Translations under genes and position numbers: made by a program
In this document: in pieces, positions 1 to 64,000 of the stretch
Numbering within the stretch: position 1 is the stretch's first letter
How the letters are laid out: every line of letters starts with the position of its first letter
The notes under the pieces: generated by a model
Seen by the model: the letters and a program-made list of their open reading frames with translations, nothing else
The model's database searches: none
Told to the model about the DNA's origin: nothing
Origin: Streptomyces radicis
Lineage (GTDB): Bacteria; Actinomycetota; Actinomycetes; Streptomycetales; Streptomycetaceae
Direction of reading: 5' to 3'
NCBI RefSeq assembly: GCF_003626575.1
Contig: NZ_RBDY01000032.1
Span: forward strand, 1-64,000
Length of the DNA stretch: 64,000 bases

Positions 1-2
1 CG

Positions 3-107
3 GAACTCAAACAACGCTGGCGAACCCTCCAGCACGTCACGATCAGCCCCACCCGCATCGGCGCCATCACACAAGCAGCTCTGGCACTCAACAACGCATG
101 GAAATAA
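3..107 (+). CDS. C-terminal tail of a transposase (partial)
   Basis: The left edge carries 34 codons and a TAA stop in frame 3. The peptide begins ELKQRWRTLQ and ends ALALNNAWK. The wording (RWRxLQHVTxSPxRIG, then an Ala/Leu-rich helix) resembles the last residues of DDE transposases of IS5-like elements in Streptomyces, from memory of the family. The rest of the gene lies outside the window, so completeness cannot be judged. It suggests that the left boundary falls in or beside an insertion sequence. Confidence 0.5.
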   Translation, partial: ELKQRWRTLQHVTISPTRIGAITQAALALNNAWK

Positions 108-589
108 CCACCGCTGAGAAAACCTCACTGTGTGTTGAACAGAACGTGCCCCGTTTCAGGAGAGCACCCGGCCTCGCGTAAGCGAGGCATAAAGCCCCGC
201 GGGCCCGCTGAACGACGCGCGCGCCCGCCCCGGACCGGCCCGCCCCATAAGCTCAACGTGCGCGCGGTAAACGACGATTGCGGCGGCCAGGGCAGGCCCG
301 AAGGGTGCGCGCCACCCCAGCCGACCACCGGGAAAACGGCCGCCAACAAGGGACGCGGCCGCGCCCGTTCGGCGAACGGCCCCAGCCCACAGCGAGACCG
401 ACCGTTTACCGAGACGGCCGCACACCGGACACCCCTCCCCCCGTAGGTGCCCTCCCTGACCCGCACCACCACAACACCCGACACCCGGCAGACGGCGAGC
501 GGGAGGGCGTCCAGCCCGTAGCCGCCGCCACAGCCGCCCGCAGGGCACCCGCACGGGCACCCCTTGACGCGGCGCCTACGATCGGGAGG
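108..589. other. Non-coding stretch with one hairpin
   Basis: This 480-base stretch separates the transposase tail from the LysR gene. The only clear element is a perfect 7-bp stem, GCCTCGC at 171-177 and GCGAGGC at 182-188 with a GTAA loop. It could terminate the transposase gene or belong to the element's end. Open frames across 125-560 on both strands look like GC-rich shadows with Arg/Pro/Gly-rich translations. I see no convincing gene here. Confidence 0.5.
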
Positions 590-1522
590 GTGCCCGACTC
601 ACTCGACCTGGTGCAGCTCCGCAGCTTCGTCGCCATCGCCGACTGCGGAGGATTCGGCCGCGCCGCGGCCGCGCTGCACCTCAGCCAGCCGACCGTCAGC
701 CAGCATGTGCGGCTGCTCGAGAAGCGGCTCGACGCCGAGCTGGTCCGCAGGGACGGGCGGCGCACCCGTTTCACCGACGCCGGGGAGCGGCTGCTGGTCG
801 AGGCCCGCCGCATCCTGTCCGTGCACGACCAGGCGCTCGAACGGCTGGACGCCGCCAGCCGGTCGCGGATCGTCATCGGCTCGGCGGAGACCGCGGCCGA
901 CCAGGTGCTGCCCGGGGTCCTGGCGCGGCTGCGGGCGGCGTTCCCGCACCATGGCGTGCAGTTCCACATCGACCGCTCGACGCAGATGACCGAGGCCGTG
1001 GCCCGGGGCACCATCGATCTGGCTGTGATCCTGAGCACTACCCCCGACACCCCGGGGCGCCGCGTCGGCTCCCTGCCGCTGGCCTGGTACGCCGCCCCCG
1101 GGTGGCAGCCTCCGGCGGGCGGCGAACGCTGGCCGCTCGTGGCCTATGTCGAGCCCTGCGGGATGCGGCAGCGCGCCCTGCACGAGCTGGCCGAGGCGGG
1201 CCTCACGGTCGACGTGGTCGCCGAGTCCACCAGCCTCGAGGGCGTGATGGGCGCCGCGCGGGCGGGCCTCGGAGTCGCCGTACTGCCGTCCGCGGGGCGG
1301 CTGTTGCCCGGGCTGGTCGAGCGGAACGACCTGCCGGACCTGGGGCTCGCGGGCGTGCACCTGACGGCCCGTCGGGGCCTCGACATCGACGTGGAGGCCG
1401 CCGCGCTCGCCGCGATGGAGGGCTTCTTCGCCGAGCTGCGCGGCACCGCCTCCGCCGACCTCGACGAGGTCGCCGAGGTCGCCGACGAGGTCGCGCCCCG
1501 GCTGGAGCACGACGGGCGCTGA
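590..1522 (+). CDS. LysR-family transcriptional regulator
   Basis: A 310-residue LysR-type regulator. The N-terminal winged helix-turn-helix covers about residues 5-65 (FGRAAAALHLSQPTVSQHVRL, then LVRRDGRRTRFT). A substrate-binding-like effector domain follows (IVIGSAETAADQ, then GVMGAARAGLGVAVLPS). The start is taken as GTG at 590 because the conserved family start begins within a few residues. An in-frame GTG at 611 is possible, and the open frame running back to 278 is probably not translated. The purine-rich GGGAGG touches the GTG, so initiation may be leaderless. It is co-oriented with the sulfur operon that follows and is the obvious candidate regulator, in the way CysB/Cbl-type LysR proteins control sulfonate genes elsewhere. 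The tail is acidic with repeated DEVAEVADEV. Confidence 0.85.
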   Translation: MPDSLDLVQLRSFVAIADCGGFGRAAAALHLSQPTVSQHVRLLEKRLDAELVRRDGRRTRFTDAGERLLVEARRILSVHDQALERLDAASRSRIVIGSAETAADQVLPGVLARLRAAFPHHGVQFHIDRSTQMTEAVARGTIDLAVILSTTPDTPGRRVGSLPLAWYAAPGWQPPAGGERWPLVAYVEPCGMRQRALHELAEAGLTVDVVAESTSLEGVMGAARAGLGVAVLPSAGRLLPGLVERNDLPDLGLAGVHLTARRGLDIDVEAAALAAMEGFFAELRGTASADLDEVAEVADEVAPRLEHDGR

Positions 1523-1560
1523 CCGCTCCGCGTCGGCCTTCCATCACCGCTCCCGATGGG

Positions 1561-1573
1561 TGTCCATCGGACA
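1561..1573. promoter_or_regulatory. Palindrome upstream of the leader promoter
   Basis: TGTCC-ATC-GGACA is a perfect 5-3-5 inverted repeat lying just upstream of the putative -35 box at 1580. The position fits an operator or activator site for the operon, perhaps for the LysR protein. LysR sites usually follow T-N11-A, which this only loosely resembles, so the assignment is weak. Confidence 0.35.
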
Positions 1574-1579
1574 TCGTTG

Positions 1580-1609
1580 TTGGACGCCCGCGCGGCCCCG
1601 TCCTAGGGT
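1580..1609 (+). promoter_or_regulatory. Promoter for a leaderless leader-peptide ORF
   Basis: TTGGAC (1580-1585) and TAGGGT (1604-1609) are separated by 18 bases and match actinobacterial housekeeping promoters (TTGAC / TAnnnT). Transcription would start about 7-8 bases after the -10 box, at the ATG of the small ORF at 1617. That predicts a leaderless mRNA. Confidence 0.6.
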
Positions 1610-1616
1610 GTTGGCC

Positions 1617-1721
1617 ATGACACGCACTCGAGGACACGTCCCAGGGCGACTGCCGCACGGCGCGCTGTCCTGCGCGGTCTCCGTGCCGCGATGTCCGTGT
1701 CGCTCCTGTCCGGCCTGTTGA
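1617..1721 (+). CDS. Cys-rich leader peptide (uORF)
   Basis: A 34-codon ORF (MTRTRGHVPG... then VPRCPCRSCPAC, stop). Five of its 34 codons are Cys, four of them in the last nine residues, with Cys the final codon before TGA. It lies directly after a promoter placed for leaderless transcription and ahead of the sulfurtransferase/monooxygenase operon. Cys-rich leaderless uORFs upstream of sulfur genes are known from mycobacteria (the Ms4527A/Ms5788A-type leader peptides). There, slow translation of Cys codons under cysteine shortage raises downstream expression. The same role is inferred here. No direct homology can be shown from sequence alone. The peptide itself probably has no function. Confidence 0.7.
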   Translation: MTRTRGHVPGRLPHGALSCAVSVPRCPCRSCPAC

Positions 1722-1727
1722 GCCGGT

Positions 1728-1744
1728 CCCCCGGTCGACGGGGG
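1728..1744 (+). promoter_or_regulatory. Hairpin just after the leader ORF
   Basis: CCCCCG (1728-1733) and CGGGGG (1739-1744) form a perfect 6-bp GC stem with a 5-base loop, starting 7 bases after the leader stop codon. A ribosome stalled on the terminal Cys codons would cover this region. It is therefore a candidate part of an attenuator, although no U-tract follows. Confidence 0.4.
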
Positions 1745-1961
1745 TCGTGACGGCCGAGGCCGCGCCGTTGGGCGGGCCACCCGGTGAACGCCCTGGCGCC
1801 GCACGGCGCCCGGCTCCCCCGCGCCGTCACGCGCTCCCCCTCGCCGCCACCCCGTAACCCGCTCGCCCTCCGCGCCGCCCCCTGGCCCGGTCGCGCCCGG
1901 CCGCCGCCGTGCCCGCGACCGCCACGGGGCGGGTGGTCACGCCTGTCCCAGGAGCACCGCC

Positions 1962-2885
1962 ATGCCCGTTCTCGTGTCCCCCGACGAACTCGCCGCCCTG
2001 CTCGCCGCCGACCCCCGCGTCCGGGTGCTCGACGTCCGCTGGTCGCTCGCCGCGCCCGATGGGCTGCCCGCCCATCGCGCGGGCCACATCCCGGGCGCCG
2101 TCCATGTCGATCTGGAGCGCGAGCTGTCCGCGCCCGCCACCCCCGGCGGCGGCCGCCACCCGCTGCCGCCGATCGCCGACCTCCGGCGCGCGGCCAGCCG
2201 TTGGGGCGTCGACGACGGCGACCCCGTGGTGGTCCACGACGACTCGGGAGGGCTCGCGGCGGCCCGCGCCTGGTGGCTGCTGCGCCACGCCGGGGTCGCC
2301 GATGTGCGGGTCCTCGACGGGGCGTTCGCCGCGTGGCGCGCCGCCGGGCTGCCGGTGGCCACGGGGGACGAGCCCGCGCCGCCGCCGGGGAACGTGCGGC
2401 TGTCCTACGGCCACCTCCCGGTGATCGACGCCGACGAGGCAGCGGCCCTGCCGGACCGTGGCACCCTGCTCGACGCGCGCGCCGCCGCCCGTTACCGGGG
2501 CGACGAGGAGCCGGTCGACCCCAGGGCCGGGCACATCCCCGGGGCGGTGAGCGCACCGGCCACCGACCACCTCGACCCGGCGGGCCGCTTCCGCTCCCCC
2601 GCCGAACTGCGCGTCCATTACGCGGCGTTGGGCGTGCGCGCGGACCGGCCCACGGCCGTCTACTGCGGATCGGGCGTGACCGCGGCGCACAGCGTGCTCG
2701 CGCTGGCCGTGGCCGGGGTCGATGCGGCGCTCTTCCCCGGCTCCTGGTCGGCGTGGTCCGCCGACCCCGCGCGCCCCGTCGCCACCGGCGCCTCGCCCCG
2801 GCCACCCGCGCCCACTGCGCCGCCCGCGCCGCCCGTTCCCCCCGCCTCCTCCCCCGCCGCCCCGACGACAGGAGCCCCGGCATGA
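1962..2885 (+). CDS. 3-mercaptopyruvate/thiosulfate sulfurtransferase
   Basis: A 307-residue two-domain rhodanese. The inactive N-terminal domain covers about residues 5-130 and the catalytic domain about 155-270. The active-site loop reads CGSGVTA with Cys at residue 235, the form typical of mercaptopyruvate sulfurtransferases such as E. coli SseA. A Pro/Ala-rich tail of about 35 residues follows. The start ATG has AGGAG upstream at about 1950. It overlaps the next gene by ATGA. It may move sulfane sulfur, or detoxify or recycle sulfur released by the downstream monooxygenases. The 240-base leader between the Cys-rich ORF and this gene holds no other convincing ORF. Confidence 0.9.
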   Translation: MPVLVSPDELAALLAADPRVRVLDVRWSLAAPDGLPAHRAGHIPGAVHVDLERELSAPATPGGGRHPLPPIADLRRAASRWGVDDGDPVVVHDDSGGLAAARAWWLLRHAGVADVRVLDGAFAAWRAAGLPVATGDEPAPPPGNVRLSYGHLPVIDADEAAALPDRGTLLDARAAARYRGDEEPVDPRAGHIPGAVSAPATDHLDPAGRFRSPAELRVHYAALGVRADRPTAVYCGSGVTAAHSVLALAVAGVDAALFPGSWSAWSADPARPVATGASPRPPAPTAPPAPPVPPASSPAAPTTGAPA

Positions 2886-4081
2886 CCGTCGAGTTCATCA
2901 GCGCCAGCTATGTGAACGACTCCACCGAACTCCATCCCCGCCCAGGGCAGGGCATCGACCGCTCCTTCCTGGTGCGCTACGCCCGCACGCTGGACGAGTA
3001 CGGCTTCGACTACACGCTGCTGCCCTACGGGTCCGCGGGCTACGACCCGTTCACCGTGGCCGCCGCCATCGCCCAACACACCGAGCGCGTACGCCCGTTG
3101 GTCGCGCTGCGGCCCAACACCGTCTATCCGACGGTCGCCGCCAAGGCGCTCGCCACCCTCGACCAGCTCAGCGGCGGCCGGGCCGCCGTGCACATCATCT
3201 CGGGCGGCGACGACCACGAGCAGGCCCGCGAGGGCGACCGGCTGCCGAAGGAGCGGCGCTACGCGCGGTCCGCCGAGTTCATCGAGATCCTGCGCAGGGC
3301 GTGGACCGCGGCCGAACCGTTCGACCACGCCGGGGAGTTCTACTCGTTCGAGGACTTCCGCGCCGAGTACCGCCCTGTGGCGGGCACCATCCCCGTCTCC
3401 GTCGGCGGCTCGTCGCCCGAGGCGTACCGGGTGGGTGGCGCGCTCGGCGACATCTTCGGGCTGTGGGGCGAGCCGCTGGCCGAGACGCGGCAGCAGATCG
3501 ACGCCGTCCACCGGGAGGCCGAACGCGCGGGCCGCGCCGACCGGCCCAGGATCTGGGTGACCTTCCGCCCGATCATCGCGCCCACCGAGGAGCTGGCCTG
3601 GGAGAAGGCGCACCGGGTGCTGGCCGCGCTGCGCCGCCCCGAGGCCAAGGACGCCATCGCCCGCTGGCCCCGGCGCGAGGGCCGCCCGCAGAACGTCGGG
3701 TCCCGGCGCCTGCTCGACATCGCCGACCGCGGCGAGCTGCACGACCGCGCCCTGTGGACCCCGGTCGCCACCGCGACCAACGCGCGCGGCGCCTCCACCG
3801 CGCTGGTCGGCACGCCCGAGACGGTGGCCGCCGCGATCCTCGACTACATCGATCTGGGCGCCGAGCTGATCTCGATCCGCGGCTACGACAACCTCGACGA
3901 CGCGATCGACTACGGGCGTTACGTCCTCCCCCTGGTCCGCCAGGAGCTGGACGCGCGCGCCAGGGGCGCGTCCCGGCTCGACGCCGGTCCGCCGGTGCCG
4001 CCCCCGGGATCCCCCTTCGCCGCCGGATCCGGAGCCACCGCGTCCGAGACCGCCAGGACCGAAGCCACCACCACCGCCTGA
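2882..4081 (+). CDS. SsuD-like FMNH2-dependent alkanesulfonate monooxygenase
   Basis: A 399-residue luciferase-like monooxygenase (LLM). It begins MTVEFISASYVND and contains LRPNTVYPTVAAKALATLDQ, then GGRAAVHIISGG and PVSVGGSSPEA, patterns of the SsuD branch (E. coli SsuD is about 380 residues). Such enzymes use reduced FMN and O2 to split sulfonates into sulfite and an aldehyde. The ATG overlaps the sulfurtransferase stop (ATGA), so translation is probably coupled. The last ~40 residues are a low-complexity Pro/Ala/Thr tail. Two flavin reductases at the end of the operon could supply FMNH2. The substrate is unknown. Confidence 0.85.
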   Translation: MTVEFISASYVNDSTELHPRPGQGIDRSFLVRYARTLDEYGFDYTLLPYGSAGYDPFTVAAAIAQHTERVRPLVALRPNTVYPTVAAKALATLDQLSGGRAAVHIISGGDDHEQAREGDRLPKERRYARSAEFIEILRRAWTAAEPFDHAGEFYSFEDFRAEYRPVAGTIPVSVGGSSPEAYRVGGALGDIFGLWGEPLAETRQQIDAVHREAERAGRADRPRIWVTFRPIIAPTEELAWEKAHRVLAALRRPEAKDAIARWPRREGRPQNVGSRRLLDIADRGELHDRALWTPVATATNARGASTALVGTPETVAAAILDYIDLGAELISIRGYDNLDDAIDYGRYVLPLVRQELDARARGASRLDAGPPVPPPGSPFAAGSGATASETARTEATTTA

Positions 4082-4118
4082 GCACGGCCCCGCCGTGCCC
4101 GCACCCCGAGGAAAGCCC

Positions 4119-5753
4119 ATGCGTCCCCAGACCAGAACCGGGGCGGCCCGCCGCCCCCTCCGCCTGGCCACCGCCGCCGTCGCCCTGCCGCTGACCCTGC
4201 TCGCCACCGCGTGCGGCGGGACCGAGGCCGCGGGCGGCGGCGACGCGGGCGAGCCACGCCCGGGCGGAACCCTGGCCGTCGGCCTCAACACGAGCCTGGC
4301 CTGCGCCGACCCGCACCAGAACTCCTCGAACGTCACCATCTTCGTGGCCCGGCAGATAGCCGACTCGCTCACCGACCAGGACCCGGAGACGGGCGAGATC
4401 ACCCCGTGGCTCGCCGAGTCATGGGAGGTCTCCGAGTCCGCGGACTCCTACACGTTCCACCTGCGGGAGGGCGTGACGTTCGGCGACGGCACGCCGCTGA
4501 ACGCCGAAGCGGTCGCGGCCAACTTCGAGACGATCGCCGACCTCGGCCCCGGCGTCACGCCGTTGGCCTCCACCTACCTGGACGGCTACGCCGGGTCCGA
4601 GGTGGTGGACGAGCACACCGTCACGGTCACGTTCGACCACTCCAACGTGCAGTTCCTCCAGGGCACCGCCACCATCACGCTGGGCATCCTGGCGCCCGCC
4701 ACCCTGGAGCGCACGCCGGAGGAGCGGTGCGCGGGCGAGCTGATCGGGGCGGGCCCGTTCGTCATCGACGGCTACCAGCCCGAGCAGCGGATCACGCTGC
4801 AACGGCGCGACGGCTACGACTGGGCCTCCCCCGTGCTCGAGCACACCGGCGAGGCGTATGTGGAGACCGTCGACTTCGATGTGGTCCCCGAGGCCGGGGT
4901 GCGCGCCGGGCAGCTGCGCAACGGCGAGCTGCACATCGACACCATCCCGCTCACCGAGGACGTGCCCGGCTTCGAGGGCAACGGCTTCGGCGTCGTCGGC
5001 CGCCCCTACCCGGGCGTCGGCGTCAACCTCATCCCCAACCTGCGACGCCCGCTCGCCGGCGAGACCGCCGTGCGCCGGGCCATCCAACTCGGCGTCGACC
5101 GCGAGGAGATCGTCTCCGGCGTGCTGACCGAGTACGACCGGGTGGCGGAGAACGTGATCACCTCGGCCACGCCGTTCTTCGAACCCCTCGACGGCATCGC
5201 CCACGACCCCGGGCGGGCGGTCGAGCTGCTCGAGGACGACGGCTGGCTGCCGGGCGCCGACGGCGTGCGGGAGAAGGACGAGCAGCGCCTGGAGCTGCTC
5301 GCGCTCTACCACGCGGGGCGGCAGGCCGGGCCGATGATGGAGCTGGTCCAGTCGCAGCTGCGGGAGATCGGCATCGACCTCCAGATCAGGCTGCTCGCCC
5401 CCGCCGAGCTGGCCGACGCCGAGGCGAGCGGCGAGTGGGACCTGTGGTACTCGCCGTTCCACCGGGCCGAGGCGGACTCGGCGCGCGCGGTGTTCGGGTT
5501 CACCGGGCGCAACCAGAACCGGGTCGAGGAGGCCAGGCCGGTGGACGAGCTGCTCCAGGAGCAGTCGGGCGAGGCCGACCCCGAGCGGCGACAGGAGCTG
5601 ATCACCGAGGCCACCCAGGAGCTGGTGGACGAGGCGTACGCCATCCCGCTCTACGAGCTCGCGGGCGTGATGACGCACCGCGAGGGCGTCCAGGGCTTCC
5701 ACTTCGAGGCCAGCTCGCGGCTCAGCCTCTACGACGTCTGGCTCGACGAGTGA
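4119..5753 (+). CDS. ABC transporter solute-binding lipoprotein (peptide/nickel family 5)
   Basis: A 544-residue extracellular binding protein. The signal peptide ends in LLATAC with the lipid-modified Cys at residue 32, after a basic n-region. The mature protein has the family-5 pattern (PGGTLAVGLN, TDQDPETGEITPWLAESWEV, YTFHLREGVTFGDGTPL). The start at 4119 is preferred over 4095 because GAGGAAAG lies 4108-4115. It supplies the importer formed with the next three genes. Sulfonate importers are usually of another ABC type, so the substrate may be peptide-like or conjugate-like, for example an S-substituted amino acid. That is inference from context. Confidence 0.9.
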   Translation: MRPQTRTGAARRPLRLATAAVALPLTLLATACGGTEAAGGGDAGEPRPGGTLAVGLNTSLACADPHQNSSNVTIFVARQIADSLTDQDPETGEITPWLAESWEVSESADSYTFHLREGVTFGDGTPLNAEAVAANFETIADLGPGVTPLASTYLDGYAGSEVVDEHTVTVTFDHSNVQFLQGTATITLGILAPATLERTPEERCAGELIGAGPFVIDGYQPEQRITLQRRDGYDWASPVLEHTGEAYVETVDFDVVPEAGVRAGQLRNGELHIDTIPLTEDVPGFEGNGFGVVGRPYPGVGVNLIPNLRRPLAGETAVRRAIQLGVDREEIVSGVLTEYDRVAENVITSATPFFEPLDGIAHDPGRAVELLEDDGWLPGADGVREKDEQRLELLALYHAGRQAGPMMELVQSQLREIGIDLQIRLLAPAELADAEASGEWDLWYSPFHRAEADSARAVFGFTGRNQNRVEEARPVDELLQEQSGEADPERRQELITEATQELVDEAYAIPLYELAGVMTHREGVQGFHFEASSRLSLYDVWLDE

Positions 5754-5805
5754 CGCGCCCGCCGCGCCCGCCCCTCCGACCTGATCCGACCTGAGGACTC
5801 GACCC

Positions 5806-6750
5806 ATGGGGAAGTACCTCGCCTCGCGCGGCCTCCAGGCGCTGCTCGTGCTGCTCGGGACGTTCACGCTGGCCTTCGTGCTGCTGTCCGTGCTGCCGAG
5901 CGACGCGCTGTCCATCAAGCTCTCAGGGGCGGGGGACGCGGCGCTCAGCCCGGATGAGGTGGCCAGGCTGCGCGCGGAGCACGGCTACGACGACCCGCTC
6001 GTCGAGCAGTATCTGCGCCAGCTGGGCGGGCTGCTCGGCGGTGACCTGGGGACGTCGCTGCACACCGGCGCCCCGGTGCTGTCCATGCTGGGCAGCGCCC
6101 TGCCGCACACCGCCCAACTGGCGGGTCTCGCCCTGCTGTTCGGGGTGGTCGCCGGGCTGCTCGTGGGCAGCGTGGCCGCGCACACCCGTGGCCCGTGGGC
6201 CAGGGAGGCGCTGATGTCGCTGCCGCCGCTTGGGATCTCGTTCCCCACCTTCGCGGTGGGCCTGGTGCTGATCCAGGTGGTGGCGTTCCAGTGGCAGGCG
6301 CTGCCGTCGGGCGGCACGGACGGCTTCAGGAGCCTGGTCCTGCCCGCGATCACGCTGGCGCTTCCGGTCACCGCGACGGTGGCCCAGGTCTTCCACCGGA
6401 GCCTGCGCGAGGTGCTCGAACAGGGCTATGTGGACACCGCGGTCGCCAAGGGCGCGGGGCGGGCGCGGATCCACCTGGCGCACGCCACCCGCAACGCCGC
6501 GGGGCCCACGCTCACCGCGACCGCCGTGGTCGTCGGGAACCTGCTCGGCGGCGCGGTGGTGACCGAGACGGTCTTCTCCCGCGAGGGCGTCGGGCGACTC
6601 ACGGCCGACGCGGTCACCCGCCAGGACCTGCCCGTGGTGCAGGGCGTGGTGCTGCTCTCCGCGCTGGTCTTCGTCGTCGTCAACCTGCTCGTGGACCTCG
6701 CCTATCCCCTGCTCGACCGCCGCGTCACCGTCAAGGAGGCCGTCAGATGA
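5806..6750 (+). CDS. ABC transporter permease (DppB-like)
   Basis: A 314-residue inner-membrane permease of the dipeptide/oligopeptide class. The N-terminal helix (YLASRGLQALLVLLGTFTLAFVLLS) is followed by a long external loop and five further helices. The cytoplasmic coupling loop reads GYVDTAVAKGAG...RIHLAHATRNA. GAGGACTCGACCC precedes the ATG. It pairs with the next permease, which it overlaps by ATGA. Confidence 0.9.
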   Translation: MGKYLASRGLQALLVLLGTFTLAFVLLSVLPSDALSIKLSGAGDAALSPDEVARLRAEHGYDDPLVEQYLRQLGGLLGGDLGTSLHTGAPVLSMLGSALPHTAQLAGLALLFGVVAGLLVGSVAAHTRGPWAREALMSLPPLGISFPTFAVGLVLIQVVAFQWQALPSGGTDGFRSLVLPAITLALPVTATVAQVFHRSLREVLEQGYVDTAVAKGAGRARIHLAHATRNAAGPTLTATAVVVGNLLGGAVVTETVFSREGVGRLTADAVTRQDLPVVQGVVLLSALVFVVVNLLVDLAYPLLDRRVTVKEAVR

Positions 6751-7625
6751 CCAGCACCGAGACCGTCGCCGCCGAGGTGGCGGGCCCGGCCGCCGCCGGG
6801 CCCGCCAGGCGGCGGCGCGAGCCGCGCCGCCTCGGCCCCGGGGTGGTGCTCGCCCTGCTGGTGCTCGGGCTCGCGGTGCTCGCCGCGTTCGCCCCTGGGC
6901 TGCTGACGTCGCACTCGCCGACCAGCGACGACGTGCTCGACAAGCTGCGACCGCCCAGCGCCGAGCACTGGTTCGGCACCGACCAGCTGGGGCGCGACGT
7001 GTTCGCGCGGGTGGTGCACGGTGCGGGTCTTTCGCTGCGGGCGCCGCTCATCGCGGTGGCCATCGCGTTCGGCGTCGGCTCGACCGTCGGCCTGGTGTCC
7101 GGCTTCGTCGGCGGGGCCGTGGACGCCGTGCTCATGCGGCTGGTGGACATCCTGCTCGCGGTGCCCTCGCTGCTGCTCTCGCTGGCGATCGTCGCCGCGC
7201 TCGGCTTCGGGATCACCAACGTCGCGGTCGCCGTCGGCATCGCGTCGGTCGCGTCGTTCGCCCGGATCACCAGGGCCGAGGCGCTGCGGGTGCGGGCCTC
7301 GCCGTTCGTCGAGGCGGCCGTCGTGCTGGGGGTGCGCCGCCCCGTGGTGCTCGCGCGGCACGTGCTGCCGCACGCGATCGGGCCCGCCCTTGTGCTCTCC
7401 ACCCTGGAGTTCGGCACCGCGATCCTCTCGGTCTCGGCGCTGAGCTTCCTCGGCTACGGCGAACCGCCGCCGACCCCCGAGTGGGGCAAGATCGTCAGCG
7501 AGGGCCGGGACTATCTGGCCACCGCGTGGTGGGTCGCGCTGCTGCCCAGCCTGGTGATCGCGGCGACCGTGCTCGCCACCAACCGGGTCTCCCGCTGGCT
7601 CGACACCCAGGGGGCGGGGCGATGA
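6747..7625 (+). CDS. ABC transporter permease (DppC-like)
   Basis: A 292-residue permease, second membrane subunit of the importer. The N-terminal region after a charged stretch holds the first helix and the DppC-type motif HWFGTDQLGRDVFARVVHGA. The coupling motif is EALRVRASPFVEAAVVLGVR. It overlaps both neighbours by 4 bases (ATGA), which points to tight stoichiometric coupling with the DppB-like subunit and the ATPase. Confidence 0.9.
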   Translation: MTSTETVAAEVAGPAAAGPARRRREPRRLGPGVVLALLVLGLAVLAAFAPGLLTSHSPTSDDVLDKLRPPSAEHWFGTDQLGRDVFARVVHGAGLSLRAPLIAVAIAFGVGSTVGLVSGFVGGAVDAVLMRLVDILLAVPSLLLSLAIVAALGFGITNVAVAVGIASVASFARITRAEALRVRASPFVEAAVVLGVRRPVVLARHVLPHAIGPALVLSTLEFGTAILSVSALSFLGYGEPPPTPEWGKIVSEGRDYLATAWWVALLPSLVIAATVLATNRVSRWLDTQGAGR

Positions 7626-9946
7626 CCGCGCTGTCCGTGGGCGCGGAGCGGCACGCCGGGGAACGGGCCGACGCGGGGCCCCTGTTGGAGGTCTCCGACC
7701 TCACCGTCGCCTACCGGGTCGGCGGGGCCGAGCGCCCCGCGGTGCGCGGTCTCGGCCTGACCGTGCGCGCCGGGGAGACGGTCGCCGTCGTCGGCGAGTC
7801 GGGCTCGGGGAAGAGCACGCTCGCCCACACGGTCAACGGCATGCTGCCGGACAACGGCCGGGTGCTGGGCGGGCGGGTCCACTACGCGGGCCGCGATGTG
7901 CTCGGGCTCTCCAGGGCCGGGCTGCGCGCGCTGCGCGGCGCGGAGATCGCCCTCGTCCCGCAGGACCCCGGCACCTCGCTCAACCCCACCACCAGGGTCG
8001 GGCGGCAGGTCGCGGAGGCGCTGCGCATCCACCGCATCGCCGACCGGGCGACGGCGGCCGAGCGGGCGGTCGAGCTGCTGGAACGGGTCGGCATCGACCG
8101 CCCCGGGACCCGGGCGCGGCAGTTCCCGCACGAGCTGTCGGGCGGGATGCGGCAGCGGGTGCTCATCGCCATCGCCCTGGCGGCCGAGCCCCGGCTGCTG
8201 ATCGCCGACGAGCCGACCAGCGCGCTCGACGCCACCGTCAGCCGCCGGGTCCTCGACCACCTGGCGACGCTCCGCGCCGAGCGGGGCATCGCGCTGCTGC
8301 TGATCACCCACGACCTGGCCATGGCGGCCGAACGCGCCGACCGCATCGCGGTGTTGCGCGGCGGCCTGCTGGTCGAGGAGGGACCGGCGCGGCGGCTGGT
8401 CACCGACCCTGGCCACCCGTACACGCGGGAGCTGCTCGCCGACACCCCCAGCCTGCGCGGGCGACGGCTGGTCGCCGCGCGCGAACGGGCCCCGGACGCG
8501 GAAGCGGACGCGGACCCGGACCGGCCGCCGCTGCTGCGGGTGCGCGACCTCGTGAAGGACTTCGGGCGGGCGGCCGACGGCGGCGTCCCGCGCGCCGTCG
8601 ACGGCGTCGGCTTCGACCTGGCGCGGGGCCGAACGCTGGGCGTGCTCGGCGAGTCGGGCTCGGGCAAGACGACGACGGCCCGCATCCTGCTCGGCCTCGA
8701 ACGCCCCGACACCGGCAGCGTGCGGCTCGACGGCACCGAGCTGACCACGTTGAACGGCGCGGGGCTGCGCGCGGCGAGGCGCCGCCTCCAGATCGTCCAG
8801 CAGAATCCTTACGCCTCCCTCGACCCGCGGTTCACCGTGCGCCGGATCATCGACGAGCCGCTGCGCGCGCACCGGATCGGCGACCGGCGCGAACGCGCGG
8901 CGCGGGTCGCCGAGATGCTGGAGGCGGTCGCGCTGTCGCCCGAGCTGGCAGAGCGCCGCCCACGGGAGCTGTCGGGCGGGCAGCGGCAGCGGGTGGCCAT
9001 CGCCCGCGCCCTGGTGCTGCGGCCCGACGTGGTGGTCTGCGACGAGCCGGTGTCCGCGCTCGACGTGACCGTCCAGGCCCAGATCCTCGACCTGCTGACG
9101 CGGCTCCAGCGGGAGCTCGGCATCGCCTATGTCTTCATCTCCCACGACCTGGCCGTGGTGCGGCAGATCTCGGACGACGTGATGGTGATGCGCGGCGGCG
9201 CGGTCCTCGAACACGGCCCCGCCGACGAGCTGTTCGAACGCCCGCGGCACCCGTACACCCGCGAGCTGCTCGCCTCGGTGGCCGCGCCCTTCCCCCTGGA
9301 CGACCCTGACGGCCCCGACGCCCCCTGGCCGCACGAGTCCGAGTCCCCCGAGACCCCGAAGGAGGCCACGATGCCCCCGACCGACACCGTTCACCTGGCC
9401 GAACTCCTGCCCGGCGCCGACCCGTCGGCGCCCTCCTGGCCCGCGCTGCGCGACGCCGTCACCGACGCCGAGGCGCGGGGCGTCACCACGCTCGTGCTGC
9501 CCGCGCCGGGGCCCACCGCCGCGCCTGTCGAGGCGACCACGGTGGCCGCCGCCGTGCTGCGGGCCACGGCCGCGCTGCGCGTGGTGGTGCCGTTCGACCC
9601 CGAGCGGGTCGCGCCCTACAACGCGGCCAGGGTGCTCGGCACGCTCGCCTACCTCGGCCCCGACCGCGTGCTGGTGACCCCGGCCGCGCCACCGGACGGG
9701 CAGCGGGACGAGGACGGGGACCGCTGGGCCGACTGGCTCGCGGCGGTCCTGGCGCTGTGGGAGAGCTTCCCGCGCGCGGCGATCGTCGCCGACCGCGCCA
9801 CAGGGCGTTACTTCGACGCCGGGCGGCTCGACCGGCGCGGCCACCGCGGCCCCCACCACACGGTGGCGGGCCCGCTCAACCTGCCGAGGCCGCCGGGCGA
9901 CGCGCCGCGCGTCTGGCCCGACGAGAGGACGGAGACCCCCCGATGA
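7622..9946 (+). CDS. Double ABC ATPase running in frame into a half LLM domain
   Basis: A 774-codon open frame. Residues 20-280 and 303-560 are two ABC ATPase domains of the DppD/DppF type. The Walker A motifs are GESGSGKST (58-66) and GESGSGKTT (343-351). The signatures are LSGGM (172-176) and LSGGQ (450-454), and both Walker B motifs are present. The frame then continues without a stop into about 190 residues resembling the first half of a luciferase-like monooxygenase. An ATG at codon 584 (9371) sits behind a textbook AAGGAGG (9359-9365, spacing 5). The tail could therefore be translated as part of a fusion, separately, or both. Fused DppD-DppF proteins are common in actinomycetes. The monooxygenase extension is not something I know of. 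Confidence 0.85.
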   Translation: MTALSVGAERHAGERADAGPLLEVSDLTVAYRVGGAERPAVRGLGLTVRAGETVAVVGESGSGKSTLAHTVNGMLPDNGRVLGGRVHYAGRDVLGLSRAGLRALRGAEIALVPQDPGTSLNPTTRVGRQVAEALRIHRIADRATAAERAVELLERVGIDRPGTRARQFPHELSGGMRQRVLIAIALAAEPRLLIADEPTSALDATVSRRVLDHLATLRAERGIALLLITHDLAMAAERADRIAVLRGGLLVEEGPARRLVTDPGHPYTRELLADTPSLRGRRLVAARERAPDAEADADPDRPPLLRVRDLVKDFGRAADGGVPRAVDGVGFDLARGRTLGVLGESGSGKTTTARILLGLERPDTGSVRLDGTELTTLNGAGLRAARRRLQIVQQNPYASLDPRFTVRRIIDEPLRAHRIGDRRERAARVAEMLEAVALSPELAERRPRELSGGQRQRVAIARALVLRPDVVVCDEPVSALDVTVQAQILDLLTRLQRELGIAYVFISHDLAVVRQISDDVMVMRGGAVLEHGPADELFERPRHPYTRELLASVAAPFPLDDPDGPDAPWPHESESPETPKEATMPPTDTVHLAELLPGADPSAPSWPALRDAVTDAEARGVTTLVLPAPGPTAAPVEATTVAAAVLRATAALRVVVPFDPERVAPYNAARVLGTLAYLGPDRVLVTPAAPPDGQRDEDGDRWADWLAAVLALWESFPRAAIVADRATGRYFDAGRLDRRGHRGPHHTVAGPLNLPRPPGDAPRVWPDERTETPR
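9371..9946 (+). CDS. Possible internal ORF: truncated LLM-like protein
   Basis: A 191-residue product if translated from the internal ATG at 9371, which has AAGGAGG five bases upstream. The middle reads like a degraded monooxygenase barrel (AAAVLRATAALRVVVPFDPE, then YNAARVLGTLAYLGPDRV). The end carries the family insertion (LWESFP, VADRATGRYFD, HHTVAGPLNLPRPP) seen in NtaA/SnaA-type enzymes, and stops where the remaining barrel should begin. The active-site residues of a full enzyme are mostly absent. It could be a regulatory or partner subunit, or a remnant. It overlaps the following LLM gene by ATGA. Confidence 0.5.
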   Translation: MPPTDTVHLAELLPGADPSAPSWPALRDAVTDAEARGVTTLVLPAPGPTAAPVEATTVAAAVLRATAALRVVVPFDPERVAPYNAARVLGTLAYLGPDRVLVTPAAPPDGQRDEDGDRWADWLAAVLALWESFPRAAIVADRATGRYFDAGRLDRRGHRGPHHTVAGPLNLPRPPGDAPRVWPDERTETPR

Positions 9947-11211
9947 CCGCCGACGACCGGCAGCGCCTGATGCATCTGAGCCTGAACCTCAGCGGCGTCG
10001 GGCGGCACACCGCCGCCTGGACGCACCCGGCGAGCGTGCCGGGCGCCGAGCTGGACGTGGACCACTTCGTCCAGGTCGCGCGGGTCGCCGAGGAGGGCCT
10101 GTTCGACGCGGTGTTCCTCGCCGACTCCCCGGCGCTGACCCCCGGCGAGCGCGGCGTTCCGCACCGCTTCGAGCCGTTGACGCTGCTGACCGCGATCGCC
10201 GTGGCGACCGGGCGGATCGGGCTCATCGGCACCGTCTCGACCACCTACAACGACCCGCTCACCGTCGCCGACCGCGCCCGCTCGCTCCACACGCTCAGCG
10301 CGGGGCGGGCCGCGATCAACGCGGTGGCCTCCGCGGGTGACCGGATCGCCGCCAACTTCGGCCTGGCCGCGCAGCCCAGCCACGGGGAGCGGTACGCCAG
10401 GGCCGAGGCGTTCCTCACCGCCGTCGAGGAGCGCTGGGCGCAGGCGCCGCCGACGGGGCAGGGGCGGCCGCTGATCGTGCAGGCGGGCGGCTCGTCCCGG
10501 GGCCGCGACCTGGCGGCCCGGCACGCCGACGTCGTCTACGCGGGCGGGTATGGGATCGACGACGCGCTGGCGCTGGACGCCGACATCCGGGCCAGGGCGG
10601 TGCGGCAGGGGCGCGCCGCCAGGTCGTTGCGGGTGCTGCCCGGCGTGATCCCCTACCTCGCCGACACCACCGCCGAGGCGCACCGGCTCGCCGACCGGCT
10701 CGACGCGGTCCAGCGCGGCGTCATCGACCCGATCGCCTGGCTCGGGCCCGTGGTCGGCGCCGACCTCACCGGGCACGACCCGGATGGGCCGCTGCCCACC
10801 GAGGCGCTGCCCACCGACCCCGACAAGCTCTCCGGCGCCAGCCTCGCCGGGCTCGCCCGCACCCTGGGCGAACGGGAGGGGCTGACCGTCCGGGGGATCG
10901 CCGAGCGGCTGCACGCCGGGGGGTTCGGCAACATCCAGACGCATGTGCACGGCACGGCCGATGAGATCGCGGGGCGGCTGATCGCGTGGTTCAGGCGGGG
11001 CGTGGACGGCTTCAACCTGCTGCTGCCGCTGCAACCCTCGGGCGTGGAGCGTTTCGTGGCCGAGGTGGTGCCGCTGCTCCAGCGCGCGGGCGTGTACCGC
11101 ACGGGGTACGAGGCGGAGACGCTGGCCGGGCACCTCGGGCTGACCGCGGGCGACGCCGGGGACACCGGGGACGCCGTGCTCGCCGGGCCGACGCCGGGGA
11201 GGGCCTCGTGA
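9943..11211 (+). CDS. NtaA/SnaA-type flavin-dependent monooxygenase
   Basis: A 422-residue luciferase-like monooxygenase of the nitrilotriacetate/DszA branch. It contains FLADSPALTP, FEPLTLLTAIAVATGRIGLI, STTYNDPLTVADRARSLHTLSAGRAAINAV and later LIVQAGGSSRGRDLAARHAD, with C-terminal LPLQPSGVERFVAEVVPLLQ. Between ERYARAEAFLTAVEERW and GQGRPLIVQAG it lacks about 40 residues normally present in this family. That segment does occur in the preceding truncated domain. A product of the operon flavin reductases would drive it. The substrate is unknown, though C-S or N-side-chain cleavage is typical of the family. Confidence 0.85.
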   Translation: MTADDRQRLMHLSLNLSGVGRHTAAWTHPASVPGAELDVDHFVQVARVAEEGLFDAVFLADSPALTPGERGVPHRFEPLTLLTAIAVATGRIGLIGTVSTTYNDPLTVADRARSLHTLSAGRAAINAVASAGDRIAANFGLAAQPSHGERYARAEAFLTAVEERWAQAPPTGQGRPLIVQAGGSSRGRDLAARHADVVYAGGYGIDDALALDADIRARAVRQGRAARSLRVLPGVIPYLADTTAEAHRLADRLDAVQRGVIDPIAWLGPVVGADLTGHDPDGPLPTEALPTDPDKLSGASLAGLARTLGEREGLTVRGIAERLHAGGFGNIQTHVHGTADEIAGRLIAWFRRGVDGFNLLLPLQPSGVERFVAEVVPLLQRAGVYRTGYEAETLAGHLGLTAGDAGDTGDAVLAGPTPGRAS

Positions 11212-12281
11212 CGCGCTATGTGGTGATCGGCGCGGGGGCGGTGGGTGGCGCGCTCGCCGCCGACCTCCAGCTGGCGGGCATACCCGTGGTGTTGGCCGCC
11301 AGGGGCGCCGCGCTCGCGGCCATCGAGGACCGGGGGCTGATCCGGATCACCCCCGCGGGGCGGCGGACGGTGCGGCTGCGCGTGGTCGGCGGCCCCGAAG
11401 CGATCGAGCTGACCCCGCGCGACGCGCTGGTCCTCGCGGTCAAGACGCAGGACGCGCGGGACACCCTCGCCGCCTGGGCCTGGCGCCCCGTCGTCGACGG
11501 CGGGCGGACGGTGGGCGCCGCCTCGGGGCTGCCGCTCTTCACCCTTCAGAACGGCCTTGACGCCGAACGCGTCGCCGCCCGCCACTTCCGCACGGTGCAC
11601 GGCACGACCGTGCTGGTCCCCGCGCGCCATCTGGTGCCGGGTGAGGTGCTGACCGGCTCGGCGCCGCGGACCGGCCAGCTCGTCGTCGGCGGCCTGCCCC
11701 ACCCCGCGCCGCCCGGCGAGCCGGGGCCCGCGGCGGTCCGTTTCGCCGAGGACGCCGAGGCCGCGGGCTGGGTGGGCAGGACCGTGCCCGAGATCTCCCG
11801 CTGGAAGGCGTGGAAGCTGCTGATGAACGTCACCAACGCCGTGGAGGTGTTCGCCGGGCCCGCCGACGAGTCGGCCGCGGTGAAGCGGGATGCCGCCGCC
11901 GAGGCCGCCGCCGCGCTCGCCGCCGCCGGGTACCGGGTCGCCGACCCGGCGGCCGAGGGCTTCCCCGACCCCGCGCTGACGCGCGTCGTGCCGGGCGCGG
12001 GCTATGTGCCGGGGCAGCAGTCCACATGGCAGAGCTTCGCGCGCGGCGCGTCGAGCGAAGTCGACTTCCTCAACGGCGAGATCGTCCTCATCGGCCGCCT
12101 GCACGGCGTGCCGACCCCGGTCAACGAGGCGTTGCAGCAGCTGCTCGCCGCCTCCGCGGCCGCCGGGGAGCCGCCGGGCACCCGGCGCGTCGCCGAGGTC
12201 ACCGCGCTCGCCGCCGAGCTCGCCCGACGCGCCGACCCCACCCACGCCATCGCGCACACGACGGGAAACCCAGCGACATGA
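11208..12281 (+). CDS. Ketopantoate reductase-like NADP-dependent oxidoreductase (ApbA/PanE family)
   Basis: A 357-residue protein with an N-terminal Rossmann motif (YVVIGAGAVGGALAADL) and the ApbA C-terminal helical domain (WKAWKLLMNVTNAVEVF, then SSEVDFLNGEIVLIGR...PTPVNEAL). The GTG start overlaps the LLM stop (GTGA). True PanE works in pantothenate synthesis. In this catabolic operon a paralogue reducing or oxidising a 2-hydroxy/2-oxo acid product is more likely, an inference from location. Confidence 0.85.
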   Translation: MTRYVVIGAGAVGGALAADLQLAGIPVVLAARGAALAAIEDRGLIRITPAGRRTVRLRVVGGPEAIELTPRDALVLAVKTQDARDTLAAWAWRPVVDGGRTVGAASGLPLFTLQNGLDAERVAARHFRTVHGTTVLVPARHLVPGEVLTGSAPRTGQLVVGGLPHPAPPGEPGPAAVRFAEDAEAAGWVGRTVPEISRWKAWKLLMNVTNAVEVFAGPADESAAVKRDAAAEAAAALAAAGYRVADPAAEGFPDPALTRVVPGAGYVPGQQSTWQSFARGASSEVDFLNGEIVLIGRLHGVPTPVNEALQQLLAASAAAGEPPGTRRVAEVTALAAELARRADPTHAIAHTTGNPAT

Positions 12282-13054
12282 CCTCCGTTGACCACACGCC
12301 CGACCCCACCACGCCCGAACGCACCACCTCCGAACGCACCGCGTCCTGGCGCGAGCCCGACGGAATCGCCCCGCGCGGCACCCTCGTCGTGCTCGCGGGC
12401 CCGGGCGAGACCGCCGCCGTGTACCGGCGCTTCGGCGCCCGACTCGCCGCCGACGCCTACCGCGTGGTGGCCGTGCCCGCCGACGCCGCGGACGCCGAGG
12501 AGGCGGCCGAGGAGGCCCTGGCCGCCGCCCTCGCCGACCCGGACACGCCGAGGCCGCTCGTGCTGGTCGGCTCCGACACGGGGGCGGCCCGCGCGCTGCG
12601 GCTGGCCCGTCGGCACGCCGACGCGGTGGACGGGGTGGTGCTCGCCGGGCTGCCCACCCGCGAGGCCACCAGGGCCGACGCCCCCGAGGCCGGGCTCGAC
12701 GAGCGCACCGCCTGTCCCAACCACCGCCTGGTCCTCACCCGTGAGGGCGCCCTCGACCGCGGGGCCGCGCCGCCCGAACCGCTCGCCGACACCGAGCCGT
12801 TGAGGCTTCCGCTGCTCGCGGTGCACGGCGGCGCCGACCGGATCAGCCCTCCCGAGGAGGCGCTGCCCCGTTACCGCGCGCTGGGCGCGGCGCCGCTCGT
12901 CACCGTCAGGGGCGGGCTGCACGACATCCTCAACGACGTCACCCACCGCTCGGTGGCCGCCACCGTGGTCCTCTTCCTCGAACGGCTCAGGCTTGGCGCC
13001 GAACTCCCCCCGATCGTCGAGGAGTTCATCGAGCCGACGGCGCCGGGCGCATGA
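12278..13054 (+). CDS. Alpha/beta hydrolase with Asp nucleophile
   Basis: A 258-residue alpha/beta hydrolase. The oxyanion region is LAGPGE (about 40-44). The nucleophile elbow reads GSDTG with Asp at residue 100 where most esterases have Ser. The acid is probably D187 (HGGADRI) and the base H215 (GGLHDIL). An Asp nucleophile is typical of haloalkane/haloacetate dehalogenases and epoxide hydrolases, so dehalogenation or epoxide opening is possible. The gene overlaps both neighbours (ATGA). The N-terminal 30 residues are Thr/Pro-rich and unconserved in appearance. Confidence 0.75.
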   Translation: MTSVDHTPDPTTPERTTSERTASWREPDGIAPRGTLVVLAGPGETAAVYRRFGARLAADAYRVVAVPADAADAEEAAEEALAAALADPDTPRPLVLVGSDTGAARALRLARRHADAVDGVVLAGLPTREATRADAPEAGLDERTACPNHRLVLTREGALDRGAAPPEPLADTEPLRLPLLAVHGGADRISPPEEALPRYRALGAAPLVTVRGGLHDILNDVTHRSVAATVVLFLERLRLGAELPPIVEEFIEPTAPGA

Positions 13055-14421
13055 CCGGGGGTGCCGTCGCGCGGGCGGGCGAGCTGGCCGCGCTGGCCCG
13101 GGCGGTGCGCCCTGGGGCGCTCTCGACCGACCCCGGCGACCGCGCCCGCGTCGCGGTGGATCGCTCGGGCCACCGCCAAGAAGGGCTGCCGCTCGCCGTG
13201 GTGCGGGCCGGGGCGGTCGACGACGTGGTGGCCACCGTGCGCTGGGCCGCCGCCCACCGGGTGCCGGTGGTGCCGAGGGGCGCGGGCACCGGGCTCGCGG
13301 GCGGTGCGACGGCGGGCGCGGGGAGCGTGGTGCTCGACCTCGGCGGCATGGACCGGATCCTGGCGATCCACCCGGGCGACGGCATCGCCGAGGTCGAGCC
13401 CGGGGTGATCACCGCCGAACTCGACCGCGCGGCACGGGAGGTGGGGCTGCGTTACACCCCCGACCCGGCCAGCGCCGCGCTGTCCACGGTGGGCGGGAAC
13501 ATCGCCACCAACGCGGGCGGCCTGCACTGCGTGAAGTACGGCGTGACCCGGGACGCCGTGCTGGCCCTCGACCTGGTGCTCGCCGACGGCACCCTGCTGC
13601 GCACGGGACGCAGGACCGTCAAGGGCGTGGCGGGCTACGACCTGACCTCGCTCGTCACCGGCTCCGAGGGAACGCTCGCCGTGGTCGTGGGCGCCACGCT
13701 GCGGCTGCACCCGCTCCCGGCCGCGACCGGCACGGCGGCCGCGTACTTCGCCTCCCCCGAGGAGGCGGCGGCCGCCTGCGCCGCGGTGCTCGACGCCGGG
13801 CTGCGGCCCAGCGTGCTCGAGTTCCTCGACGCCCGCACGCTCGGGGCGATCCACCGGGCGGGCGGCGAAGTCCCCGCGACGGGCGAGACGTTCGTGCTGG
13901 CCAGGACCGACGGGTTCGCCGCGGCGGCGGAGATCGAGGCGGTGCACGCCGTGCTCCGCCGCACCGCCACCCGCGCCGAGTACACCGGCGACCCCGCCGC
14001 GGCCGACCGGCTGCTCGCCGTCCGCCGCGCGGCCCTGCCCGCCGTCGAACGCCTCGGCCGGGTGCTGATCGAGGACATCGCCGTGCCCCGCTCCCGGCTC
14101 GCCGAGGCGGCCGGTGCGCTGACCGCGCTCGCCGACCGCACGGGGGTGCCCGTCTTCACCTTCGCCCACGCGGGCGAGGGCAACATCCACCCCCTCGTGC
14201 TGGCCGGTGGTCAGGACCCGGCGGCCGTGCGGGAGACGGTGGACGAGGTCTTCAGGCTGGCGCTGCGCCTCGGCGGCACCATCACCGGGGAACATGGCGT
14301 GGGCACCCTCAAACGCGCCTGGCTCGACGCCGAGTTGGGGCCCGCGGCACGAAGTCTGCACGTGAGGATCAAGCAGGCGCTCGACCCGCTGGGCATCCTC
14401 AACCCGGGGAAGGCCATCTGA
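13051..14421 (+). CDS. FAD-linked oxidase, GlcD/D-lactate dehydrogenase type
   Basis: A 456-residue flavoprotein. The N-terminal PCMH-type FAD domain contains VVPRGAGTGLAGGATAG and STVGGNIATNAGG, then GSEGTLAVVVGATLRLHP. The C-terminal substrate domain has the metal-binding TFAHAGEGNIHP and TGEHGVGTLKRAWL, ending LDPLGILNPGKAI. This pattern is diagnostic of glycolate oxidase GlcD, D-lactate and related 2-hydroxyacid dehydrogenases. Here it could oxidise a hydroxy acid formed after desulfonation. It overlaps the hydrolase gene (ATGA) and is followed by a 56-base gap. Confidence 0.9.
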   Translation: MTGGAVARAGELAALARAVRPGALSTDPGDRARVAVDRSGHRQEGLPLAVVRAGAVDDVVATVRWAAAHRVPVVPRGAGTGLAGGATAGAGSVVLDLGGMDRILAIHPGDGIAEVEPGVITAELDRAAREVGLRYTPDPASAALSTVGGNIATNAGGLHCVKYGVTRDAVLALDLVLADGTLLRTGRRTVKGVAGYDLTSLVTGSEGTLAVVVGATLRLHPLPAATGTAAAYFASPEEAAAACAAVLDAGLRPSVLEFLDARTLGAIHRAGGEVPATGETFVLARTDGFAAAAEIEAVHAVLRRTATRAEYTGDPAAADRLLAVRRAALPAVERLGRVLIEDIAVPRSRLAEAAGALTALADRTGVPVFTFAHAGEGNIHPLVLAGGQDPAAVRETVDEVFRLALRLGGTITGEHGVGTLKRAWLDAELGPAARSLHVRIKQALDPLGILNPGKAI

Positions 14422-14477
14422 ACCGACTCGCCCGCCCGCACCACCGCCACCGTCCGTGTCACCGAGAGGAAGTCCCC

Positions 14478-15056
14478 TTGTCCACCGAGACCACCGAGAC
14501 CACCGAGACGTCGGCGAACCCGCACATCGTCGCGCTCTCCGGCAACCCGCGCCCCGGCTCCCGCACCTCCGCCCTGGCCGAGGAGGTGGCCGACGCGCTC
14601 GCCCGCGAGGCGCTCCCCGGCGCCGCGGTGACCACCGTCGACCTGGCGGAGTTCGCCCCCGAGATCCTGGCGCCCGAGCACCCGGCCGCTGACGCGGCCC
14701 TGGCCACGCTCGCCGCGGCGCGGATCGCCGTGGTCGCCACCCCGGTCTACAAGGCGTCCTACACCGGGCTGTTGAAGGCGTTCCTCGACCTCTACCCCGC
14801 CAACGGGCTGCTCGGCGTGGTCGCGGTGCCGCTCGTGGTCTCGGGCGGCCCCGCGCACGCCCTGGCCGGTGAGGTCCATCTCAGGCCGCTGCTGGTGGAG
14901 TTGGGGGCGACGGTGCCCACCAGGAGCCTGGTCGTCACGGAGGCGACGCTCGCCGAGCCCGCGCCGGTCGTCGCCGACTGGCTCGCCACGGCGGGCCCCG
15001 CGCTGGCCCGCGCGGCGGGCGTCACCGGCGTGGCCGGTGCGGAGGCGCGGCGATGA
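14478..15056 (+). CDS. NAD(P)H-dependent FMN reductase (SsuE/MsuE-like)
   Basis: A 192-residue flavodoxin-fold reductase (IVALSGNPRPGSRTSAL near the N-terminus, then VVATPVYKASYTGLLKAFLDL). It would deliver reduced FMN to the operon's monooxygenases, as SsuE does for SsuD. I chose TTG at 14478 because GAGAGGA (14464-14470) lies seven bases upstream and no in-frame ATG/GTG is closer. The first residues are a 9-base tandem repeat (14484-14510) coding for Thr-Glu-Thr units. Confidence 0.85.
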   Translation: MSTETTETTETSANPHIVALSGNPRPGSRTSALAEEVADALAREALPGAAVTTVDLAEFAPEILAPEHPAADAALATLAAARIAVVATPVYKASYTGLLKAFLDLYPANGLLGVVAVPLVVSGGPAHALAGEVHLRPLLVELGATVPTRSLVVTEATLAEPAPVVADWLATAGPALARAAGVTGVAGAEARR

Positions 15057-15604
15057 CGGCGGAGCCGACCGGGGCCGATCGCCTCACCGGCCATCTCACC
15101 GGCGAGGAGTACAAGGCCGTCTTCCGGCGGCACCCCGCGGGGGTGGCCGTGGTCGCCATGACGCACCGGGGGCGCCCCGTCGGGTTCACGGCCACGTCCG
15201 TCATCTCCGTCTCCGCCGAACCACCCCTGCTGGCCTTCTCGTTGGCCGACACATCGTCCTGCGCGCCCGCCGTCGTCGCCGCCGAGACGGTGACGGTGAG
15301 CCTGCTCGCCGAGCACCAGGACGACGTCTCGGCCCGCTTCGCCACCAGCGGCGTGGACCGTTTCGCGGCCGGTGGCTGGTCCACGCTGCCGACGGGCGAG
15401 CCGGTGATCGACGGGGCACACGCCTGGATCCGCGCCCGCGTCCTCGAACGCACGCCGGTGGGCAGCAGCTTCCTGGTCTCGCTCCTGGCCCTCGAGGCCG
15501 AGTGGCACCCCGAGGCGGCGCCGCTGGTCTTCCAGGACCGCGCCTACCACCGGCTGGCCCGACGGTTCAGTGCCGGTGCGGGCGGTACTGCTTCGGAAGC
15601 GTGA
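15053..15604 (+). CDS. Flavin reductase domain protein (HpaC-like)
   Basis: A 183-residue flavin reductase of the split-barrel type. It has FRRHPAGVAVVAM, the family motif GFTATSVISVSAEPPLLAFSL, and a C-terminal DRAYHRL. It probably supplies reduced flavin to a monooxygenase, making two different flavin reductases in one operon. The ATG overlaps the FMN reductase stop. Its last 38 bases overlap the convergent phosphodiesterase gene. Confidence 0.85.
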   Translation: MTAEPTGADRLTGHLTGEEYKAVFRRHPAGVAVVAMTHRGRPVGFTATSVISVSAEPPLLAFSLADTSSCAPAVVAAETVTVSLLAEHQDDVSARFATSGVDRFAAGGWSTLPTGEPVIDGAHAWIRARVLERTPVGSSFLVSLLALEAEWHPEAAPLVFQDRAYHRLARRFSAGAGGTASEA

Positions 15605-16688
15605 AGCCGCGCTCGGCCATGACGGTACGCAGCCGGTCGGGGTAGTCGGTGATGATGCCGTCGACGCCGTCGTCGATGAGCTTGTGCATCGTCGCCACAT
15701 CGTTCACCGTCCACGGGATCACCCGCAGCCCAGCGGCGTGTGCCTCGTCCACCAACTCCTCGGTGACATAGGGGACATAGCCCGGCTGGCCCACCTGGCC
15801 GTCCTGCGGGTCGCCGTGCACGGGCGAGATCGCGTCCGCGCCGAAGGAGACGGTGGCGTCGACGAGGCTGCCGTCGAAGTCGTCGATGTCGATGCCGCCG
15901 AGCCAGGGGGACGCCCCCGGCTGGCCGACCTGGAGGAACTGCTGACCATTGGTGAGCGCCACGATCGGCAGGCGCGGCTCGACCTCGCTCATGCGCATGA
16001 GCGCGCCCCAGTCGAAGCTCTGGATGGTGACCTGGTCGATCAGCCGGGCCCTGCGGACCTCGCGCGCCACGACCTGGACGAACTGCTCGCGGGGCGCCGT
16101 CTCGTGCGGCGCGCCCGCCTCGACCTTGGTCTCGATGTTGAGCCGGACGCGGTGCGCCCGATAGCGGTCGACCAGGTCGAACACCTCGGTGAGCAACGGC
16201 ATCCGCGCGCCCGGGCTCGGCCGCTGCTCCGGGTACTGCGGCAGGGTCTGCGAGCCGCAGTCCAGGGTGCGCACCTGGGCGAGCGTCAGGTCGACGATGT
16301 ACGTGCCGACATACGGGTACTCGGGGTCACCGGCGAACGCGGGCCCGGTGTCGCGGCACTTGGTCCCCGCGATCCGCCGGTCGTGGGTCACCACCGCGTG
16401 GCCGTCCTCGGTGATCTGCACGTCGAGCTCGAGGGTGGTGACGCCGAGTTCGAGGGCGTTCGAGAACGAGGCGATCGTGGACTCCACGCGCAGGCCGATG
16501 CCCCCGCGATGGGCCTGGAGGTCGAACTGGCGGTGGTGGCCCTGCCCGTGACCGGGCCCGTGGCCGCCCGAGGCGGCGGCGGGCCCCGCGACGGCCAGCG
16601 CCGCGACCGACGCGGCGGCGAGCGCGACCGCCACGAGCGCGCGCGGACGCGGCCGCGGCGAACGGATGCTTCTGAGATGGCCCAGCAT
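15567..16688 (-). CDS. Secreted glycerophosphodiester phosphodiesterase
   Basis: A 373-residue exported enzyme. The signal peptide has a basic n-region and ends near AVAGPAAASG. The GDPD domain starts FDLQAHRGGIGLRVESTIASF with the catalytic HR...E and continues TTLELDVQITEDGHAVVTHDR, ending GVDGIITDYPDRL. It hydrolyses glycerophosphodiesters, perhaps from teichoic acids or phospholipids. The start at 16688 has GGAAGGG just upstream. Starts at 16703 and 16790 are weaker. Its stop codon lies inside the flavin reductase gene on the other strand. Confidence 0.85.
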   Translation of the reverse strand: MLGHLRSIRSPRPRPRALVAVALAAASVAALAVAGPAAASGGHGPGHGQGHHRQFDLQAHRGGIGLRVESTIASFSNALELGVTTLELDVQITEDGHAVVTHDRRIAGTKCRDTGPAFAGDPEYPYVGTYIVDLTLAQVRTLDCGSQTLPQYPEQRPSPGARMPLLTEVFDLVDRYRAHRVRLNIETKVEAGAPHETAPREQFVQVVAREVRRARLIDQVTIQSFDWGALMRMSEVEPRLPIVALTNGQQFLQVGQPGASPWLGGIDIDDFDGSLVDATVSFGADAISPVHGDPQDGQVGQPGYVPYVTEELVDEAHAAGLRVIPWTVNDVATMHKLIDDGVDGIITDYPDRLRTVMAERGFTLPKQYRPHRH

Positions 16689-16763
16689 GTGCTGCCCTTC
16701 CATCGAGACCTGGACTCGCGTATCCGCACGACTATGTGAGGCGCCAGGGGACGGGGCCTTGCC

Positions 16764-16778
16764 GGGAAGCGCTCTCCC
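16764..16778. promoter_or_regulatory. LacI-type operator-like site
   Basis: GGGAAGCGCTCTCCC lies about 75 bases upstream of the phosphodiesterase start. Its AGCGCT core and GGGA/TCCC arms resemble the operators at 49946 and 49980 beside a LacI gene, although one base is missing in the left arm. Confidence 0.4.
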
Positions 16779-16924
16779 CGTGGCGCGCACATGACGTTTC
16801 GGCCACGCGCCGGGCGCGGGACGGGCGGGGCGGCGTGCCGCCGGTCCCCGACCTCGGGAGGTCGGGGACCGGGGCTCGGCGGCCGGTGGCGGTCATGGCG
16901 CCGCGGCCGCGGTGGGGAACGTGG

Positions 16925-18028
16925 TCAGCAGGTGCCGTCCGACTCCCGCAGGCCGGTGTTGGCGCCCGCCGTCTCGCTCACGACGTCCGGCACGCAGCTC
17001 GCGTCGTCGAGGCTGTAGGAGTAGGGGATGCTGACCGTGGTGGTGGACTGCGGGTCGGGGCCCGCGGGGTTGGTGTCCTCGCCCGGGCTCGACCACGTCA
17101 CATTGTCGAAGACGTTGTCGTTGACCTGCCAGTAGCCGGCCTCGTCGGTGTAGAAGGTGCCGAGGACGTCCTTGGAGTCCTGGAAGTAGTTGTTGTCCAC
17201 CCGGGCGCTGGCTCCCGCGCGGGAGTTGATGCCCGACTCGTGCAGGTCCACGTAGTGGTTGTTGTAGATGTGGGCCGTGCCGCCGCGCAGCAGGGGCGTG
17301 CGCGAGTCGATGTTCTCGTACAGGTTGTGGTGGTAGGTGACGAAGCCGTTGGAGCGGTCGCTCTCGCTCGACCCGACGAGCCCGCCGCGGCCCGAGTTGC
17401 GCAGGATGCTGTAGGAGAGCGTCACATACTGGGTGTTGTTCTTCATGTCGAAGAGGCCGTCGAAGCCCTCGGACTCCCCGCCCGACGCCTCGAGCGTGAC
17501 ATGGTCGACCCAGACGTTGCGGACGTCGCTCTCCATGCCGATGGCGTCGCCGCCGTTGGACGTGGGCGAGCCGGACTTCTTGACGTTCCGAACGGTCACG
17601 TTCTGGATGATGATGTTGCTGGCCTCACGGATGTGAATGCCCAACTGGTCGAAAACGGCCCCGTTCCCGACTCCGATGATCGAGACGTTGCTGATCTGCT
17701 TGAGCTCGATCACCCCGGCGGCGGTGTTGCAGCTGTCGCCCGACACCTTCTCGGTGTTGCCGTGGTTGATGGTTCCCTCGACCTCGATGATGACCGGGGT
17801 GTCGTCGCTGGCCCTGTCGCACAGGGCCGCGTGGATCGCGGTGCCCGTGGTGGCCCGGACCGTCTGTCCGCCCGCGCCCCCCGTGGTGCCGCCGTTCTGG
17901 GTCGCGTAGCCGGTGGCGCTGCCCGCCGCCGCCGACGCCTCGGGGGTCGAGAGCACCACACCGGTCGCGACCGCGACGGCCATCAGGGCCAGCAGCGCGT
18001 GGAATCGCAGCGCGAATGATCGTTTCAT
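16925..18028 (-). CDS. Secreted pectate lyase, family PL1
   Basis: A 367-residue protein with a signal peptide (MKRSFALRFHALLALMAVAV, cleavage near SAAAG). The right-handed beta-helix carries NVTVRNVKKS, GDAIGMES, VWVDHVTLEA and VTYHHNLYENIDSRTPLLRG, typical of PL1 pectate lyases. RTPLLRG holds the catalytic Arg. It cleaves polygalacturonate by beta-elimination outside the cell. It lies 43 bases downstream of a second pectate lyase on the same strand, so they probably form an operon. Confidence 0.9.
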   Translation of the reverse strand: MKRSFALRFHALLALMAVAVATGVVLSTPEASAAAGSATGYATQNGGTTGGAGGQTVRATTGTAIHAALCDRASDDTPVIIEVEGTINHGNTEKVSGDSCNTAAGVIELKQISNVSIIGVGNGAVFDQLGIHIREASNIIIQNVTVRNVKKSGSPTSNGGDAIGMESDVRNVWVDHVTLEASGGESEGFDGLFDMKNNTQYVTLSYSILRNSGRGGLVGSSESDRSNGFVTYHHNLYENIDSRTPLLRGGTAHIYNNHYVDLHESGINSRAGASARVDNNYFQDSKDVLGTFYTDEAGYWQVNDNVFDNVTWSSPGEDTNPAGPDPQSTTTVSIPYSYSLDDASCVPDVVSETAGANTGLRESDGTC

Positions 18029-18071
18029 GCTCGGCTCGCCTTTCGTCTTGACGATACTGGGGTGGGACCGG

Positions 18072-19295
18072 TCAGTTCATGACCTGGGCGCCGCCGAACG
18101 TCACCCTGAGGCTGCCGTCCTCGGCGAAGGACCAGTCGAGCTCGCCCGCGTAGGCGGAGCACGCCGGGCCGTTCTCGCCCGACCAGAACTGGTTGGAGGC
18201 GTCGGCGTCGCCGATCGTCCTGTCGTTGGAGCCGCTGTCGCACGAGACGTTGTCCCGGAACACCGAGGAGCCGCCGTCGAAGTTGAAGTTGCGCTCGGCG
18301 CTGCCGACGCTGACGTTGCCCGAGACCGCCATCGAGCCGGTGTTGCGGTTGAAGGTGAAGCCGTGCTTGCCGTTGTCGACGGCGATGTTGCCGCGCAGGA
18401 CGTGGTCGACGCCGATGTCCTCGCCGCCGAGCTTGTAGCCGTTGCGGTCGCCGTTCCCGGCCTGCGAGCCGTCGCTGAGCGTGCCGTTGTCGTAGGCGAG
18501 GGAGTTCTCGACGGTCACCGCCCCGATGGGCCCTGTGTCGGACTTGGTGTAGAGGTCGTAGCCGTCGTCGATGTTGTTGTGCGAGACGGTGTGGCGGAAG
18601 ACGTTGCCGGGGCCGACGGTGAGCTTCGGGGCGAAGCCGTCGGCGTCCTCGCCGTCGGAGTCGGCGTTGTCGTGCGAGACCGCGCTCACGATGAGGTTGT
18701 TCGAGGGCCATTCACTCTCGGGGGTGTCCGAGGTGGCCCGGGAGAGTTGCAGCCCGGAGTCGCGGTTGAAGCGCGTCACCGTGCGCTCGATGACGTTGTC
18801 GCTGCCGCCGACGAAGATGCCGTTGTCCCCGGCGTGTTCGACGACGATGCCGTGGACGTGCCAGAACGACGCGTTCAGGGCGAGTCCTCGGTTCGCCGGG
18901 TCCTCGCTCTGGGCCGAGAAGTCGAGCACCGGGGTCTCGCCCGGGTAGGCGGACAGGGTGGTGCGGGCGGCGGCGGTGCCGTCGTTGCCCTGCGGGATCG
19001 TGACCGTCTCGGCGAGGCCGTAGGACCCGCCGCGCAGATAGATCGTCCCGCCGGGGGTGACGCGGTCGAGCGCGGCGGTGAGCGTGGTGGGGTCCGACTC
19101 CGTTCCGGCCGCGCTCTCGCCGCCGTCGGGCGCGGCGTAGAGCGCGTCCTGCGCCAGGGGCGCGGCGGCGGGGTCCGCGGCACCGGCCGTGCCACCGGCG
19201 CCGAGCAGCCAGGCGGCCATCGCGCCGGTCAGTGACACGGCCGTCGCGGCGACGTACCGGCGGCGGGCTCGGCGGAGGACGGGGGTACGTGACAT
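18072..19295 (-). CDS. Secreted pectate lyase, family PL9-like
   Basis: A 407-residue exported beta-helix protein. The start at 19295 has AGGAGAGATGAG upstream. The longer frame to 19721 is upstream DNA. The mature part has repeated short-strand coils (NVIERTVTRFNRDSGLQL, ADGFAPKLTVGPGNVF, NNIDDGYDLYTKS), matching PL9 pectate lyases in which Asp residues bind Ca2+ and a Lys is the base (here probably in FAPKL). Together with the PL1 gene it gives two complementary pectin-attacking enzymes. Confidence 0.85.
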   Translation of the reverse strand: MSRTPVLRRARRRYVAATAVSLTGAMAAWLLGAGGTAGAADPAAAPLAQDALYAAPDGGESAAGTESDPTTLTAALDRVTPGGTIYLRGGSYGLAETVTIPQGNDGTAAARTTLSAYPGETPVLDFSAQSEDPANRGLALNASFWHVHGIVVEHAGDNGIFVGGSDNVIERTVTRFNRDSGLQLSRATSDTPESEWPSNNLIVSAVSHDNADSDGEDADGFAPKLTVGPGNVFRHTVSHNNIDDGYDLYTKSDTGPIGAVTVENSLAYDNGTLSDGSQAGNGDRNGYKLGGEDIGVDHVLRGNIAVDNGKHGFTFNRNTGSMAVSGNVSVGSAERNFNFDGGSSVFRDNVSCDSGSNDRTIGDADASNQFWSGENGPACSAYAGELDWSFAEDGSLRVTFGGAQVMN

Positions 19296-19454
19296 GGACT
19301 CATCTCTCCTGTGCGAGGTCCGGTGGGGGAAGTCCGTGGAACGCCCCGGCCTGACCGAAGGGCGGGACGCGGAGGGCACCGGACATGTGGGGGGTGGTGT
19401 GGGGGGTGGTGAACGGCGCGAGGTGGGGCGGCTCCCAGAAATACGACCTCGGCC

Positions 19455-19468
19455 GGTAAGCGCTTGCC
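19455..19468. promoter_or_regulatory. LacI-type operator-like palindrome
   Basis: GGTAAGCGCTTGCC, a near-perfect palindrome centred on AAGCGCTT, lies about 160 bases upstream of the PL9 start. It closely resembles the second operator beside the LacI gene at 48836-49909. It may mediate sugar-responsive repression of the pectate lyases. Confidence 0.5.
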
Positions 19469-19533
19469 CTCCTGGACGTGAGGGTCCCTCGGTCCAGTCG
19501 GGCCACGTGAACGGCCCGACCAGCGTAGGGGCG

Positions 19534-19550
19534 GGAATCGGCACGATTCC
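19534..19550. promoter_or_regulatory. Inverted repeat in a 533-base intergenic region
   Basis: GGAATCG-GCA-CGATTCC is a perfect 7-3-7 inverted repeat between the divergent PL9 and cutC genes. It could be an operator for either. Apart from this and the LacI-type site I see no gene in 19296-19828. Open frames there are Arg/Pro-rich shadows. Confidence 0.3.
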
Positions 19551-19828
19551 GCGCACCGCGAGGACAATCCCGCGCAGTCCCCGGCCCGTTCCGGCGCGAA
19601 CTCTCCCCCGGATCCGGTGGGCGCGGCCCGGGCCCGGCGCGGCCCGCCCCGGCCTTACCCTGGGCGTCGGCCGCACAGCGGGCCCCGCCGAGCAGGGAGT
19701 TGGGATCGAACGATGAGCCATCGAACGATGAGCCGCGCCTCCACGACAGCCACGGGTCCGCCGCCCGGTGGCGGCCCCGGCCAGGGCCCGGCCGGGTGGC
19801 CGATTCCGCTCCCCCCGGCGGGGCGCCG

Positions 19829-20602
19829 ATGAGCCCGCGCTTCGAGGTGTGCGTCGACTCCGCGCGCGGCGCCGTGACGGCGAGGGACGCCGGGGCGCAC
19901 CGCGTCGAGCTGTGCAGCGCGCTGTTCGACGGCGGCGTCACGCCGAGCGCGGGCCTGCTGGAGACGGTCGTCGAGGCGGCGCGAGGGATCGCGGTGAACG
20001 TGCTGATCCGCCCGCGCGGCGGGGACTTCATCTATGACCGTTACGAGGTGGACGCCATGGTGCGCGACATCGGAACGGCGGTCCGCCTCGGCGCGCACGG
20101 GATCGTCCTCGGCGCCCTGACGGCCGAGGGCGCCGTCGACATGGCGGTGTGCCGACGCCTGCTGGCCGCCGCCGATGGCCGCCCTGTCACCTTCCACCGG
20201 GCGTTCGACATGGCGAGGGAGCCGTTCGAGGCGCTGGAGAGGCTGGTCGAGCTCGGCGTGGAACGCGTTCTGACGTCGGGCCAGGAGATCTCGGCGCTCG
20301 AAGGGGCGCCGCTGCTCGCCCGGCTGGTCAGGGCGGCGGGCGACCGCGTCATCGTGATGCCGGGCGGCGGCGTGACGGCGCGCAACGTGTCACGCGTCCT
20401 GCGCCTGACCGGCGCGCGGGAGATCCACTTCAGCGCGGGGACGACGGTGGACAGCCCCGCGACCCACCGCAACTCCCGTGCCCTGATGGGCGGAACGCTG
20501 AGCAGGGGCGAGTACACGCGCCGCATCACGGGACCGGCCGAGGTCCGCGCCCTGATGAACGCGGCCCGCGCGCCCGAGGGTTCGGCCGAGGGTCCATTGT
20601 GA
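19829..20602 (+). CDS. cutC: CutC-family protein
   Basis: A 257-residue TIM-barrel protein of the CutC family. It begins FEVCVDSARGAVTARDAGAHRVELCSAL and continues GGVTPSAGLLE, NVLIRPRGGDF and VTFHRAFDM, ending with a HFSAGTTVDSP-type segment. Family members are about 245 residues. CutC was linked to copper tolerance, although its biochemical role is unsettled. The start at 19829 matches the family start, and the 43 codons before it are Pro/Gly/Arg-rich and unlikely to be translated. It stands alone upstream of TnpB element 1. Confidence 0.85.
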   Translation: MSPRFEVCVDSARGAVTARDAGAHRVELCSALFDGGVTPSAGLLETVVEAARGIAVNVLIRPRGGDFIYDRYEVDAMVRDIGTAVRLGAHGIVLGALTAEGAVDMAVCRRLLAAADGRPVTFHRAFDMAREPFEALERLVELGVERVLTSGQEISALEGAPLLARLVRAAGDRVIVMPGGGVTARNVSRVLRLTGAREIHFSAGTTVDSPATHRNSRALMGGTLSRGEYTRRITGPAEVRALMNAARAPEGSAEGPL

Positions 20603-20754
20603 AGGACCAGCACCCCGGGGCTCCGTCAGCGAGCGCCGGAACGCGCTCGCCCCGGTCCCGTCTCCGCTCGTGTCATGCCGTGAGCGAGGCCGGAGTGACC
20701 AGTCGTGCGCGCTCGTACAGCTCCCGGGCTGTGCGATTCTTCATGTGCGGAGAG

Positions 20755-20900
20755 TTGACTTCCTCTCCCGCCTAGAGGCGGGGGGTTCCAGCGGTCGCCC
20801 GCTGGGGTTCCTGCTTCATCGACGACTGCCGTGTCCGGGAGGACTCCCGTTGAGGTCTTACACCGTCTCCACAGGCTGCTGCCGCCAGCCCGGCGGCCAG
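20755..20900 (-). ncRNA. Putative omega (re)RNA of TnpB copy 1
   Basis: In this family the guide RNA scaffold overlaps the 3' end of tnpB and the right end of the element, and the guide is read from flanking DNA. Here a stem (CCCGCCTCTAGGCGGG region at about 20766-20782) is followed on the minus strand by GAGGAAGTCAA and then flank beginning CTCTCCGCACATG. The 5' limit is a guess. Confidence 0.5.
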
Positions 20901-21980
20901 GATGGTGCGTGCCGCGTTCACGTCACGGTCGTGCACCGCGCCGCACTCGCACGTCCACGTCCGGACGTTCAGCGGCAGTTTCCCGCGGACCGCGCCGCAG
21001 GCCCCGCACAGCCTCGAGCTGGGGAACCATCGGTCGATCACCACGAGTTCACGCCCGTACCAGGCGCACTTGTACTCCAGCATGGAGCGCAGTTCCGTCC
21101 AGGAAGCGTCCGAGATGGCGCGCGCGAGACGCCCGTTCTTCAGCAGGTTGCGGACGGCGAGGTCCTCGATCACGACCGTTTGGTTCTCACGGACGAGCCG
21201 AGTGGTGAGTTTGTGGAGGAAGTCTCTGCGCCGGTCGGCGATCCGGGCGTGGACCCGGGCGACCTTACGGCGGGCCTTGTCCCGGTTGTTCGAGCCCTTC
21301 CGCTTGCGGGACAGCTGGCGCTGTGCGCGGGCCAGGCGCGTACGGTCACGCCGCTCGTGCCGGGGGTTGGCGATCTTCTCGCCGGTGGACAGGGTCACCA
21401 GGGACGTGATGCCCGCGTCGATGCCGACCGCCGCGCCCGTGGCGGGGGCCTCGGTGACGGTGTCCTCGCACAGCAGGGACACGAACCAGCGGCCCGCCGC
21501 GTCGCGGGAGACGGTCGCGGTGGTCGGCTCCGCCCCCTGGGGCAGGGGACGCGACCAGCGGATGTCCAGCGGCCCGCTCATCTTCGCGAGCGTCAGCCGC
21601 CCATCGCGCCAGGTGAAGGCGCTCCGGGTGTACTCGGCCGACGCCCTCGACCTCTTCCGCGACTTGTGGCGCGGGTACCCGGCCCGCTTGGCGAAGAAGC
21701 TGGTGAAGGCCGTCTGGAGATGCCTCAGGGCCTGCTGGAGCGGGACGCAGGACACCTCGCGCAGGAAGGCGAGCTCCTCGGTCTTCTTCCATTCCGTGAG
21801 CGCGGCGGACGACTGCGCGTAGGAGACCCGGCGCTGCTCGCCGTACCAGGCGCGCGTGCGTTCCTCCAGCGCCTTGTTGTACACGAGACGGACGCAGCCG
21901 AACGTCCGCGACAGCTCCGCCGCCTGCTCGCTCGTGGGGTAGAAGCGGTACCTGAACGCCCGCTTGACCGGTCGCCTCAC
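20772..21980 (-). CDS. tnpB: RNA-guided endonuclease TnpB, copy 1
   Basis: A 402-residue TnpB. The N-terminal helical/wedge region starts VKRAFRYRFYPT. The RuvC residues are all present: D188 (GIDAG), E272 (VVIEDLAV) and D353 (HDRDVNAA). A CxxC...CxC zinc motif (C325, C328, C344, C346) sits before the last Asp. It should therefore be nuclease-competent, cutting DNA next to a TAM under guide-RNA control and helping the element to persist. It differs from copy 2 at about 30 positions by eye. The Cys-poor C-terminal tail (RESSRTRQSSMKQE) probably reflects overlap with the guide RNA. Confidence 0.9.
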   Translation of the reverse strand: MRRPVKRAFRYRFYPTSEQAAELSRTFGCVRLVYNKALEERTRAWYGEQRRVSYAQSSAALTEWKKTEELAFLREVSCVPLQQALRHLQTAFTSFFAKRAGYPRHKSRKRSRASAEYTRSAFTWRDGRLTLAKMSGPLDIRWSRPLPQGAEPTTATVSRDAAGRWFVSLLCEDTVTEAPATGAAVGIDAGITSLVTLSTGEKIANPRHERRDRTRLARAQRQLSRKRKGSNNRDKARRKVARVHARIADRRRDFLHKLTTRLVRENQTVVIEDLAVRNLLKNGRLARAISDASWTELRSMLEYKCAWYGRELVVIDRWFPSSRLCGACGAVRGKLPLNVRTWTCECGAVHDRDVNAARTILAAGLAAAACGDGVRPQRESSRTRQSSMKQEPQRATAGTPRL

Positions 21981-22184
21981 GCCTCACACCCTATCAACCC
22001 CCATGTCAGCCAAGGGTGTCGATCGGTGGCCGTAGACGCCGAACCGCCCTGGCGGCGATCCGCCTTCCCCTGCCCTGCTCCGCAGGAGCCTCGTTTCCTC
22101 CCCGGCCTGAAAGCCGGAGTATCCAACTTACGGAGACCAGATGAACGAGGCTGACGGAGATTGTCGCTTCGCGGAGGGGGCGGG

Positions 22185-22373
22185 ATGATTCGCCGCGAAG
22201 TTTCCCAGCACCCTCGCCCCAGCGTTGTGGAAACGCTGGTCGCGGCGCGGGACTTGCATGACCGGGAGTGCGGCGACTGCCGGGGCGGGGCGCGCTGTGC
22301 GATAGGGGAACGCCTGGCGTCGGCCGTGGACATGGCCACCGCCGTTGAGATTCCCGCCGCCGAATCGGCGTGA
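22185..22373 (+). CDS. Small Cys-containing protein, unknown function
   Basis: A 62-residue protein. ATG at 22185 follows GGAGGGGGCGGG, a strong ribosome site, so I prefer it to the upstream start at 22161. It holds the motif CGDCRGGARC, which may bind a metal, in a mostly helical, otherwise unremarkable sequence (VVETLVAARDLHDRE, then GERLASAVDMATA). Its stop overlaps the next small gene (GTGA). TnpB element 1 lies 60 bases upstream and may have separated this set from an upstream partner or promoter. I do not recognise the family. Confidence 0.65.
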   Translation: MIRREVSQHPRPSVVETLVAARDLHDRECGDCRGGARCAIGERLASAVDMATAVEIPAAESA

Positions 22374-22498
22374 GCCGGAAGATCCGGTGTCCGCACTGCT
22401 ACGGCTTCTTCGGCTGTGCGACGTGCGAAAGCACGTGCAAGGTCCCGTGTCCGGAATGCGCGGGCGGGAACCTGGGGCCGATCACGGCCTATCGATAG
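22370..22498 (+). CDS. 42-residue zinc-ribbon-like protein
   Basis: A very short ORF starting at GTG 22370, which overlaps the previous stop (GTGA), and ending TAG at 22498. The peptide contains CPHC, then CATCESTC, then CPEC, eight Cys... arranged as CxxC, CxxC, C and CxxC: C7, C10, C16, C19, C23, C27 and C30, seven in all. Such spacing suggests binding of one or two zinc ions. Translational coupling and the Cys pattern support a real gene. The function is unknown, with nucleic-acid or protein binding possible. Confidence 0.6.
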   Translation: MSRKIRCPHCYGFFGCATCESTCKVPCPECAGGNLGPITAYR

Positions 22499-22691
22499 AG
22501 CCCCGGCGAGCGCGCCAACACTCCCGGGGCATGGCCAACAGAACTTGGGACTGCTGACATGCCGAACTCTACCGGCCGCGCCGTCGCGTGGCTCTCGTTA
22601 CTGATCAGGCCGCCCGGCCGACACCGCGTCGGGGCTCCCCCGCCCCGGCGCGACCACCCTGGCAACGAGCGAATCTGGCCCGCCACTGGGT

Positions 22692-23300
22692 GTGCTCCCC
22701 CGCCCTGATGTGGTGCCCTACATCGCGCAGTGGAGCGAGGAACGGGACCCGCAAACCACGGTGGTCGCCCGGCGCGGAGGCATCGGCTACGCGGACGAGA
22801 TCGTCCATGACCGTGACGAGGACGGCGTGCTGTGGACCAGGACCACCCACCGCCCGGGGAAGGGCCGCCCGGAGTTCGGCAAGGTCCACGGCCTGCGGCA
22901 GCGCCGCGCGATGTGGCGGCTACTGTGCCAGGTCTGCGCGGGACCCGCCGACCTCAACGACGACGGCGTGCTCTGGCTCCTCGGGGAGGATCCACACGAC
23001 CCCGCGTCCTGGCCGGAGGACCTGCTCACCTCGCACCCGCCGCTGTGCCTGCCGTGCGCCGCGACGTCCGTCCGCCTGTGCCCACACCTGAGCAGGCGGT
23101 ATGTGGCCCTGCGCGTCCGCGAGTTCCACCTCGCCGGTGTATGGGGCACGTTGTACCGCCCCGGCTTCCCGCTGCCCGTCGTGGCCGACGCGGCGGGGAT
23201 CGCCTACGACGACCGACGCCTGCGCTGGCTGCGCGGCCACCAGCTGATCATGCGCCTGGAGTCCTTCACCGCCGTGGATCTCGCAACGGAGACCCACTGA
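22692..23300 (+). CDS. Conserved-looking actinomycete protein with CxxC pairs, unknown function
   Basis: A 202-residue protein. Recognisable stretches are IAQWSEERDPQ, RRGGIGYADE, RPEFGKVHGLRQRRAM, LLCQVCAGPAD and LCLPCAATSVRLCP. The two CxxC pairs (CQVC, CLPC) suggest a zinc-binding core. I recall similar proteins in many Streptomyces genomes next to small regulators, but no function is known to me. The GTG at 22692 is used. GTGs at 22710 and 22713 are alternatives and no strong ribosome site marks any of them. It forms the third member of a Cys-rich trio. Confidence 0.65.
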   Translation: MLPRPDVVPYIAQWSEERDPQTTVVARRGGIGYADEIVHDRDEDGVLWTRTTHRPGKGRPEFGKVHGLRQRRAMWRLLCQVCAGPADLNDDGVLWLLGEDPHDPASWPEDLLTSHPPLCLPCAATSVRLCPHLSRRYVALRVREFHLAGVWGTLYRPGFPLPVVADAAGIAYDDRRLRWLRGHQLIMRLESFTAVDLATETH

Positions 23301-23373
23301 AACATGCGCCACGACCGCGCGAAGACGCGTTCCGCCAGGCGTCGCGGAGCAGGCGGGACTTTCACCACAGGCC

Positions 23374-23664
23374 TTAGGGGAGCGGCGTTCCGTGGTCCGC
23401 CAGGTGGAGCCTGACGCGGCACGGGTCCTCGACCTCGACGAGCACGCGCTGCCCCCAGTGGGCGGTGAGGCGGTGCGCGATGTCGACGAGCCGGTGGCGC
23501 TCCTCGGGCGTGTACGCGGGGTAGCGCGCCCAGCCACGGTCGGCGATCTCGTTGCCGAGCTCGCTGAACAGCACGGCCCGGTACCGCCGTTCCTCCTCAT
23601 CGGTCAGCGGTGAGGGGGCGCCATCCGCGGGCCGCAACCTGACGTTGTAGAGGTCTCGGATCAC
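23374..23664 (-). CDS. Small hypothetical protein
   Basis: A 96-residue acidic/basic mixed protein (MIRDLYNVRLRP..., EEERRYRAVLFSELGNEIADRGWARYPAYTPEERHRLVDIAHRL, ending VRLHLADHGTPLP). No signal, membrane segment or catalytic motif is visible. It starts 37 bases downstream of the E1-like gene on the same strand and may be cotranscribed. Codon use matches its neighbours, which supports translation. I do not recognise it. Confidence 0.55.
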   Translation of the reverse strand: MIRDLYNVRLRPADGAPSPLTDEEERRYRAVLFSELGNEIADRGWARYPAYTPEERHRLVDIAHRLTAHWGQRVLVEVEDPCRVRLHLADHGTPLP

Positions 23665-23701
23665 CGCGACAGCCTATCGATCGGCGTCGGACGCCGCCTC
23701 C

Positions 23702-26056
23702 TCAGGCCTTGGCCTCGACGAGGTCGAGCGCCGCGGCGACGACGCTGTCGGCGTCGATGCCGTGGTGGCGGTAGACGTCGTCGAGGGAGCCGGACTGGCC
23801 GAAGCGGGTGACGCCGAGTGCGGTCAACGGGACGCCGTTGACGGTGGCGAGGAACGCCAGCGTGTGCGGGTGGCCGTCCAGGAGGGTCACCATGGGGACC
23901 GCGCGGTGGGCGGGGAAGAGCTGCTCGAGGATAGACCCGTCGGCCCGGTCGAGGCCGCGTCGGGCCTGGACCGCGCGGAAGAGGAGGTCGGGGCTCGTCA
24001 CGCAGACGACGTCGGTGGCGTGGCCGAGCGCGGTGAGGCGGTCGGCGGCGGTGAGCGCCTCCGTGACGAGGGCGCCCATGGCGACGACGGCGAGCGCGGG
24101 CCGCTCCCGGCGGCGCAGCACGTAGCCGCCCGCGGTGACCTGGTGGCGGCGCCGTTCGCGCGCGGCCGGGTCGGTGGGGACGGCGGCGAGTGACTGGTCG
24201 ACGGGGCGGGTCGACAGCCGTAGATAGGCCGAACTCCCGTCGGGCTTGCCGAGGCCCGCGAGTGCGGCGCGCAGGCACCACTCGGCGTCGAGGGCGAACG
24301 CGGGCTCGTAGGTGACGCACCCCGGCTGTTCGATGCCGAGCGAGGGGGTGGTGATCGACTGGTGGGCCCCGCCCTCGGGGGCGAGCGTCACGCCGGAGGG
24401 GGTGCCGACGAGGATCGACCGGCCACCGGCGTAGATGCCGTAGGACCAGGGCTCGAGGGCGCGGTTGACGAACGGGTCGTAGACGACGCCGATCGGGAGC
24501 AGCGGGCGGCCCCAGCGGCTCCAGGTGGCGCCCAACTCGCCGATGAGCCCGACCAGGTTGGTCTCGGCGATGCCGAGCTCCATGTGCTGGCCCGTGGGGT
24601 TCTCCTGCCAGCGCAGGATCGTCTCGGCGTCGTCCGCGAACCAGTCGTGCCCCGCCGTGTGCGACCAGACGCCGACCTTGTTGAGCCACCCTCCGAGGTT
24701 GGTGGACGAGCTGACGTCGGGGCTCGCGGTGACGATCAGGCGGGCGACGTCAGGGGCGCCGCGGGAGAGGTCGAGCAGCGTTCGGCCCAGCGCCTGCTGG
24801 GTGGTGCCGACGCCGGACGGCGCGGCCCTGCCGCTGTCGGGCGGCACGGTGGGCGGGGCGGTGAGGGGGAAGGGCGGGCGGCGCAGCCGGTCGGCGGCCG
24901 CCGCGCAGAGCGCCGCCTCGGCCGAGCCCTCGGGGAAGGGGGCCCAGGGGTCGTCCAGGTCGGTGCCGAGGCGCGCGGCGAGGTGCCGCATCTGCTCGGC
25001 GGTCAGCAGGGACGAGTGGTTCTGGGGGTGCCCCTCGGTCGGCAGGCCCTGTCCCTTGACGGTGTACGCGAACACGACCGTCGGGCGGCTGTCGTCCACG
25101 GCCTCGAACGCGTGGAGCAGGGACGCCATGTCGTGGCCGCCGAGGTTGCGCAGGGCCCGCGCGAGGGTGGCGTCGTCGAGCCCTTCGAGCAGGCGGGCGA
25201 CGACCTGCGCGTCGCTCCCGTTCCCCGGCAGCCTGTGGCGCAGGTCGGGGCCCTGTCTGCGCAGCAGGCGCTGGTACTCCGCGTTGCTCATGGTGTCGAG
25301 GCGCGCGCGCAGTCGCTCGCCGCCGGGGCGGGTGAACAACTCCTCGAGCAGCCGCCCGTACTTCAGCGTCAGCACCTGCCACCCGGCGGCCGCGAACATG
25401 CCCTGGAGGCGGGCGGGGGCGGCGCCGGGGACGACGCGGTCGAGGGACTGCCGGTTGAGGTCGACGACCCACACGACCTCGCCGAGGCCCGCGACCATCG
25501 GGTCCTGGACGGCCTCCCAGACGGCGCCCTCGTCGAGCTCGGCGTCGCCGAGCAGCGCGTACTGCCGCCCCGGAGGGCTCGGCTCGCCGTAGCGGTCGCG
25601 CGCGAAGCGGTGGGCGAGCGCCCCCCACAGGGGCGCCGTGGCGCCGATGCCGACCGAGCCGGTGGAGTAGTCGACGGTGCCGGGGTCCTTGGTGCGGCTG
25701 GGGTAGCTCTGCAACCCGCCGAACGCCCGCAGCGTGGTGAGCTGTTCGGGCCGCAGTCGGCCGAGCAGGTGGTTGACGGCGTGCAGGACGGGGGACGCGT
25801 GGGGCTTGACGGAGACCCGGTCGTCGGCCGTGAGGTGGTGGAACCACAACGCGGTCATCAGCGTGGTCATCGACGCGCTCGACGCCTGGTGGCCGCCGAC
25901 CTTGAGCCCTGAGGGGTTGGGCCTGACCCGGTTGGCGTGGTCGACGATCGCGGTGGCGAGCCACAGGACCCTGCGCTCCACCGACTCGAGCACCGCCATC
26001 ACGTCCGCCGGTGCCCCGCCGTCCGTCGGGAATTCCCGCTCCACCGCCGACGTCAT
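23702..26056 (-). CDS. Homodimeric 2-oxoacid dehydrogenase E1 / transketolase-like (MdeB-like)
   Basis: A 784-residue ThDP enzyme. The ThDP motif runs from LLGDAELDEGAVWEA to VVWVVDLNRQSLD, and later parts have VKGQGLPTEGHPQNHSS, VKPHASP and HMELGIAETNLVG, as in AceE-type E1 and its MdeB relatives. MdeB acts on 2-oxobutyrate in Pseudomonas methionine catabolism beside an Lrp-type regulator. The same divergent Lrp arrangement occurs here, so a role in keto-acid breakdown is likely but unproven. Start at 26056 is chosen for GGGGGAGG upstream. A start at 26095 has only GAAGG one base away. Confidence 0.8.
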   Translation of the reverse strand: MTSAVEREFPTDGGAPADVMAVLESVERRVLWLATAIVDHANRVRPNPSGLKVGGHQASSASMTTLMTALWFHHLTADDRVSVKPHASPVLHAVNHLLGRLRPEQLTTLRAFGGLQSYPSRTKDPGTVDYSTGSVGIGATAPLWGALAHRFARDRYGEPSPPGRQYALLGDAELDEGAVWEAVQDPMVAGLGEVVWVVDLNRQSLDRVVPGAAPARLQGMFAAAGWQVLTLKYGRLLEELFTRPGGERLRARLDTMSNAEYQRLLRRQGPDLRHRLPGNGSDAQVVARLLEGLDDATLARALRNLGGHDMASLLHAFEAVDDSRPTVVFAYTVKGQGLPTEGHPQNHSSLLTAEQMRHLAARLGTDLDDPWAPFPEGSAEAALCAAAADRLRRPPFPLTAPPTVPPDSGRAAPSGVGTTQQALGRTLLDLSRGAPDVARLIVTASPDVSSSTNLGGWLNKVGVWSHTAGHDWFADDAETILRWQENPTGQHMELGIAETNLVGLIGELGATWSRWGRPLLPIGVVYDPFVNRALEPWSYGIYAGGRSILVGTPSGVTLAPEGGAHQSITTPSLGIEQPGCVTYEPAFALDAEWCLRAALAGLGKPDGSSAYLRLSTRPVDQSLAAVPTDPAARERRRHQVTAGGYVLRRRERPALAVVAMGALVTEALTAADRLTALGHATDVVCVTSPDLLFRAVQARRGLDRADGSILEQLFPAHRAVPMVTLLDGHPHTLAFLATVNGVPLTALGVTRFGQSGSLDDVYRHHGIDADSVVAAALDLVEAKA

Positions 26057-26156
26057 CTCCGCGTACCTCCCCCGGAGCGGGCCGCCCCGCGCCATGCCTT
26101 CTGCTCATCACGCTGGCATGTGTGCGGCGATATGCGCAATCGACTCCGTGGGCATC

Positions 26157-26169
26157 GAGCATTATGCTC
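26157..26169. promoter_or_regulatory. Palindrome between divergent Lrp and E1-like genes
   Basis: GAGCAT-T-ATGCTC is a perfect 6-1-6 palindrome in the 141-base divergent region, 29 bases upstream of the Lrp start. Its size and position fit an Lrp/AsnC operator controlling both genes. Confidence 0.5.
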
Positions 26170-26197
26170 AACGGCCGGAGGGGGGAAGGGTTCTCGG

Positions 26198-26764
26198 TTG
26201 AGCAAGGTGAGCAAGGTGAGCAAGGTGAGCAAGGTGACGAGTGGCGGCGGTGTCGGTGGTGTCGGCAACGGCGTGCGCGCCGACGCGACGGATGCCCGCA
26301 TCCTGCGGGCCCTGGCCAAGGAGCCGCGGGCCACGGTGCTCGCGCTCGCGCAGCGCCTCGGGCTGTCCCGCAACACGGTCCAGGCGCGGCTGGCCAGGCT
26401 GGAGCGCGACGGCGTCCTGCGCTCCTTCGAGTACCGCATCGACCCGGCGGCCCTGGGATATCCGCTGACCGCGTTCGTCACCGCGGAGGTCGAGCAACGG
26501 CGGCTCACGGAGGTGGGCGAGGCGCTCGGGGAGATCGACGAGGTGATCGAGGTGACGGGGATCAGCGGGGACATGGACCTGCTCATCCGCGTCATCGCCG
26601 CCGACGCGGACGACCTCTACCGCGTCGCGGGCCGCATCCTGGCCTGCCCCGGCATCGTGCGGACCCGCACCGCGCTGGCGATGCGCGAGCTGCTGCCGTT
26701 CCGCCTCTCCGCGGTGCTCGACAACCTCGCCGGTCAGGCCCCGCGGCCGAAGGGCCTCAGGTGA
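26198..26764 (+). CDS. Lrp/AsnC-family transcriptional regulator
   Basis: A 188-residue regulator from TTG 26198. The HTH (TDARILRALAKEPRATVLALAQRLGLSRNTVQARL) is followed by an RAM/AsnC ligand domain (EVTGISGDMDLLIRVIAADADDLY). The 5' end is unusual: four tandem copies of AGCAAGGTG (26201-26236) code for Ser-Lys-Val units and offer a ladder of GTG starts, each with AAGG nearby. A GGAGGGGGGAAGGG stretch precedes the TTG. It probably controls the divergent E1-like gene and itself. Its end overlaps the convergent AraC gene by 8 bases. Confidence 0.85.
   Translation: MSKVSKVSKVSKVTSGGGVGGVGNGVRADATDARILRALAKEPRATVLALAQRLGLSRNTVQARLARLERDGVLRSFEYRIDPAALGYPLTAFVTAEVEQRRLTEVGEALGEIDEVIEVTGISGDMDLLIRVIAADADDLYRVAGRILACPGIVRTRTALAMRELLPFRLSAVLDNLAGQAPRPKGLR
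26201..26236 (+). repeat. Four 9-bp tandem repeats at the Lrp start
   Basis: AGCAAGGTG is repeated four times without change. Each unit holds both an AAGG and a GTG, so copy-number change would add or remove in-frame starts without shifting frame. Confidence 0.9.
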
Positions 26765-27671
26765 GGGCGCCGGCCGGGGAGCGCACCGTGTCGCGCAGGC
26801 GGGCCGCGTCCCTGCTGGGGGGCGCGCCGAACTGGCGGCGGTACTCCCTGCTGAACTGCGAGGCGTTGTCGTAGCCGACGCGCTGGCCGACCCCGGTGAC
26901 GTCGCCCGGGTGGGTGGCCAGCAGGAGCCTGGCCTCCTGGAGCCTGATCTGTTTCTGGAACTGGATGGGGCTCATCGCCGTCACCGCCTGGAAGTTGCGG
27001 TAGAACGCCGAGACGCTCATGCCCGCGACGCGCGCGACGTCCTCGACCCTGAAGGGCTGCGCGTAGTGCTCGCGGATCCAGCGCACGGCCCGCGCGATGT
27101 GGCTGAGGCTGCTGTCGGCGAGGCCGAGCTGCCGCACGATGCCGCCCTGTTCGCCGGTGATCAGGCGCCACAGGATCTCGCGCTTGATCAACGGGGCGAG
27201 CACCGCCCGGTCGCGGGGCTCGTCGAGCAGCCGCAGCAGCCGGACGACGGCGTCGAGCAGCGGGGCCTGGGCGTCGCTCACCGCGATGCCCGTCGACGCC
27301 GCTCCGCCGCCGCGGGGCGTGTCGCCCGGCCCGGCCATGAGCAGCAGCTCGGCGACGGCCGAGGGCTCGAGCACGAGCCCGAACCCCAGCGCGGGCCGCT
27401 CCCTGGTGGCGTCCGTGAAGTTGCCGGTGACGGGCAGGTCGACGGAGGCGACCAGGTACTGCCCGGCGTGGTACTCGAACACCTTGTCGCCGAGCGCGAG
27501 GCGCTTGGTGCCCTGGGCGATGACCGCGAGCACCGTCCCCGTCATCGAGGGCGCGGGGGGATCCGACCGGTCGACCCGGGAGATGAGAACGCCGTCGATC
27601 GGGGTGGTCCAGTCGGGCCCGGCGTGGCGGGCCAGCAGGGTGCGGAGCTCTTCGATGCGCATGCGTCCCAT
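26757..27671 (-). CDS. AraC-family transcriptional regulator
   Basis: A 304-residue regulator with an N-terminal AraC_N-type domain (VLAVIAQGTKRLALGDKVFEYHAGQYLVASVDLPVTG) and C-terminal double HTH (PFRVEDVARVAGMSVSAFYRNFQAVTAMSPIQFQKQIRLQ, then VGYDNASQFSREYRRQFG). The start at 27671 has AAGGGTGG upstream. It is divergent from a small monooxygenase and an esterase, which are its likely targets. In relatives such AraC proteins often sit beside alpha/beta hydrolases. Confidence 0.85.
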   Translation of the reverse strand: MGRMRIEELRTLLARHAGPDWTTPIDGVLISRVDRSDPPAPSMTGTVLAVIAQGTKRLALGDKVFEYHAGQYLVASVDLPVTGNFTDATRERPALGFGLVLEPSAVAELLLMAGPGDTPRGGGAASTGIAVSDAQAPLLDAVVRLLRLLDEPRDRAVLAPLIKREILWRLITGEQGGIVRQLGLADSSLSHIARAVRWIREHYAQPFRVEDVARVAGMSVSAFYRNFQAVTAMSPIQFQKQIRLQEARLLLATHPGDVTGVGQRVGYDNASQFSREYRRQFGAPPSRDAARLRDTVRSPAGALT

Positions 27672-27819
27672 TGCACCACCCTTCGGCGTCGAAGCTCCCG
27701 TGAACGAGAGGATCGAGCAAGTACGGCGGAGCATCGTTCTAACGTTTCCGCAGGTCAGCTCGGTTGAATGGGATCACCGCACTCCACCACCGCGGAAGAG
27801 ATCCAGGAAGAAGGCACCC

Positions 27820-28137
27820 ATGAACGTCACCTATGGCTTCCAGGCCACCCTGACCGCCGAGCCCGGGATGGGCGACCAGCTGGTCGACCTGCTGCTGACC
27901 GGCCTCGACGAGGGCAGCCCTGGCGCGAGCGAGCACTGCGTCGTCTACCTCGTCTCCCGTTCGTCGTCCGACCCCGATGTCGTCCATGTGACCGAGGGCT
28001 GGACCAGCGAGGAGGCGCACCACCGGATCTTCGCGGGCGAGGCCGCGCAGGCCATCGTGGCGCGGATCGACGGGCTGCTGGCCACGGAGTCCACATACAC
28101 CGACCACGTGCCGGTCCGCGGCAAGGCCGCCTTCTGA
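27820..28137 (+). CDS. Antibiotic biosynthesis monooxygenase (ABM) domain protein
   Basis: A 105-residue ferredoxin-like fold protein (YGFQATLTAEPGMGDQLVDLLLTGLDE, then VVYLVSRSSSDPDVVHVTEGWTSEEAHHRIF). This resembles cofactor-free ABM/quinol monooxygenases of about 100 residues. GAAGAAGG precedes the ATG. It is followed 84 bases later by an esterase and is divergent from an AraC regulator. The substrate is unknown. Confidence 0.8.
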   Translation: MNVTYGFQATLTAEPGMGDQLVDLLLTGLDEGSPGASEHCVVYLVSRSSSDPDVVHVTEGWTSEEAHHRIFAGEAAQAIVARIDGLLATESTYTDHVPVRGKAAF

Positions 28138-28221
28138 CCCGGCGGTCGCGACAACCGACGCCGTCCCACCACCCCCCACGCCCCACCTCCCACGCCGACA
28201 CGGAAGCAGGAACCAACCACC

Positions 28222-29193
28222 ATGACCACGGCACGCCCCGCTCTCGACCCCGAGCTGCGCGAGCTGCTCGCCGACCTGCCCCTGATGTCGGGGCTCAGCC
28301 CGGACGTTCTCGCGCAGATCCGCCAACTCCCGCCGCCGCCCTTCGAGTCCGTCGTCGGACACCGCCGGGTCGAGCGGCGCGAGGTGACCGTTCCCGCGAA
28401 GGACGGCACCCCGATCCCGCTCTCGGTCCTCAGCCCGGCGAACGCCGACCCGACGACCGCCGCGCCCTGCGTCTACTGGATGCACGGCGGCGGGATGGTC
28501 ATGGGCGACCGCTTCTCGCAGATCGACATCCCGCTGGAGTGGCTCGACGCGCTCGGCGCGGTCGTGGTCTCCGTGGACCACCGGCTCGCGCCCGAGGCCA
28601 CCGGCACCACCCTGGTCGACGACTGCTACCAGGGGCTGCTCTGGATCGCCGAGCACGCCGCCGAGCTGAACGTCGACCCCGCCCGGATCGTCGTCGCGGG
28701 CATCAGCGCGGGCGGCGGGCTCGCCGCCGGGGTCACCCTGATGGCGCGCGACCTCGGCACCCCGGCGATCGCCGCGCAGGTGCTGATCTGCCCCATGCTC
28801 GACCACCGCAACGCCACCGCGTCGAGCCACCAGTTCTCCGGCGAACCCGGGGTCTGGACGCGCGAGATGAACGCGTTCGGCTGGCGCGCCGTCCTCGGCG
28901 ACCTCGCCGACGACGCGGTGCCCGCGTATGTCTCCCCCGCGCTGGCCGACGACCTGTCGGGCCTGCCGACCACCTACGTCGACACCGGCTCGGCCGAGGT
29001 CTTCCGCGACGAGGACGCCGACTACGCCACCCGCATCTGGGCGGCGGGCGGCCAGGCCGAGTTGCACGTCTGGGCGGGCGGCTTCCACGGGTTCGACGCG
29101 CTGTACCCCGGGGCCCGGATCTCGGCCACGGCCCGCGGGACCCGCACCGACTGGCTCGCCCGGGTCCTGCGCGCTCGCGGCGGCGGTCAGTAG
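28222..29193 (+). CDS. Alpha/beta hydrolase, hormone-sensitive-lipase family esterase
   Basis: A 323-residue esterase. HGGG (88-91) forms the oxyanion hole and GISAGG places the catalytic Ser at 162. A DTGSAEVFRDEDADYA segment holds the acid, and GGFHGFD the catalytic His. No signal peptide is seen, so it is cytoplasmic. It is probably cotranscribed with the ABM protein. Its end carries a 13-bp tandem duplication (29181-29206), and it faces the convergent PPOX gene only 6 bases away. Confidence 0.9.
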   Translation: MTTARPALDPELRELLADLPLMSGLSPDVLAQIRQLPPPPFESVVGHRRVERREVTVPAKDGTPIPLSVLSPANADPTTAAPCVYWMHGGGMVMGDRFSQIDIPLEWLDALGAVVVSVDHRLAPEATGTTLVDDCYQGLLWIAEHAAELNVDPARIVVAGISAGGGLAAGVTLMARDLGTPAIAAQVLICPMLDHRNATASSHQFSGEPGVWTREMNAFGWRAVLGDLADDAVPAYVSPALADDLSGLPTTYVDTGSAEVFRDEDADYATRIWAAGGQAELHVWAGGFHGFDALYPGARISATARGTRTDWLARVLRARGGGQ

Positions 29194-29199
29194 CGGCGG

Positions 29200-29643
29200 T
29201 CAGTAGCTGTAGCGGCGCACGGTCTCCGGGTGGATGACGAGACGCACCTGGTCCGCGGCCAGGATCTCGGCGAGGTCGGCGGCGCGGGCCGGGTCGTCGA
29301 GGTCCCAGTAGCGCGCGCCCAGGCGCGCGGCCAAGTCGTGCGCCCCCTCGGGCTCCACCGTGGTGCGCCCTGCGACCGACACCCAGCGCTCGCGTTCCCC
29401 CACCGGGGCGGCGACGACGATCGAGGCGCGGGGGTCGCGGCGCAGGCGCCGCACCTTGAGCGAGTCAGGGGCCGTGAACAGCTGGATCGTGCCCTCGTCG
29501 GTGGCCTCGAACCACACGGGCCGGGGCTGCGGCGGGACCGGCCCCGCGGCCACGGACAGGAAGCCGTGCAGCGGCCGCCGCAGGAACGCGAGGTCCTGGC
29601 CGGTCAGCGAACTCGCGTCGGTGGGCGTGGCGTCGTTGCTCAT
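29200..29643 (-). CDS. Pyridoxamine 5'-phosphate oxidase-like (PPOX) F420/FMN protein
   Basis: A 147-residue split-barrel protein (LRRPLHGFLSVAAG, then PVWFEATDEGTIQLFTAPDSLKVRRLRRDPRASIVVAAP, then GRTTVEPEGAHDLAARLGARYWD). The pattern matches the PPOX class that binds F420 or FMN. Its precise reaction is unknown. The gene stands alone on the minus strand, convergent with the esterase. Confidence 0.8.
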   Translation of the reverse strand: MSNDATPTDASSLTGQDLAFLRRPLHGFLSVAAGPVPPQPRPVWFEATDEGTIQLFTAPDSLKVRRLRRDPRASIVVAAPVGERERWVSVAGRTTVEPEGAHDLAARLGARYWDLDDPARAADLAEILAADQVRLVIHPETVRRYSY

Positions 29644-29788
29644 GGTGCCGATTGAACACGGCCGACGCGGGCCGTCCCATGCGTGAGAATCCGGATCACC
29701 TGTGTGTGCGTACCGCCTCGCCCGGGTGGGCCCGTTCGCCGACCCGAGGGCCGCGGCGCGACGCCCCCGACCGGCCGGTCGAGGGCGC

Positions 29789-30172
29789 TCAGCGCTCGGC
29801 CGCGCCCCCGCCGTGCCTGTCGGCGACGGCCGTGGCCGCGATCAGCAGGGCGACCACGGCCACGAACCCCGTTGCCGGGCAGGTCCAGAAGGCGGGATGG
29901 ACGGAGCCGCCGGACATGGCGGCCACCGCACCGGCGGCCGTTCCCGCCGCCATGGCGTATCCGGTCACGGCGCAGGCCAACAGCCAGGGCCCCGCCGCCC
30001 TGTGACCCGCGCGCCAGGCGGCGTCCGATGACCGCGTGACCCTGGTGCGCAGCCCGATCGCCCCGTTTCTCTCCAGGGTCCCCTCGGCCGCCGCGTTCCT
30101 GATGAAGTGGGTCAGCGCCGAGAGCATGGCGAGACCGATCGCGGCCGAGAGGAGAGCGCCCGCCTCTTCCAC
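29789..30172 (-). CDS. SdpI-family membrane protein
   Basis: A 127-residue protein with an N-terminal helix (LLSAAIGLAMLSALTHFI), the SdpI-type motif GLRTRVTRSSDAAWRAGHRAAGP and two further helices (LLACAVTGYAMAAGTAAGAVAAM and TGFVAVVALLIAATAVA). SdpI proteins give immunity to a toxin in Bacillus, while actinomycete relatives are of unknown role. It follows the symporter gene by 54 bases on the same strand. Confidence 0.75.
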   Translation of the reverse strand: MEEAGALLSAAIGLAMLSALTHFIRNAAAEGTLERNGAIGLRTRVTRSSDAAWRAGHRAAGPWLLACAVTGYAMAAGTAAGAVAAMSGGSVHPAFWTCPATGFVAVVALLIAATAVADRHGGGAAER

Positions 30173-30190
30173 GGTGTCTCCCCCTGTCCC

Positions 30191-30217
30191 GTCATTCCCG
30201 TCATTCCCGTCGTTCCC
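30191..30217. repeat. Three 9-bp tandem repeats
   Basis: GTCATTCCC occurs twice followed by GTCGTTCCC, between the SdpI-like gene and the symporter stop codon. No function is evident. Confidence 0.85.
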
Positions 30218-30226
30218 GCGGACCGT

Positions 30227-31861
30227 TCAGGCGCCGTCGCCCGACGGGCGCGCCCCCGCGGTGGGCGCGGCCTCGGCCGCCTCGGCCGCCTCGGCCGCCT
30301 CGGCCGCCTCGGCCGCGTCGATCTGCTCCTCCGTCCAGCCCTCGTCGCGCCGCCGCACATACGCGAGGACGCGCTTGAGTTCGCGCTTCACCAGCGGCGC
30401 CAGCAGATACAGCCCGATGATGTTGAAGACCGCGCCGAGGAAGAGGAAGCAGTCCGCCAGGTCCACCAGCGTTCCCAGCGACAGCAGCGCGCCCGCGACG
30501 GTGAGCAGGCAGAAGACGCCCTTGTAGAGGTACTCGCTGGTGCGCGAGGCGCCGAACAGGTGGGTCCACGCCTTGAGTCCGTAGTAGCCCCACGTGATGA
30601 TCGTGGAGAACGCGAAGAGGAAGACCGCCACGGTCAGCACCCAGGGGAACCACGGCAGCGCGGTGTCGAAGGCGTCCGAGGTGATGGCGATGCCGGGGTC
30701 GCCCCCGACCTCCGCGACGCCCTCCGCGGTGGCCGGATCGCCGCCGCCCGCGGCCGTGTCACGGGCGGCGTCGTAGAGCGGGCCGCCCGCGATGACGATC
30801 GTCAGCGCGGTCATGGTGCAGATGATGACGGTGTCGACGAACGGCTCGAGCAGCGCGACCAGCCCCTCGCTCGCCGGGCGCTTGGTCTTCACCGCGGAGT
30901 GGGCGATGGGCGCGGAGCCGATGCCCGCCTCGTTGGAGAACGCGGCGCGGCGGAAGCCCTGGATGAGCGCGCCGATCACGCCGCCGGTGACGCCCTCGGG
31001 GCTGAACGCGCCGCTCACGATGGCGCCGACGGCGTCGGGCACCTCCGCCACGTTGAACCCGATGACGATCAGGCACGCGGTCACATAGATGATCGCCATG
31101 GCCGGGACCAAGCGGCTGGTGACCCGGCCTATCGACCTGATGCCGCCGATGATCACCAGGCTGGCGAGCGCGGCGACGACCACGCCGAACAGCAGGGAAC
31201 CGCCGGAGCCGGTGAAGAAGTCGGTGTGGTCCTCGGTGACGGTGCCGAGCTGCTCCAGGCTCTGATTGACCTGGAAGAGATTGCCGCCGACGAAGCCGAA
31301 GAAGAGGATCATCACGGCGGACGCCAACGACAGCACGGTGCCGAGCCCGGCGAGCCCGCGCTCGGCGAGGCCCTTGCGCAGGTAGTACATCGGCCCGCCG
31401 GAGACCCGGCCCTCCGCGTCGATCTCGCGGTACTTGACGCCCAGCGTGCACTCGACGAACTTCGTCGCCATGCCGAGGAGGCCGCACAGGATCATCCAGA
31501 ACGTGGCGCCGGGGCCGCCTATGGAGACCGCGATCGCCACGCCCGCTATGTTGCCGAGGCCCACCGTTCCCGAGACGGCCGATGTGAGCGCCTGGAAATG
31601 GCTGATCTCGCCCGGCGCGTCCTTCTGTTCATACTTCCCGCTCACGAATCGCAGCGCCGTCCGAAGGTGACGGAATTGCGCGAAACCGAAGTAGAGGGTG
31701 AAGACGAGACCGGCGAGCGCCAACCAGCCCACGATCAAAGGGAAATCGGCATCGAAGAGGCGGACGTCGAAGAAGACGACATCGGTCAGGAACTCGGCGA
31801 CAGGTTCGAAGAAATCGTTGACGGCCTCGTCAACGCTGTCGGTCCAGGACTCACTTGCCAC
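30227..31861 (-). CDS. Sodium:alanine symporter (AGCS family)
   Basis: A 544-residue membrane protein with about ten to eleven helices. Family stretches include HFQALTSAVSGTVGLGNIAGVAIAVSIGGPGATFWM and AAFSNEAGIGSAPIAHSAVKT, characteristic of AGCS carriers that import alanine or glycine with Na+. The C-terminal tail has a run of Glu-Ala-Ala units coded by five 9-bp repeats (30272-30316), absent from typical family members and probably free to vary. It is transcribed leftwards with the SdpI-like gene. Confidence 0.9.
   Translation of the reverse strand: MASESWTDSVDEAVNDFFEPVAEFLTDVVFFDVRLFDADFPLIVGWLALAGLVFTLYFGFAQFRHLRTALRFVSGKYEQKDAPGEISHFQALTSAVSGTVGLGNIAGVAIAVSIGGPGATFWMILCGLLGMATKFVECTLGVKYREIDAEGRVSGGPMYYLRKGLAERGLAGLGTVLSLASAVMILFFGFVGGNLFQVNQSLEQLGTVTEDHTDFFTGSGGSLLFGVVVAALASLVIIGGIRSIGRVTSRLVPAMAIIYVTACLIVIGFNVAEVPDAVGAIVSGAFSPEGVTGGVIGALIQGFRRAAFSNEAGIGSAPIAHSAVKTKRPASEGLVALLEPFVDTVIICTMTALTIVIAGGPLYDAARDTAAGGGDPATAEGVAEVGGDPGIAITSDAFDTALPWFPWVLTVAVFLFAFSTIITWGYYGLKAWTHLFGASRTSEYLYKGVFCLLTVAGALLSLGTLVDLADCFLFLGAVFNIIGLYLLAPLVKRELKRVLAYVRRRDEGWTEEQIDAAEAAEAAEAAEAAEAAPTAGARPSGDGA
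30272..30316. repeat. Five 9-bp tandem repeats in the symporter tail
   Basis: CTCGGCCGC is repeated five times and codes on the minus strand for (Glu-Ala-Ala)n at the C-terminus. It is a likely length-variable tract. Confidence 0.9.
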
Positions 31862-32028
31862 AGCGAAAAACCTCAGGTGGGGGAATCATGCGAAAAGAGC
31901 AATGCCTTGCTTCCTACCATGCGAGCGGCGCCCCGTCGAGGAAGGCGAAATGCCGGAATTAGCAATGCATTTCCGTCACATCCGACCCGCGGCGCGGTGA
32001 TCGCGCAGGGCGCGGGCACACTGGTCCC

Positions 32029-32268
32029 ATGGTGATGCCCCGTGCCCAGTGCCCGCGCTGCGAGCGGACCGTGGCGGCCGCGCCGATCCCCGACGCCCCG
32101 GGCCGTGGGCGCCTGTGGCGGCACGACGAGCCCGGCACGCGCCGCGACGCCGACGGCGCCCTGGTCTCCTGCCCCGGCTCGCTCGAGGCCGTCGAGCTCC
32201 CCACGCCGGTCACGCAGCTGACGCTCGACGAGCGGGAGGACGCGGCGGCACCCGACGCCCTGTTCTGA
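32029..32268 (+). CDS. Small conserved-type hypothetical protein with CxxC
   Basis: A 79-residue protein beginning MVMPRAQCPRCERTVAA with RLWRHDEPGTRRDADGALVSCPGS in the middle and an acidic C-terminus. CPRC plus a later Cys may bind zinc. A second ATG at 32035 is possible. It sits alone between two leftward genes. The stop codon is the first part of a 9-bp repeat (TCTGAACGC three times, 32264-32290), so changes in repeat number would not affect the protein. The function is unknown. Confidence 0.6.
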   Translation: MVMPRAQCPRCERTVAAAPIPDAPGRGRLWRHDEPGTRRDADGALVSCPGSLEAVELPTPVTQLTLDEREDAAAPDALF

Positions 32269-32290
32269 ACGCTCTGAACGCTCTGAACGC
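32264..32290. repeat. Three 9-bp tandem repeats over a stop codon
   Basis: TCTGAACGC is repeated three times exactly, beginning at the stop codon of the small CxxC protein gene. Confidence 0.9.
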
Positions 32291-32335
32291 CGGATCCGGG
32301 CCGTGCGCAGGCTCCGCCGGGGCGGCGGCGCTCGC

Positions 32336-35300
32336 TCAGGCGCCGCCGTACCGACCGGACCGTTCGCGCAGGTGGCGCAGGGCGTCGGCGATCCGGCGGT
32401 CGACGTCGTCGCCGTCCGCGTGCGCGGCGGCCTCGTCAAGCAGCCGCTCGGCGGCGTGGTCGGCTCCCCCGCCGACGAGCAGCTCCGCGGCCGCGAGCAA
32501 CTGGCGCTTGATCCGCAGGGTCATTCCCCGTCCGGTGGCGGCGGACGCGGCGCCGCGCAGCGCCGCCGCGGATGCGGTGGCGGCCCGTTCGGCGTCGCCC
32601 GCCGCCACGAGGACGTCCAGCGCCGCCATCACCTCGCCGACCTCGACGTCCTCACCCCCGGCAGCACCCCCGACCACGTCGCCCGCGAGGGCGGCCGCAG
32701 CGGCCCGCTCCCCCAGCCTGAGCAGGATCCGCGCCACGCCGAGGCGCTCCCCGCCGACCAGCCCTCGGGCGCGCGCCAGCTCGAGCAGCGCTCGCCGCCC
32801 CTCGGCGGGTCGGACCCGGCACAGCAGGTCGAACGCCTCGGTGCGTGCGTTCCAGACGTCGGTGGGCGGGCGTTCCACGAGGCGCAGCAGCAGCTCAACG
32901 CCCGCCTGCCGCGCGTCCACCGCGAGCAACCCCCGGACGACGTCGAGCGATTCGGCGGTGTCCTGGAGCTCTCCCCTCGAGAGCTCGACCAGCGCGTCGA
33001 CGCCCGTCTGCCGGTCGTCGGACTCCACGAGGTCCATGGCGGCCTCACGGCGGATCTGCGGGTCCGCGTGCCGGGCCAGCCAGCGCAGCAGCTCCCGATG
33101 CCGCCCGTCGGCGGCGTCCCGCAGGAGCCGGGCCAGGGTCAGCGCCGTCGCGGGAGACGCCGTCACCCGGCCGCGCATCAGCGTGTCGAGGGCCGCGCGG
33201 ACCTCGTCGGTCAGGCCCTGCTCCCACAACGAGCGGGCCAGCGCGAGCCAGTCGTCGAGCTCGGCGATGCCGTGCCCCGCCTCGGCGGATCCCTCGACGG
33301 TTCCCTCGGCGAAACCGGTCAACGCCTCGGTCGCGGGCGCCGGGTGCCCGGCCAGGGAGAGCGCCGCGAGGGACGCGGCCCGCGCCCTCCCGCCGGTCGC
33401 CGCGACGGCGCTGTCGGCGATCGCCCGCGCCGTGGCGACATGGCCCGCCGCCCGGTAGCTCTCGACGACGCCCACGATCTGTCCCTCGAAGTCCCTGGTG
33501 AGCCAAGGGCCTTCGGACGCGTGGGCCGCGAACATCTCCTCCACCACGCCATCGGCCCGCGTGCGAGCCCCGGCCCGCAGCAGCACCGCCACCTCCCTGG
33601 CATACAGCCACCCGCGCTCGGGCCGGTGCGGCGTCAGGAAGGAGAGCGCCCGGTCCGGCTCGCCCACCGCGACCGCCGCCTCGGCGGCGAGGCAGCGCGC
33701 CCAGGCGTCGCCGTCCGGCAGGACCAGCCGGTCGAGGAGCGCGTTCACCTCGGGGCGCGCCGCGCCGCCGAGCCGGGACAGCTTGTGGGCGACGAGCGCG
33801 CGCACATCGGAGACGCCCACGCTGAGATTGCCGCGCGGGCCGCTCTCGTTGTACTGGGCGGGCTCGGCCAGCTCCAGCAGGGGCCCGACGGCCGCGCGCA
33901 GGGGGCGCGGGCCGAAGACCCGGCCGAGCGTGACCACCGCGTCGGCGCGGGCGGCGGCGGGGAGCCGTTCGTCGTGTGCCATGTCCCCAAGGGCGCTCCT
34001 GGCCCGGTCGCGCCGCGGCTGGGCGGCGATGATCCGGCAGAAGTGGTCCCCGGTGAAGCGCGAACGGGCGCGTTCGAGTAGACGGCTCACGACGCGTTCG
34101 GCCAGGGGCGCGGACGCGGCGACGCCCTCGGCGAGCAGCCGTCCGGCGAGCGCCGCGTGCGCGTCGAGGCGCGTGCTGTCGTCGCCCATCACGATGCCTC
34201 CGCCGCGGGACAGCGCGTGCGGGTCGAAGTCGTCGCTCGCGTCGGCCAGGAACGCGAGCAGCCGCTCCGCCGAGGTGCCGGGCCGCTCGGCCCAGCAGGC
34301 GACGGTCAGCACGGCCTGCTCCTGGCCCGCACCGGCGAGCGCCCGCCGCAGCAGCGCGTCGGCGCCCGGGGCGGCGCCCGGCCAGTCGTGCGGCAGCTCA
34401 TCGGCCGCGAGCCGGGCCGCCAGGTACTCGGGAAAGCTGCGGTGCCGCCACGTCGGCGCGCCTGACTCCTCGTCGAGGGTGAACAGCCCGCTCCCGGTCA
34501 GCAGCCCGGCCACCAACTCGGGCCAGCCGACCAGGAAGTCGGAAGACCCGGGGACGCCGCGGCGGGTCCAGTCGACGGCGGCCGCGAGGAGCGCGGGGTC
34601 GTCCACGGGTGCCACGGCCGCGAGGTGCTGGAACAGCGCCACCCGGTGGTCCAGGAGCCACTCGGCCGCCGCCGCGCCGAGCCCGACGGCGACGGCCGCG
34701 GAGCGGAACGCCGCCCGGCGCTCGGCCTCCCCCTCGCGGCCCGCGAGCAGATGGGCGATGAACTCCCGGTACAGGCCCGCCCGTCCCGAGGGCAGCGCCG
34801 GGGCACCCGCCCCCTCCGCACCCTCCGCCCGCTCCGCACGCCGGTGGATGTCCAGGGTGAGCGTCGCCAGCAGGGGCGTCCTGACGAGCTGGCGCAGGCC
34901 GTTCTCGGCGACCTGCCGCAGAAAGGCGTCCACCCGCTCGTCCACCCGTTCGGGCACCCGCTCGTCCACGTCCGACGGCGGGTGGCCCCCGGGGTCGGCC
35001 AGCCAGCCGCGGGCGAGCGCGCGCACCTCGTCGTCGTCGAACGGCGCCAGCGTGAACCGCCCGAAGCCCGCCTCCGCCAACGGCTCCCGCGCCTCGGCGC
35101 GCAGCGGCCTGGTCGTGACGATCCACCGGTAGGGGCTTTCGGGTCCCCGGGCGTCGGCGGCGATCGAGGCGACGACCCGCTCCCTGTCCACCGGGTCGGC
35201 GATCTCGTCGAGCCCGTCGATCAGCAGCAGCCACGGGTCACCGCCGGGCGCGCGCTCGAAGAGGTCGTCGGGCAGCTCGCGCGTCAGCCGGACGCTCAGC

Positions 35301-36412
35301 CGCGCGCGGACCGAGCGGCGCAGCAACGACGGCAGCGGGGCGTCGCCCGTCAGATGCGCGGCGGGCACGGCCACCGCGACCGGCTCCCCCGGTGAACGGC
35401 CCGTCAGCCGGGCCGTGGCGAGCGTGGTGACCAGGTGCCGGACGAAGGTGGACTTCCCCGCGCCCGAGACGCCCTCGATGAGCAGATGCCGGTGGGTGGC
35501 GACCGCCAGGGCCGCCGGGACGCGCTCGGCCGCGAGCCCGGTGCCGTTCCCCTGCCCGCCCTCCCTCATGAGGCGCTGCGGGACATGGACGGGGTCCGCG
35601 CGTGGCGCGGGGTGGCCCGCGAGGCGGTAGGAGGGGGCCGCGGCGGCGGCCCGTTCGGCGGTGAGCAGCGCGCGGAGGCTCTCCTCGCGCAGCGCCTCGG
35701 GCCCCGGCGCGGGGCCGACCTCGGTGAGCTGCCCGGCCGGTGGCAGGCCGAGGAAGAGCGCCAACTCGGCCAGGCGTGCGGCGTCGAGTCGCTCGTACCA
35801 CGTGTCCACGCGGCCCGCCGCGAGCTCGCCGAGGCCGTCGGACCTGTGGTGTCGGCGGACGATCCCGATGAGGCGGCCCTCGCTCCACACGGCGGCGCCC
35901 GACATGCCCTGCCACGGCGAGACGCGCGGGTCGGGGTCGTGCTCGGGCGGCGGCACGCGCAGCGAGAGGGTGCTCTCGCGCAGGTTCGACCAGGGGCTGG
36001 CGACTCCCCGCACATGCGAGGAGTCGCGGTACCAGGTCCCGGCGTCGGCGTCGGCGCGCAGCCGGTGGCGCGGGAACCCCAGGGCGCTGCACGCCAGGTC
36101 GCCGTCCCGCTCCCCGACGCGCCCGTAGCGCACCGGCGCGACGGGGCCCTCGGGACGGCCGCTCTCGGGGAGCGCCACCACGGCGACGTCGATCCCCGGG
36201 TCGCGCCACAGCACGACGCCCTCGGCCGTCCAGGCCCCGGGGCGGTCCGCGCGGAACCGGACGCGCACCGTGCCCGCGTCGCCCACCACATGGGCGGCCG
36301 TCAGCACCATGCCCGCGGTGACCCGGTAGCCCGATCCGCGCTCGTCGACGTCCTGGCCCGGGCCGCCGACGAGGATCTCCGCGGCCCGGTCGGGGTCGAG
36401 TCCTGGGCCCAT
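32336..36412 (-). CDS. Trypsin-like protease fused to NACHT NTPase and helical repeats
   Basis: A 1358-residue cytoplasmic-looking protein. Residues 1-200 form a trypsin-like protease with an intact-looking triad: H41 (LTAAHV), D75 (GIDVAVV) and S171 (GMSGAA). Residues 300-560 form a NACHT-type STAND NTPase with Walker A GVSGAGKST (314-322) and Walker B LLLIDGLDE (395-403). The remaining ~700 residues are Leu/Ala/Arg-rich helical repeats, probably HEAT- or TPR-like, suited to sensing. This layout matches conflict or antiphage systems in which recognition by the repeats triggers oligomerisation and protease activity. It lies 10 bases after the Trypco2 gene. Confidence 0.85.
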   Translation of the reverse strand: MGPGLDPDRAAEILVGGPGQDVDERGSGYRVTAGMVLTAAHVVGDAGTVRVRFRADRPGAWTAEGVVLWRDPGIDVAVVALPESGRPEGPVAPVRYGRVGERDGDLACSALGFPRHRLRADADAGTWYRDSSHVRGVASPWSNLRESTLSLRVPPPEHDPDPRVSPWQGMSGAAVWSEGRLIGIVRRHHRSDGLGELAAGRVDTWYERLDAARLAELALFLGLPPAGQLTEVGPAPGPEALREESLRALLTAERAAAAAPSYRLAGHPAPRADPVHVPQRLMREGGQGNGTGLAAERVPAALAVATHRHLLIEGVSGAGKSTFVRHLVTTLATARLTGRSPGEPVAVAVPAAHLTGDAPLPSLLRRSVRARLSVRLTRELPDDLFERAPGGDPWLLLIDGLDEIADPVDRERVVASIAADARGPESPYRWIVTTRPLRAEAREPLAEAGFGRFTLAPFDDDEVRALARGWLADPGGHPPSDVDERVPERVDERVDAFLRQVAENGLRQLVRTPLLATLTLDIHRRAERAEGAEGAGAPALPSGRAGLYREFIAHLLAGREGEAERRAAFRSAAVAVGLGAAAAEWLLDHRVALFQHLAAVAPVDDPALLAAAVDWTRRGVPGSSDFLVGWPELVAGLLTGSGLFTLDEESGAPTWRHRSFPEYLAARLAADELPHDWPGAAPGADALLRRALAGAGQEQAVLTVACWAERPGTSAERLLAFLADASDDFDPHALSRGGGIVMGDDSTRLDAHAALAGRLLAEGVAASAPLAERVVSRLLERARSRFTGDHFCRIIAAQPRRDRARSALGDMAHDERLPAAARADAVVTLGRVFGPRPLRAAVGPLLELAEPAQYNESGPRGNLSVGVSDVRALVAHKLSRLGGAARPEVNALLDRLVLPDGDAWARCLAAEAAVAVGEPDRALSFLTPHRPERGWLYAREVAVLLRAGARTRADGVVEEMFAAHASEGPWLTRDFEGQIVGVVESYRAAGHVATARAIADSAVAATGGRARAASLAALSLAGHPAPATEALTGFAEGTVEGSAEAGHGIAELDDWLALARSLWEQGLTDEVRAALDTLMRGRVTASPATALTLARLLRDAADGRHRELLRWLARHADPQIRREAAMDLVESDDRQTGVDALVELSRGELQDTAESLDVVRGLLAVDARQAGVELLLRLVERPPTDVWNARTEAFDLLCRVRPAEGRRALLELARARGLVGGERLGVARILLRLGERAAAAALAGDVVGGAAGGEDVEVGEVMAALDVLVAAGDAERAATASAAALRGAASAATGRGMTLRIKRQLLAAAELLVGGGADHAAERLLDEAAAHADGDDVDRRIADALRHLRERSGRYGGA

Positions 36413-36422
36413 GACTCCCCGG

Positions 36423-36722
36423 TCAGCGCTCGCCGGGGACGGCCGCGCCCGAGACCTCGGGGCGCCGCCCCGAGGCGGCCACCCTGGGCTCGAGCGTGAG
36501 CTTGACGCGCTGGGTGGCGGCGCGGGAGACCTTGCCCTGGCCCTCGGCGTCCACCACCCAGAAGCGGACCTTGGACCCGGCCCCGGCCTCCCTGGTGATG
36601 ACCACCTCGACCTCGAGCTCGATGGGTCCCACCTCGAACCGCACGGCCTGGCCCGCGCCCGCGGTGATCGCCGCGTCCAGCTCGTTCCGCAGCTCCTCGA
36701 TCACCTTCGCCAGCTCGATCAC
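36423..36722 (-). CDS. Trypco2-type protein, partner of trypsin-NACHT
   Basis: A 99-residue protein (IELAKVIEELRNELDAAITAGAGQAVRFEVGPIELEVEVVITRE, then KVRFWVVDAEGQG and TQRVKLTLEP). This is the pattern of Trypsin-co-occurring domain 2, described in comparative studies of actinobacterial conflict systems. The start is GTG with GGGAGGGG upstream. It is the first gene of a two-gene unit with the protease-NTPase. It may be a substrate, inhibitor or adaptor of the protease. Which of these is unknown. Confidence 0.8.
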   Translation of the reverse strand: MIELAKVIEELRNELDAAITAGAGQAVRFEVGPIELEVEVVITREAGAGSKVRFWVVDAEGQGKVSRAATQRVKLTLEPRVAASGRRPEVSGAAVPGER

Positions 36723-36879
36723 AGCGCGCCCCCTCCCTGACGTACCGCCACCGGAACCCTAGCGCGGCCGGGGGTGACGACGTTCACTCGTCCGGGTTCC
36801 CGAAGCGGCGGGATCCGGACGGGAAGATCCTCCGCGCACGGGTCTTGACGTGGGCCAGATGGAGCAGGCACAGTGCCAG

Positions 36880-36935
36880 CTAATTCGCATTAGTCCGGCC
36901 GTGGTCAGGCACACGCATCAGCTAATGCGTATTAG
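36880..36935. promoter_or_regulatory. Two matching operators upstream of a LacI gene
   Basis: CTAATTCGCATTAG (36880-36893) and CTAATGCGTATTAG (36922-36935) are near-identical palindromes with centres 42 bases apart, four helical turns. They end 15 bases before the LacI GTG start. They are almost certainly binding sites for this repressor, giving autoregulation and control of the downstream operon. Confidence 0.75.
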
Positions 36936-36950
36936 TCGGAAGGTGGAGAA

Positions 36951-38045
36951 GTGACCGAAAGGGAGCCCCGCGCGGCGCGGCGTGGGCGGCCTCGGCAGGC
37001 CGAGGTGGCGCGGCTCGCGGGCGTCTCGCAGACGACCGTGTCGCTGGTCCTCGGCGGCAACAAGCAGGGCATCGTCATCCAGGAGGCCACCCGCGCCCGG
37101 GTGTTGGAGGCGGCGCGGACGCTCGGCTACGTCCCCGATCCCGCCGCGCGGCGGCTCGCGGCGGCGCGGAACAACCTGCTCGGGGTGTTCAGCTTCACCG
37201 CCACGTTCCCCACGGCCGTCGAGCACTCCTACTACCGCTTCCTGGTCGGCGTCGAGCAGGAGGCCGCCGCGCGCGGCTACGACCTGGTGCTGTTCACCGG
37301 GTCGAGCAGCGGCGGCGCGGGGGCCGGGGCGCCGGGGGCGCTGGACCGGGTGCGGCTGGCCGACGGCTGTCTGCTCCTGGGGCGGCACGTGCCCACCGAG
37401 CCGCTGCGGCGGTTGGTGGCGGACGGCTTCCCGCTGGTCTCCATCGGCCGCAGGGAGGAGCCCGAAGGGCTGGCCTGGGTCGGGGCCGACTACGCGACGG
37501 CGAGCGCCGAGGTCGTCGGGCACCTGGCGGGGCTCGGGCACCGCGGGGTGCTGCTGGTCCGCGAGGACGACGACGCCCCCGCGTCGGCCGACCGGCAGCG
37601 CGGCTTCGTCGAAGGGCTCGCCGCCGCCGGGCTGCCCGCGCCCGATGGCACGGTCGTGCGCACGGCGCGGCCCGCCGCGGAGATCGACGCCGCGTGGGTG
37701 CGGGCCCGATACGCCGAGGGCGTCACCGCGTTCGTGGCCGAGGAGACCGACACAGGGGACGCGTGGCGGGCGCTGACCTCCGCCGTGGCGGGGGCCGGTC
37801 TTCGGGTGCCCGACGAGGTGTCGCTCGCGCTGCTCGGCTCCCCGTCCGCCGACCTGTCGGGGCAGCCCGAGCCCACCGGGTTCGACATCCCCAGGGCGGA
37901 GTTGGGCGCCACCGCCGTCCGCCTGCTCACCGACCTGCTCGCCGACCCCCTCGCCGAAGGGGAACGGCCCTCGGCGGGCCTGGTGAGCTGCGGCTTCCGC
38001 CCCGGCGTGACCGTGGCGCCGCCCCCGCGCCGCGCCGCGCCGTGA
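36951..38045 (+). CDS. LacI-family transcriptional regulator
   Basis: A 364-residue repressor. The N-terminal HTH reads RQAEVARLAGVSQTTVSLVLGG, followed by the hinge (ARRLAAARNNLLGVF) and a periplasmic-binding-like ligand domain to the C-terminus (ITAFVAEETD-like region, GFDIPRAELGATAVRLL). The start is GTG 36951 with GGTGGAG upstream. Its operators lie directly ahead. It leads an operon for an FAD enzyme, a hydantoinase, a permease and a secreted protein. The ligand is probably an oligosaccharide or related small molecule, not determinable here. Confidence 0.9.
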   Translation: MTEREPRAARRGRPRQAEVARLAGVSQTTVSLVLGGNKQGIVIQEATRARVLEAARTLGYVPDPAARRLAAARNNLLGVFSFTATFPTAVEHSYYRFLVGVEQEAAARGYDLVLFTGSSSGGAGAGAPGALDRVRLADGCLLLGRHVPTEPLRRLVADGFPLVSIGRREEPEGLAWVGADYATASAEVVGHLAGLGHRGVLLVREDDDAPASADRQRGFVEGLAAAGLPAPDGTVVRTARPAAEIDAAWVRARYAEGVTAFVAEETDTGDAWRALTSAVAGAGLRVPDEVSLALLGSPSADLSGQPEPTGFDIPRAELGATAVRLLTDLLADPLAEGERPSAGLVSCGFRPGVTVAPPPRRAAP

Positions 38046-38107
38046 ACGCCGCACCGCACGTACCGGGCGCCGACCGCGCCCCGAGCACCGACCGAGGAGA
38101 GGCTTCC

Positions 38108-39736
38108 ATGCCGGAACCGACCAGCCCACCCGCCGAGACCGACGTCCTGATCGTGGGCGGCGGCCTGGGCGGGGTCGCCGCAGCGCTCGCCGTCTGCCGG
38201 GCCGGACGGCGCGCTGTGCTGACCGAGGAGACGGACTGGATCGGCGGGCAGTTGACGGCGCAGGCCGTGCCGCCCGACGAGCACCCGTGGATCGAGCAGT
38301 TCGGCGCCACCGCGACCTACCGGGCCATGCGCGGCCACATACGGGACTACTACCGCCGCTGGTACCCGCTGCGTTCCGAGGCCCTGGCGGTCGCCGAGCT
38401 GAACCCGGGCGCCGGGCGCGTCAGCAAGCTGTGCCACGAGCCGCGCGTCGCGCTCGCCGTCCTCGAGGCCATGCTCGCCCCGCACCGCGCGGCCGGGCGG
38501 CTGACGGTGCTGACCGAGCACCGGCCGGTCGCCGCCGATGCCGAGGGCGACGCGGTGCGCGCGGTGACGCTGCTCGACACCCGCGAAGGCGTCCGCCGCA
38601 CGGTGACGGCGCCCTATGTGCTGGACGCCACGGAGACCGGGGAGCTGCTCGACCTCGCGGGCGTCGAGCACGCCGTGGGCGCCGAGGCGCGCGCCGAGTT
38701 CGACGAGCCGCACGCGCCCGACGAGGCGCAGCCGCTCAACCAGCAGGGCATCACCGTGTGCTTCGCCGTCTCCCACCACGAGGGCGAGAACCACGTGGGG
38801 GAACGCCCCGCCGACCACGCGTTCTGGCGCTCCTACCGCCCGGACTTCTGGCCGGGGCCGCTGCTGGGGTTCACCGCCCCCGACCCGCGCACGCTCGAGC
38901 CGGTGGAGCGTTCGTTCCGGCCCAACCCGCAGGCCGACCCGCTGGTCGTCGCCGCCGACCAGAGCGCGGACGCGGGCGACAAGGAGCTGTGGGGCTTCCG
39001 CCGCATCCTGGCGCGTGGGCTGCACAGGCCGGGCGCGTTCGACTCGGACATCACGCTGGTCAACTGGCCGCTGAACGACTACTGGTTGAAGCCGCTGGTC
39101 GGCGCGGGCGACGAGGTGGCGCGTGAGGCGCTCGCGGGGGCGCGCGAGCTGTCCCGCTCGGTGCTGTACTGGCTCCAGACCGAGGCGCCGAGGGCCGACG
39201 GCGGCACCGGCTTCCCCGGCCTGCGGATCCGCCCCGATGTGACGGGCACGCCCGACGGCCTGGCCAAGTCGGCCTATGTGCGGGAGGCCAGGCGGATCAA
39301 GGCGGTCACCACCGTGACCGAGCACGACGTGGCGATCGACCTGGTCGGCCCCTACGGCGGCACCAGGCACCGCGACTCGGTGGGCGTCGGCGGCTACCGC
39401 ATCGACCTGCACCCCTCGACCGGGGGCGACGACTACATCGACATCGGCTCCGTGCCGTTCGAGATCCCGCTCGGCGCGCTGCTGCCGCGCCGGGTCACCA
39501 ACCTGCTCCCCGCGGGCAAGAACATCGGCACCACCCACATCACCAACGGCTGCTACCGGCTCCACCCCGTGGAGTGGAACGTCGGCGAGGTGGCCGGGGC
39601 GCTCGCCGCCCACTGCCTCGACGCCAAGGTCACGCCGCACCAGGTGCGAGAGGAGGAACAGCGGTTCGCCGACTTCGCCCGGGTCCTCGACCGCGCGGGC
39701 GTCGAGCGCCACTGGCCCGACGTCCGCGGCTACTGA
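38108..39736 (+). CDS. FAD-dependent oxidoreductase (PF12831-like)
   Basis: A 542-residue flavoprotein. The dinucleotide motif is TDVLIVGGGLGGVAAALA (17-22 glycines), followed by ETDWIGGQLTAQAVP, a signature of the FAD_oxidored family. The C-terminus has LPRRVTNLLPAGKNIGTTHITNGCYRLHPVEWNVGEVAGALAA. Members occur in polysaccharide-use loci and act on unknown substrates. GAGGAGAGG precedes the ATG. It is first after the LacI gene, 62 bases downstream. Confidence 0.85.
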   Translation: MPEPTSPPAETDVLIVGGGLGGVAAALAVCRAGRRAVLTEETDWIGGQLTAQAVPPDEHPWIEQFGATATYRAMRGHIRDYYRRWYPLRSEALAVAELNPGAGRVSKLCHEPRVALAVLEAMLAPHRAAGRLTVLTEHRPVAADAEGDAVRAVTLLDTREGVRRTVTAPYVLDATETGELLDLAGVEHAVGAEARAEFDEPHAPDEAQPLNQQGITVCFAVSHHEGENHVGERPADHAFWRSYRPDFWPGPLLGFTAPDPRTLEPVERSFRPNPQADPLVVAADQSADAGDKELWGFRRILARGLHRPGAFDSDITLVNWPLNDYWLKPLVGAGDEVAREALAGARELSRSVLYWLQTEAPRADGGTGFPGLRIRPDVTGTPDGLAKSAYVREARRIKAVTTVTEHDVAIDLVGPYGGTRHRDSVGVGGYRIDLHPSTGGDDYIDIGSVPFEIPLGALLPRRVTNLLPAGKNIGTTHITNGCYRLHPVEWNVGEVAGALAAHCLDAKVTPHQVREEEQRFADFARVLDRAGVERHWPDVRGY

Positions 39737-39854
39737 ACGCCCGGGCCCCGGCGGCCCGCACCCGTGGTCGGTGGGATCCGGGCGGGACAGCTCCACCTGT
39801 CCCGCCCGGCACCGCCCACTTCCGACATGGCACACAAGGAGGTGTCCCTCGAAC

Positions 39855-41996
39855 ATGACCGCTCAACGGACCACTCACCGCCTGCGCGTCGGCATCGACG
39901 TGGGCGGAACCTTCACGGACGCGGTGGCGGTCGACGCCACCTCGCTCGAGCTGATCGGCCAGGTGAAGGTGCCGACCAGCCACCACCATCGCGACGGCGT
40001 CGCGCATGGCATCGTGGAGGCGCTCGACCGGCTGCTCACCGAGATCGGCCGCGCCCCCGAGGACGTGACGTTCCTCGCGCACGGCACGACTCAGGCTACC
40101 AACGCCCTGCTCGAGGGCGATGTCGCCCCCGTGGGGCTGATCGGGATGGGGAAGGGGCCCTCCGGGTTCCTCACCCGCCGCCTCGCCGCGCTCGGCAAGC
40201 TCGAGCTCGCACCGGGGCGCAGACTGCCGCTGCGCTACGCCCACCTCGCCGACCCCGGCGACCCGGACGCCGTGCGGGACGCGGTGGCGCGGGTCCACGA
40301 GGCGGGCGCCGAAGTCGTCGTCGCCACCGAGCCGTTCAGCGTGGACGCGCCCGAGGGCGAGGAGGCGGTGGCCGCGGCGGCGCGCGCCGCGGGCCTGCCG
40401 GTGACCACGGCGCACGAGATCACATCCCTCTACGGGCTCGGCAAGCGCACCCGCACCGCCGTCGTCAACGCCGCGATCCTGCCCAGGATGCTGGCCACCG
40501 CCGACCTGGTGGACACCTCGGTGGTGAAGGCGGGCGTGCGGGCGCCGCTCATGGTGATGCGCTGCGACGGCGGCGTGATGTCGCTCGAGGAGATGCGCCG
40601 CCGCCCGTTGCTCACCATCCTGTCGGGCCCCGCGGCCGGGGTGGCGGGCGCGCTGATGCGGGAACGGGTCAGCGAGGGCGTCTTCCTCGAGACCGGCGGC
40701 ACGTCGACCGACATCAGCGTCATCCACCGCGGCAAGGTCGCCGTCCGGCACGCCGAGATCCTCGGCCGCGGCTCCTACCTGCCCGCCCTCGATGTGCGGA
40801 CGGTCGGCGTCGGCGGGGGCTCGATGGTGCGCGTCGGCGGGGGCGCGGTGGTCGCGGCGGGGCCGCGCAGCGCCCACATCGCCGGGCTGCCCTACGCCTG
40901 CTTCGCCGACCCGGACGACCTGCGGGACGCCACGCTCACCCGGATCCGCCCCATGGAGGGCGACCCGGACGACTACGCCGTGATCGACGCGGCGGGCGGC
41001 CGTTTCGCCGTGACGATGACCTGCGCGGCCAACGCGCTCGGCCGGGTCCCCGAGGGCGACTTCGCGCGCTCGGACCCCGCCGCCGCGGCGGCGGCGCTCG
41101 CCCCGCTCGCGCGGGAGCTCGGCACGGACGTGGCGGGCGCGGCGCGGGCCGTGCTCGACGCGGGCGCGGCCAAGGTCAGGGAGGTCGTGGACCGGATGAT
41201 CCGCGACTACCGGCTGGACGAGGACGCCGTCGTGCTGGTCGGCGGCGGGGGCGGCGCGGCGTCCGTCACGCCGCACCTGGCGGCGCTCGCGGGGCTGCCG
41301 GGGAAGATCGCCGAGCACAACGAGGTGATCAGCCCGGTGGGCGTGGCCCTCGCGCTGGTCCGCGAGCAGATCGAGCGGATCGTGCCCGGCGCCACCCAGG
41401 AGCAGATCCTCGGGGTGCGCAACGAGGCCGAGCAGGCCGTGGTCGCGCAGGGCGCGAGCCCCGACGCGGTCGAGGTGGAGGTGACGGTCGACCCGCAGAC
41501 CAGCACCGTGCGGGCCATCGCCACGGGCGCCACCGAGCTGCGCACCCAGGACCGCGCCCACCGCGCGGACGACGCCGAACGCCTGCGCGCCGCCGCGGCC
41601 AGCCTCAAGGTGGAGCCCGAGCGGGTGGAGGTGCTCGCGGGCACCCCGTCCCACACCGTCTACGGGGCGGTGCGACGGCGGCGGCTGCGGCGGGCGTTGC
41701 ACCCGGTGCGGGTGCTCGACGCCGACGGGGTGGTGCGGCTGCACGCGGCCGACGCCCGGGTGGCCACCACGACGGTCGCCGAGGCGCCGGGCGTGCTTGC
41801 GGAGCTGGTGCGCGAGGCCACCTTCTACGGCGACGGGGGCGTCCGTGCCCCCGCGGTGCGCCTGTTGCTCGGCACCAGGATCGCCGACCTGTCGGGCGTG
41901 CTGGACGCCGAGCCGCTGCTGGCGCTCGCCCGCAGCGAGCTGCGCTCCCGCACCGGGGACGAGCCGGTCGTCGCGGTGCTCGAGGTGCGGTCATGA
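39855..41996 (+). CDS. Hydantoinase/oxoprolinase A-type protein (HyuA-like)
   Basis: A 713-residue protein of the ASKHA type. It has GIDVGGTFTDAVAV near the N-terminus, then THEITSLYGLGKRTRTAVVNAAILP-like text, DGGVMSLEEMRRRP, LSGPAAGVAGAL and ETGGTSTDISVI. It matches N-methylhydantoinase A / acetone carboxylase beta subunits, which use ATP to open ring amides. AAGGAGGTG stands 10 bases before the ATG. Unusually, no HyuB-type subunit follows. The next gene encodes an unrelated 231-residue protein, overlapping by ATGA. Confidence 0.85.
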   Translation: MTAQRTTHRLRVGIDVGGTFTDAVAVDATSLELIGQVKVPTSHHHRDGVAHGIVEALDRLLTEIGRAPEDVTFLAHGTTQATNALLEGDVAPVGLIGMGKGPSGFLTRRLAALGKLELAPGRRLPLRYAHLADPGDPDAVRDAVARVHEAGAEVVVATEPFSVDAPEGEEAVAAAARAAGLPVTTAHEITSLYGLGKRTRTAVVNAAILPRMLATADLVDTSVVKAGVRAPLMVMRCDGGVMSLEEMRRRPLLTILSGPAAGVAGALMRERVSEGVFLETGGTSTDISVIHRGKVAVRHAEILGRGSYLPALDVRTVGVGGGSMVRVGGGAVVAAGPRSAHIAGLPYACFADPDDLRDATLTRIRPMEGDPDDYAVIDAAGGRFAVTMTCAANALGRVPEGDFARSDPAAAAAALAPLARELGTDVAGAARAVLDAGAAKVREVVDRMIRDYRLDEDAVVLVGGGGGAASVTPHLAALAGLPGKIAEHNEVISPVGVALALVREQIERIVPGATQEQILGVRNEAEQAVVAQGASPDAVEVEVTVDPQTSTVRAIATGATELRTQDRAHRADDAERLRAAAASLKVEPERVEVLAGTPSHTVYGAVRRRRLRRALHPVRVLDADGVVRLHAADARVATTTVAEAPGVLAELVREATFYGDGGVRAPAVRLLLGTRIADLSGVLDAEPLLALARSELRSRTGDEPVVAVLEVRS

Positions 41997-42688
41997 ACGC
42001 CTCGCCCCGCGCCCCCCGCCCGAGCGCCCCCGCCCACCGGAAGGCGCCGAAGGGCGCCTCGTTGGCCGAACGCCTCGGCCCCGCCCGCCTCGAGCGGCTG
42101 CTCGCCGAGTGCGCCGAGCTGGCCGAACGCGACGACACCGCGTTCGCCGTCACCCTGCTGGCCGGGACGCCGACCCACGAGGCGCGCGACGAGCGGGATC
42201 TGCGCCGCTGGGCGGTCGCGGCCACGCGGTTCGGCGCCGAGCTGGCCGCCGACGCGGCGGACGGCGAGCGGCCCCGGGTCGTGGAGCGCTCGGGCGGCCT
42301 CGACGAGGACGTGCCGCTCCTGGCCCGCTACCGCTCACGGCCCGAGCCGACCGTCGAGGTGTTCCTGGACACCGTGGCGTCGGCCGAGGAGCTGATCGAG
42401 CTGCTCGGCTGGCGTGACCTGTACCCCACGGGCTCGGTGCGCGCCGCCGCGCTCGCCCACGAGGCGGGCCACCACCGGCTGCACGACCCCGCCGTGAAGC
42501 GAAGGCTGCGGGTCGCCCTCGACCATCCGGTGCTGCGCCTGGGCCGTTGGCGGCTGCTCGGCCATGTCGCGGGCGCCGACGAGATAGCGGCGCACGCCTA
42601 CGCCGGGGCCGCGCTCGGCCTCGGCAGAGGCCCGCTGCTGGTGACCGCCGCGCTCGCGCGCGCGGTCGCCGCCCTGCGAGAGGACTGA
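41993..42688 (+). CDS. Unknown protein with HEAGH motif
   Basis: A 231-residue protein, translationally coupled to HyuA (ATGA). The N-terminal half is charged and helical (RLERLLAECAELAERDD). Residues 156-164 read HEAGHHRLH, resembling an HExxH metalloprotease site with a nearby third His. The C-terminal part (LLGHVAGADEIAAHAYAGAALGLGRG) is small-residue rich. It may be a metal enzyme or may stand in for the missing HyuB. I do not recognise a family. The motif could also be chance, since the sequence is rich in Ala, His and Glu. Confidence 0.65.
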   Translation: MNASPRAPRPSAPAHRKAPKGASLAERLGPARLERLLAECAELAERDDTAFAVTLLAGTPTHEARDERDLRRWAVAATRFGAELAADAADGERPRVVERSGGLDEDVPLLARYRSRPEPTVEVFLDTVASAEELIELLGWRDLYPTGSVRAAALAHEAGHHRLHDPAVKRRLRVALDHPVLRLGRWRLLGHVAGADEIAAHAYAGAALGLGRGPLLVTAALARAVAALRED

Positions 42689-42694
42689 GAACCC

Positions 42695-43984
42695 ATGGGA
42701 ATCGTCATTCTGCTGATCATGCTGGCCGGCGTCGTGCTGATGCTGACCCGCAAGCTGCCCACGGCGTTCGCCCTGGTCCTCCTCGGCGTCGCCGTCGCCC
42801 TGGTGGTGGGGGCGCCGCTGACCGGGGAGGCCAGCGTCTTCGACACCGTCCTCCAGGAGGGCTCGGCCAGGCTGGCGGCCACCATGATCGCCATCCTGCT
42901 CGGCTCGTGGCTCGGCAAGCTGCTCGACGAGACGGGCATCGCGGGCACCCTGGTCCGCAAGATCGTGGAGTTCGGCGGGGACCGGCCCACCGTGGTCGCG
43001 CTCGGCGTCCTCGGGATCTCCGCGCTCGTCGGCACCGTCACCGGGTCCGCGCCCGCCGCGATGCTCGCGGGCATCATCGGCATCCCCGCGATGATCGCGG
43101 TGGGCGTGCCCAAGGTGACCGCCGCGGGGACCATCCTCATGGGCATCGCCGCGGGCATGCCGTTCGAGCTGCCGGTCTGGCAGTTCTTCTCGACCGCGCT
43201 CGACCTGCCGGTGGACACGGTGCGGAGCTTCATGATGAAGCTGTTCCCGTTCGCCGCCTTCTTCGCCGTGCTGTTTGTGCTGGTGGAGACCCGGCGGCGT
43301 GGCGTGGAGCACACGTGGTCGCTGCGGTCGTTCGACGCGCGCCCCGACCGGCGCCCCTCGCGGCGTGAACGGCTCGGCGACGCGCCGTGGTACGCGCTGT
43401 TCACGCCTGCGGTTCCGCTGGTGCTCGCCCTGGTCTTCGAGGTGGCGATCATCCCGTCGCTGCTCGCGGGCGTGCTCTTCGCGCTGGTCACCACGACGCG
43501 CCCGCGCGACATGAACACCCGCCTGCTGCGCACCCTGTACTCGGGCTTCGACGTGGCGGCCGCGCCCATCGCGCTGTTCGTGGCGATCGGCGTGCTGCTC
43601 GCGGCGGTGCAGCTGCCCGACTCCGTCGAGGCCCTCGAGCCACTGGTGGAGAACGTCAGCCCGCAGAACCCCGTGCTGTTCGTGCTGGTCTTCACCGCGC
43701 TGGTGCCGCTGTGCCTGTACCGGGGGCCGTTGAACGTCTACGGCCTCGGCGCGGGCATCGCCGGGGTGCTGATCGCGGCGGGGATCTACCCGGCCGTGGC
43801 GGTGCTCGGCCTGACCGCCTCCTACAACCAGGTGTTCGGCGTCGCCGACCCCACCAGCACGCAGACGGTGTGGAGCGCCCAGTACTCGGGCGTCAGCCCC
43901 CAGCAGGTGATGGTCAGGACGCTGCCCTACGTGTGGTGCGTCGCCCTCGGCGGCTTCGTCGTCACCGCGGCGCTGCACCTCTGA
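42695..43984 (+). CDS. Permease of the ion-transporter superfamily
   Basis: A 429-residue membrane protein with about eleven helices and two pseudo-symmetric halves. Features include PTAFALVLLGVAVALVVG, LLGSWLGKLLDETGIAGTLVRKI and GSAPAAMLAGIIGIPAMIA. This resembles GntP/CitMHS-like carriers of organic anions. It begins 6 bases after the HEAGH gene, so it is part of the operon and probably imports the compound handled by the FAD enzyme and HyuA. Confidence 0.8.
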   Translation: MGIVILLIMLAGVVLMLTRKLPTAFALVLLGVAVALVVGAPLTGEASVFDTVLQEGSARLAATMIAILLGSWLGKLLDETGIAGTLVRKIVEFGGDRPTVVALGVLGISALVGTVTGSAPAAMLAGIIGIPAMIAVGVPKVTAAGTILMGIAAGMPFELPVWQFFSTALDLPVDTVRSFMMKLFPFAAFFAVLFVLVETRRRGVEHTWSLRSFDARPDRRPSRRERLGDAPWYALFTPAVPLVLALVFEVAIIPSLLAGVLFALVTTTRPRDMNTRLLRTLYSGFDVAAAPIALFVAIGVLLAAVQLPDSVEALEPLVENVSPQNPVLFVLVFTALVPLCLYRGPLNVYGLGAGIAGVLIAAGIYPAVAVLGLTASYNQVFGVADPTSTQTVWSAQYSGVSPQQVMVRTLPYVWCVALGGFVVTAALHL

Positions 43985-43998
43985 ACGTTCCCCCACAC

Positions 43999-44034
43999 GA
44001 CCCGTACCACTGAAGCGACCCGTACCACTGAAGC
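43999..44034. repeat. Two 18-bp tandem repeats
   Basis: GACCCGTACCACTGAAGC occurs twice exactly between the permease stop and the propeller gene start. The unit length is twice 9, in line with other short repeats in the window. Confidence 0.9.
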
Positions 44035-44047
44035 GACGGAGTCCCCC

Positions 44048-45034
44048 ATGTCCCTGAACCGCCGTACCTTCCTGTCCGCCGCCGCGGCCTCCGGCGGCCT
44101 GGTCGCCCTCGGCACATCCGCGACCCCGACCGCCGCGGCGCCGGGCGGCTTCCCCGACTACACCTACCTGCGCACGCTGCTGACCCCGGGCCAGCTCTCC
44201 TACAACCCCACCGGCGAGATCATCTTCCCCTGCGTCAGGGGCGTCTACGACCGGCTGTCGTCGGCGCTCGGCCGCTACTACCTCTACTACGCGCCGCACG
44301 ACGCGCCCGGCGGCATCTGCCTGGCGTACGCGGACTCCATCGACGGCCCCTACACCGAGTACCCGGGGAACCCGGTCGTCTCGCGCGCCTGGTCACCGCA
44401 CTACTCGGTCAGCCATGTCTCGTCCCCGCACGTGATGTGGCACGAGGGGGAGCGCGAGCTGTGGCTGTACTTCCACGGCGAGAACACCACGACGCGTCTG
44501 GCCCGTTCGTCCAACGGCGTCGACTTCGTCTACGACCGCACCGTGCTGACCACCTCGATGCTGCCTTCGGGCACCACCGAGGCGTCCTACGCGCGCGTCT
44601 TCCCGCACGCGCTGCCCGACCGCGGCGCGCGCCATGTGATGCTTTTCATGATCAACACCACGGCCAACCACCGGTCGATCGGCTGGGGTTGGTCGGCCGA
44701 CGGGCGCAGCTGGAGCTTCGCGGACCAGCCGCTCGTCAGGCACTCCGACGTGGGCGTCAACGACCTGAGCGGCCCGCACCTGCTGACCAGGAACGGCTCC
44801 GCGTTCGTCGTCTACCACACCGACAAGGCGAGCGGCGGGACCATCCGCATCACCGAGGTCGGCGCCGACTTCTCCCGCCGGAACCATCTGGGCGTCTTCT
44901 ACCGGCCGTCGGCCGGGGCACCGGACAACGGCCGGGCCGCGGCACCGGCGTTCGGCACGGACCGCGGGGTGCCGTACATGATCTACGAGGCGGGCGACCG
45001 CCTCGCCGGGAGCATCGCCATCGCCCGCGGCTGA
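44048..45034 (+). CDS. Tat-exported beta-propeller protein (GH43/GH32-like fold)
   Basis: A 328-residue protein. The N-terminus NRRTFLSAAAASGGLVALG is a twin-arginine signal. The mature part has repeated blades with Tyr/Trp-rich strands (YYLYYAPHDAPGGICLAYADSIDGPYTEYPGNPVVSR, HVSSPHVMWHEGERELWLYFHG), typical of five-bladed propeller glycosidases. Catalytic carboxylates cannot be assigned by eye. As last gene of the LacI operon it suggests the operon deals with an extracellular polysaccharide or its decorated products. Confidence 0.75.
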   Translation: MSLNRRTFLSAAAASGGLVALGTSATPTAAAPGGFPDYTYLRTLLTPGQLSYNPTGEIIFPCVRGVYDRLSSALGRYYLYYAPHDAPGGICLAYADSIDGPYTEYPGNPVVSRAWSPHYSVSHVSSPHVMWHEGERELWLYFHGENTTTRLARSSNGVDFVYDRTVLTTSMLPSGTTEASYARVFPHALPDRGARHVMLFMINTTANHRSIGWGWSADGRSWSFADQPLVRHSDVGVNDLSGPHLLTRNGSAFVVYHTDKASGGTIRITEVGADFSRRNHLGVFYRPSAGAPDNGRAAAPAFGTDRGVPYMIYEAGDRLAGSIAIARG

Positions 45035-45049
45035 ACGGCGCGTGACCCG

Positions 45050-45074
45050 CCGCCCCCCGGAACCCGGGGGGCGG
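45050..45074 (+). terminator. Strong hairpin terminator of the LacI/HyuA operon
   Basis: An 11-bp perfect GC stem, CCGCCCCCCGG (45050-45060) and CCGGGGGGCGG (45064-45074) with a 3-base loop, lies 15 bases after the propeller stop. No U-tract follows, as is usual in GC-rich actinomycetes. Confidence 0.7.
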
Positions 45075-45195
45075 CCCGGCGCGTTCGAGGGCGCGCGCCC
45101 CGCCGTGCGCGGTGACCCATGTCACATCCGACTCCCGTCAGGAATCGGGGAGCCGTCTCGCTCAAGGGGCAAGCGAACCCGACAGGAGCGACACC

Positions 45196-46404
45196 ATGAA
45201 GCACCGCATCGTCGTCCTCGGCGCCGGATACGCCGGGGTCTACGCCGCCGGAACCCTGGCCCGCCGCCTCTCCCCCGCCGACACCGCGATCACCGTCGTC
45301 AACGCCGAGCCCGACTTCGTCGAGCGGATGCGCCTCCACCAGCTCGCGGCGGGCCAGGACATCGCGAGCCGGAGGCTCACCGACATCTTCGCGGGCACCG
45401 GGGTGAAGCTGCGCGTGGCGCGCGTCACCGCCGTGGACCCAGGGCGCGGGACCGTCTGGATGACCGAGAGGGACGGCGACGGGCTCCCCCACGAACTCCC
45501 CTACGACACACTCCTGTACACGCTCGGCAGCGCCGTCGCCGACCATGGCGTCCCCGGCGTCGCCACCTATGCCTTCGACGTCGCGGGGCGGCCATCGGCG
45601 CTGCGCCTGCGCGAGCGCCTCGACACCCTCGAAGCCCTGGGCCAGGGCGGGAACGTGCTGGTCGTCGGCGAGGGCCTGACGGGCATCGAGGCGGCCACCG
45701 AGATCGCCGAGTCACGCCCTGGCCTCTCGGTCGCGCTCGCCGCCCGCGGCGAGCTGGGCGCCTGGCTCTCCCCCGGCGCCCGCGGCCACCTGCGGCGCGC
45801 CTTCGACCGGCTCGGCATCACCGTCCACGAGCACACCACCATCGAGGCCGTGGAGCCGACGCGGGCGATCGGCGCGGACGGCGCGTCCTTCGCTTCCGAC
45901 GCGACCGTGTGGGCGGCCGGGTTCGCCGTCCACCCCATCGCCGCCGCCAGCGGCCTCGAGGTCGCGGGCACCGGCCGGATCGTCGTCGACGGCACGATGC
46001 GGTCCGTCTCGCACCCCGACGTCTACGCCGCGGGCGACAGCGCCCACGCGATCGACGGGAACGGCCGCCCGCTGCCGATGTCCTGCGCCTCGGCGGGCGT
46101 CACGGTCAGGCAGGCGGCGGACGCGATCGTGGGCAGCCTGACCGGCCGAAAGATCCCGAGCACGTCGCTCACCTACTACGGCAACCACATCAGCCTCGGG
46201 CGGCGCGACGGGATCATGCAGCTGGTCGACGGCGAATGGCACGCGAAGTCCTGGTCGGTGCGCGGCCGGACGGCCGCGCGCACGAAGGCGGGCATCCTCA
46301 GGGGCGCGCTGTGGGGCGTGGCGCACCCGACGTTCGGCATGCCCAAGCGCAGGCGCCGCCTGGCCACGGGGCTCGCCCGGTCCACGGAGAGGGTGGCCGT
46401 CTAG
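45196..46404 (+). CDS. FAD/NAD(P)-dependent oxidoreductase, NDH-2-like
   Basis: A 402-residue two-dinucleotide-domain flavoprotein. The FAD motif is IVVLGAGYAGVYAAGTLARR, the NAD(P) motif is VLVVGEGLTGIEAATEIAE, and the FAD-binding C-terminal motif is VYAAGDSAHA. CAGGAG precedes the ATG. It is followed 9 bases later by a sigma factor gene. Oxidoreductases of this kind commonly sit next to ECF41 sigma factors (the COE group). Its electron acceptor is unknown. Confidence 0.85.
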   Translation: MKHRIVVLGAGYAGVYAAGTLARRLSPADTAITVVNAEPDFVERMRLHQLAAGQDIASRRLTDIFAGTGVKLRVARVTAVDPGRGTVWMTERDGDGLPHELPYDTLLYTLGSAVADHGVPGVATYAFDVAGRPSALRLRERLDTLEALGQGGNVLVVGEGLTGIEAATEIAESRPGLSVALAARGELGAWLSPGARGHLRRAFDRLGITVHEHTTIEAVEPTRAIGADGASFASDATVWAAGFAVHPIAAASGLEVAGTGRIVVDGTMRSVSHPDVYAAGDSAHAIDGNGRPLPMSCASAGVTVRQAADAIVGSLTGRKIPSTSLTYYGNHISLGRRDGIMQLVDGEWHAKSWSVRGRTAARTKAGILRGALWGVAHPTFGMPKRRRRLATGLARSTERVAV

Positions 46405-46413
46405 GCTCCTGGG

Positions 46414-47358
46414 ATGAGCGGGATGGACAGCGCCTCCACCGAACGGTTCGAGGCCAGCCGGGACCGGCTGGCCTCGCTCGCCTACCGGCTGCTCGGCTCG
46501 GCCGCCGACGCCGAGGACGCCGTGCAGGACGCGTTCCTGCGCTGGCAGGCCGCCGACCGCGATCTGATCGCGGTGCCAGAGGCGTGGCTGACCAAGGTCG
46601 TCACCCATCTGTGCCTCGACCGGCTCCGCTCGGCGCGGGCGCGCCGCGAACGCGCGGTCGGCGCCTGGCTGCCCGAGCCGCTCCTCGAGAACGACCCGAT
46701 GCTCGGCCCGGCCGACACGTTCGAGCAGCGCGAGTCGGTGTCCCTCGCGGTGCTGATCCTCATGGAACACCTCTCCCCGGTCGAGCGGGCCGTCTACGTC
46801 CTGCGCGAGGTCTTCTCCTACCGGCACGCCGAGGTCGCCGAGATGCTCGACATCTCCGAGTCGGCGAGCCAGCAGCACCTCCACCGGGCCAGGCGGCGGG
46901 TCGCGACGGCGCGCCGCGGCGGCGAGGCCGACCCCGCGTCGGCGCGCCGGATCGTCGAGGAGTTCCTCGCTGCGGCCTCGTCGGGGCGCACCGAGCGGCT
47001 GGTGGCGTTGCTCACCGACGACGCGACCGCGATGTCGGACGGCGCCGGGCGGGCCAGGACGGTGCTGCGCTACGAGACCCCCGCGCGCGTCGCGGTCGTC
47101 GCGCGGGCCGCCCTCGCGCCGACTCCCGCGAAGCGGCGGCTGATCGGCGGCTCGCCCGCGCTGCACTTCGCGCTGGTCAACGGCGGCCCCGCGCTGCTCG
47201 CCGTGCTCGACGACCGGCTCGTCGGCGCCGTGACGTTCGACATCGGCGACGGCAGGGTCGCGGCCATGCGCGGCTTCGCCGACCAGGCACGCCTCACCAG
47301 GCTCGCCGAGGCATGGCGGCGGCACGAGCCCGACGCGCCGCTCGTCGCGGCGTGGTGA
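46414..47358 (+). CDS. ECF sigma factor, SigJ/ECF41-like
   Basis: A 314-residue sigma factor. The sigma2 region is FEASRDRLASLAYRLLGSAADAEDAVQDAFLRW and the sigma4 region is LSPVERAVYVLREVFSYRHAEVAEML. A C-terminal SnoaL-like extension follows (ARRIVEEFLAAASSGRTERLVALLTDDATAMSDGAGRARTV). That extension, in place of an anti-sigma factor gene, is characteristic of ECF41, where it modulates activity. The DGAGR stretch may correspond to the conserved DGGGR motif. It is probably coexpressed with the preceding flavoprotein. Confidence 0.9.
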   Translation: MSGMDSASTERFEASRDRLASLAYRLLGSAADAEDAVQDAFLRWQAADRDLIAVPEAWLTKVVTHLCLDRLRSARARRERAVGAWLPEPLLENDPMLGPADTFEQRESVSLAVLILMEHLSPVERAVYVLREVFSYRHAEVAEMLDISESASQQHLHRARRRVATARRGGEADPASARRIVEEFLAAASSGRTERLVALLTDDATAMSDGAGRARTVLRYETPARVAVVARAALAPTPAKRRLIGGSPALHFALVNGGPALLAVLDDRLVGAVTFDIGDGRVAAMRGFADQARLTRLAEAWRRHEPDAPLVAAW

Positions 47359-47415
47359 CCTGGTCCGGCTCCGCCGCCGCCCCGGGCGGGATCCCCGACG
47401 AGCCGCCGGGGCCGG

Positions 47416-47841
47416 TCAGAACTTCGGGTCGAGGAACGACCCCCATGTGTGGTCGCCCGAGGCGCCCAGGGTGTAGCGGGTGCCGATCTCCACCTCGTCC
47501 CAGTCGGGGTTGTCGGGGTCCAGCAGACTGTTGTTGAGGTACTGGTCGCCGTCGGGGACCATGCAGATCTCCCAGTGGTACCAGCCTTCTCCGAGGTACA
47601 TGTCGGGGCGGTTCGTGTCGGACCGGTCCTCGAGATACACGCCCCAGTCGTAGTGGCCCGCGGCCAGGAAGATGTCACGGGACTCGCAGATGCTCACGCT
47701 GCCCGGCGGTGGCATCTGGGCGAGGTAGGCGGTCCTCTCCTGGTGAACGGTCTCGGCCGCCGACGCGGTACCCGACGTGCCCAGGACGACCGCGCCGAGG
47801 AGGGCCAGGAGTGTGGGGAGGCGTCGCGCGATTCGCGCCAT
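47416..47841 (-). CDS. Secreted hypothetical protein
   Basis: A 141-residue protein with a clear signal peptide (MARIARRLPTLLALLGAVVLG, cleavage near ASAAE). The mature part has two Cys (SICESRDIF and WEICMVP), which could form a disulfide, and Tyr/Trp/Asp-rich strands (HYDWGVYLEDRSD, YHWEICMVPDGDQYLNNSLLD). I do not recognise the family. It is convergent with the sigma factor gene. The 300 bases upstream (47842-48142) hold no gene I can support. Confidence 0.7.
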   Translation of the reverse strand: MARIARRLPTLLALLGAVVLGTSGTASAAETVHQERTAYLAQMPPPGSVSICESRDIFLAAGHYDWGVYLEDRSDTNRPDMYLGEGWYHWEICMVPDGDQYLNNSLLDPDNPDWDEVEIGTRYTLGASGDHTWGSFLDPKF

Positions 47842-48142
47842 GATCGCATCCTTTCGCTTCCGATGAGTTCGGTGAATTCGATGAGGTGGACCGGTGCACC
47901 CGAGACAGCGGGACGGGCGGGTCCGGCGTGCGCGGCCGGTGCCCGCGGCGCCCCCGGCTCAGGTGACCCCCTCTCAGGTATAGGGCCGGGCAGGCGGGAC
48001 CCCTCCCGGCCGCGGCGGGGCGTTGGCGGCTCGCGGCCGCCTTCCCGTGAGCGGGTCGACGCCCCGGTGGCGGCGGGGAGGCGGAAGCCTCGCGATCGCC
48101 CCGCACAGTCAACAGGGCGTCGCGGCAAGGCTTGTGTGAGTA

Positions 48143-48722
48143 ATGGTCACGGCGATCGCCGCCCCGGGCGTGTACCAACGCGGCCTGGGCATCGCCTACG
48201 CCACCCCGACCGAGGTGCCGCGCAAGGCGGTTCCGGATCTGGCCGAGCGAGACGTGTGCCCCTACCCGGGCCTGGAGCCGTTCACCGCCGAGCACGCCGC
48301 ATGGTTCCACGGCCGCGAGGCGGCGATCGACCATGTGCTCGAGGCCCTGCGCAGGCATCGGCTGGTGCTCCTGCTCGGCCCGTCAGGAGCGGGCGAGTCC
48401 TCGCTCGTCCAGGCCGGGGTGCTGCCCGCGTTGGCCGACGGTCGGATCGTTCCGGGCGGCGACCGCTGGCTGCCCGTGCTGACCCGGCCTGGGCCACACC
48501 GGGGCGGTGAACTCGATGGCCTTCTCCCCGGACGGGAGCACGCTCGCCACCCCGAGCGACGACGGGTCCGTGCGGCTGTGGGACGTGGCGCTCCCGGACG
48601 CGGAGGAGATCACGCGGCGGATCCGCCGCGCTCTCGAGCGGGACTTCACCGACGAGGAGCGTCCGCAGTACCTCATGGGCATGGCCGATGAGCCCGTGTG
48701 CCCGACGTCGCTGGCCACCTGA
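48143..48722 (+). pseudogene. Decayed nSTAND1 NTPase-WD40 gene
   Basis: The first part (from ATG 48143) reads like the junction of a protease domain and an nSTAND1 ATPase: GLGIAYATPTEVP, CPYPGLEPFTAEHAAWFHGRE, LVLLLGPSGAGESSLVQAGVLPAL. The Walker A Lys is replaced by Glu (GPSGAGES). After PVLTRPG the homology jumps, in another frame, to a WD40 blade and C-terminal tail: [20 protein letters not shown], then [19 protein letters not shown], ending at the stop at 48720-48722. A large internal deletion with a frame change near 48490 explains this. Two short ORFs (48143-48691, 48507-48722) are the remains. A functional product is unlikely. Confidence 0.75.
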
Positions 48723-48835
48723 GCGGCGCACGCCCCGCCGCGGCGGGCTCGCGCCCGGGTCGGCGACGCCCGGGTTCGGGGCGTCAAGCGGTGGGCGCGG
48801 GCGCGTTCGCGGACGGCCGTGTCGCCCCGCGGGCG

Positions 48836-49909
48836 TCAGCCCCTGCGCGGGGGGCACGAGGCCCGCAGGATCACCTCGCCCGGCACGCTGATGTCCTCGG
48901 TGGGCAGGGCCGTGCCGTCGAGGGCGAGATCGGCCGCACGGCGGCCGATCTCGGCGAGGGGGAAGCGCACGGTGGTGAGTTGGGGGGTGACGTCCGCGGC
49001 GGTCGCGATGTCGTTGAACCCGGTGACGGCGATGTCGCGGCCCGGCTCGATCCCGCTGTCGCGCAGCGCGGTCATCGCGCCGACCGCCATGAAGTCGTTG
49101 CCCGCGCACAGCACGTCGGCGTCGGCGATCCGCCCCGACTCGATCAGCCGCCGCATCGACCGGTACCCGCCCAGGCGGTCGAAGGTGTCGCTCTCGACCA
49201 TCGCGATCTCGCCGCCCAGCGAGGCGAGCCCCTGCCGCAGGCCCTCCGTCCGCTCGGCCACGGTCAGCAGCGACTCCGAGCCGGTGATCACCGCCGCCCT
49301 GCGGTAGCCCAGGTTCGCGATGGCAACGCCGAGCTCCCTGGCGCCCGAGGTGTTGGCGGGGTGCACCGCGCCGAGACCGCCGACCGGCTGGCTCAGGAAG
49401 ATGGCCCTGCCGCCGCTGTCGGTGAACCCCCGCAGCTCGGCGAGGAGCGCGTCGGCGTGCGGGCTGTGCGACACGCGGCTGCCGCTCACCAGGATGGCGC
49501 GCGGCCGCTGCCCGCGGATCAGGCGCAGGGAGGCCAGCTCCCACTCGCTGTCCCGCGCGGTGACCGCGATCGTCACGATCACGCCGTGCGCGTGGGCGGA
49601 TTGGGCGACCCCCTCGGCGATGGCCGAGAAGTACGGGTCGTCGATGCTGCTGACGAGCAGGGCGAGCACGGGGGCCATGCCGCGGGCCATGGCCTGCGCC
49701 GACAGGTCCGTCCGGTAGTCCAACTCCCGTGCGGCGCGCAGGACTCGCTCCCGGTGCTCCTGGCCGACCTTGCGGTCGCTCTCGTTGAGCACCCGGGACG
49801 CCGTGGCCAGGGAGACTCCGGCCCGAGCGGCCACATCCGTGAGCGTGGCGTTTCCGCTGGTCGCCCTCGTCCTCTTCCGCTTCCTTCGACCCGACCCTTG
49901 CACAGGCAT
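48836..49909 (-). CDS. LacI-family transcriptional regulator
   Basis: A 357-residue repressor. The HTH is ATLTDVAARAGVSLATASRVLNESDRKVG, followed by a ligand domain (LALLVSSIDDPYFSAIAEGVAQSAHAHG, then ADVLCAGNDFMAVGAMTALRDSG). It has a basic N-terminal extension of about 20 residues (GRRKRKRTRA). Two operator-like palindromes lie 37-87 bases upstream in the region shared with the divergent ABC importer, so it probably controls both. The ligand is unknown. Confidence 0.9.
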   Translation of the reverse strand: MPVQGSGRRKRKRTRATSGNATLTDVAARAGVSLATASRVLNESDRKVGQEHRERVLRAARELDYRTDLSAQAMARGMAPVLALLVSSIDDPYFSAIAEGVAQSAHAHGVIVTIAVTARDSEWELASLRLIRGQRPRAILVSGSRVSHSPHADALLAELRGFTDSGGRAIFLSQPVGGLGAVHPANTSGARELGVAIANLGYRRAAVITGSESLLTVAERTEGLRQGLASLGGEIAMVESDTFDRLGGYRSMRRLIESGRIADADVLCAGNDFMAVGAMTALRDSGIEPGRDIAVTGFNDIATAADVTPQLTTVRFPLAEIGRRAADLALDGTALPTEDISVPGEVILRASCPPRRG

Positions 49910-49945
49910 TGACCCTCCACCGACGCCAACTTAATATCCCGGAAA

Positions 49946-49996
49946 TGGGAAAGCGCTATCCCACTTCCGCGGGCACCACGGGTAAGCGCTTTCCCA
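49946..49996. promoter_or_regulatory. Paired LacI operators
   Basis: TGGGAAAGCGCTATCCCA (49946-49963) and GGGTAAGCGCTTTCCCA (49980-49996) are palindromes with AGCGCT cores whose centres are 33 bases apart, about three helical turns. They lie between the LacI gene and the divergent permease gene. Similar sites occur at 16764 and 19455. Confidence 0.7.
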
Positions 49997-50049
49997 GCAT
50001 AGCGAGGGTTCTCACCATCGTCCCCACCGAAGCGTGACGTGAGGTCCGC

Positions 50050-50895
50050 ATGACTCAACAGGCACAGCAGGCCACAGCCCTTCCTTCAGTCCCGCTGCCC
50101 CAAGGGACACCGAGCCGCAGGCGCCGTCCTTCGCGTGGAGTGATGGCGGCGGTCTACCCCGCCACGTTTCTCGCGCTGCTGGTGGTGGCGTGGTTCGCCG
50201 TCACCGCCACCGAGCTGGTCGAGCCCTACATCATTCCCTCGCCGGGAGACACGTGGCAAGCGTTTGCCGACTACCCCGACTACCTGTGGGAGCACACGCT
50301 CGTCACCACGGGCGAGACCATCGCGGGCTTCGCGATCGCCGGCGTCGTCGGCGTCCTCTTCGCCGTCCTGATGGTCTACTCGTCCACGCTGGAGAAGACG
50401 TTCTACCCGCTCATCCTGTTCGCCCAGGTGATCCCGAAGATCGCGATCGCGCCGCTGTTCGTGGTGTGGCTCGGCTTCGGCGCCAGTCCCAAGATCCTCG
50501 TGGCCGTGCTCATGGCCTTCTTCCCCGTGGTGATCTCCGGGATCAGCGGCCTGCGTTCGGTCGACCCCGAGCTCCTCGAGCTCACCTCGACCATGGGCGC
50601 GTCCCCGGTCAAGACGTTCTGGAAGGTCCGCTTCCCCGCGGCGCTGCCCGAGCTGCTCTCCGGCCTCAAGGTCGCCGCGACCCTGGCGGTCACGGGCGCG
50701 GTCGTGGGTGAGTTCGTCGGCGCCAACTCCGGTCTCGGCTATGTGATCCTCCAGGCCAACGGCAACCTCGACACGGCCATGCTGTTCGCCGCGCTCATCA
50801 TCATGTCCATCCTCGGGATCCTGCTCTTCGCCGTGATCCAGGTCGCCGAGATGTTCCTGATCCCCTGGCACGCGTCGCGCCGCAACCGACGCTGA
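50050..50895 (+). CDS. ABC transporter permease (taurine/nitrate/thiamine-precursor type)
   Basis: A 281-residue permease with about six helices and the BPD coupling loop LLELTSTMGASPVKTFWKVRFPAALPELLSGLKV. This matches the SsuC/TauC/ThiX/RibX group. The first gene of a three-gene importer, it lies divergent from a LacI repressor. Substrates for the group include sulfonates, pyrimidine precursors and riboflavin, which cannot be separated by the permease alone. Confidence 0.85.
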   Translation: MTQQAQQATALPSVPLPQGTPSRRRRPSRGVMAAVYPATFLALLVVAWFAVTATELVEPYIIPSPGDTWQAFADYPDYLWEHTLVTTGETIAGFAIAGVVGVLFAVLMVYSSTLEKTFYPLILFAQVIPKIAIAPLFVVWLGFGASPKILVAVLMAFFPVVISGISGLRSVDPELLELTSTMGASPVKTFWKVRFPAALPELLSGLKVAATLAVTGAVVGEFVGANSGLGYVILQANGNLDTAMLFAALIIMSILGILLFAVIQVAEMFLIPWHASRRNRR

Positions 50896-50936
50896 ACCGC
50901 CCTCTCCACCATCCCTCTTCGACCGAAGGATGCCTC

Positions 50937-51971
50937 ATGGCCACTCGAACGTCCCTCAGGCCTGCGCGCTCCGCCCTGACCGCCCTCGTCGCCGTGACCA
51001 GCGCCCTCGCCCTCGTCGCCTGCGGAGGCGACGAGGAGGCGGGGGGCAACGGCGGTGACGAGGTCACGTTGCAGCTCAACTGGTACCCCTACGGCGAGCA
51101 CGCCCCCTTCTACTACGGCGTGGAGGAAGGAATCTTCGAGGACCACGGGATCTCGCTCTCGATCGAGGCGGGGCAGGGGTCCGCCAGGACCGTACAGGCC
51201 ATCGGCCAGCAGGACTTCGACTTCGGCTGGGCCGACACCCCCGCGGTGCTGGCCAACATCGACAGCGGGGTCGACGTGAGATCCGTGGGCGTCTTCCTCC
51301 AGTCCACCCCGTCGGCGGTCCAGGTGTTCAGCGAGACGGGCATCGAGGAGCCCGCGGACCTCAGCGGCAGGACGATAGCCGTCTCCGCGGGTGACGCCGT
51401 CACGCTCACCTTCCCCATGTACCTGGAGGCCGTGGGGCTCTCCGAGTCCGACGTCCAGCAGCAGAACCTCGACTCCGCGGGCAAGAACGCGGCGATGATG
51501 AGCGGCCGGGTCGACGGCCTCATCGGCTTCGCCCACGACCAGGGCCCCACGCTCTCGAGCGAGAGCGGCAAGGAGGTCACCTACCTGCGGTACACCGACG
51601 CCGGGCTGAACTTCTTCAGCAACGGCCTCATCGCCCACACCTCCACCATCGCGGACGACCCCGACCTCGTCGAGCGGATGGTGGCCGCCACCTCCGAGGC
51701 GTTCGCGGCCGCACAGGAGTCCCCCGAGGACGCCGTCGCCGCCATGGACACCGGGGATCCGCAGATGCCGGACACGGATGTGCTCCTCGCCCAGTGGGAG
51801 GAGACGATCTCGCTGCTCAGCACGGAGAACACCGCGGACCTGGCGCCGGGCCACACCGCCGAGGAGGACTGGCGGCAGACCATCGAGGTGCTGGCCGAGG
51901 CGGGGCTCATCGGCGAACCCCAGGAGACCGAGGCGTACTTCGACGCCTCGTTCACGACGGGAGGGGAGTGA
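50937..51971 (+). CDS. ABC substrate-binding lipoprotein, NMT1/THI5-like
   Basis: A 344-residue binding protein. The signal peptide ends LALVAC with the lipidated Cys at residue 29. The mature N-terminus VTLQLNWYPYGEHAPFYYGVEEGIFEDHGI is typical of NMT1-like proteins that bind pyrimidine precursors, riboflavin or sulfonates. GFAHDQGP and LLSTENTADLAPG follow. The fixed distance and same strand as the permease show an operon. LacI-type control would be unusual for a vitamin importer and leaves the ligand open. Confidence 0.85.
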   Translation: MATRTSLRPARSALTALVAVTSALALVACGGDEEAGGNGGDEVTLQLNWYPYGEHAPFYYGVEEGIFEDHGISLSIEAGQGSARTVQAIGQQDFDFGWADTPAVLANIDSGVDVRSVGVFLQSTPSAVQVFSETGIEEPADLSGRTIAVSAGDAVTLTFPMYLEAVGLSESDVQQQNLDSAGKNAAMMSGRVDGLIGFAHDQGPTLSSESGKEVTYLRYTDAGLNFFSNGLIAHTSTIADDPDLVERMVAATSEAFAAAQESPEDAVAAMDTGDPQMPDTDVLLAQWEETISLLSTENTADLAPGHTAEEDWRQTIEVLAEAGLIGEPQETEAYFDASFTTGGE

Positions 51972-51973
51972 GC

Positions 51974-52801
51974 GTGCCCACGAGGACCGCCGACGGCGAC
52001 CGGCGCGGACCGCGGGGCGGGGCGGCCCGGCCGCAGGGCCCGATGGTCGCCGTCCAGGGCGTCGACGTCACGTTCAGGACCAAGAGCCGCACGGTGCACG
52101 CGCTCAGCGGCATCGACATGACCATCGAGCCCGGCGAGTTCCTCAGCATCGCGGGCCCCTCGGGCTGCGGGAAGTCGACCCTGCTGCGGGTCATCGCCGG
52201 GCTGACCGAGCCGAGCGCGGGGCAGGTGACGCTCCGCGGCACGCCCGTGGTGGGCCCCCGCCGCGACGTCGGGTTCGTCTTCCAGCGCGCGGCGCTCCTG
52301 GACTGGCGCACCGCCCGCAGCAACATCCTGTTCCAGGCCGAGATGCGCGGACTGCCGAAGGCGTGGGCCCGTAAGCGGGCCGACGAGCTCATCGAGATGA
52401 CCGGCCTGACCGGCTTCGAGAACGCCATGCCCTTCGAGCTCTCCGGCGGCATGCAGCAGCGCGTCTCCCTCTGCCGCGCCCTGCTGCACGAGCCCGACGT
52501 CCTGCTCATGGACGAGCCCTTCGGCGCCCTCGACGCGCTCACCAGGGAGAACATGAACGTCGAGCTGCGCCGCGTCTGGGAGGCCACCGGCATGACCGTC
52601 GTGCTGGTGACGCACTCGGTGACCGAGGCGGTGTACCTGGCCTCCCGCGCCATCGTGATGGGCCCGCGGCCCGGGCGCGTCATCGAGGAGTTCACCGTCG
52701 ACATACCGGGGCACCGGGAGTACGAACCGACGCTGGAGAGCCCGGAGTTCCAGCGGCTCAGCGCCCGCGTCCGCGAACTCCTCGGCTCGGGCGCCGACTG
52801 A
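51974..52801 (+). CDS. ABC transporter ATPase (SsuB/TauB-like)
   Basis: A 275-residue ATPase: Walker A GPSGCGKST, Q-loop VFQRAALLDWRTARSNI, signature LSGGMQQR, Walker B LLMDEPFGALDALTR, and H-loop THSVTEAVYLA. GTG at 51974 is chosen because GAGGGG (51961-51966) is 7 bases upstream. The GTG at 51968, overlapping the previous stop, is too close. It completes the importer with the two genes before it. Confidence 0.9.
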   Translation: MPTRTADGDRRGPRGGAARPQGPMVAVQGVDVTFRTKSRTVHALSGIDMTIEPGEFLSIAGPSGCGKSTLLRVIAGLTEPSAGQVTLRGTPVVGPRRDVGFVFQRAALLDWRTARSNILFQAEMRGLPKAWARKRADELIEMTGLTGFENAMPFELSGGMQQRVSLCRALLHEPDVLLMDEPFGALDALTRENMNVELRRVWEATGMTVVLVTHSVTEAVYLASRAIVMGPRPGRVIEEFTVDIPGHREYEPTLESPEFQRLSARVRELLGSGAD

Positions 52802-52817
52802 GGGACGGGATCGACCT

Positions 52818-52875
52818 CGGCACCGCCCGGTGCCCGACCGCCCCGCTCGGGAGCGTCGGCCACCGGGCGGTGCCG
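52818..52875 (+). terminator. Long inverted repeat after the importer operon
   Basis: CGGCACCGCCCGGTG (52818-52832) and CACCGGGCGGTGCCG (52861-52875) are exact 15-base complements with a 28-base loop, 17 bases after the ATPase stop. It is a likely terminator. The rest of 52802-53166 holds the DasR-like site and promoter sequence of the next gene. Confidence 0.6.
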
Positions 52876-52987
52876 CGTGTGGTCCGGACCGGAGGGGTTT
52901 CGGCCAGGGTGGACCGGATCCGGCTCTCCTCGCTCGTCGCGGCGAAAATCTTGTGCCGACTTATTGCCCTTCGCGAGCCCCCGGTGG

Positions 52988-53003
52988 CATGGTCTAGACC
53001 TAG
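52988..53003. promoter_or_regulatory. DasR-responsive-element-like site
   Basis: The sequence centres on TGGTCTAGACCT (52990-53001), which matches the dre/chitinase-promoter motif bound by DasR in Streptomyces (TGGTCTAGACCA-like). It lies 165 bases upstream of a chitin-type LPMO gene, the kind of gene DasR controls in response to N-acetylglucosamine. Confidence 0.7.
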
Positions 53004-53166
53004 GGCCCAGCGCCACAGAGAGTGAAGTCCGGTGACGGCGGCTCGCGTCGACGAGCCGCGCCGTCCGGCCTCAGCGCAACCCCCACCCCCCCTTCTCGCC
53101 GCCGCGGATCGCGCCGGACCTCCCGCCCCGCACGGTCCACTCCGGCGACACGACGCAGGAGTTGTC

Positions 53167-53682
53167 ATGCACAGGAAGACGAAACTGGCCGCCGTGATCG
53201 GCGCCGCCATCGCCCCGCTCCTCGCGGTGAGCCTCCCCGCCCCGACGGCGAGCGCCCACGGATACATCAACTCACCGGCGAGCCGACAGGCCCAGTGCGC
53301 CGCCCGCACCGTCTCCTGCGGCTCCATCCAGTGGGAGCCGCAGAGCGTGGAGGGCCCGAAGGGCCAGCGCAACTGCCACGGCGGCGTGGCCCGCTTCGCC
53401 GAGCTCAACGACGACAGCAAGGGCTGGCAGCGCCACAACGTCGGCTCCTCCACCAGCTTCAGGTGGACGCTGACGGTCCAGCACCGCACCAGCACCTGGC
53501 AGTACTACGTCGGCAACACCCTGGTCGCCGAGTTCGACGACGGCAACTCCATCCCCGGCCAGACCGTGACCCACAACGTCAACTTCGGCAACATCCGCGG
53601 CAACCAGAAGGTCCTCGCCATCTGGAACATCGCGGACACCGGCAACGCCTTCTACGCCTGCGTCGACGTCAACATCGGCTGA
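53167..53682 (+). CDS. Secreted AA10 lytic polysaccharide monooxygenase
   Basis: A 171-residue protein. The 30-residue signal ends TASA, exposing H31 (HGYINSP) as the N-terminal copper ligand. The second ligand of the histidine brace is probably H106 (LTVQHRTSTWQYYV). The mature part is about 141 residues with no extra binding module, like small chitin-active AA10 enzymes of Streptomyces. CAGGAG precedes the ATG. It oxidatively cleaves crystalline chitin (or possibly cellulose). A DasR-like site upstream supports chitin. Confidence 0.9.
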   Translation: MHRKTKLAAVIGAAIAPLLAVSLPAPTASAHGYINSPASRQAQCAARTVSCGSIQWEPQSVEGPKGQRNCHGGVARFAELNDDSKGWQRHNVGSSTSFRWTLTVQHRTSTWQYYVGNTLVAEFDDGNSIPGQTVTHNVNFGNIRGNQKVLAIWNIADTGNAFYACVDVNIG

Positions 53683-53887
53683 CGCGGCGGTATCCGTCGC
53701 CGACGGGACCCGGCAGGCCGGACGCGGTCGGCCGGGGGGCGTCGGCGGAGCGTTGCGGTGGGACACGAGGGCCTTCCGTGGCAGCGGTGCGGGACGCGCG
53801 TTCCGCACCGGCCCCGGAGGGCCCTCACGTGTGCCCGCACTTCGGCGGTCGATCCATCGGCGGAACGGGTGAATCCGCTGTGGTAGC

Positions 53888-54056
53888 TTGCCGGGGCCAG
53901 TCGAACCCACGTGCGTGGGTCAGGGAATCCGGTGCGAATCCGGAGCTGACGCGCAGCGGTGAGGGGGACGGGCGGGGCATCAGCCACTGGACCACGAGCT
54001 CGGTCCGGGAAGGCGCCTCGTCCGGGTGAACCCGAGTCCGAAGACCTGCTGGCGGC
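53888..54056 (+). promoter_or_regulatory. Cobalamin riboswitch
   Basis: The core follows the cobalamin pattern: GGGAATCCGGTGCGAATCCGG (53922-53942 region), GCTGACGCGCAGCGGT, the B12 box GCCACTGG at 53983-53990, and a 3' arm GGGTGAACCCGAGTCCGAAGACCTGC. Ends are approximate. The start codon of the first gene lies about 80 bases further. High cobalamin should reduce expression of the uptake and synthesis genes behind it. Confidence 0.85.
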
Positions 54057-54137
54057 CTCCGCGCCCGATGCCGTGCCGCGGAGGGACACCGTCCGCCAGG
54101 GTTCCGCGTTCGAGCCCTCGACATCCGGGGAAGTCCC

Positions 54138-55178
54138 ATGCCGGTCGCGCACTTCGTCCGTCGTTCCGTCCCGCTCCTCTCGGGGGTCCTGCTCCTGACC
54201 GGCTGCGCCGCCGACGATCCCTCGCCGCCCCCGTCGTCGCAGGCGGGGGCGGGTGGTCATCCGCTGGAGATCGACAACTGCGGGCGCGCGGTGGAGGTCG
54301 CCGAGCCGCCGCGGCGGGCGGTCTCGCTGAACCAGGGCACCACCGAGATCCTGCTCTCCCTCGGCCTGGCCGACCGGATGGCCGGGACCGCGGGCTGGAC
54401 CGACCCGCTGCCGGGGGCGCTCGACGAGGCGAACGCGTCGGTGCCCCGCCTCGCCGACAACGCGCCCTCGTTCGAGCGGGTCCTCGACGCCGAACCCGAC
54501 TTCGTCGCCGCGTCGTTCGCCTCCATGCTCGGCACGGGGGGCGTGGCCACCCGCGAGCGGTTCGACGAGCTCGGGGTGCCCACGTATCTCTCCCCCGCCG
54601 ACTGCGTCGGCAAGGACAACAGCGGCGGGGGCGACGGGGCGCGCACCGAGGCGTTCACCATGGAGGCGGTGCACGGCGAGGTCCGCGACCTGGCCAGGGC
54701 CTTCGGCGTCGAGGAGCGCGGCGATGAGCTGGTCGCCGAGCTCGAGGCGCGCGCGGCGCGGGCCACCGCGGGCATCGACGCGTCGGGGGTGACGCTCCTC
54801 TACTGGTTCGCCAACTCCGAGTCCCCCTACCTGGCGGGCTGTTGCGGTGCGCCCGGCGCCATCACCGAGGCGCTGGGCGCGGAGAACGTCTTCGACGACA
54901 CCCGCGAGGAGTGGCCCCAGATCAACTGGGAGACGGTCGCCGACCGCGACCCCGACGTCCTGGTGCTCGGCGATCTCACCCGCAGGTCGCAGACGTCCGA
55001 GAGCGCGGCGGAGAAGATCGCGTTCCTTCAGGCGCACCCGGTCACCCGGAACATGACCGCCGTCAGGAACGAGCGGTACGTGCTGCTCAGCGGCCAGGCC
55101 ATGAACCCGACCATCCGCACCGTCGAGGGCATGGAGCGGGTGGCCGAGGGGCTGCGCGCGTTCGGGCTCGCGGAGTGA
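54138..55178 (+). CDS. btuF: Cobalamin-type ABC substrate-binding lipoprotein (BtuF-like)
   Basis: A 346-residue lipoprotein (LLTGC, lipidated Cys at 23). The FecB/BtuF-type periplasmic fold shows RAVSLNQGTTEILLSLGLADRMAGTAGWTDPLP, LDAEPDFVAAS, INWETVADRDPDVLVLGD and a C-terminal IRTVEGMERVAEGL. The ribosome site is weak and the ATG at 54138 sits within the riboswitch leader. Function follows from the riboswitch and the downstream BtuC/BtuD homologues, so cobalamin (or cobinamide) is most likely; iron-siderophore binding proteins share the fold. Confidence 0.8.
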   Translation: MPVAHFVRRSVPLLSGVLLLTGCAADDPSPPPSSQAGAGGHPLEIDNCGRAVEVAEPPRRAVSLNQGTTEILLSLGLADRMAGTAGWTDPLPGALDEANASVPRLADNAPSFERVLDAEPDFVAASFASMLGTGGVATRERFDELGVPTYLSPADCVGKDNSGGGDGARTEAFTMEAVHGEVRDLARAFGVEERGDELVAELEARAARATAGIDASGVTLLYWFANSESPYLAGCCGAPGAITEALGAENVFDDTREEWPQINWETVADRDPDVLVLGDLTRRSQTSESAAEKIAFLQAHPVTRNMTAVRNERYVLLSGQAMNPTIRTVEGMERVAEGLRAFGLAE

Positions 55179-55186
55179 GGCACGGC

Positions 55187-55320
55187 TTGGCTTCCTCCCC
55201 CGTCTCATGGGCGGGGGGTTCCAGCGGTCGCCCGCTGGGTTTCCTGTTTCATCGACGACTGCCCTGTCCGGGAGGACTCCCGTTGAGGTCTTACACCGTC
55301 TCCACAGGCTGCTGCCGCCA
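55187..55320 (-). ncRNA. Putative omega (re)RNA of TnpB copy 2
   Basis: By analogy with TnpB elements, an RNA from the minus strand would end in the hairpin next to GAGGAAGCCAA and read its guide from flank at 55186 leftwards, which is the last bases of btuF (GCCGTGCCTCACTCCGCG). The 5' limit is unknown. Confidence 0.5.
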
Positions 55321-56413
55321 GCCCGGCGGCCAGGACGTTGCGTGCCGCGTTCACGTCACGGTCATGCACCGCGCCACACTCACACGTCCACACGCGGACG
55401 TTCAACGGCATCCTCGCCGCGACCGTGCCGCAGGCCCCGCACAGCTTCGAGCTGGGGAACCACCGGTCGATCACCACGAGTTCACGCCCGTACCAGGCAC
55501 ACTTGTACTCCAGCATGAAGCGAAGCTCCGTCCAGGAAGCGTCCGAGATGGCGCGCGCGAGACGCCCGTTCTTCAGCAGGTTGCGGACGGCGAGGTCCTC
55601 GATCACGACCGTTTGGTTCTCACGGACGAGCCGAGTGGTGAGCTTGTGGAGGAAGTCCCTGCGCCGGTCGGCGATCCGGGCGTGGACCCGGGCGACCTTC
55701 CGGCGGGCCTTCTCGCGGTTGGCCGAGCCCTTCGCCTTGCGGGACAGCTGGCGCTGTGCGCGGGCCAGGCGGGCGCGGTCACGCCGCTCGTGCCGGGGAT
55801 TGGCGATCTTCTCCCCGGTGGACAGGGTCACCAGGGAGGTGATGCCCGCGTCGATGCCGACCGCCGCGCCCGTGGCGGGGGCCTCGGTGACGGTGTCCTC
55901 GCACAGCAGGGACACGAACCAGCGGCCCGCCGCGTCACGGGACACCGTCACGGTGGACGGCTCCGCCCCCTGGGGCAGCGGACGCGACCAGCGGATGTCC
56001 AGCGGCCCGGACATCTTCGCCAGCGTCAACTCCCCCTCACGCCACGTGAAAGCGCTTCGGGTGTACTCGGCCGACGCCCTCGACCTCTTCCGCGACTTGT
56101 AGCGGGGGTATTGGGCCCGCTTGGCGAAGAAGCTGGTGAAGGCGGTCTGGAGATGTCTCAGGGCCTGTTGGAGCGGGACGGAGGACACCTCGCCCAGGAA
56201 GGCGAGTTCCCCGGTCTTCTTCCATTCCGTGAGCGCGGCGGACGACTCCATGTAGGAGATCCGGCGCTGCTCGCCGTACCAGGCCCGGGTGCGTTCCTCC
56301 AGCGCCTTGTTGTACACCAGGCGGACACAGCCGAACGTCCGCGACAGCTCCGCCGCCTGCTCGTCCGTGGGGTAAAAGCGGTACCTGAACGCCCGCTTGA
56401 CCTGCCGCACCAC
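55205..56413 (-). CDS. tnpB: RNA-guided endonuclease TnpB, copy 2
   Basis: A 402-residue TnpB with the RuvC triad D188, E272 and D353 and the CGACG...CEC zinc motif as in copy 1, so probably active. It differs at about 30 residues, notably around the zinc loop (CGTVAARMPLNVRVW against CGAVRGKLPLNVRTW). There is no tnpA beside it. Its position is antisense within a cobalamin operon, where it could interrupt read-through from btuF into btuC. Confidence 0.9.
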   Translation of the reverse strand: MVRQVKRAFRYRFYPTDEQAAELSRTFGCVRLVYNKALEERTRAWYGEQRRISYMESSAALTEWKKTGELAFLGEVSSVPLQQALRHLQTAFTSFFAKRAQYPRYKSRKRSRASAEYTRSAFTWREGELTLAKMSGPLDIRWSRPLPQGAEPSTVTVSRDAAGRWFVSLLCEDTVTEAPATGAAVGIDAGITSLVTLSTGEKIANPRHERRDRARLARAQRQLSRKAKGSANREKARRKVARVHARIADRRRDFLHKLTTRLVRENQTVVIEDLAVRNLLKNGRLARAISDASWTELRFMLEYKCAWYGRELVVIDRWFPSSKLCGACGTVAARMPLNVRVWTCECGAVHDRDVNAARNVLAAGLAAAACGDGVRPQRESSRTGQSSMKQETQRATAGTPRP

Positions 56414-56574
56414 ACCTCACAACCTATCAGCTCCCGCGTGAATGGCAGGCGTCGGCCGGTGAGCGGCGCACGCCGCTCCGCCCTGACGGCGAACCGGCAT
56501 TCCCTGCACTGCTCCGCAGGAGCCTCGTTTCCTCCCCGGCCTGAAGGCCGGGGTATCCACGAAGGAAAGCCCTG

Positions 56575-57606
56575 ATGAGGGCGGCCGCGCGTGACGGCCT
56601 GCTGTGGGCGGCCGGACTCGCCGTGCTGTGCGCCTCCGTCGCCGCCGCCGTCACGATCGGGCCCGCGGCCATCGGCGTCGGCGACGTCTGGTCCACCCTG
56701 GCGTCCCGCCTGGGCTGGGGCACGTCGGACCTCACGGTGCTGCGGGGCGAGATCGTGTGGAACCTGCGGCTGCCGCGCGCCCTGCTGGCCGCCGTGTGCG
56801 GGGCCGGGCTCGCGGTGTGCGGGGCGGTGATGCAGTCGTTGCTGCGGAACCCGCTCGCCGACCCCTTCGTGCTCGGCGTCTCCTCGGGGGCGTCGACCGG
56901 GGCCGTCGTGGTGGTCGTCCTCGGCGCCGGGGGCGGCGCGCTGTCGATCTCGGGGGGCGCGTTCCTCGGGGCGGTCTGCTCCTTCGCGCTGGTGCTGCTG
57001 CTCAGCCACACCCTGGGCGGCGCCCCCGACCGGGTGGTCCTGTCCGGGGTCGCCGCGATGCAGCTGTTCTCCGCGCTCACGTCCTTCGTGGTGATGACGG
57101 GCGCCGACGCGGAGACCACCCGCGGCGTGCTGTTCTGGCTGCTCGGTTCGCTCGGCGGGGCGGACTGGACGGACGTGTGGCTGTGCCTTGCGGTGCTGCT
57201 CGCGGTCCTGGTGGTGTGCCTGGGACACGGCAGAACCCTGGACGCCTTCGCCTTCGGGCAGGACGCGGCGGCCTCGCTCGGGGTCTCCGTCGCCCGCACC
57301 CGGCTGATCCTGCTGTGCGCGACCGCGCTGCTGACCGGCGCGCTCGTCAGCACCGCGGGGGCCATCGGCTTCGTCGGCCTGGTGCTGCCGCACGCCGCCA
57401 GGGCGTTGACAGGTCCCGGGCATGGGCGGCTGCTCCCCGCCTGTGCCCTGGCGGGGGCGGTGTTCCTGGTGTGGGCCGACACCCTGGCGCGCACCGCCCT
57501 CGATCCGCAGGAGGTGCCGGTGGGGGTGGTGACGTCCCTGATCGGTGTCCCGGCGTTCGTCCTCGTGCTGTTCCGCACCCGCCGCGGCGTCGGGAGGGCG
57601 TCATGA
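56575..57606 (+). CDS. btuC: BtuC-like ABC permease (FecCD family)
   Basis: A 343-residue permease with about nine to ten helices. Characteristic stretches are RLPRALLAAVCGAGLAVCGAVMQSLLRNPLADPFVLGVSSGASTGA and GAIGFVGLVLPHAARALTGPGHGRLLPACAL, ending DPQEVPVGVVTSLIGVPAFVLVLFR. GAAGGAAAG precedes the ATG, directly after the TnpB element's end. It overlaps the ATPase gene by ATGA. Confidence 0.85.
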   Translation: MRAAARDGLLWAAGLAVLCASVAAAVTIGPAAIGVGDVWSTLASRLGWGTSDLTVLRGEIVWNLRLPRALLAAVCGAGLAVCGAVMQSLLRNPLADPFVLGVSSGASTGAVVVVVLGAGGGALSISGGAFLGAVCSFALVLLLSHTLGGAPDRVVLSGVAAMQLFSALTSFVVMTGADAETTRGVLFWLLGSLGGADWTDVWLCLAVLLAVLVVCLGHGRTLDAFAFGQDAAASLGVSVARTRLILLCATALLTGALVSTAGAIGFVGLVLPHAARALTGPGHGRLLPACALAGAVFLVWADTLARTALDPQEVPVGVVTSLIGVPAFVLVLFRTRRGVGRAS

Positions 57607-58418
57607 CGCTCAGGGCCGAGGGGGTCTCGCGTTCCGCCGGTGGGCGGCTGATCCTCGACGGTGTCGACCTGACGCCGCGTCGGGGCGGGACGACGGGCGT
57701 GCTCGGACCGAACGGGTCGGGCAAGTCGACCCTGTTGCGCCTGCTCGCCGGCGTCCTCTCCCCCGCCCGCGGGGTGGTCACCCTCGACGGGTGCCCGATG
57801 GGGGAGCTGCGCCGCAGGGCGGTCGCCAAGCGGGTGGCCGTCGTCGAGCAACAGGCGGATACTCAGGTCGAGTTGACCGTTGCCGACGTTGTGCGGCTCG
57901 GCCGTGTCCCGCACCGGAGCGCCTGGCGCCCCGGCTCGCCCGAGGACGAGGAGGCCGTGGCCACCGCCCTGGAGCGGACGGGGCTGACCGGCCACGCGGA
58001 ACGCTCGTGGCACACGCTCTCCGGGGGCGAACGCCAGCGCGTCCAGGTCGCCCGCGCCCTCGCCCAGCGGCCCCGCGAGCTGCTGCTCGACGAGCCGACC
58101 AACCACCTGGACATCCAGCACCAGCTCGATCTGCTGGCCCTCGTCGCCGCGCTCCCCCTCACCGCGGTCGTGGCCCTGCACGACCTCAACCTCGCCGCGA
58201 TGTACTGCGACGACCTCCTGGTGCTCCGGCGAGGACGCGTGGTGGCCCGTGGCGCCCCCGCAGACGTCCTCACCGAGGAACTCATCGCCCATGTCTACCG
58301 GGTTCGCGCCGACGTCACCCCGTCGGGGCCTGGCGGGCGCCCTCACATCCGGTTCCTCGGCACCCTCCCGCCCTCGGGTCCCGAAGGCGCCCCCGCTTCC
58401 CATGAACATCTCGCGTAG
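57603..58418 (+). CDS. btuD: BtuD/FecE-like ABC ATPase
   Basis: A 271-residue ATPase with Walker A GPNGSGKST, a Q-loop near VVEQQADTQVELTVADVVRLGRVPH, signature LSGGERQRV, Walker B LLLDEPTNHLDIQHQ, and HDLNLAAMYCD after it. ATGA overlap with btuC supports coupling. Together with btuF and btuC it forms a riboswitch-controlled importer, and the downstream cob genes support a cobalamin/corrinoid substrate. Confidence 0.85.
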   Translation: MTLRAEGVSRSAGGRLILDGVDLTPRRGGTTGVLGPNGSGKSTLLRLLAGVLSPARGVVTLDGCPMGELRRRAVAKRVAVVEQQADTQVELTVADVVRLGRVPHRSAWRPGSPEDEEAVATALERTGLTGHAERSWHTLSGGERQRVQVARALAQRPRELLLDEPTNHLDIQHQLDLLALVAALPLTAVVALHDLNLAAMYCDDLLVLRRGRVVARGAPADVLTEELIAHVYRVRADVTPSGPGGRPHIRFLGTLPPSGPEGAPASHEHLA

Positions 58419-58431
58419 GAGGAACTTGGCG

Positions 58432-61400
58432 ATGGCCGAGCCCGCCAAGCGCATCGCGCTGCTGTCCACGTCCGACACCGACCTGCTCTCCGCCCGCGCC
58501 AGCGGCGCGCCCTGGCGGTGGGCCAACCCGACACGGGGCGGCGACGCCGATCGGGTCGCCGCCCTCGCCGACGCCGATCTCGTCGTCGTCCGGCTCCTCG
58601 GCTCCCCGGATGACCTGTGGCCCGGGCTCGGGGGCGTCCGTGAGCGGGGCACCCCCCTGGTGATCCTGGGCGGCGAACAGCAGCCGAACGCCGAGCTGAT
58701 GGAGCGCTCCACCGTGCCGATCGGCGTCGCGGCCGAGGCCCATCGTTACCTGGCGGAGGGCGGCCCCGCCAATCTGGCCGAGCTGCACGCGTTCCTGTCC
58801 GACACGGTGCTGCTGACCGGCGAGGGCTTCGCGCCGCCCGCCCCGATCCCCGCGTGGGGGTACGCCGCACGGCCCACGGTGCCGGAGCGGGGGCTCCCCC
58901 GGGTCGGCGTGCTGTACTACCGCGCCCACGAGGCCAGCGGCAACACCGCCTTCGCCCACGCGCTCGCCGACGCGATCGACGCGACGGGGCAGGCCGTCGG
59001 GGTGCCGGTCTTCGCGGGCTCCCTGCGCGCGGCGCCCGAAAGCCTCTACGCCGCGCTCGGCACCCTCGACGCCCTGGTCGTCACCGTGCTGGCCGCCGGG
59101 GGCACCGTGCCGTCGGCCGCGAGCGCGGGGGGCGACGACGAGGCGTGGGACGTGCGGCGGATGGCGGCGCTCGACATACCCGTGCTCCAGGGGCTGTGCC
59201 TCACATCGAGCCGCGCCGAGTGGGAGGCGTCGAACGACGGGGTCACGCCGCTCGACTCGGCCGCCCAGATCGCCATTCCGGAGTTCGACGGCCGGATCAT
59301 CACCGCGCCGTTCTCCTTCAAGGAGTTCGACGCCGACGGGCTGCCCCGCTACGTCGCCGACGCCGAGCGCTGCGACCGGGTCGCCCGCGTCGCCGTCAAC
59401 CACGCCCGCCTGCGGTCGACGCCCAACCGGGACAAGCGGATCGCCGTCGTGCTCTCGGCGTATCCGACCAAGCACGCGCGCATCGGCAACGCCGTCGGCC
59501 TCGACACCCCCGTCTCGGCCGTCCGCCTGCTGCGCCAGCTGCGGGACGACGGCTACGACCTGGGCACGGACAACGCCGTGGTCCGCGTCCTCGACGCCGC
59601 CCGCACCGAGACCGAGGCGGGCGACGCCCTCATCCACGCCCTCGTCGCCGCGGGCGGCCAGGACGAGGAGTGGCTGACGTCCGCGCAGCTGACCGACGCC
59701 CATGTCCGCATCGGCGCGGCCGAGTACGAGGCCTGGACCCGCGACCTGCCCGCCGGGCTGCGCGACGCGATGGCCGAGGCGTGGGGTCAGGCCCCCGGCG
59801 GCCTGTTCGTCAACGACGCGGGCGAGCTCGTGCTGGCCACCCTGTCCGCGGGGAACGTCGTCCTGCTGATCCAGCCCCCGCGCGGCTTCGGCGAGAACCC
59901 CGTCGCGATCTACCACGACCCCGACCTGCCGCCGAGCCACCACTACCTCGGCGCCTACCGCTGGCTGGAGCACGGCTTCGGCGCCCACGCCGTCGTGCAC
60001 CTCGGCAAGCACGGCTCGCTGGAGTGGCTGCCGGGCAAGAACGCCGCGCTCTCGGCCGCGTGCGCGACCGACGCGGCGCTCGGCGGCCTGCCGCTGATCT
60101 ACCCGTTCCTGGTCAACGACCCGGGCGAGGGCGCGCAGGCCAAGCGCAGGGCCCACGCCACGATCGTCGACCACCTCGTGCCGCCGATGGCCAGGGCGGA
60201 GACCTACGGCGACATCGCCAGGCTCGAGCAGCTGCTCGACGAGCACGCCAACATCGCGGCGATGGACCCGGGGAAGCTGCCCGCGGTGCGCGGCGAGATC
60301 TGGACGCTGATGCAGGCCGCGCAGCTGCACCGCGACCTCGGCCTCGAAGAGCGCCCCGAGGACGACGCGTTCGACGACTTCCTCCTGCATGTCGACGGCT
60401 GGCTGTGCGAGATCAAGGACGCCCAGATCCGCGACGGCCTGCACATCCTCGGCGAGGCCCCGACCGGCGCGGCCCGCGTCGGCCTCGTGCTCGCGATCCT
60501 GCGCGCGACCCAGGTGTGGGGCGGCGTGGGCGACGCCGTTCCGGGGCTGCGCGCCGCGCTCGGGCTCAAGGACGCCGCCGCGGCCGACACGGCTGAGGTC
60601 GACGCGTTCGAGGCCAGGGCCCGCGCGCTGGTCGAGGGGATGGAGGCGGCCGACTGGGACCCGGCGGCCGCGGCCGCGCTCCACGACGCGGCGGAGGTGC
60701 GGCGGGTGCTCGAGTTCGCCGCCGAACAGGTCGTGCCACGGCTGGCTCGCACGACCGACGAGTTGGCCGCCGTCCGGCACGCGCTCGACGGCGGCTTCGT
60801 CCCCGCGGGGCCCTCGGGTTCGCCGTTGCGCGGCCTGGTGAACGTGCTCCCGACCGGGCGGAACTTCTACACCGTCGACCCCCGCGCGGTGCCCTCGCGC
60901 CTCGCGTGGCAGGCGGGTCAGGCGATGGCGGACTCGCTGGTCCGGCGCTACCGGGAGGAGACGGGCGACTATCCGCGGTCCGTCGGCCTGTCCGTGTGGG
61001 GCACGTCCGCCATGCGCACCTCGGGGGACGACATCGCCGAGGTCCTCGCGCTCCTGGGGGTGCGCCCCGAGTGGGACGCCGAGTCGCGCCGGGTCGGCCG
61101 ACTCGCCGTCGTCCCCCTCGACGAGCTGGGCCGCCCCCGCATCGACGTGACCGTGCGCATCTCCGGGTTCTTCCGCGACGCGTTCCCGCACGCCGTCGCG
61201 ATGCTCGACGACGCGGTCCGCCTGGTCGCCGCGCTCGACGAGCCGGACGAGCGGAACTTCGTGCGGGCCCACGCCAGGGCCGACCTCGCACGGCACGGCG
61301 ACGAACGCCGGGCGACCACGCGCGTCTTCGGCTCACGGCCCGGCAGTTACGGGGCGGGGATCCTCCAGGCCATCGAGTCGGGGTCGTGGCGCGACGACCA

Positions 61401-62043
61401 CGACCTGGCCGAGGTCTACACGGCGTGGGGCGGGTTCGCCTACGGGCGCGGCCTCGACGGCGCCCCCGCCGCCGACGACATGCGCGCCGCCTACCGCAGG
61501 ATCAAGGTCGCGGCCAAGAACGTCGACAGCCTCGAGCACGACATCGCCGACTCCGACGACTACTTCCAGTACCACGGCGGCATGATCGCGACCGTCCGCG
61601 CCCTCACCGGCACCGACCCCAAGGCGTATGTCGGGGACTCCACCTCGCCGGACGCGGTGCGCACCCGCACCCTGGCCGAGGAGACCTCCCGCGTCTTCAG
61701 GGCCCGCGTGGTGAACCCCCGGTGGATCGCGGCGATGCGGCGGCACGGCTACAAGGGCGCGTTCGAGCTGGCCGCCACGGTCGACTACCTGTACGGCTTC
61801 GACGCCACCGCGGGCGTCGTGCACGACGGCATGTACGAGGCGCTGGCCCGGGAGTACGTCCTCGACGAGACGAACCAGCGGTTTCTGCGGCAGTCCAACC
61901 CCTGGGCCCTGCGCGGCATCGTCGAGCGGCTCCACGAGGCGGCCGAGCGCGGCCTGTGGGCGGAGCCCGACCCCGGCCTGCTGGCCGCGATGCGGCAGGT
62001 CTACCTGGAGGTCGAGGGCGACCTCGAGGAGGACGAGCGGTGA
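58432..62043 (+). CDS. cobN: Cobaltochelatase subunit CobN
   Basis: A 1203-residue protein matching CobN in size (usually 1200-1270). Typical stretches include VVLSAYPTKHARIGNAVGLDTPVSA, HLGKHGSLEWLPGKNAALS, NFYTVDPRAVPSRLAWQAGQ and the C-terminal QSNPWALRGIVERLHEAA. With CobS and CobT (or the ChlI/D-type partners) it inserts cobalt into hydrogenobyrinate a,c-diamide in the aerobic pathway. AGGAGG lies nine bases before ATG 58432. Partner subunits are not in this window. It overlaps cobF by GTGA. Confidence 0.95.
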   Translation: MAEPAKRIALLSTSDTDLLSARASGAPWRWANPTRGGDADRVAALADADLVVVRLLGSPDDLWPGLGGVRERGTPLVILGGEQQPNAELMERSTVPIGVAAEAHRYLAEGGPANLAELHAFLSDTVLLTGEGFAPPAPIPAWGYAARPTVPERGLPRVGVLYYRAHEASGNTAFAHALADAIDATGQAVGVPVFAGSLRAAPESLYAALGTLDALVVTVLAAGGTVPSAASAGGDDEAWDVRRMAALDIPVLQGLCLTSSRAEWEASNDGVTPLDSAAQIAIPEFDGRIITAPFSFKEFDADGLPRYVADAERCDRVARVAVNHARLRSTPNRDKRIAVVLSAYPTKHARIGNAVGLDTPVSAVRLLRQLRDDGYDLGTDNAVVRVLDAARTETEAGDALIHALVAAGGQDEEWLTSAQLTDAHVRIGAAEYEAWTRDLPAGLRDAMAEAWGQAPGGLFVNDAGELVLATLSAGNVVLLIQPPRGFGENPVAIYHDPDLPPSHHYLGAYRWLEHGFGAHAVVHLGKHGSLEWLPGKNAALSAACATDAALGGLPLIYPFLVNDPGEGAQAKRRAHATIVDHLVPPMARAETYGDIARLEQLLDEHANIAAMDPGKLPAVRGEIWTLMQAAQLHRDLGLEERPEDDAFDDFLLHVDGWLCEIKDAQIRDGLHILGEAPTGAARVGLVLAILRATQVWGGVGDAVPGLRAALGLKDAAAADTAEVDAFEARARALVEGMEAADWDPAAAAALHDAAEVRRVLEFAAEQVVPRLARTTDELAAVRHALDGGFVPAGPSGSPLRGLVNVLPTGRNFYTVDPRAVPSRLAWQAGQAMADSLVRRYREETGDYPRSVGLSVWGTSAMRTSGDDIAEVLALLGVRPEWDAESRRVGRLAVVPLDELGRPRIDVTVRISGFFRDAFPHAVAMLDDAVRLVAALDEPDERNFVRAHARADLARHGDERRATTRVFGSRPGSYGAGILQAIESGSWRDDHDLAEVYTAWGGFAYGRGLDGAPAADDMRAAYRRIKVAAKNVDSLEHDIADSDDYFQYHGGMIATVRALTGTDPKAYVGDSTSPDAVRTRTLAEETSRVFRARVVNPRWIAAMRRHGYKGAFELAATVDYLYGFDATAGVVHDGMYEALAREYVLDETNQRFLRQSNPWALRGIVERLHEAAERGLWAEPDPGLLAAMRQVYLEVEGDLEEDER

Positions 62044-62759
62044 GGATCCGGGTGCTCGGCTTCGGCATGGGTCCGCAGCATGTGACGCCCGAGGTCGCCG
62101 AGGCGCTGCGCGGGACCGACTACGTGCTGGCGCCGTGGAAGTCAGGGCAGGACGGGCTCCTCGCCGTCCGGCGCGCGATCTGCGAGCGGTACGGCGTCGA
62201 GCTCGTCGCGGTCCCCGACCCCCCGCGCGACCGCGACGACCCGGCCGACTACCCGGCGGCGGTCGCCTCCTGGCACGACGCCAGGGCGGCCGCGTACGAG
62301 CGGGTGCTGGCGCGCCGCCGCGGCACCGCGGGCTTCCTCGTGTGGGGCGACCCTTCGCTCTACGACTCGACGATCCGCGTGGTCGGGCGGCTCGCCGACC
62401 GCCTGGAGGCCGCCTGGGACGTGCTGCCGGGGATCAGCGCGCCCCACCTGCTCGCCGCCCGGCACCGGATCGTGCTGCACGAGGTCGGCAGGCCCGTCCA
62501 CATGACCACGGCGCGCCGACTGCGCGAGGCCGTCGAGGGCGGGCAGGACAACATCGTCGTGCTCCTCGGCGGCGGTCCTGACCTGCCGGGTCTCGCGGAC
62601 TGGAGGATCTGGTGGGGCGCCAACCTCGGCGCCCCGGGCGAGGAGCTGGTGCGAGGCCGCGTCGGCGATGTCATGGCCGAGCTGGCGGCGGCCCGCGCAC
62701 GGGCCAGGGCCGCCGCGGGCTGGGTCATGGACGTCCAGCTGCTGCGCCGGGCGCGCTGA
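62040..62759 (+). CDS. cobF: Precorrin-6A synthase (deacetylating), CobF
   Basis: A 239-residue tetrapyrrole methylase. It begins [29 protein letters not shown] and contains [16 protein letters not shown], then [30 protein letters not shown] and [15 protein letters not shown]. These match CobF, which methylates precorrin-5 at C-1 with loss of acetate. CobF marks the aerobic route. The GTG start overlaps the cobN stop, and its TGA overlaps the cobQ start (TGATG). Confidence 0.9.
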
Positions 62760-64000
62760 TGGCCGGGCTCCTGGTCGCGGGCGCCACATCGGACGCGGGG
62801 AAGAGCGTCGTGACGACGGGGCTGTGCCGCGCGTTCGCCCGCCGTGGCGTGCGGGTGGCCCCGTACAAGGCGCAGAACATGTCCAACAACTCGATGGTCT
62901 GCCAGGGCCCCGACGGGCGGCCCGCCGAGATCGGCCGCGCCCAGTGGGTGCAGGCGCTCGCCGCGCGCGTGCGCCCCGAGCCCGCCATGAACCCGGTGCT
63001 CCTCAAGCCGGGCGGCGAACGGCGCAGCCACGTCGTGCTGCTCGGGCACCCGGCCGGTGAGGTCTCCGCCCGGGACTTCGCCACGGGCCGTCGGCACCTC
63101 GCCGAGGCCGCGCACGGCGCGTACGACGACCTGGCCGCGCGGCACGACGTGGTCGTGGCCGAGGGCGCGGGCTCGCCCGCCGAGATCAACCTGCGGGCGA
63201 GCGACTACGTGAACATGGGGCTCGCCCGGCACGCCGCGCTGCCCACCTTCGTCGTCGGCGACATCGACCGGGGCGGCGTCTTCGCGGCCCTGTACGGAAC
63301 GGTGGGGCTGCTGGACGCGGCCGACCAGGCGCTCATCGCGGGCTTCGTGGTGAACAGGTTCAGGGGCGACGGCGACCTGCTCCGCCCCGGGCTCGCCGAC
63401 CTGGAACGCCTGACAGGGCGGCGGGTGTTCGGCGTTCTGCCGTGGGCGCCCGGGCTCTGGCTCGACTCGGAGGACTCCCTCGACCTGGCGGGCCGCCGCT
63501 CGGCCCGGGACGGCGCGCGGCGCGTCGTGGTCGTCAGGCTCCCGAGGATCAGCAATGCCACCGACGTGGACGCGCTCGGTCTCGAGCCCGACCTCGACGT
63601 CGTGTTCGCCTCCGATCCGCGGGACGTCGCCGATGCCGACCTGCTGGTGCTGCCCGGCACCCGCGCGACGCTCGCCGACCTGGCCTGGCTGCGGGCCCGC
63701 GGCCTGGACCGCGCCGTCGTCGAGCACGCCCGCAGGGGCAAGCCGCTGCTCGGGATCTGCGGCGGCTTCCAACTGCTCGGCCGCCGCGTCTCCGACCCCC
63801 ATGGCGTGGAGGGGGCGGCGGGCTCGGACGTCGAGGGGCTCGGACTGCTCGCCGCGCGCACCGAGTTCGCCGAGGCCAAGACGTTGCGGCTGCCGAGGGG
63901 GACGGCGCTCGGCGTGCGGGCCTCGGGCTACGAGATCCACCACGGCCGTGTCACGACCGGCGGCTCGGACCCGGACTTCCTCGGCGGCGTCCGGGCGGGC
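62759..64000 (+). CDS. cobQ: Adenosylcobyric acid synthase CobQ (partial at right edge)
   Basis: The first 414 codons of CobQ. The N-terminal ATP-grasping dethiobiotin-synthase-like domain has GATSDAGKS (8-16), [12 protein letters not shown] and [25 protein letters not shown]. The C-terminal glutamine amidotransferase domain has [12 protein letters not shown] with catalytic Cys about residue 334, then [10 protein letters not shown]. It amidates four side chains of the corrin ring. The ATG overlaps the cobF stop by one base. Confidence 0.9.

Follow-up and report, generated by a model that had tools for sequence, protein, structure and literature searches.

The operon of Streptomyces radicis that opens with a rhodanese gene and continues with genes for a SsuD-like monooxygenase and an importer appears, by analogy with described Cys leaders, to be controlled by a leaderless, cysteine-responsive, ribosome-mediated attenuator, a reading to which we assign a probability of about 85%. 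The candidate lies in the window, by which we mean the whole stretch of DNA that was analyzed, positions 1 to 64,000 of the forward strand of contig NZ_RBDY01000032.1 (assembly GCF_003626575.1). It is a 34-codon ORF encoding MTRTRGHVPGRLPHGALSCAVSVPRCPCRSCPAC, which runs from the ATG at 1617 to a TGT-TGA end at 1721, and its last nine residues, CPCRSCPAC, include four Cys. The sequence thus bears out what the first-pass annotation had described, a 34-codon ORF with four Cys in the last nine residues and a Cys-stop end, and its overall reading of the ORF as a leader is likewise supported by the comparisons below. The ORF is very probably a real, conserved leaderless Cys leader (Table 1), while its mechanism is proposed by analogy.

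In the proposed mechanism, a LysR-type activator would probably switch the promoter on, and the mRNA would begin at the AUG, as the promoter spacing suggests, such that a ribosome could start immediately. With ample Cys-tRNA, the ribosome would get to the stop codon and depart, exposing the long C-rich spacer; transcription would then end early, probably through Rho, or the rhodanese start site would remain hidden. In a cysteine shortage, the ribosome would stall at the UGU codons beside the stop and the operon would be read.

Table 1. Features of the candidate leader and its surroundings, in window positions
Feature	Position	Strand	Basis or remark
LysR-type regulator gene (start inferred as GTG 590)	590..1522	+	Pfam HTH_1 2.6e-21, LysR_substrate 2.9e-25 on 602-1519
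Palindrome CCGATGG-gtgt-CCATCGG, putative LysR-type operator	1553..1570	.	sequence; just upstream of the -35
-35 TTGGAC	1580..1585	+	sequence; exact in 27/28 aligned promoters, themselves chosen via a TTGGAC-like pattern
-10 TAGGGT, 7 nt before ATG	1604..1609	+	sequence; identical in L020 and L021
Leaderless Cys leader ORF (candidate)	1617..1721	+	sequence, gene order in relatives, scans, alignment, shuffles
Sensor Cys cluster of the leader	1692..1718	+	TGT at 1692, 1698, 1707, 1716
GCTCCTG, 7-base complement of the rhodanese ribosome-binding site	1702..1708	+	minimum-free-energy fold, pairing calculation
GC hairpin CCCCCG-gtcga-CGGGGG	1728..1744	+	6 bases after stop; unconserved, ordinary against shuffles
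C-rich, G-poor spacer stretch, candidate Rho-loading region	1811..1888	+	C-G skew 0.48
Rhodanese ribosome-binding site CAGGAGC	1949..1955	+	sequence; CTGGAGC in L020, CAGGAGC in L021
Rhodanese (sulfurtransferase), first structural gene	1962..2885	+	Pfam Rhodanese 1.6e-31; NF008557 1.8e-40, under its cut-off
SsuD-like luciferase-type flavin monooxygenase	2882..4081	+	Bac_luciferase 1.7e-72; TIGR03565 9.4e-58, under its cut-off
Peptide/nickel-type ABC importer: binding protein, two permeases, double ATPase (end of last gene uncertain)	4119..9946	+	
Probable operon remainder	9943..15604	+	second LLM monooxygenase, ApbA-like reductase, hydrolase, FAD-linked oxidase, FMN reductase, flavin reductase

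Leader, promoter and operon

Among the ATG or GTG ORFs of 8-60 codons in the window (464 starts on the + strand and 577 on the - strand), the leader alone reached four or more Cys within the final nine residues, and each of 20 Markov shuffles of the window gave 0 such ends. All four clustered Cys codons are TGT; the one earlier Cys, at 1671, is TGC.

The promoter consists of TTGGAC, 18 bases, TAGGGT and 7 bases before the ATG. These coordinates match those of the first-pass annotation, which had read the spacing to the ATG as of the leaderless type, and the spacing is kept in relatives. For S. lividans, the -10 element is given as TAnnnT, at a mean of 6.3 nt from the start site, with 17% of transcripts leaderless (PMC8079986, cited here, like the other papers marked "in part", from part of its text), so that the layout in the window is compatible with a leaderless start. 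A generic sigma-70 scan, which wants a closer match to E. coli than the Streptomyces TAnnnT, found no site in 1500-2000. With up to three mismatches, a 40-base promoter-plus-ATG pattern derived from the window site itself occurred once in the window; shuffles contained it 0.25 times on average, and at least once in 21 of 100, so the promoter by itself is weak evidence. Such an expectation, about 0.25 per window, is what speaks for a chance ORF behind a chance promoter, with the true start of the operon elsewhere. This explanation has next to no chance of being correct, as the promoter, ATG, frame and Cys cluster are kept in orthologues and the scans described below recover similar ORFs; together these argue strongly against a chance ORF.

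Upstream of the -35 lies a palindrome, for the most part kept in the promoters of relatives, that is probably the site of the neighboring LysR-type regulator. Its GAT and AT fall in common columns in 20 of the 28 aligned promoters, and GAT-N7..9-AT is found within the palindrome stretch in 24 of the 28. The conserved palindrome and the adjoining LysR gene, whose place and strand are unchanged in two close orthologous loci (L020 and L021), suggest a double control, with a LysR activator acting at the promoter and cysteine governing read-through. In an Aeromicrobium MAG (L028, 1-285), the same TTGGAC promoter precedes the monooxygenase gene with no Cys leader seen between them, which makes this locus a natural one to compare.

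Behind the leader, the genes from rhodanese through flavin reductase (to 15604) would form one transcript, and those linked to sulfur or cysteine, i.e., the rhodanese, the SsuD-like monooxygenase and the flavin reductases, are co-directional with it. The first-pass annotation spoke of a sulfonate-type operon. The SsuD-like, importer and flavin reductase genes that it named are present, but the importer is of the peptide/nickel type, and a rhodanese gene comes first. The binding protein is of the SBP_bac_5 kind (Opp/Nik-type), and the SsuABC-type importer required for a SsuEADCB sulfonate operon is not present. A natural guess for the substrate is therefore an organosulfur compound taken up via this Opp/Nik-type system. 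Pfam gives no match for 9379-9943, a segment translated in frame with the double ATPase; it might be a small gene of its own with which the long ORF ends.

Recurrence of Cys leaders in relatives

Ten of 99 other genomes carried the SsuD-like monooxygenase, in 11 loci with E no higher than 1e-120 and 54-61% identity, and the window-type leader was absent within the 1.5-kb flanks of these loci; one of them, L015, has a different Cys leader of the HIDL type. A GTDB genome scan with the monooxygenase gave 374 relatives, and the best 80 loci were used. Only two close orthologues of the window leader were found among these best 80 of 374, namely in Streptomyces sp. NBRC 109706 (L020, 91%) and S. avicenniae (L021, 86%), with the leader peptides MTRSQGQAAGHPPLGGGLPCAFLAPRCPCQPCPAR and MTRSEGHTDGLRPHRVLPGAGPAPRCRCRPCPVR, respectively. 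Both keep the order LysR-leader-rhodanese-monooxygenase-binding protein-permease, and both have TAGGGT-7-ATG as in the window. The three-way alignment shows conservation of the promoter, the initial codons and the PRCxCxxCP end, and little of it across the middle of the peptide; there is one 3-nt gap within the leader, and gaps of 1 to 38 nt occur in the spacer. A Cys cluster ahead of the same genes in other actinomycetes, the comparison that the first-pass annotation had suggested, was thus found in these two orthologues as well as in the following scans.

A strict scan for TANNNT, 5-8 nt, and an ATG or GTG ORF of 8-60 codons with at least three Cys in the last 10 covered both strands of 821,161 bases, made up of the best 80 loci of the 374 and the initial 11 kb of the window. 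It returned 10 ORFs, nine of them immediately ahead of a gene for rhodanese or monooxygenase (the one in L033 sits between these genes), and five shuffles gave 1, 0, 0, 0 and 0. The tenth ORF, MTTTTTTAGAPRLVVVPCAAASRGCAACCLGC, is a downstream, second Cys leader in the Cellulomonas massiliensis locus (L022, 7402-7500; TACGGT-7-ATG).

A wider scan, which asked for a TTGGAC-like -35 and at least two Cys in the last 8, gave 41 matches in 40 of 81 sources (the 80 loci and the window), every one on the operon strand; ten shuffles gave 1 match in total. Apart from the window, the sources with a match comprised 25 of the 47 loci L020-L066 and 14 of 14 in L067-L080, while 41 of the 81 sources had none, including all 19 of the more distant loci L081-L099. 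Not every one of the 41 has the monooxygenase or rhodanese gene as its immediate neighbor; the Frankia leaders, for example, lie 1.3-1.5 kb upstream. Both scan patterns were chosen once the first leaders were known, and the loci are related to one another. In L034, L042 and L055 (Protofrankia and Frankia), the leaders, likewise 1.3-1.5 kb ahead of the monooxygenase gene, have 50-55 codons, with an LTRRRVxDF-SxCC-type end after a long N-terminal part. When 15 upstream regions were read by eye, two more Cys-ended ORFs (in L051 and, of the VVDF type, in L023) could be seen, and none in L028, L049, L061 and L063. In the genome of S. radicis itself, the TTGGAC-type pattern had seven matches, with a Cys leader at the window site alone.

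Codon choice and known leader families

The Cys codons of these leaders differ from those of the genes that they precede. In 33 leaders, i.e., the 41 matches minus eight near-identical Streptomyces ones (L069, L071, L073-L075, L077, L078 and L080), TGT accounts for 72 of 97 Cys codons (TGC for 25), against 9 of 148 (TGC 139) among the genes of the corresponding operons (Fisher p 4e-30, a value that overstates independence because the scan patterns were fixed only after the first leaders were known and the loci are interrelated). Every one of the 33 has at least one TGT. Since TGT dominates while the non-Cys codons of the leaders stay at 82% G/C in the third position, the leader Cys codons themselves seem to be under selection. 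The window conforms to this, with TGT at 12 of 116 Cys codons in its 37 predicted genes and at four of five in the leader. In these GC-rich genomes, UGU is read by wobble by a single tRNA-Cys with the anticodon GCA.

This codon pattern bears on the possibility that the ORF product acts by itself as a small Cys-rich peptide, either metal-binding or the precursor of a modified peptide. The density of Cys, four in nine residues, and the flavin enzymes and peptide-type importer encoded downstream would suit such a role. However, peptides from the same place share little except Cys (RCRCRP, CCCR, GCSCPA, ACRCSC), and the leader has no match in Pfam or NCBIfam. What recurs is the TGT codon, which protein function does not need, and a metal-binding or RiPP-type product is very improbable because it is the codon and not the peptide that is kept. 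As a cause of UGU, RNA pairing was considered and is not favored on the sequences at hand, because C in place of U would give pairing no weaker and the Cys codons are variably spaced.

The window leader has no NCBIfam match, with NF042933 and NF042936 absent at E up to 1; the L020 and L021 leaders likewise match no NCBIfam Cys-leader model (NF042933 none at E up to 10), and NF042934 gave no HMM match for any of the three. Pfam gave no match for the leaders tried, and the Rfam search of window 1400-2100 returned two matches only, both to microRNA families and far under thresholds. Among the other leaders, matches under the cut-offs were seen to Ms4527A (L093 and L087) and to Ms5788A (L042).

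The family NF042934 ("putative leader peptide", cis_reg_atten, of Streptomyces and relatives) was matched in 60 of 61 genomes searched, the own genome included, 59 of them over the cut-off, and Cys leaders are therefore not confined to mycobacteria. S. radicis itself has 12 matches (L182-L193), eight over the cut-off. Six of the next genes were tested, and five gave family matches, all under curated cut-offs and two of them from sequences cut at 330 residues: SsuC-type (L183), SsuA-family (L185), SsuD-type (L190), DctA-type symporter (L193) and a mercaptopyruvate-sulfurtransferase-type rhodanese (L186), which we take to be CysA2-like, cysA2 being a rhodanese gene. The sixth, behind L187, had no family match. 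An NF042934-type leader at C23:12587 belongs to the genome's second SsuD-like gene (C23:12983). With 12 such matches in its genome, several before sulfur genes, the window leader seems to be part of a genome-wide set of Cys leaders. It resembles the NF042934 leaders in being short, in the TGT of its sensor Cys and in the sulfur genes that several of them precede, but lacks their R-H-VDL-R-SA[IL]C motif.

The same codon preference is found in these unrelated leaders. Of 30 NF042934 leaders fetched, 25 were parsed (L111, L122, L125 and L135 were read separately and L114 is unread); the Cys after SA[IL] or GA[IL] is TGT in 25 of 25, the earlier Cys is TGC in 10 of 10, and all Cys of the 25 together are TGT in 29 cases and TGC in 21. 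The sensor Cys is TGT in all 12 matches of the own genome. In the family of Rhodococcus jostii, 48 of 61 genomes had an Ms5788A match, three over the cut-off; 30 leaders fetched have TGT at 76 and TGC at 53 of 129 C-terminal Cys codons, against TGT 25 and TGC 154 (n=179) in the genes compared, and their VDLC-type Cys is TGC in 25 and TGT in 5. We lean toward the view that actinobacterial Cys leaders encode the regulatory Cys by the rare UGU and the upstream Cys mostly by UGC, and that this choice unites otherwise unrelated leaders and heightens the sensitivity of the stall to the supply of cysteine. The Rhodobacterales cysS leader mostly uses UGC instead (PMC8632094, in part), and Cys codons are said to reduce the G/C skew of such sORFs (PMC9094748, in part). 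The portions covered of PMC8632094, PMC13236596, PMC1262725, PMC9031893 and PMC9094748 hold no statement of a UGU bias, which may be in print.

The likeness to mycobacterial Cys leaders drawn in the first-pass annotation is apt, as one of these precedes cysA2 (PMC4633059, in part). The window leader shares with such polycysteine leaders (Ms5788A/cysA2, NF042933) a C-terminal Cys cluster with TGT-rich terminal codons, a rhodanese as first structural gene and, by its promoter spacing, probably the leaderless start. Unlike them, it lacks the RR-VDLC part, has a spaced CxCxxCxxC in place of a CCC run, and is followed by a 240-nt C-rich spacer and an operon with SsuD-like and importer genes. The actinobacterial candidates of Seliverstov et al. 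2005 (PMC1262725, in part) also have Cys codons beside the stop and no intrinsic terminator, with Rho suggested, but belong to cys operons of Mycobacterium and Propionibacterium and to cbs of Bifidobacterium. A further parallel is the S. lividans metL leader before metNIQ (PMC8079986, in part), which is leaderless and has a spaced Cys cluster end, CMCRRMC; it is read there as a Met leader, and its operon differs. Its end in Table 4 of that paper, CMCRRMCAF, has three Cys, and metL could sense cysteine, not methionine.

From leader to operon expression

How a stalled ribosome would act on the operon can be approached from the RNA behind the leader. The first-pass annotation had placed a GC hairpin 7 bases after the stop; the hairpin is present at a distance of 6, but a functional role for it does not follow. 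A classical attenuator with this hairpin as its intrinsic terminator would draw on the presence of a 6-pair GC hairpin at 1728-1744. No terminator-like site (a hairpin with a U-run) was found in window 1500-2000, however, the 40 nt after the stop are no more stably folded than shuffled sequence (z +0.29), and the alignment shows the hairpin to be missing in L020 and L021, all of which makes such a terminator most unlikely. Across 26 leaders, the 40 nt behind the stop had a mean z of -0.64, with 11 of 26 under -1.

The spacers give a hint of Rho, as they are C-rich. Behind the leaders, their mean C-G skew is 0.26 (n=18), against 0.04 in 58 control upstream regions (p 5e-7, likewise overstating independence), the controls being defined by crude gene calls and 23 of the 58 coming from the window. 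The spacer of L059 is an exception (skew 0.03), and that of the window ranks second of 26 upstream regions in the window. Seliverstov et al. proposed Rho for the mycobacterial cys leaders from polyY motifs, with their own verdict of "rather weak" (PMC1262725, in part).

Alternatively, the leader may sense cysteine with a purely translational output, in which RNA of the Cys codons pairs with the rhodanese ribosome-binding site and so conceals it until a ribosome stalls, without Rho. In Mycobacterium smegmatis, Cys-codon RNA reportedly masks a ribosome-binding site that a stalled ribosome releases. Mycobacterial Cys leaders have been described as translation attenuators (PMC13236596, in part), and in the window the complement at 1702-1708 is perfect; masking the Cys codons raised the computed openness of the site from 0.22 to 0.37-0.38. 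When other parts of the window leader are masked, openness also rises, to about 0.3, and in the alignment both L020 and L021 lack the complement. In the pairing calculation (18 rows, with L022 and L050 set aside for a wrong gene start), the site paired chiefly with the leader in just two of 16 usable leader regions, the window and L033; folding thus showed no structure shared by the leaders, and masking as a conserved feature was accordingly rejected. Nor does the 346-nt leader-spacer RNA as a whole fold better than shuffles (z -0.69). An output by translation alone is possible, if somewhat against the odds. Because the masking pairing and the post-stop folds are unconserved or ordinary while the spacers are C-rich and G-poor, we slightly favor Rho-dependent attenuation as the output step of the cysteine-responsive attenuator.

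The type of switch, a cysteine leader, is known; what looks new is this example of a leader and operon and its rare-codon Cys signature. The cysteine-responsive leaders proposed here would extend to an organosulfur-scavenging operon, with a leader that is unrecognized by any NCBIfam model, and such leaders can be found via promoter spacing and terminal Cys codons, without peptide similarity. The C-rich spacers make the older idea of Rho-dependent cysteine attenuation in Actinobacteria directly testable. The UGU bias leads to a simple prediction, namely that the synonym used determines how sensitively an amino-acid sensor responds, even though one tRNA reads both codons. If this is true, the UGU signature would allow unrelated actinobacterial Cys leaders to be found as one class.
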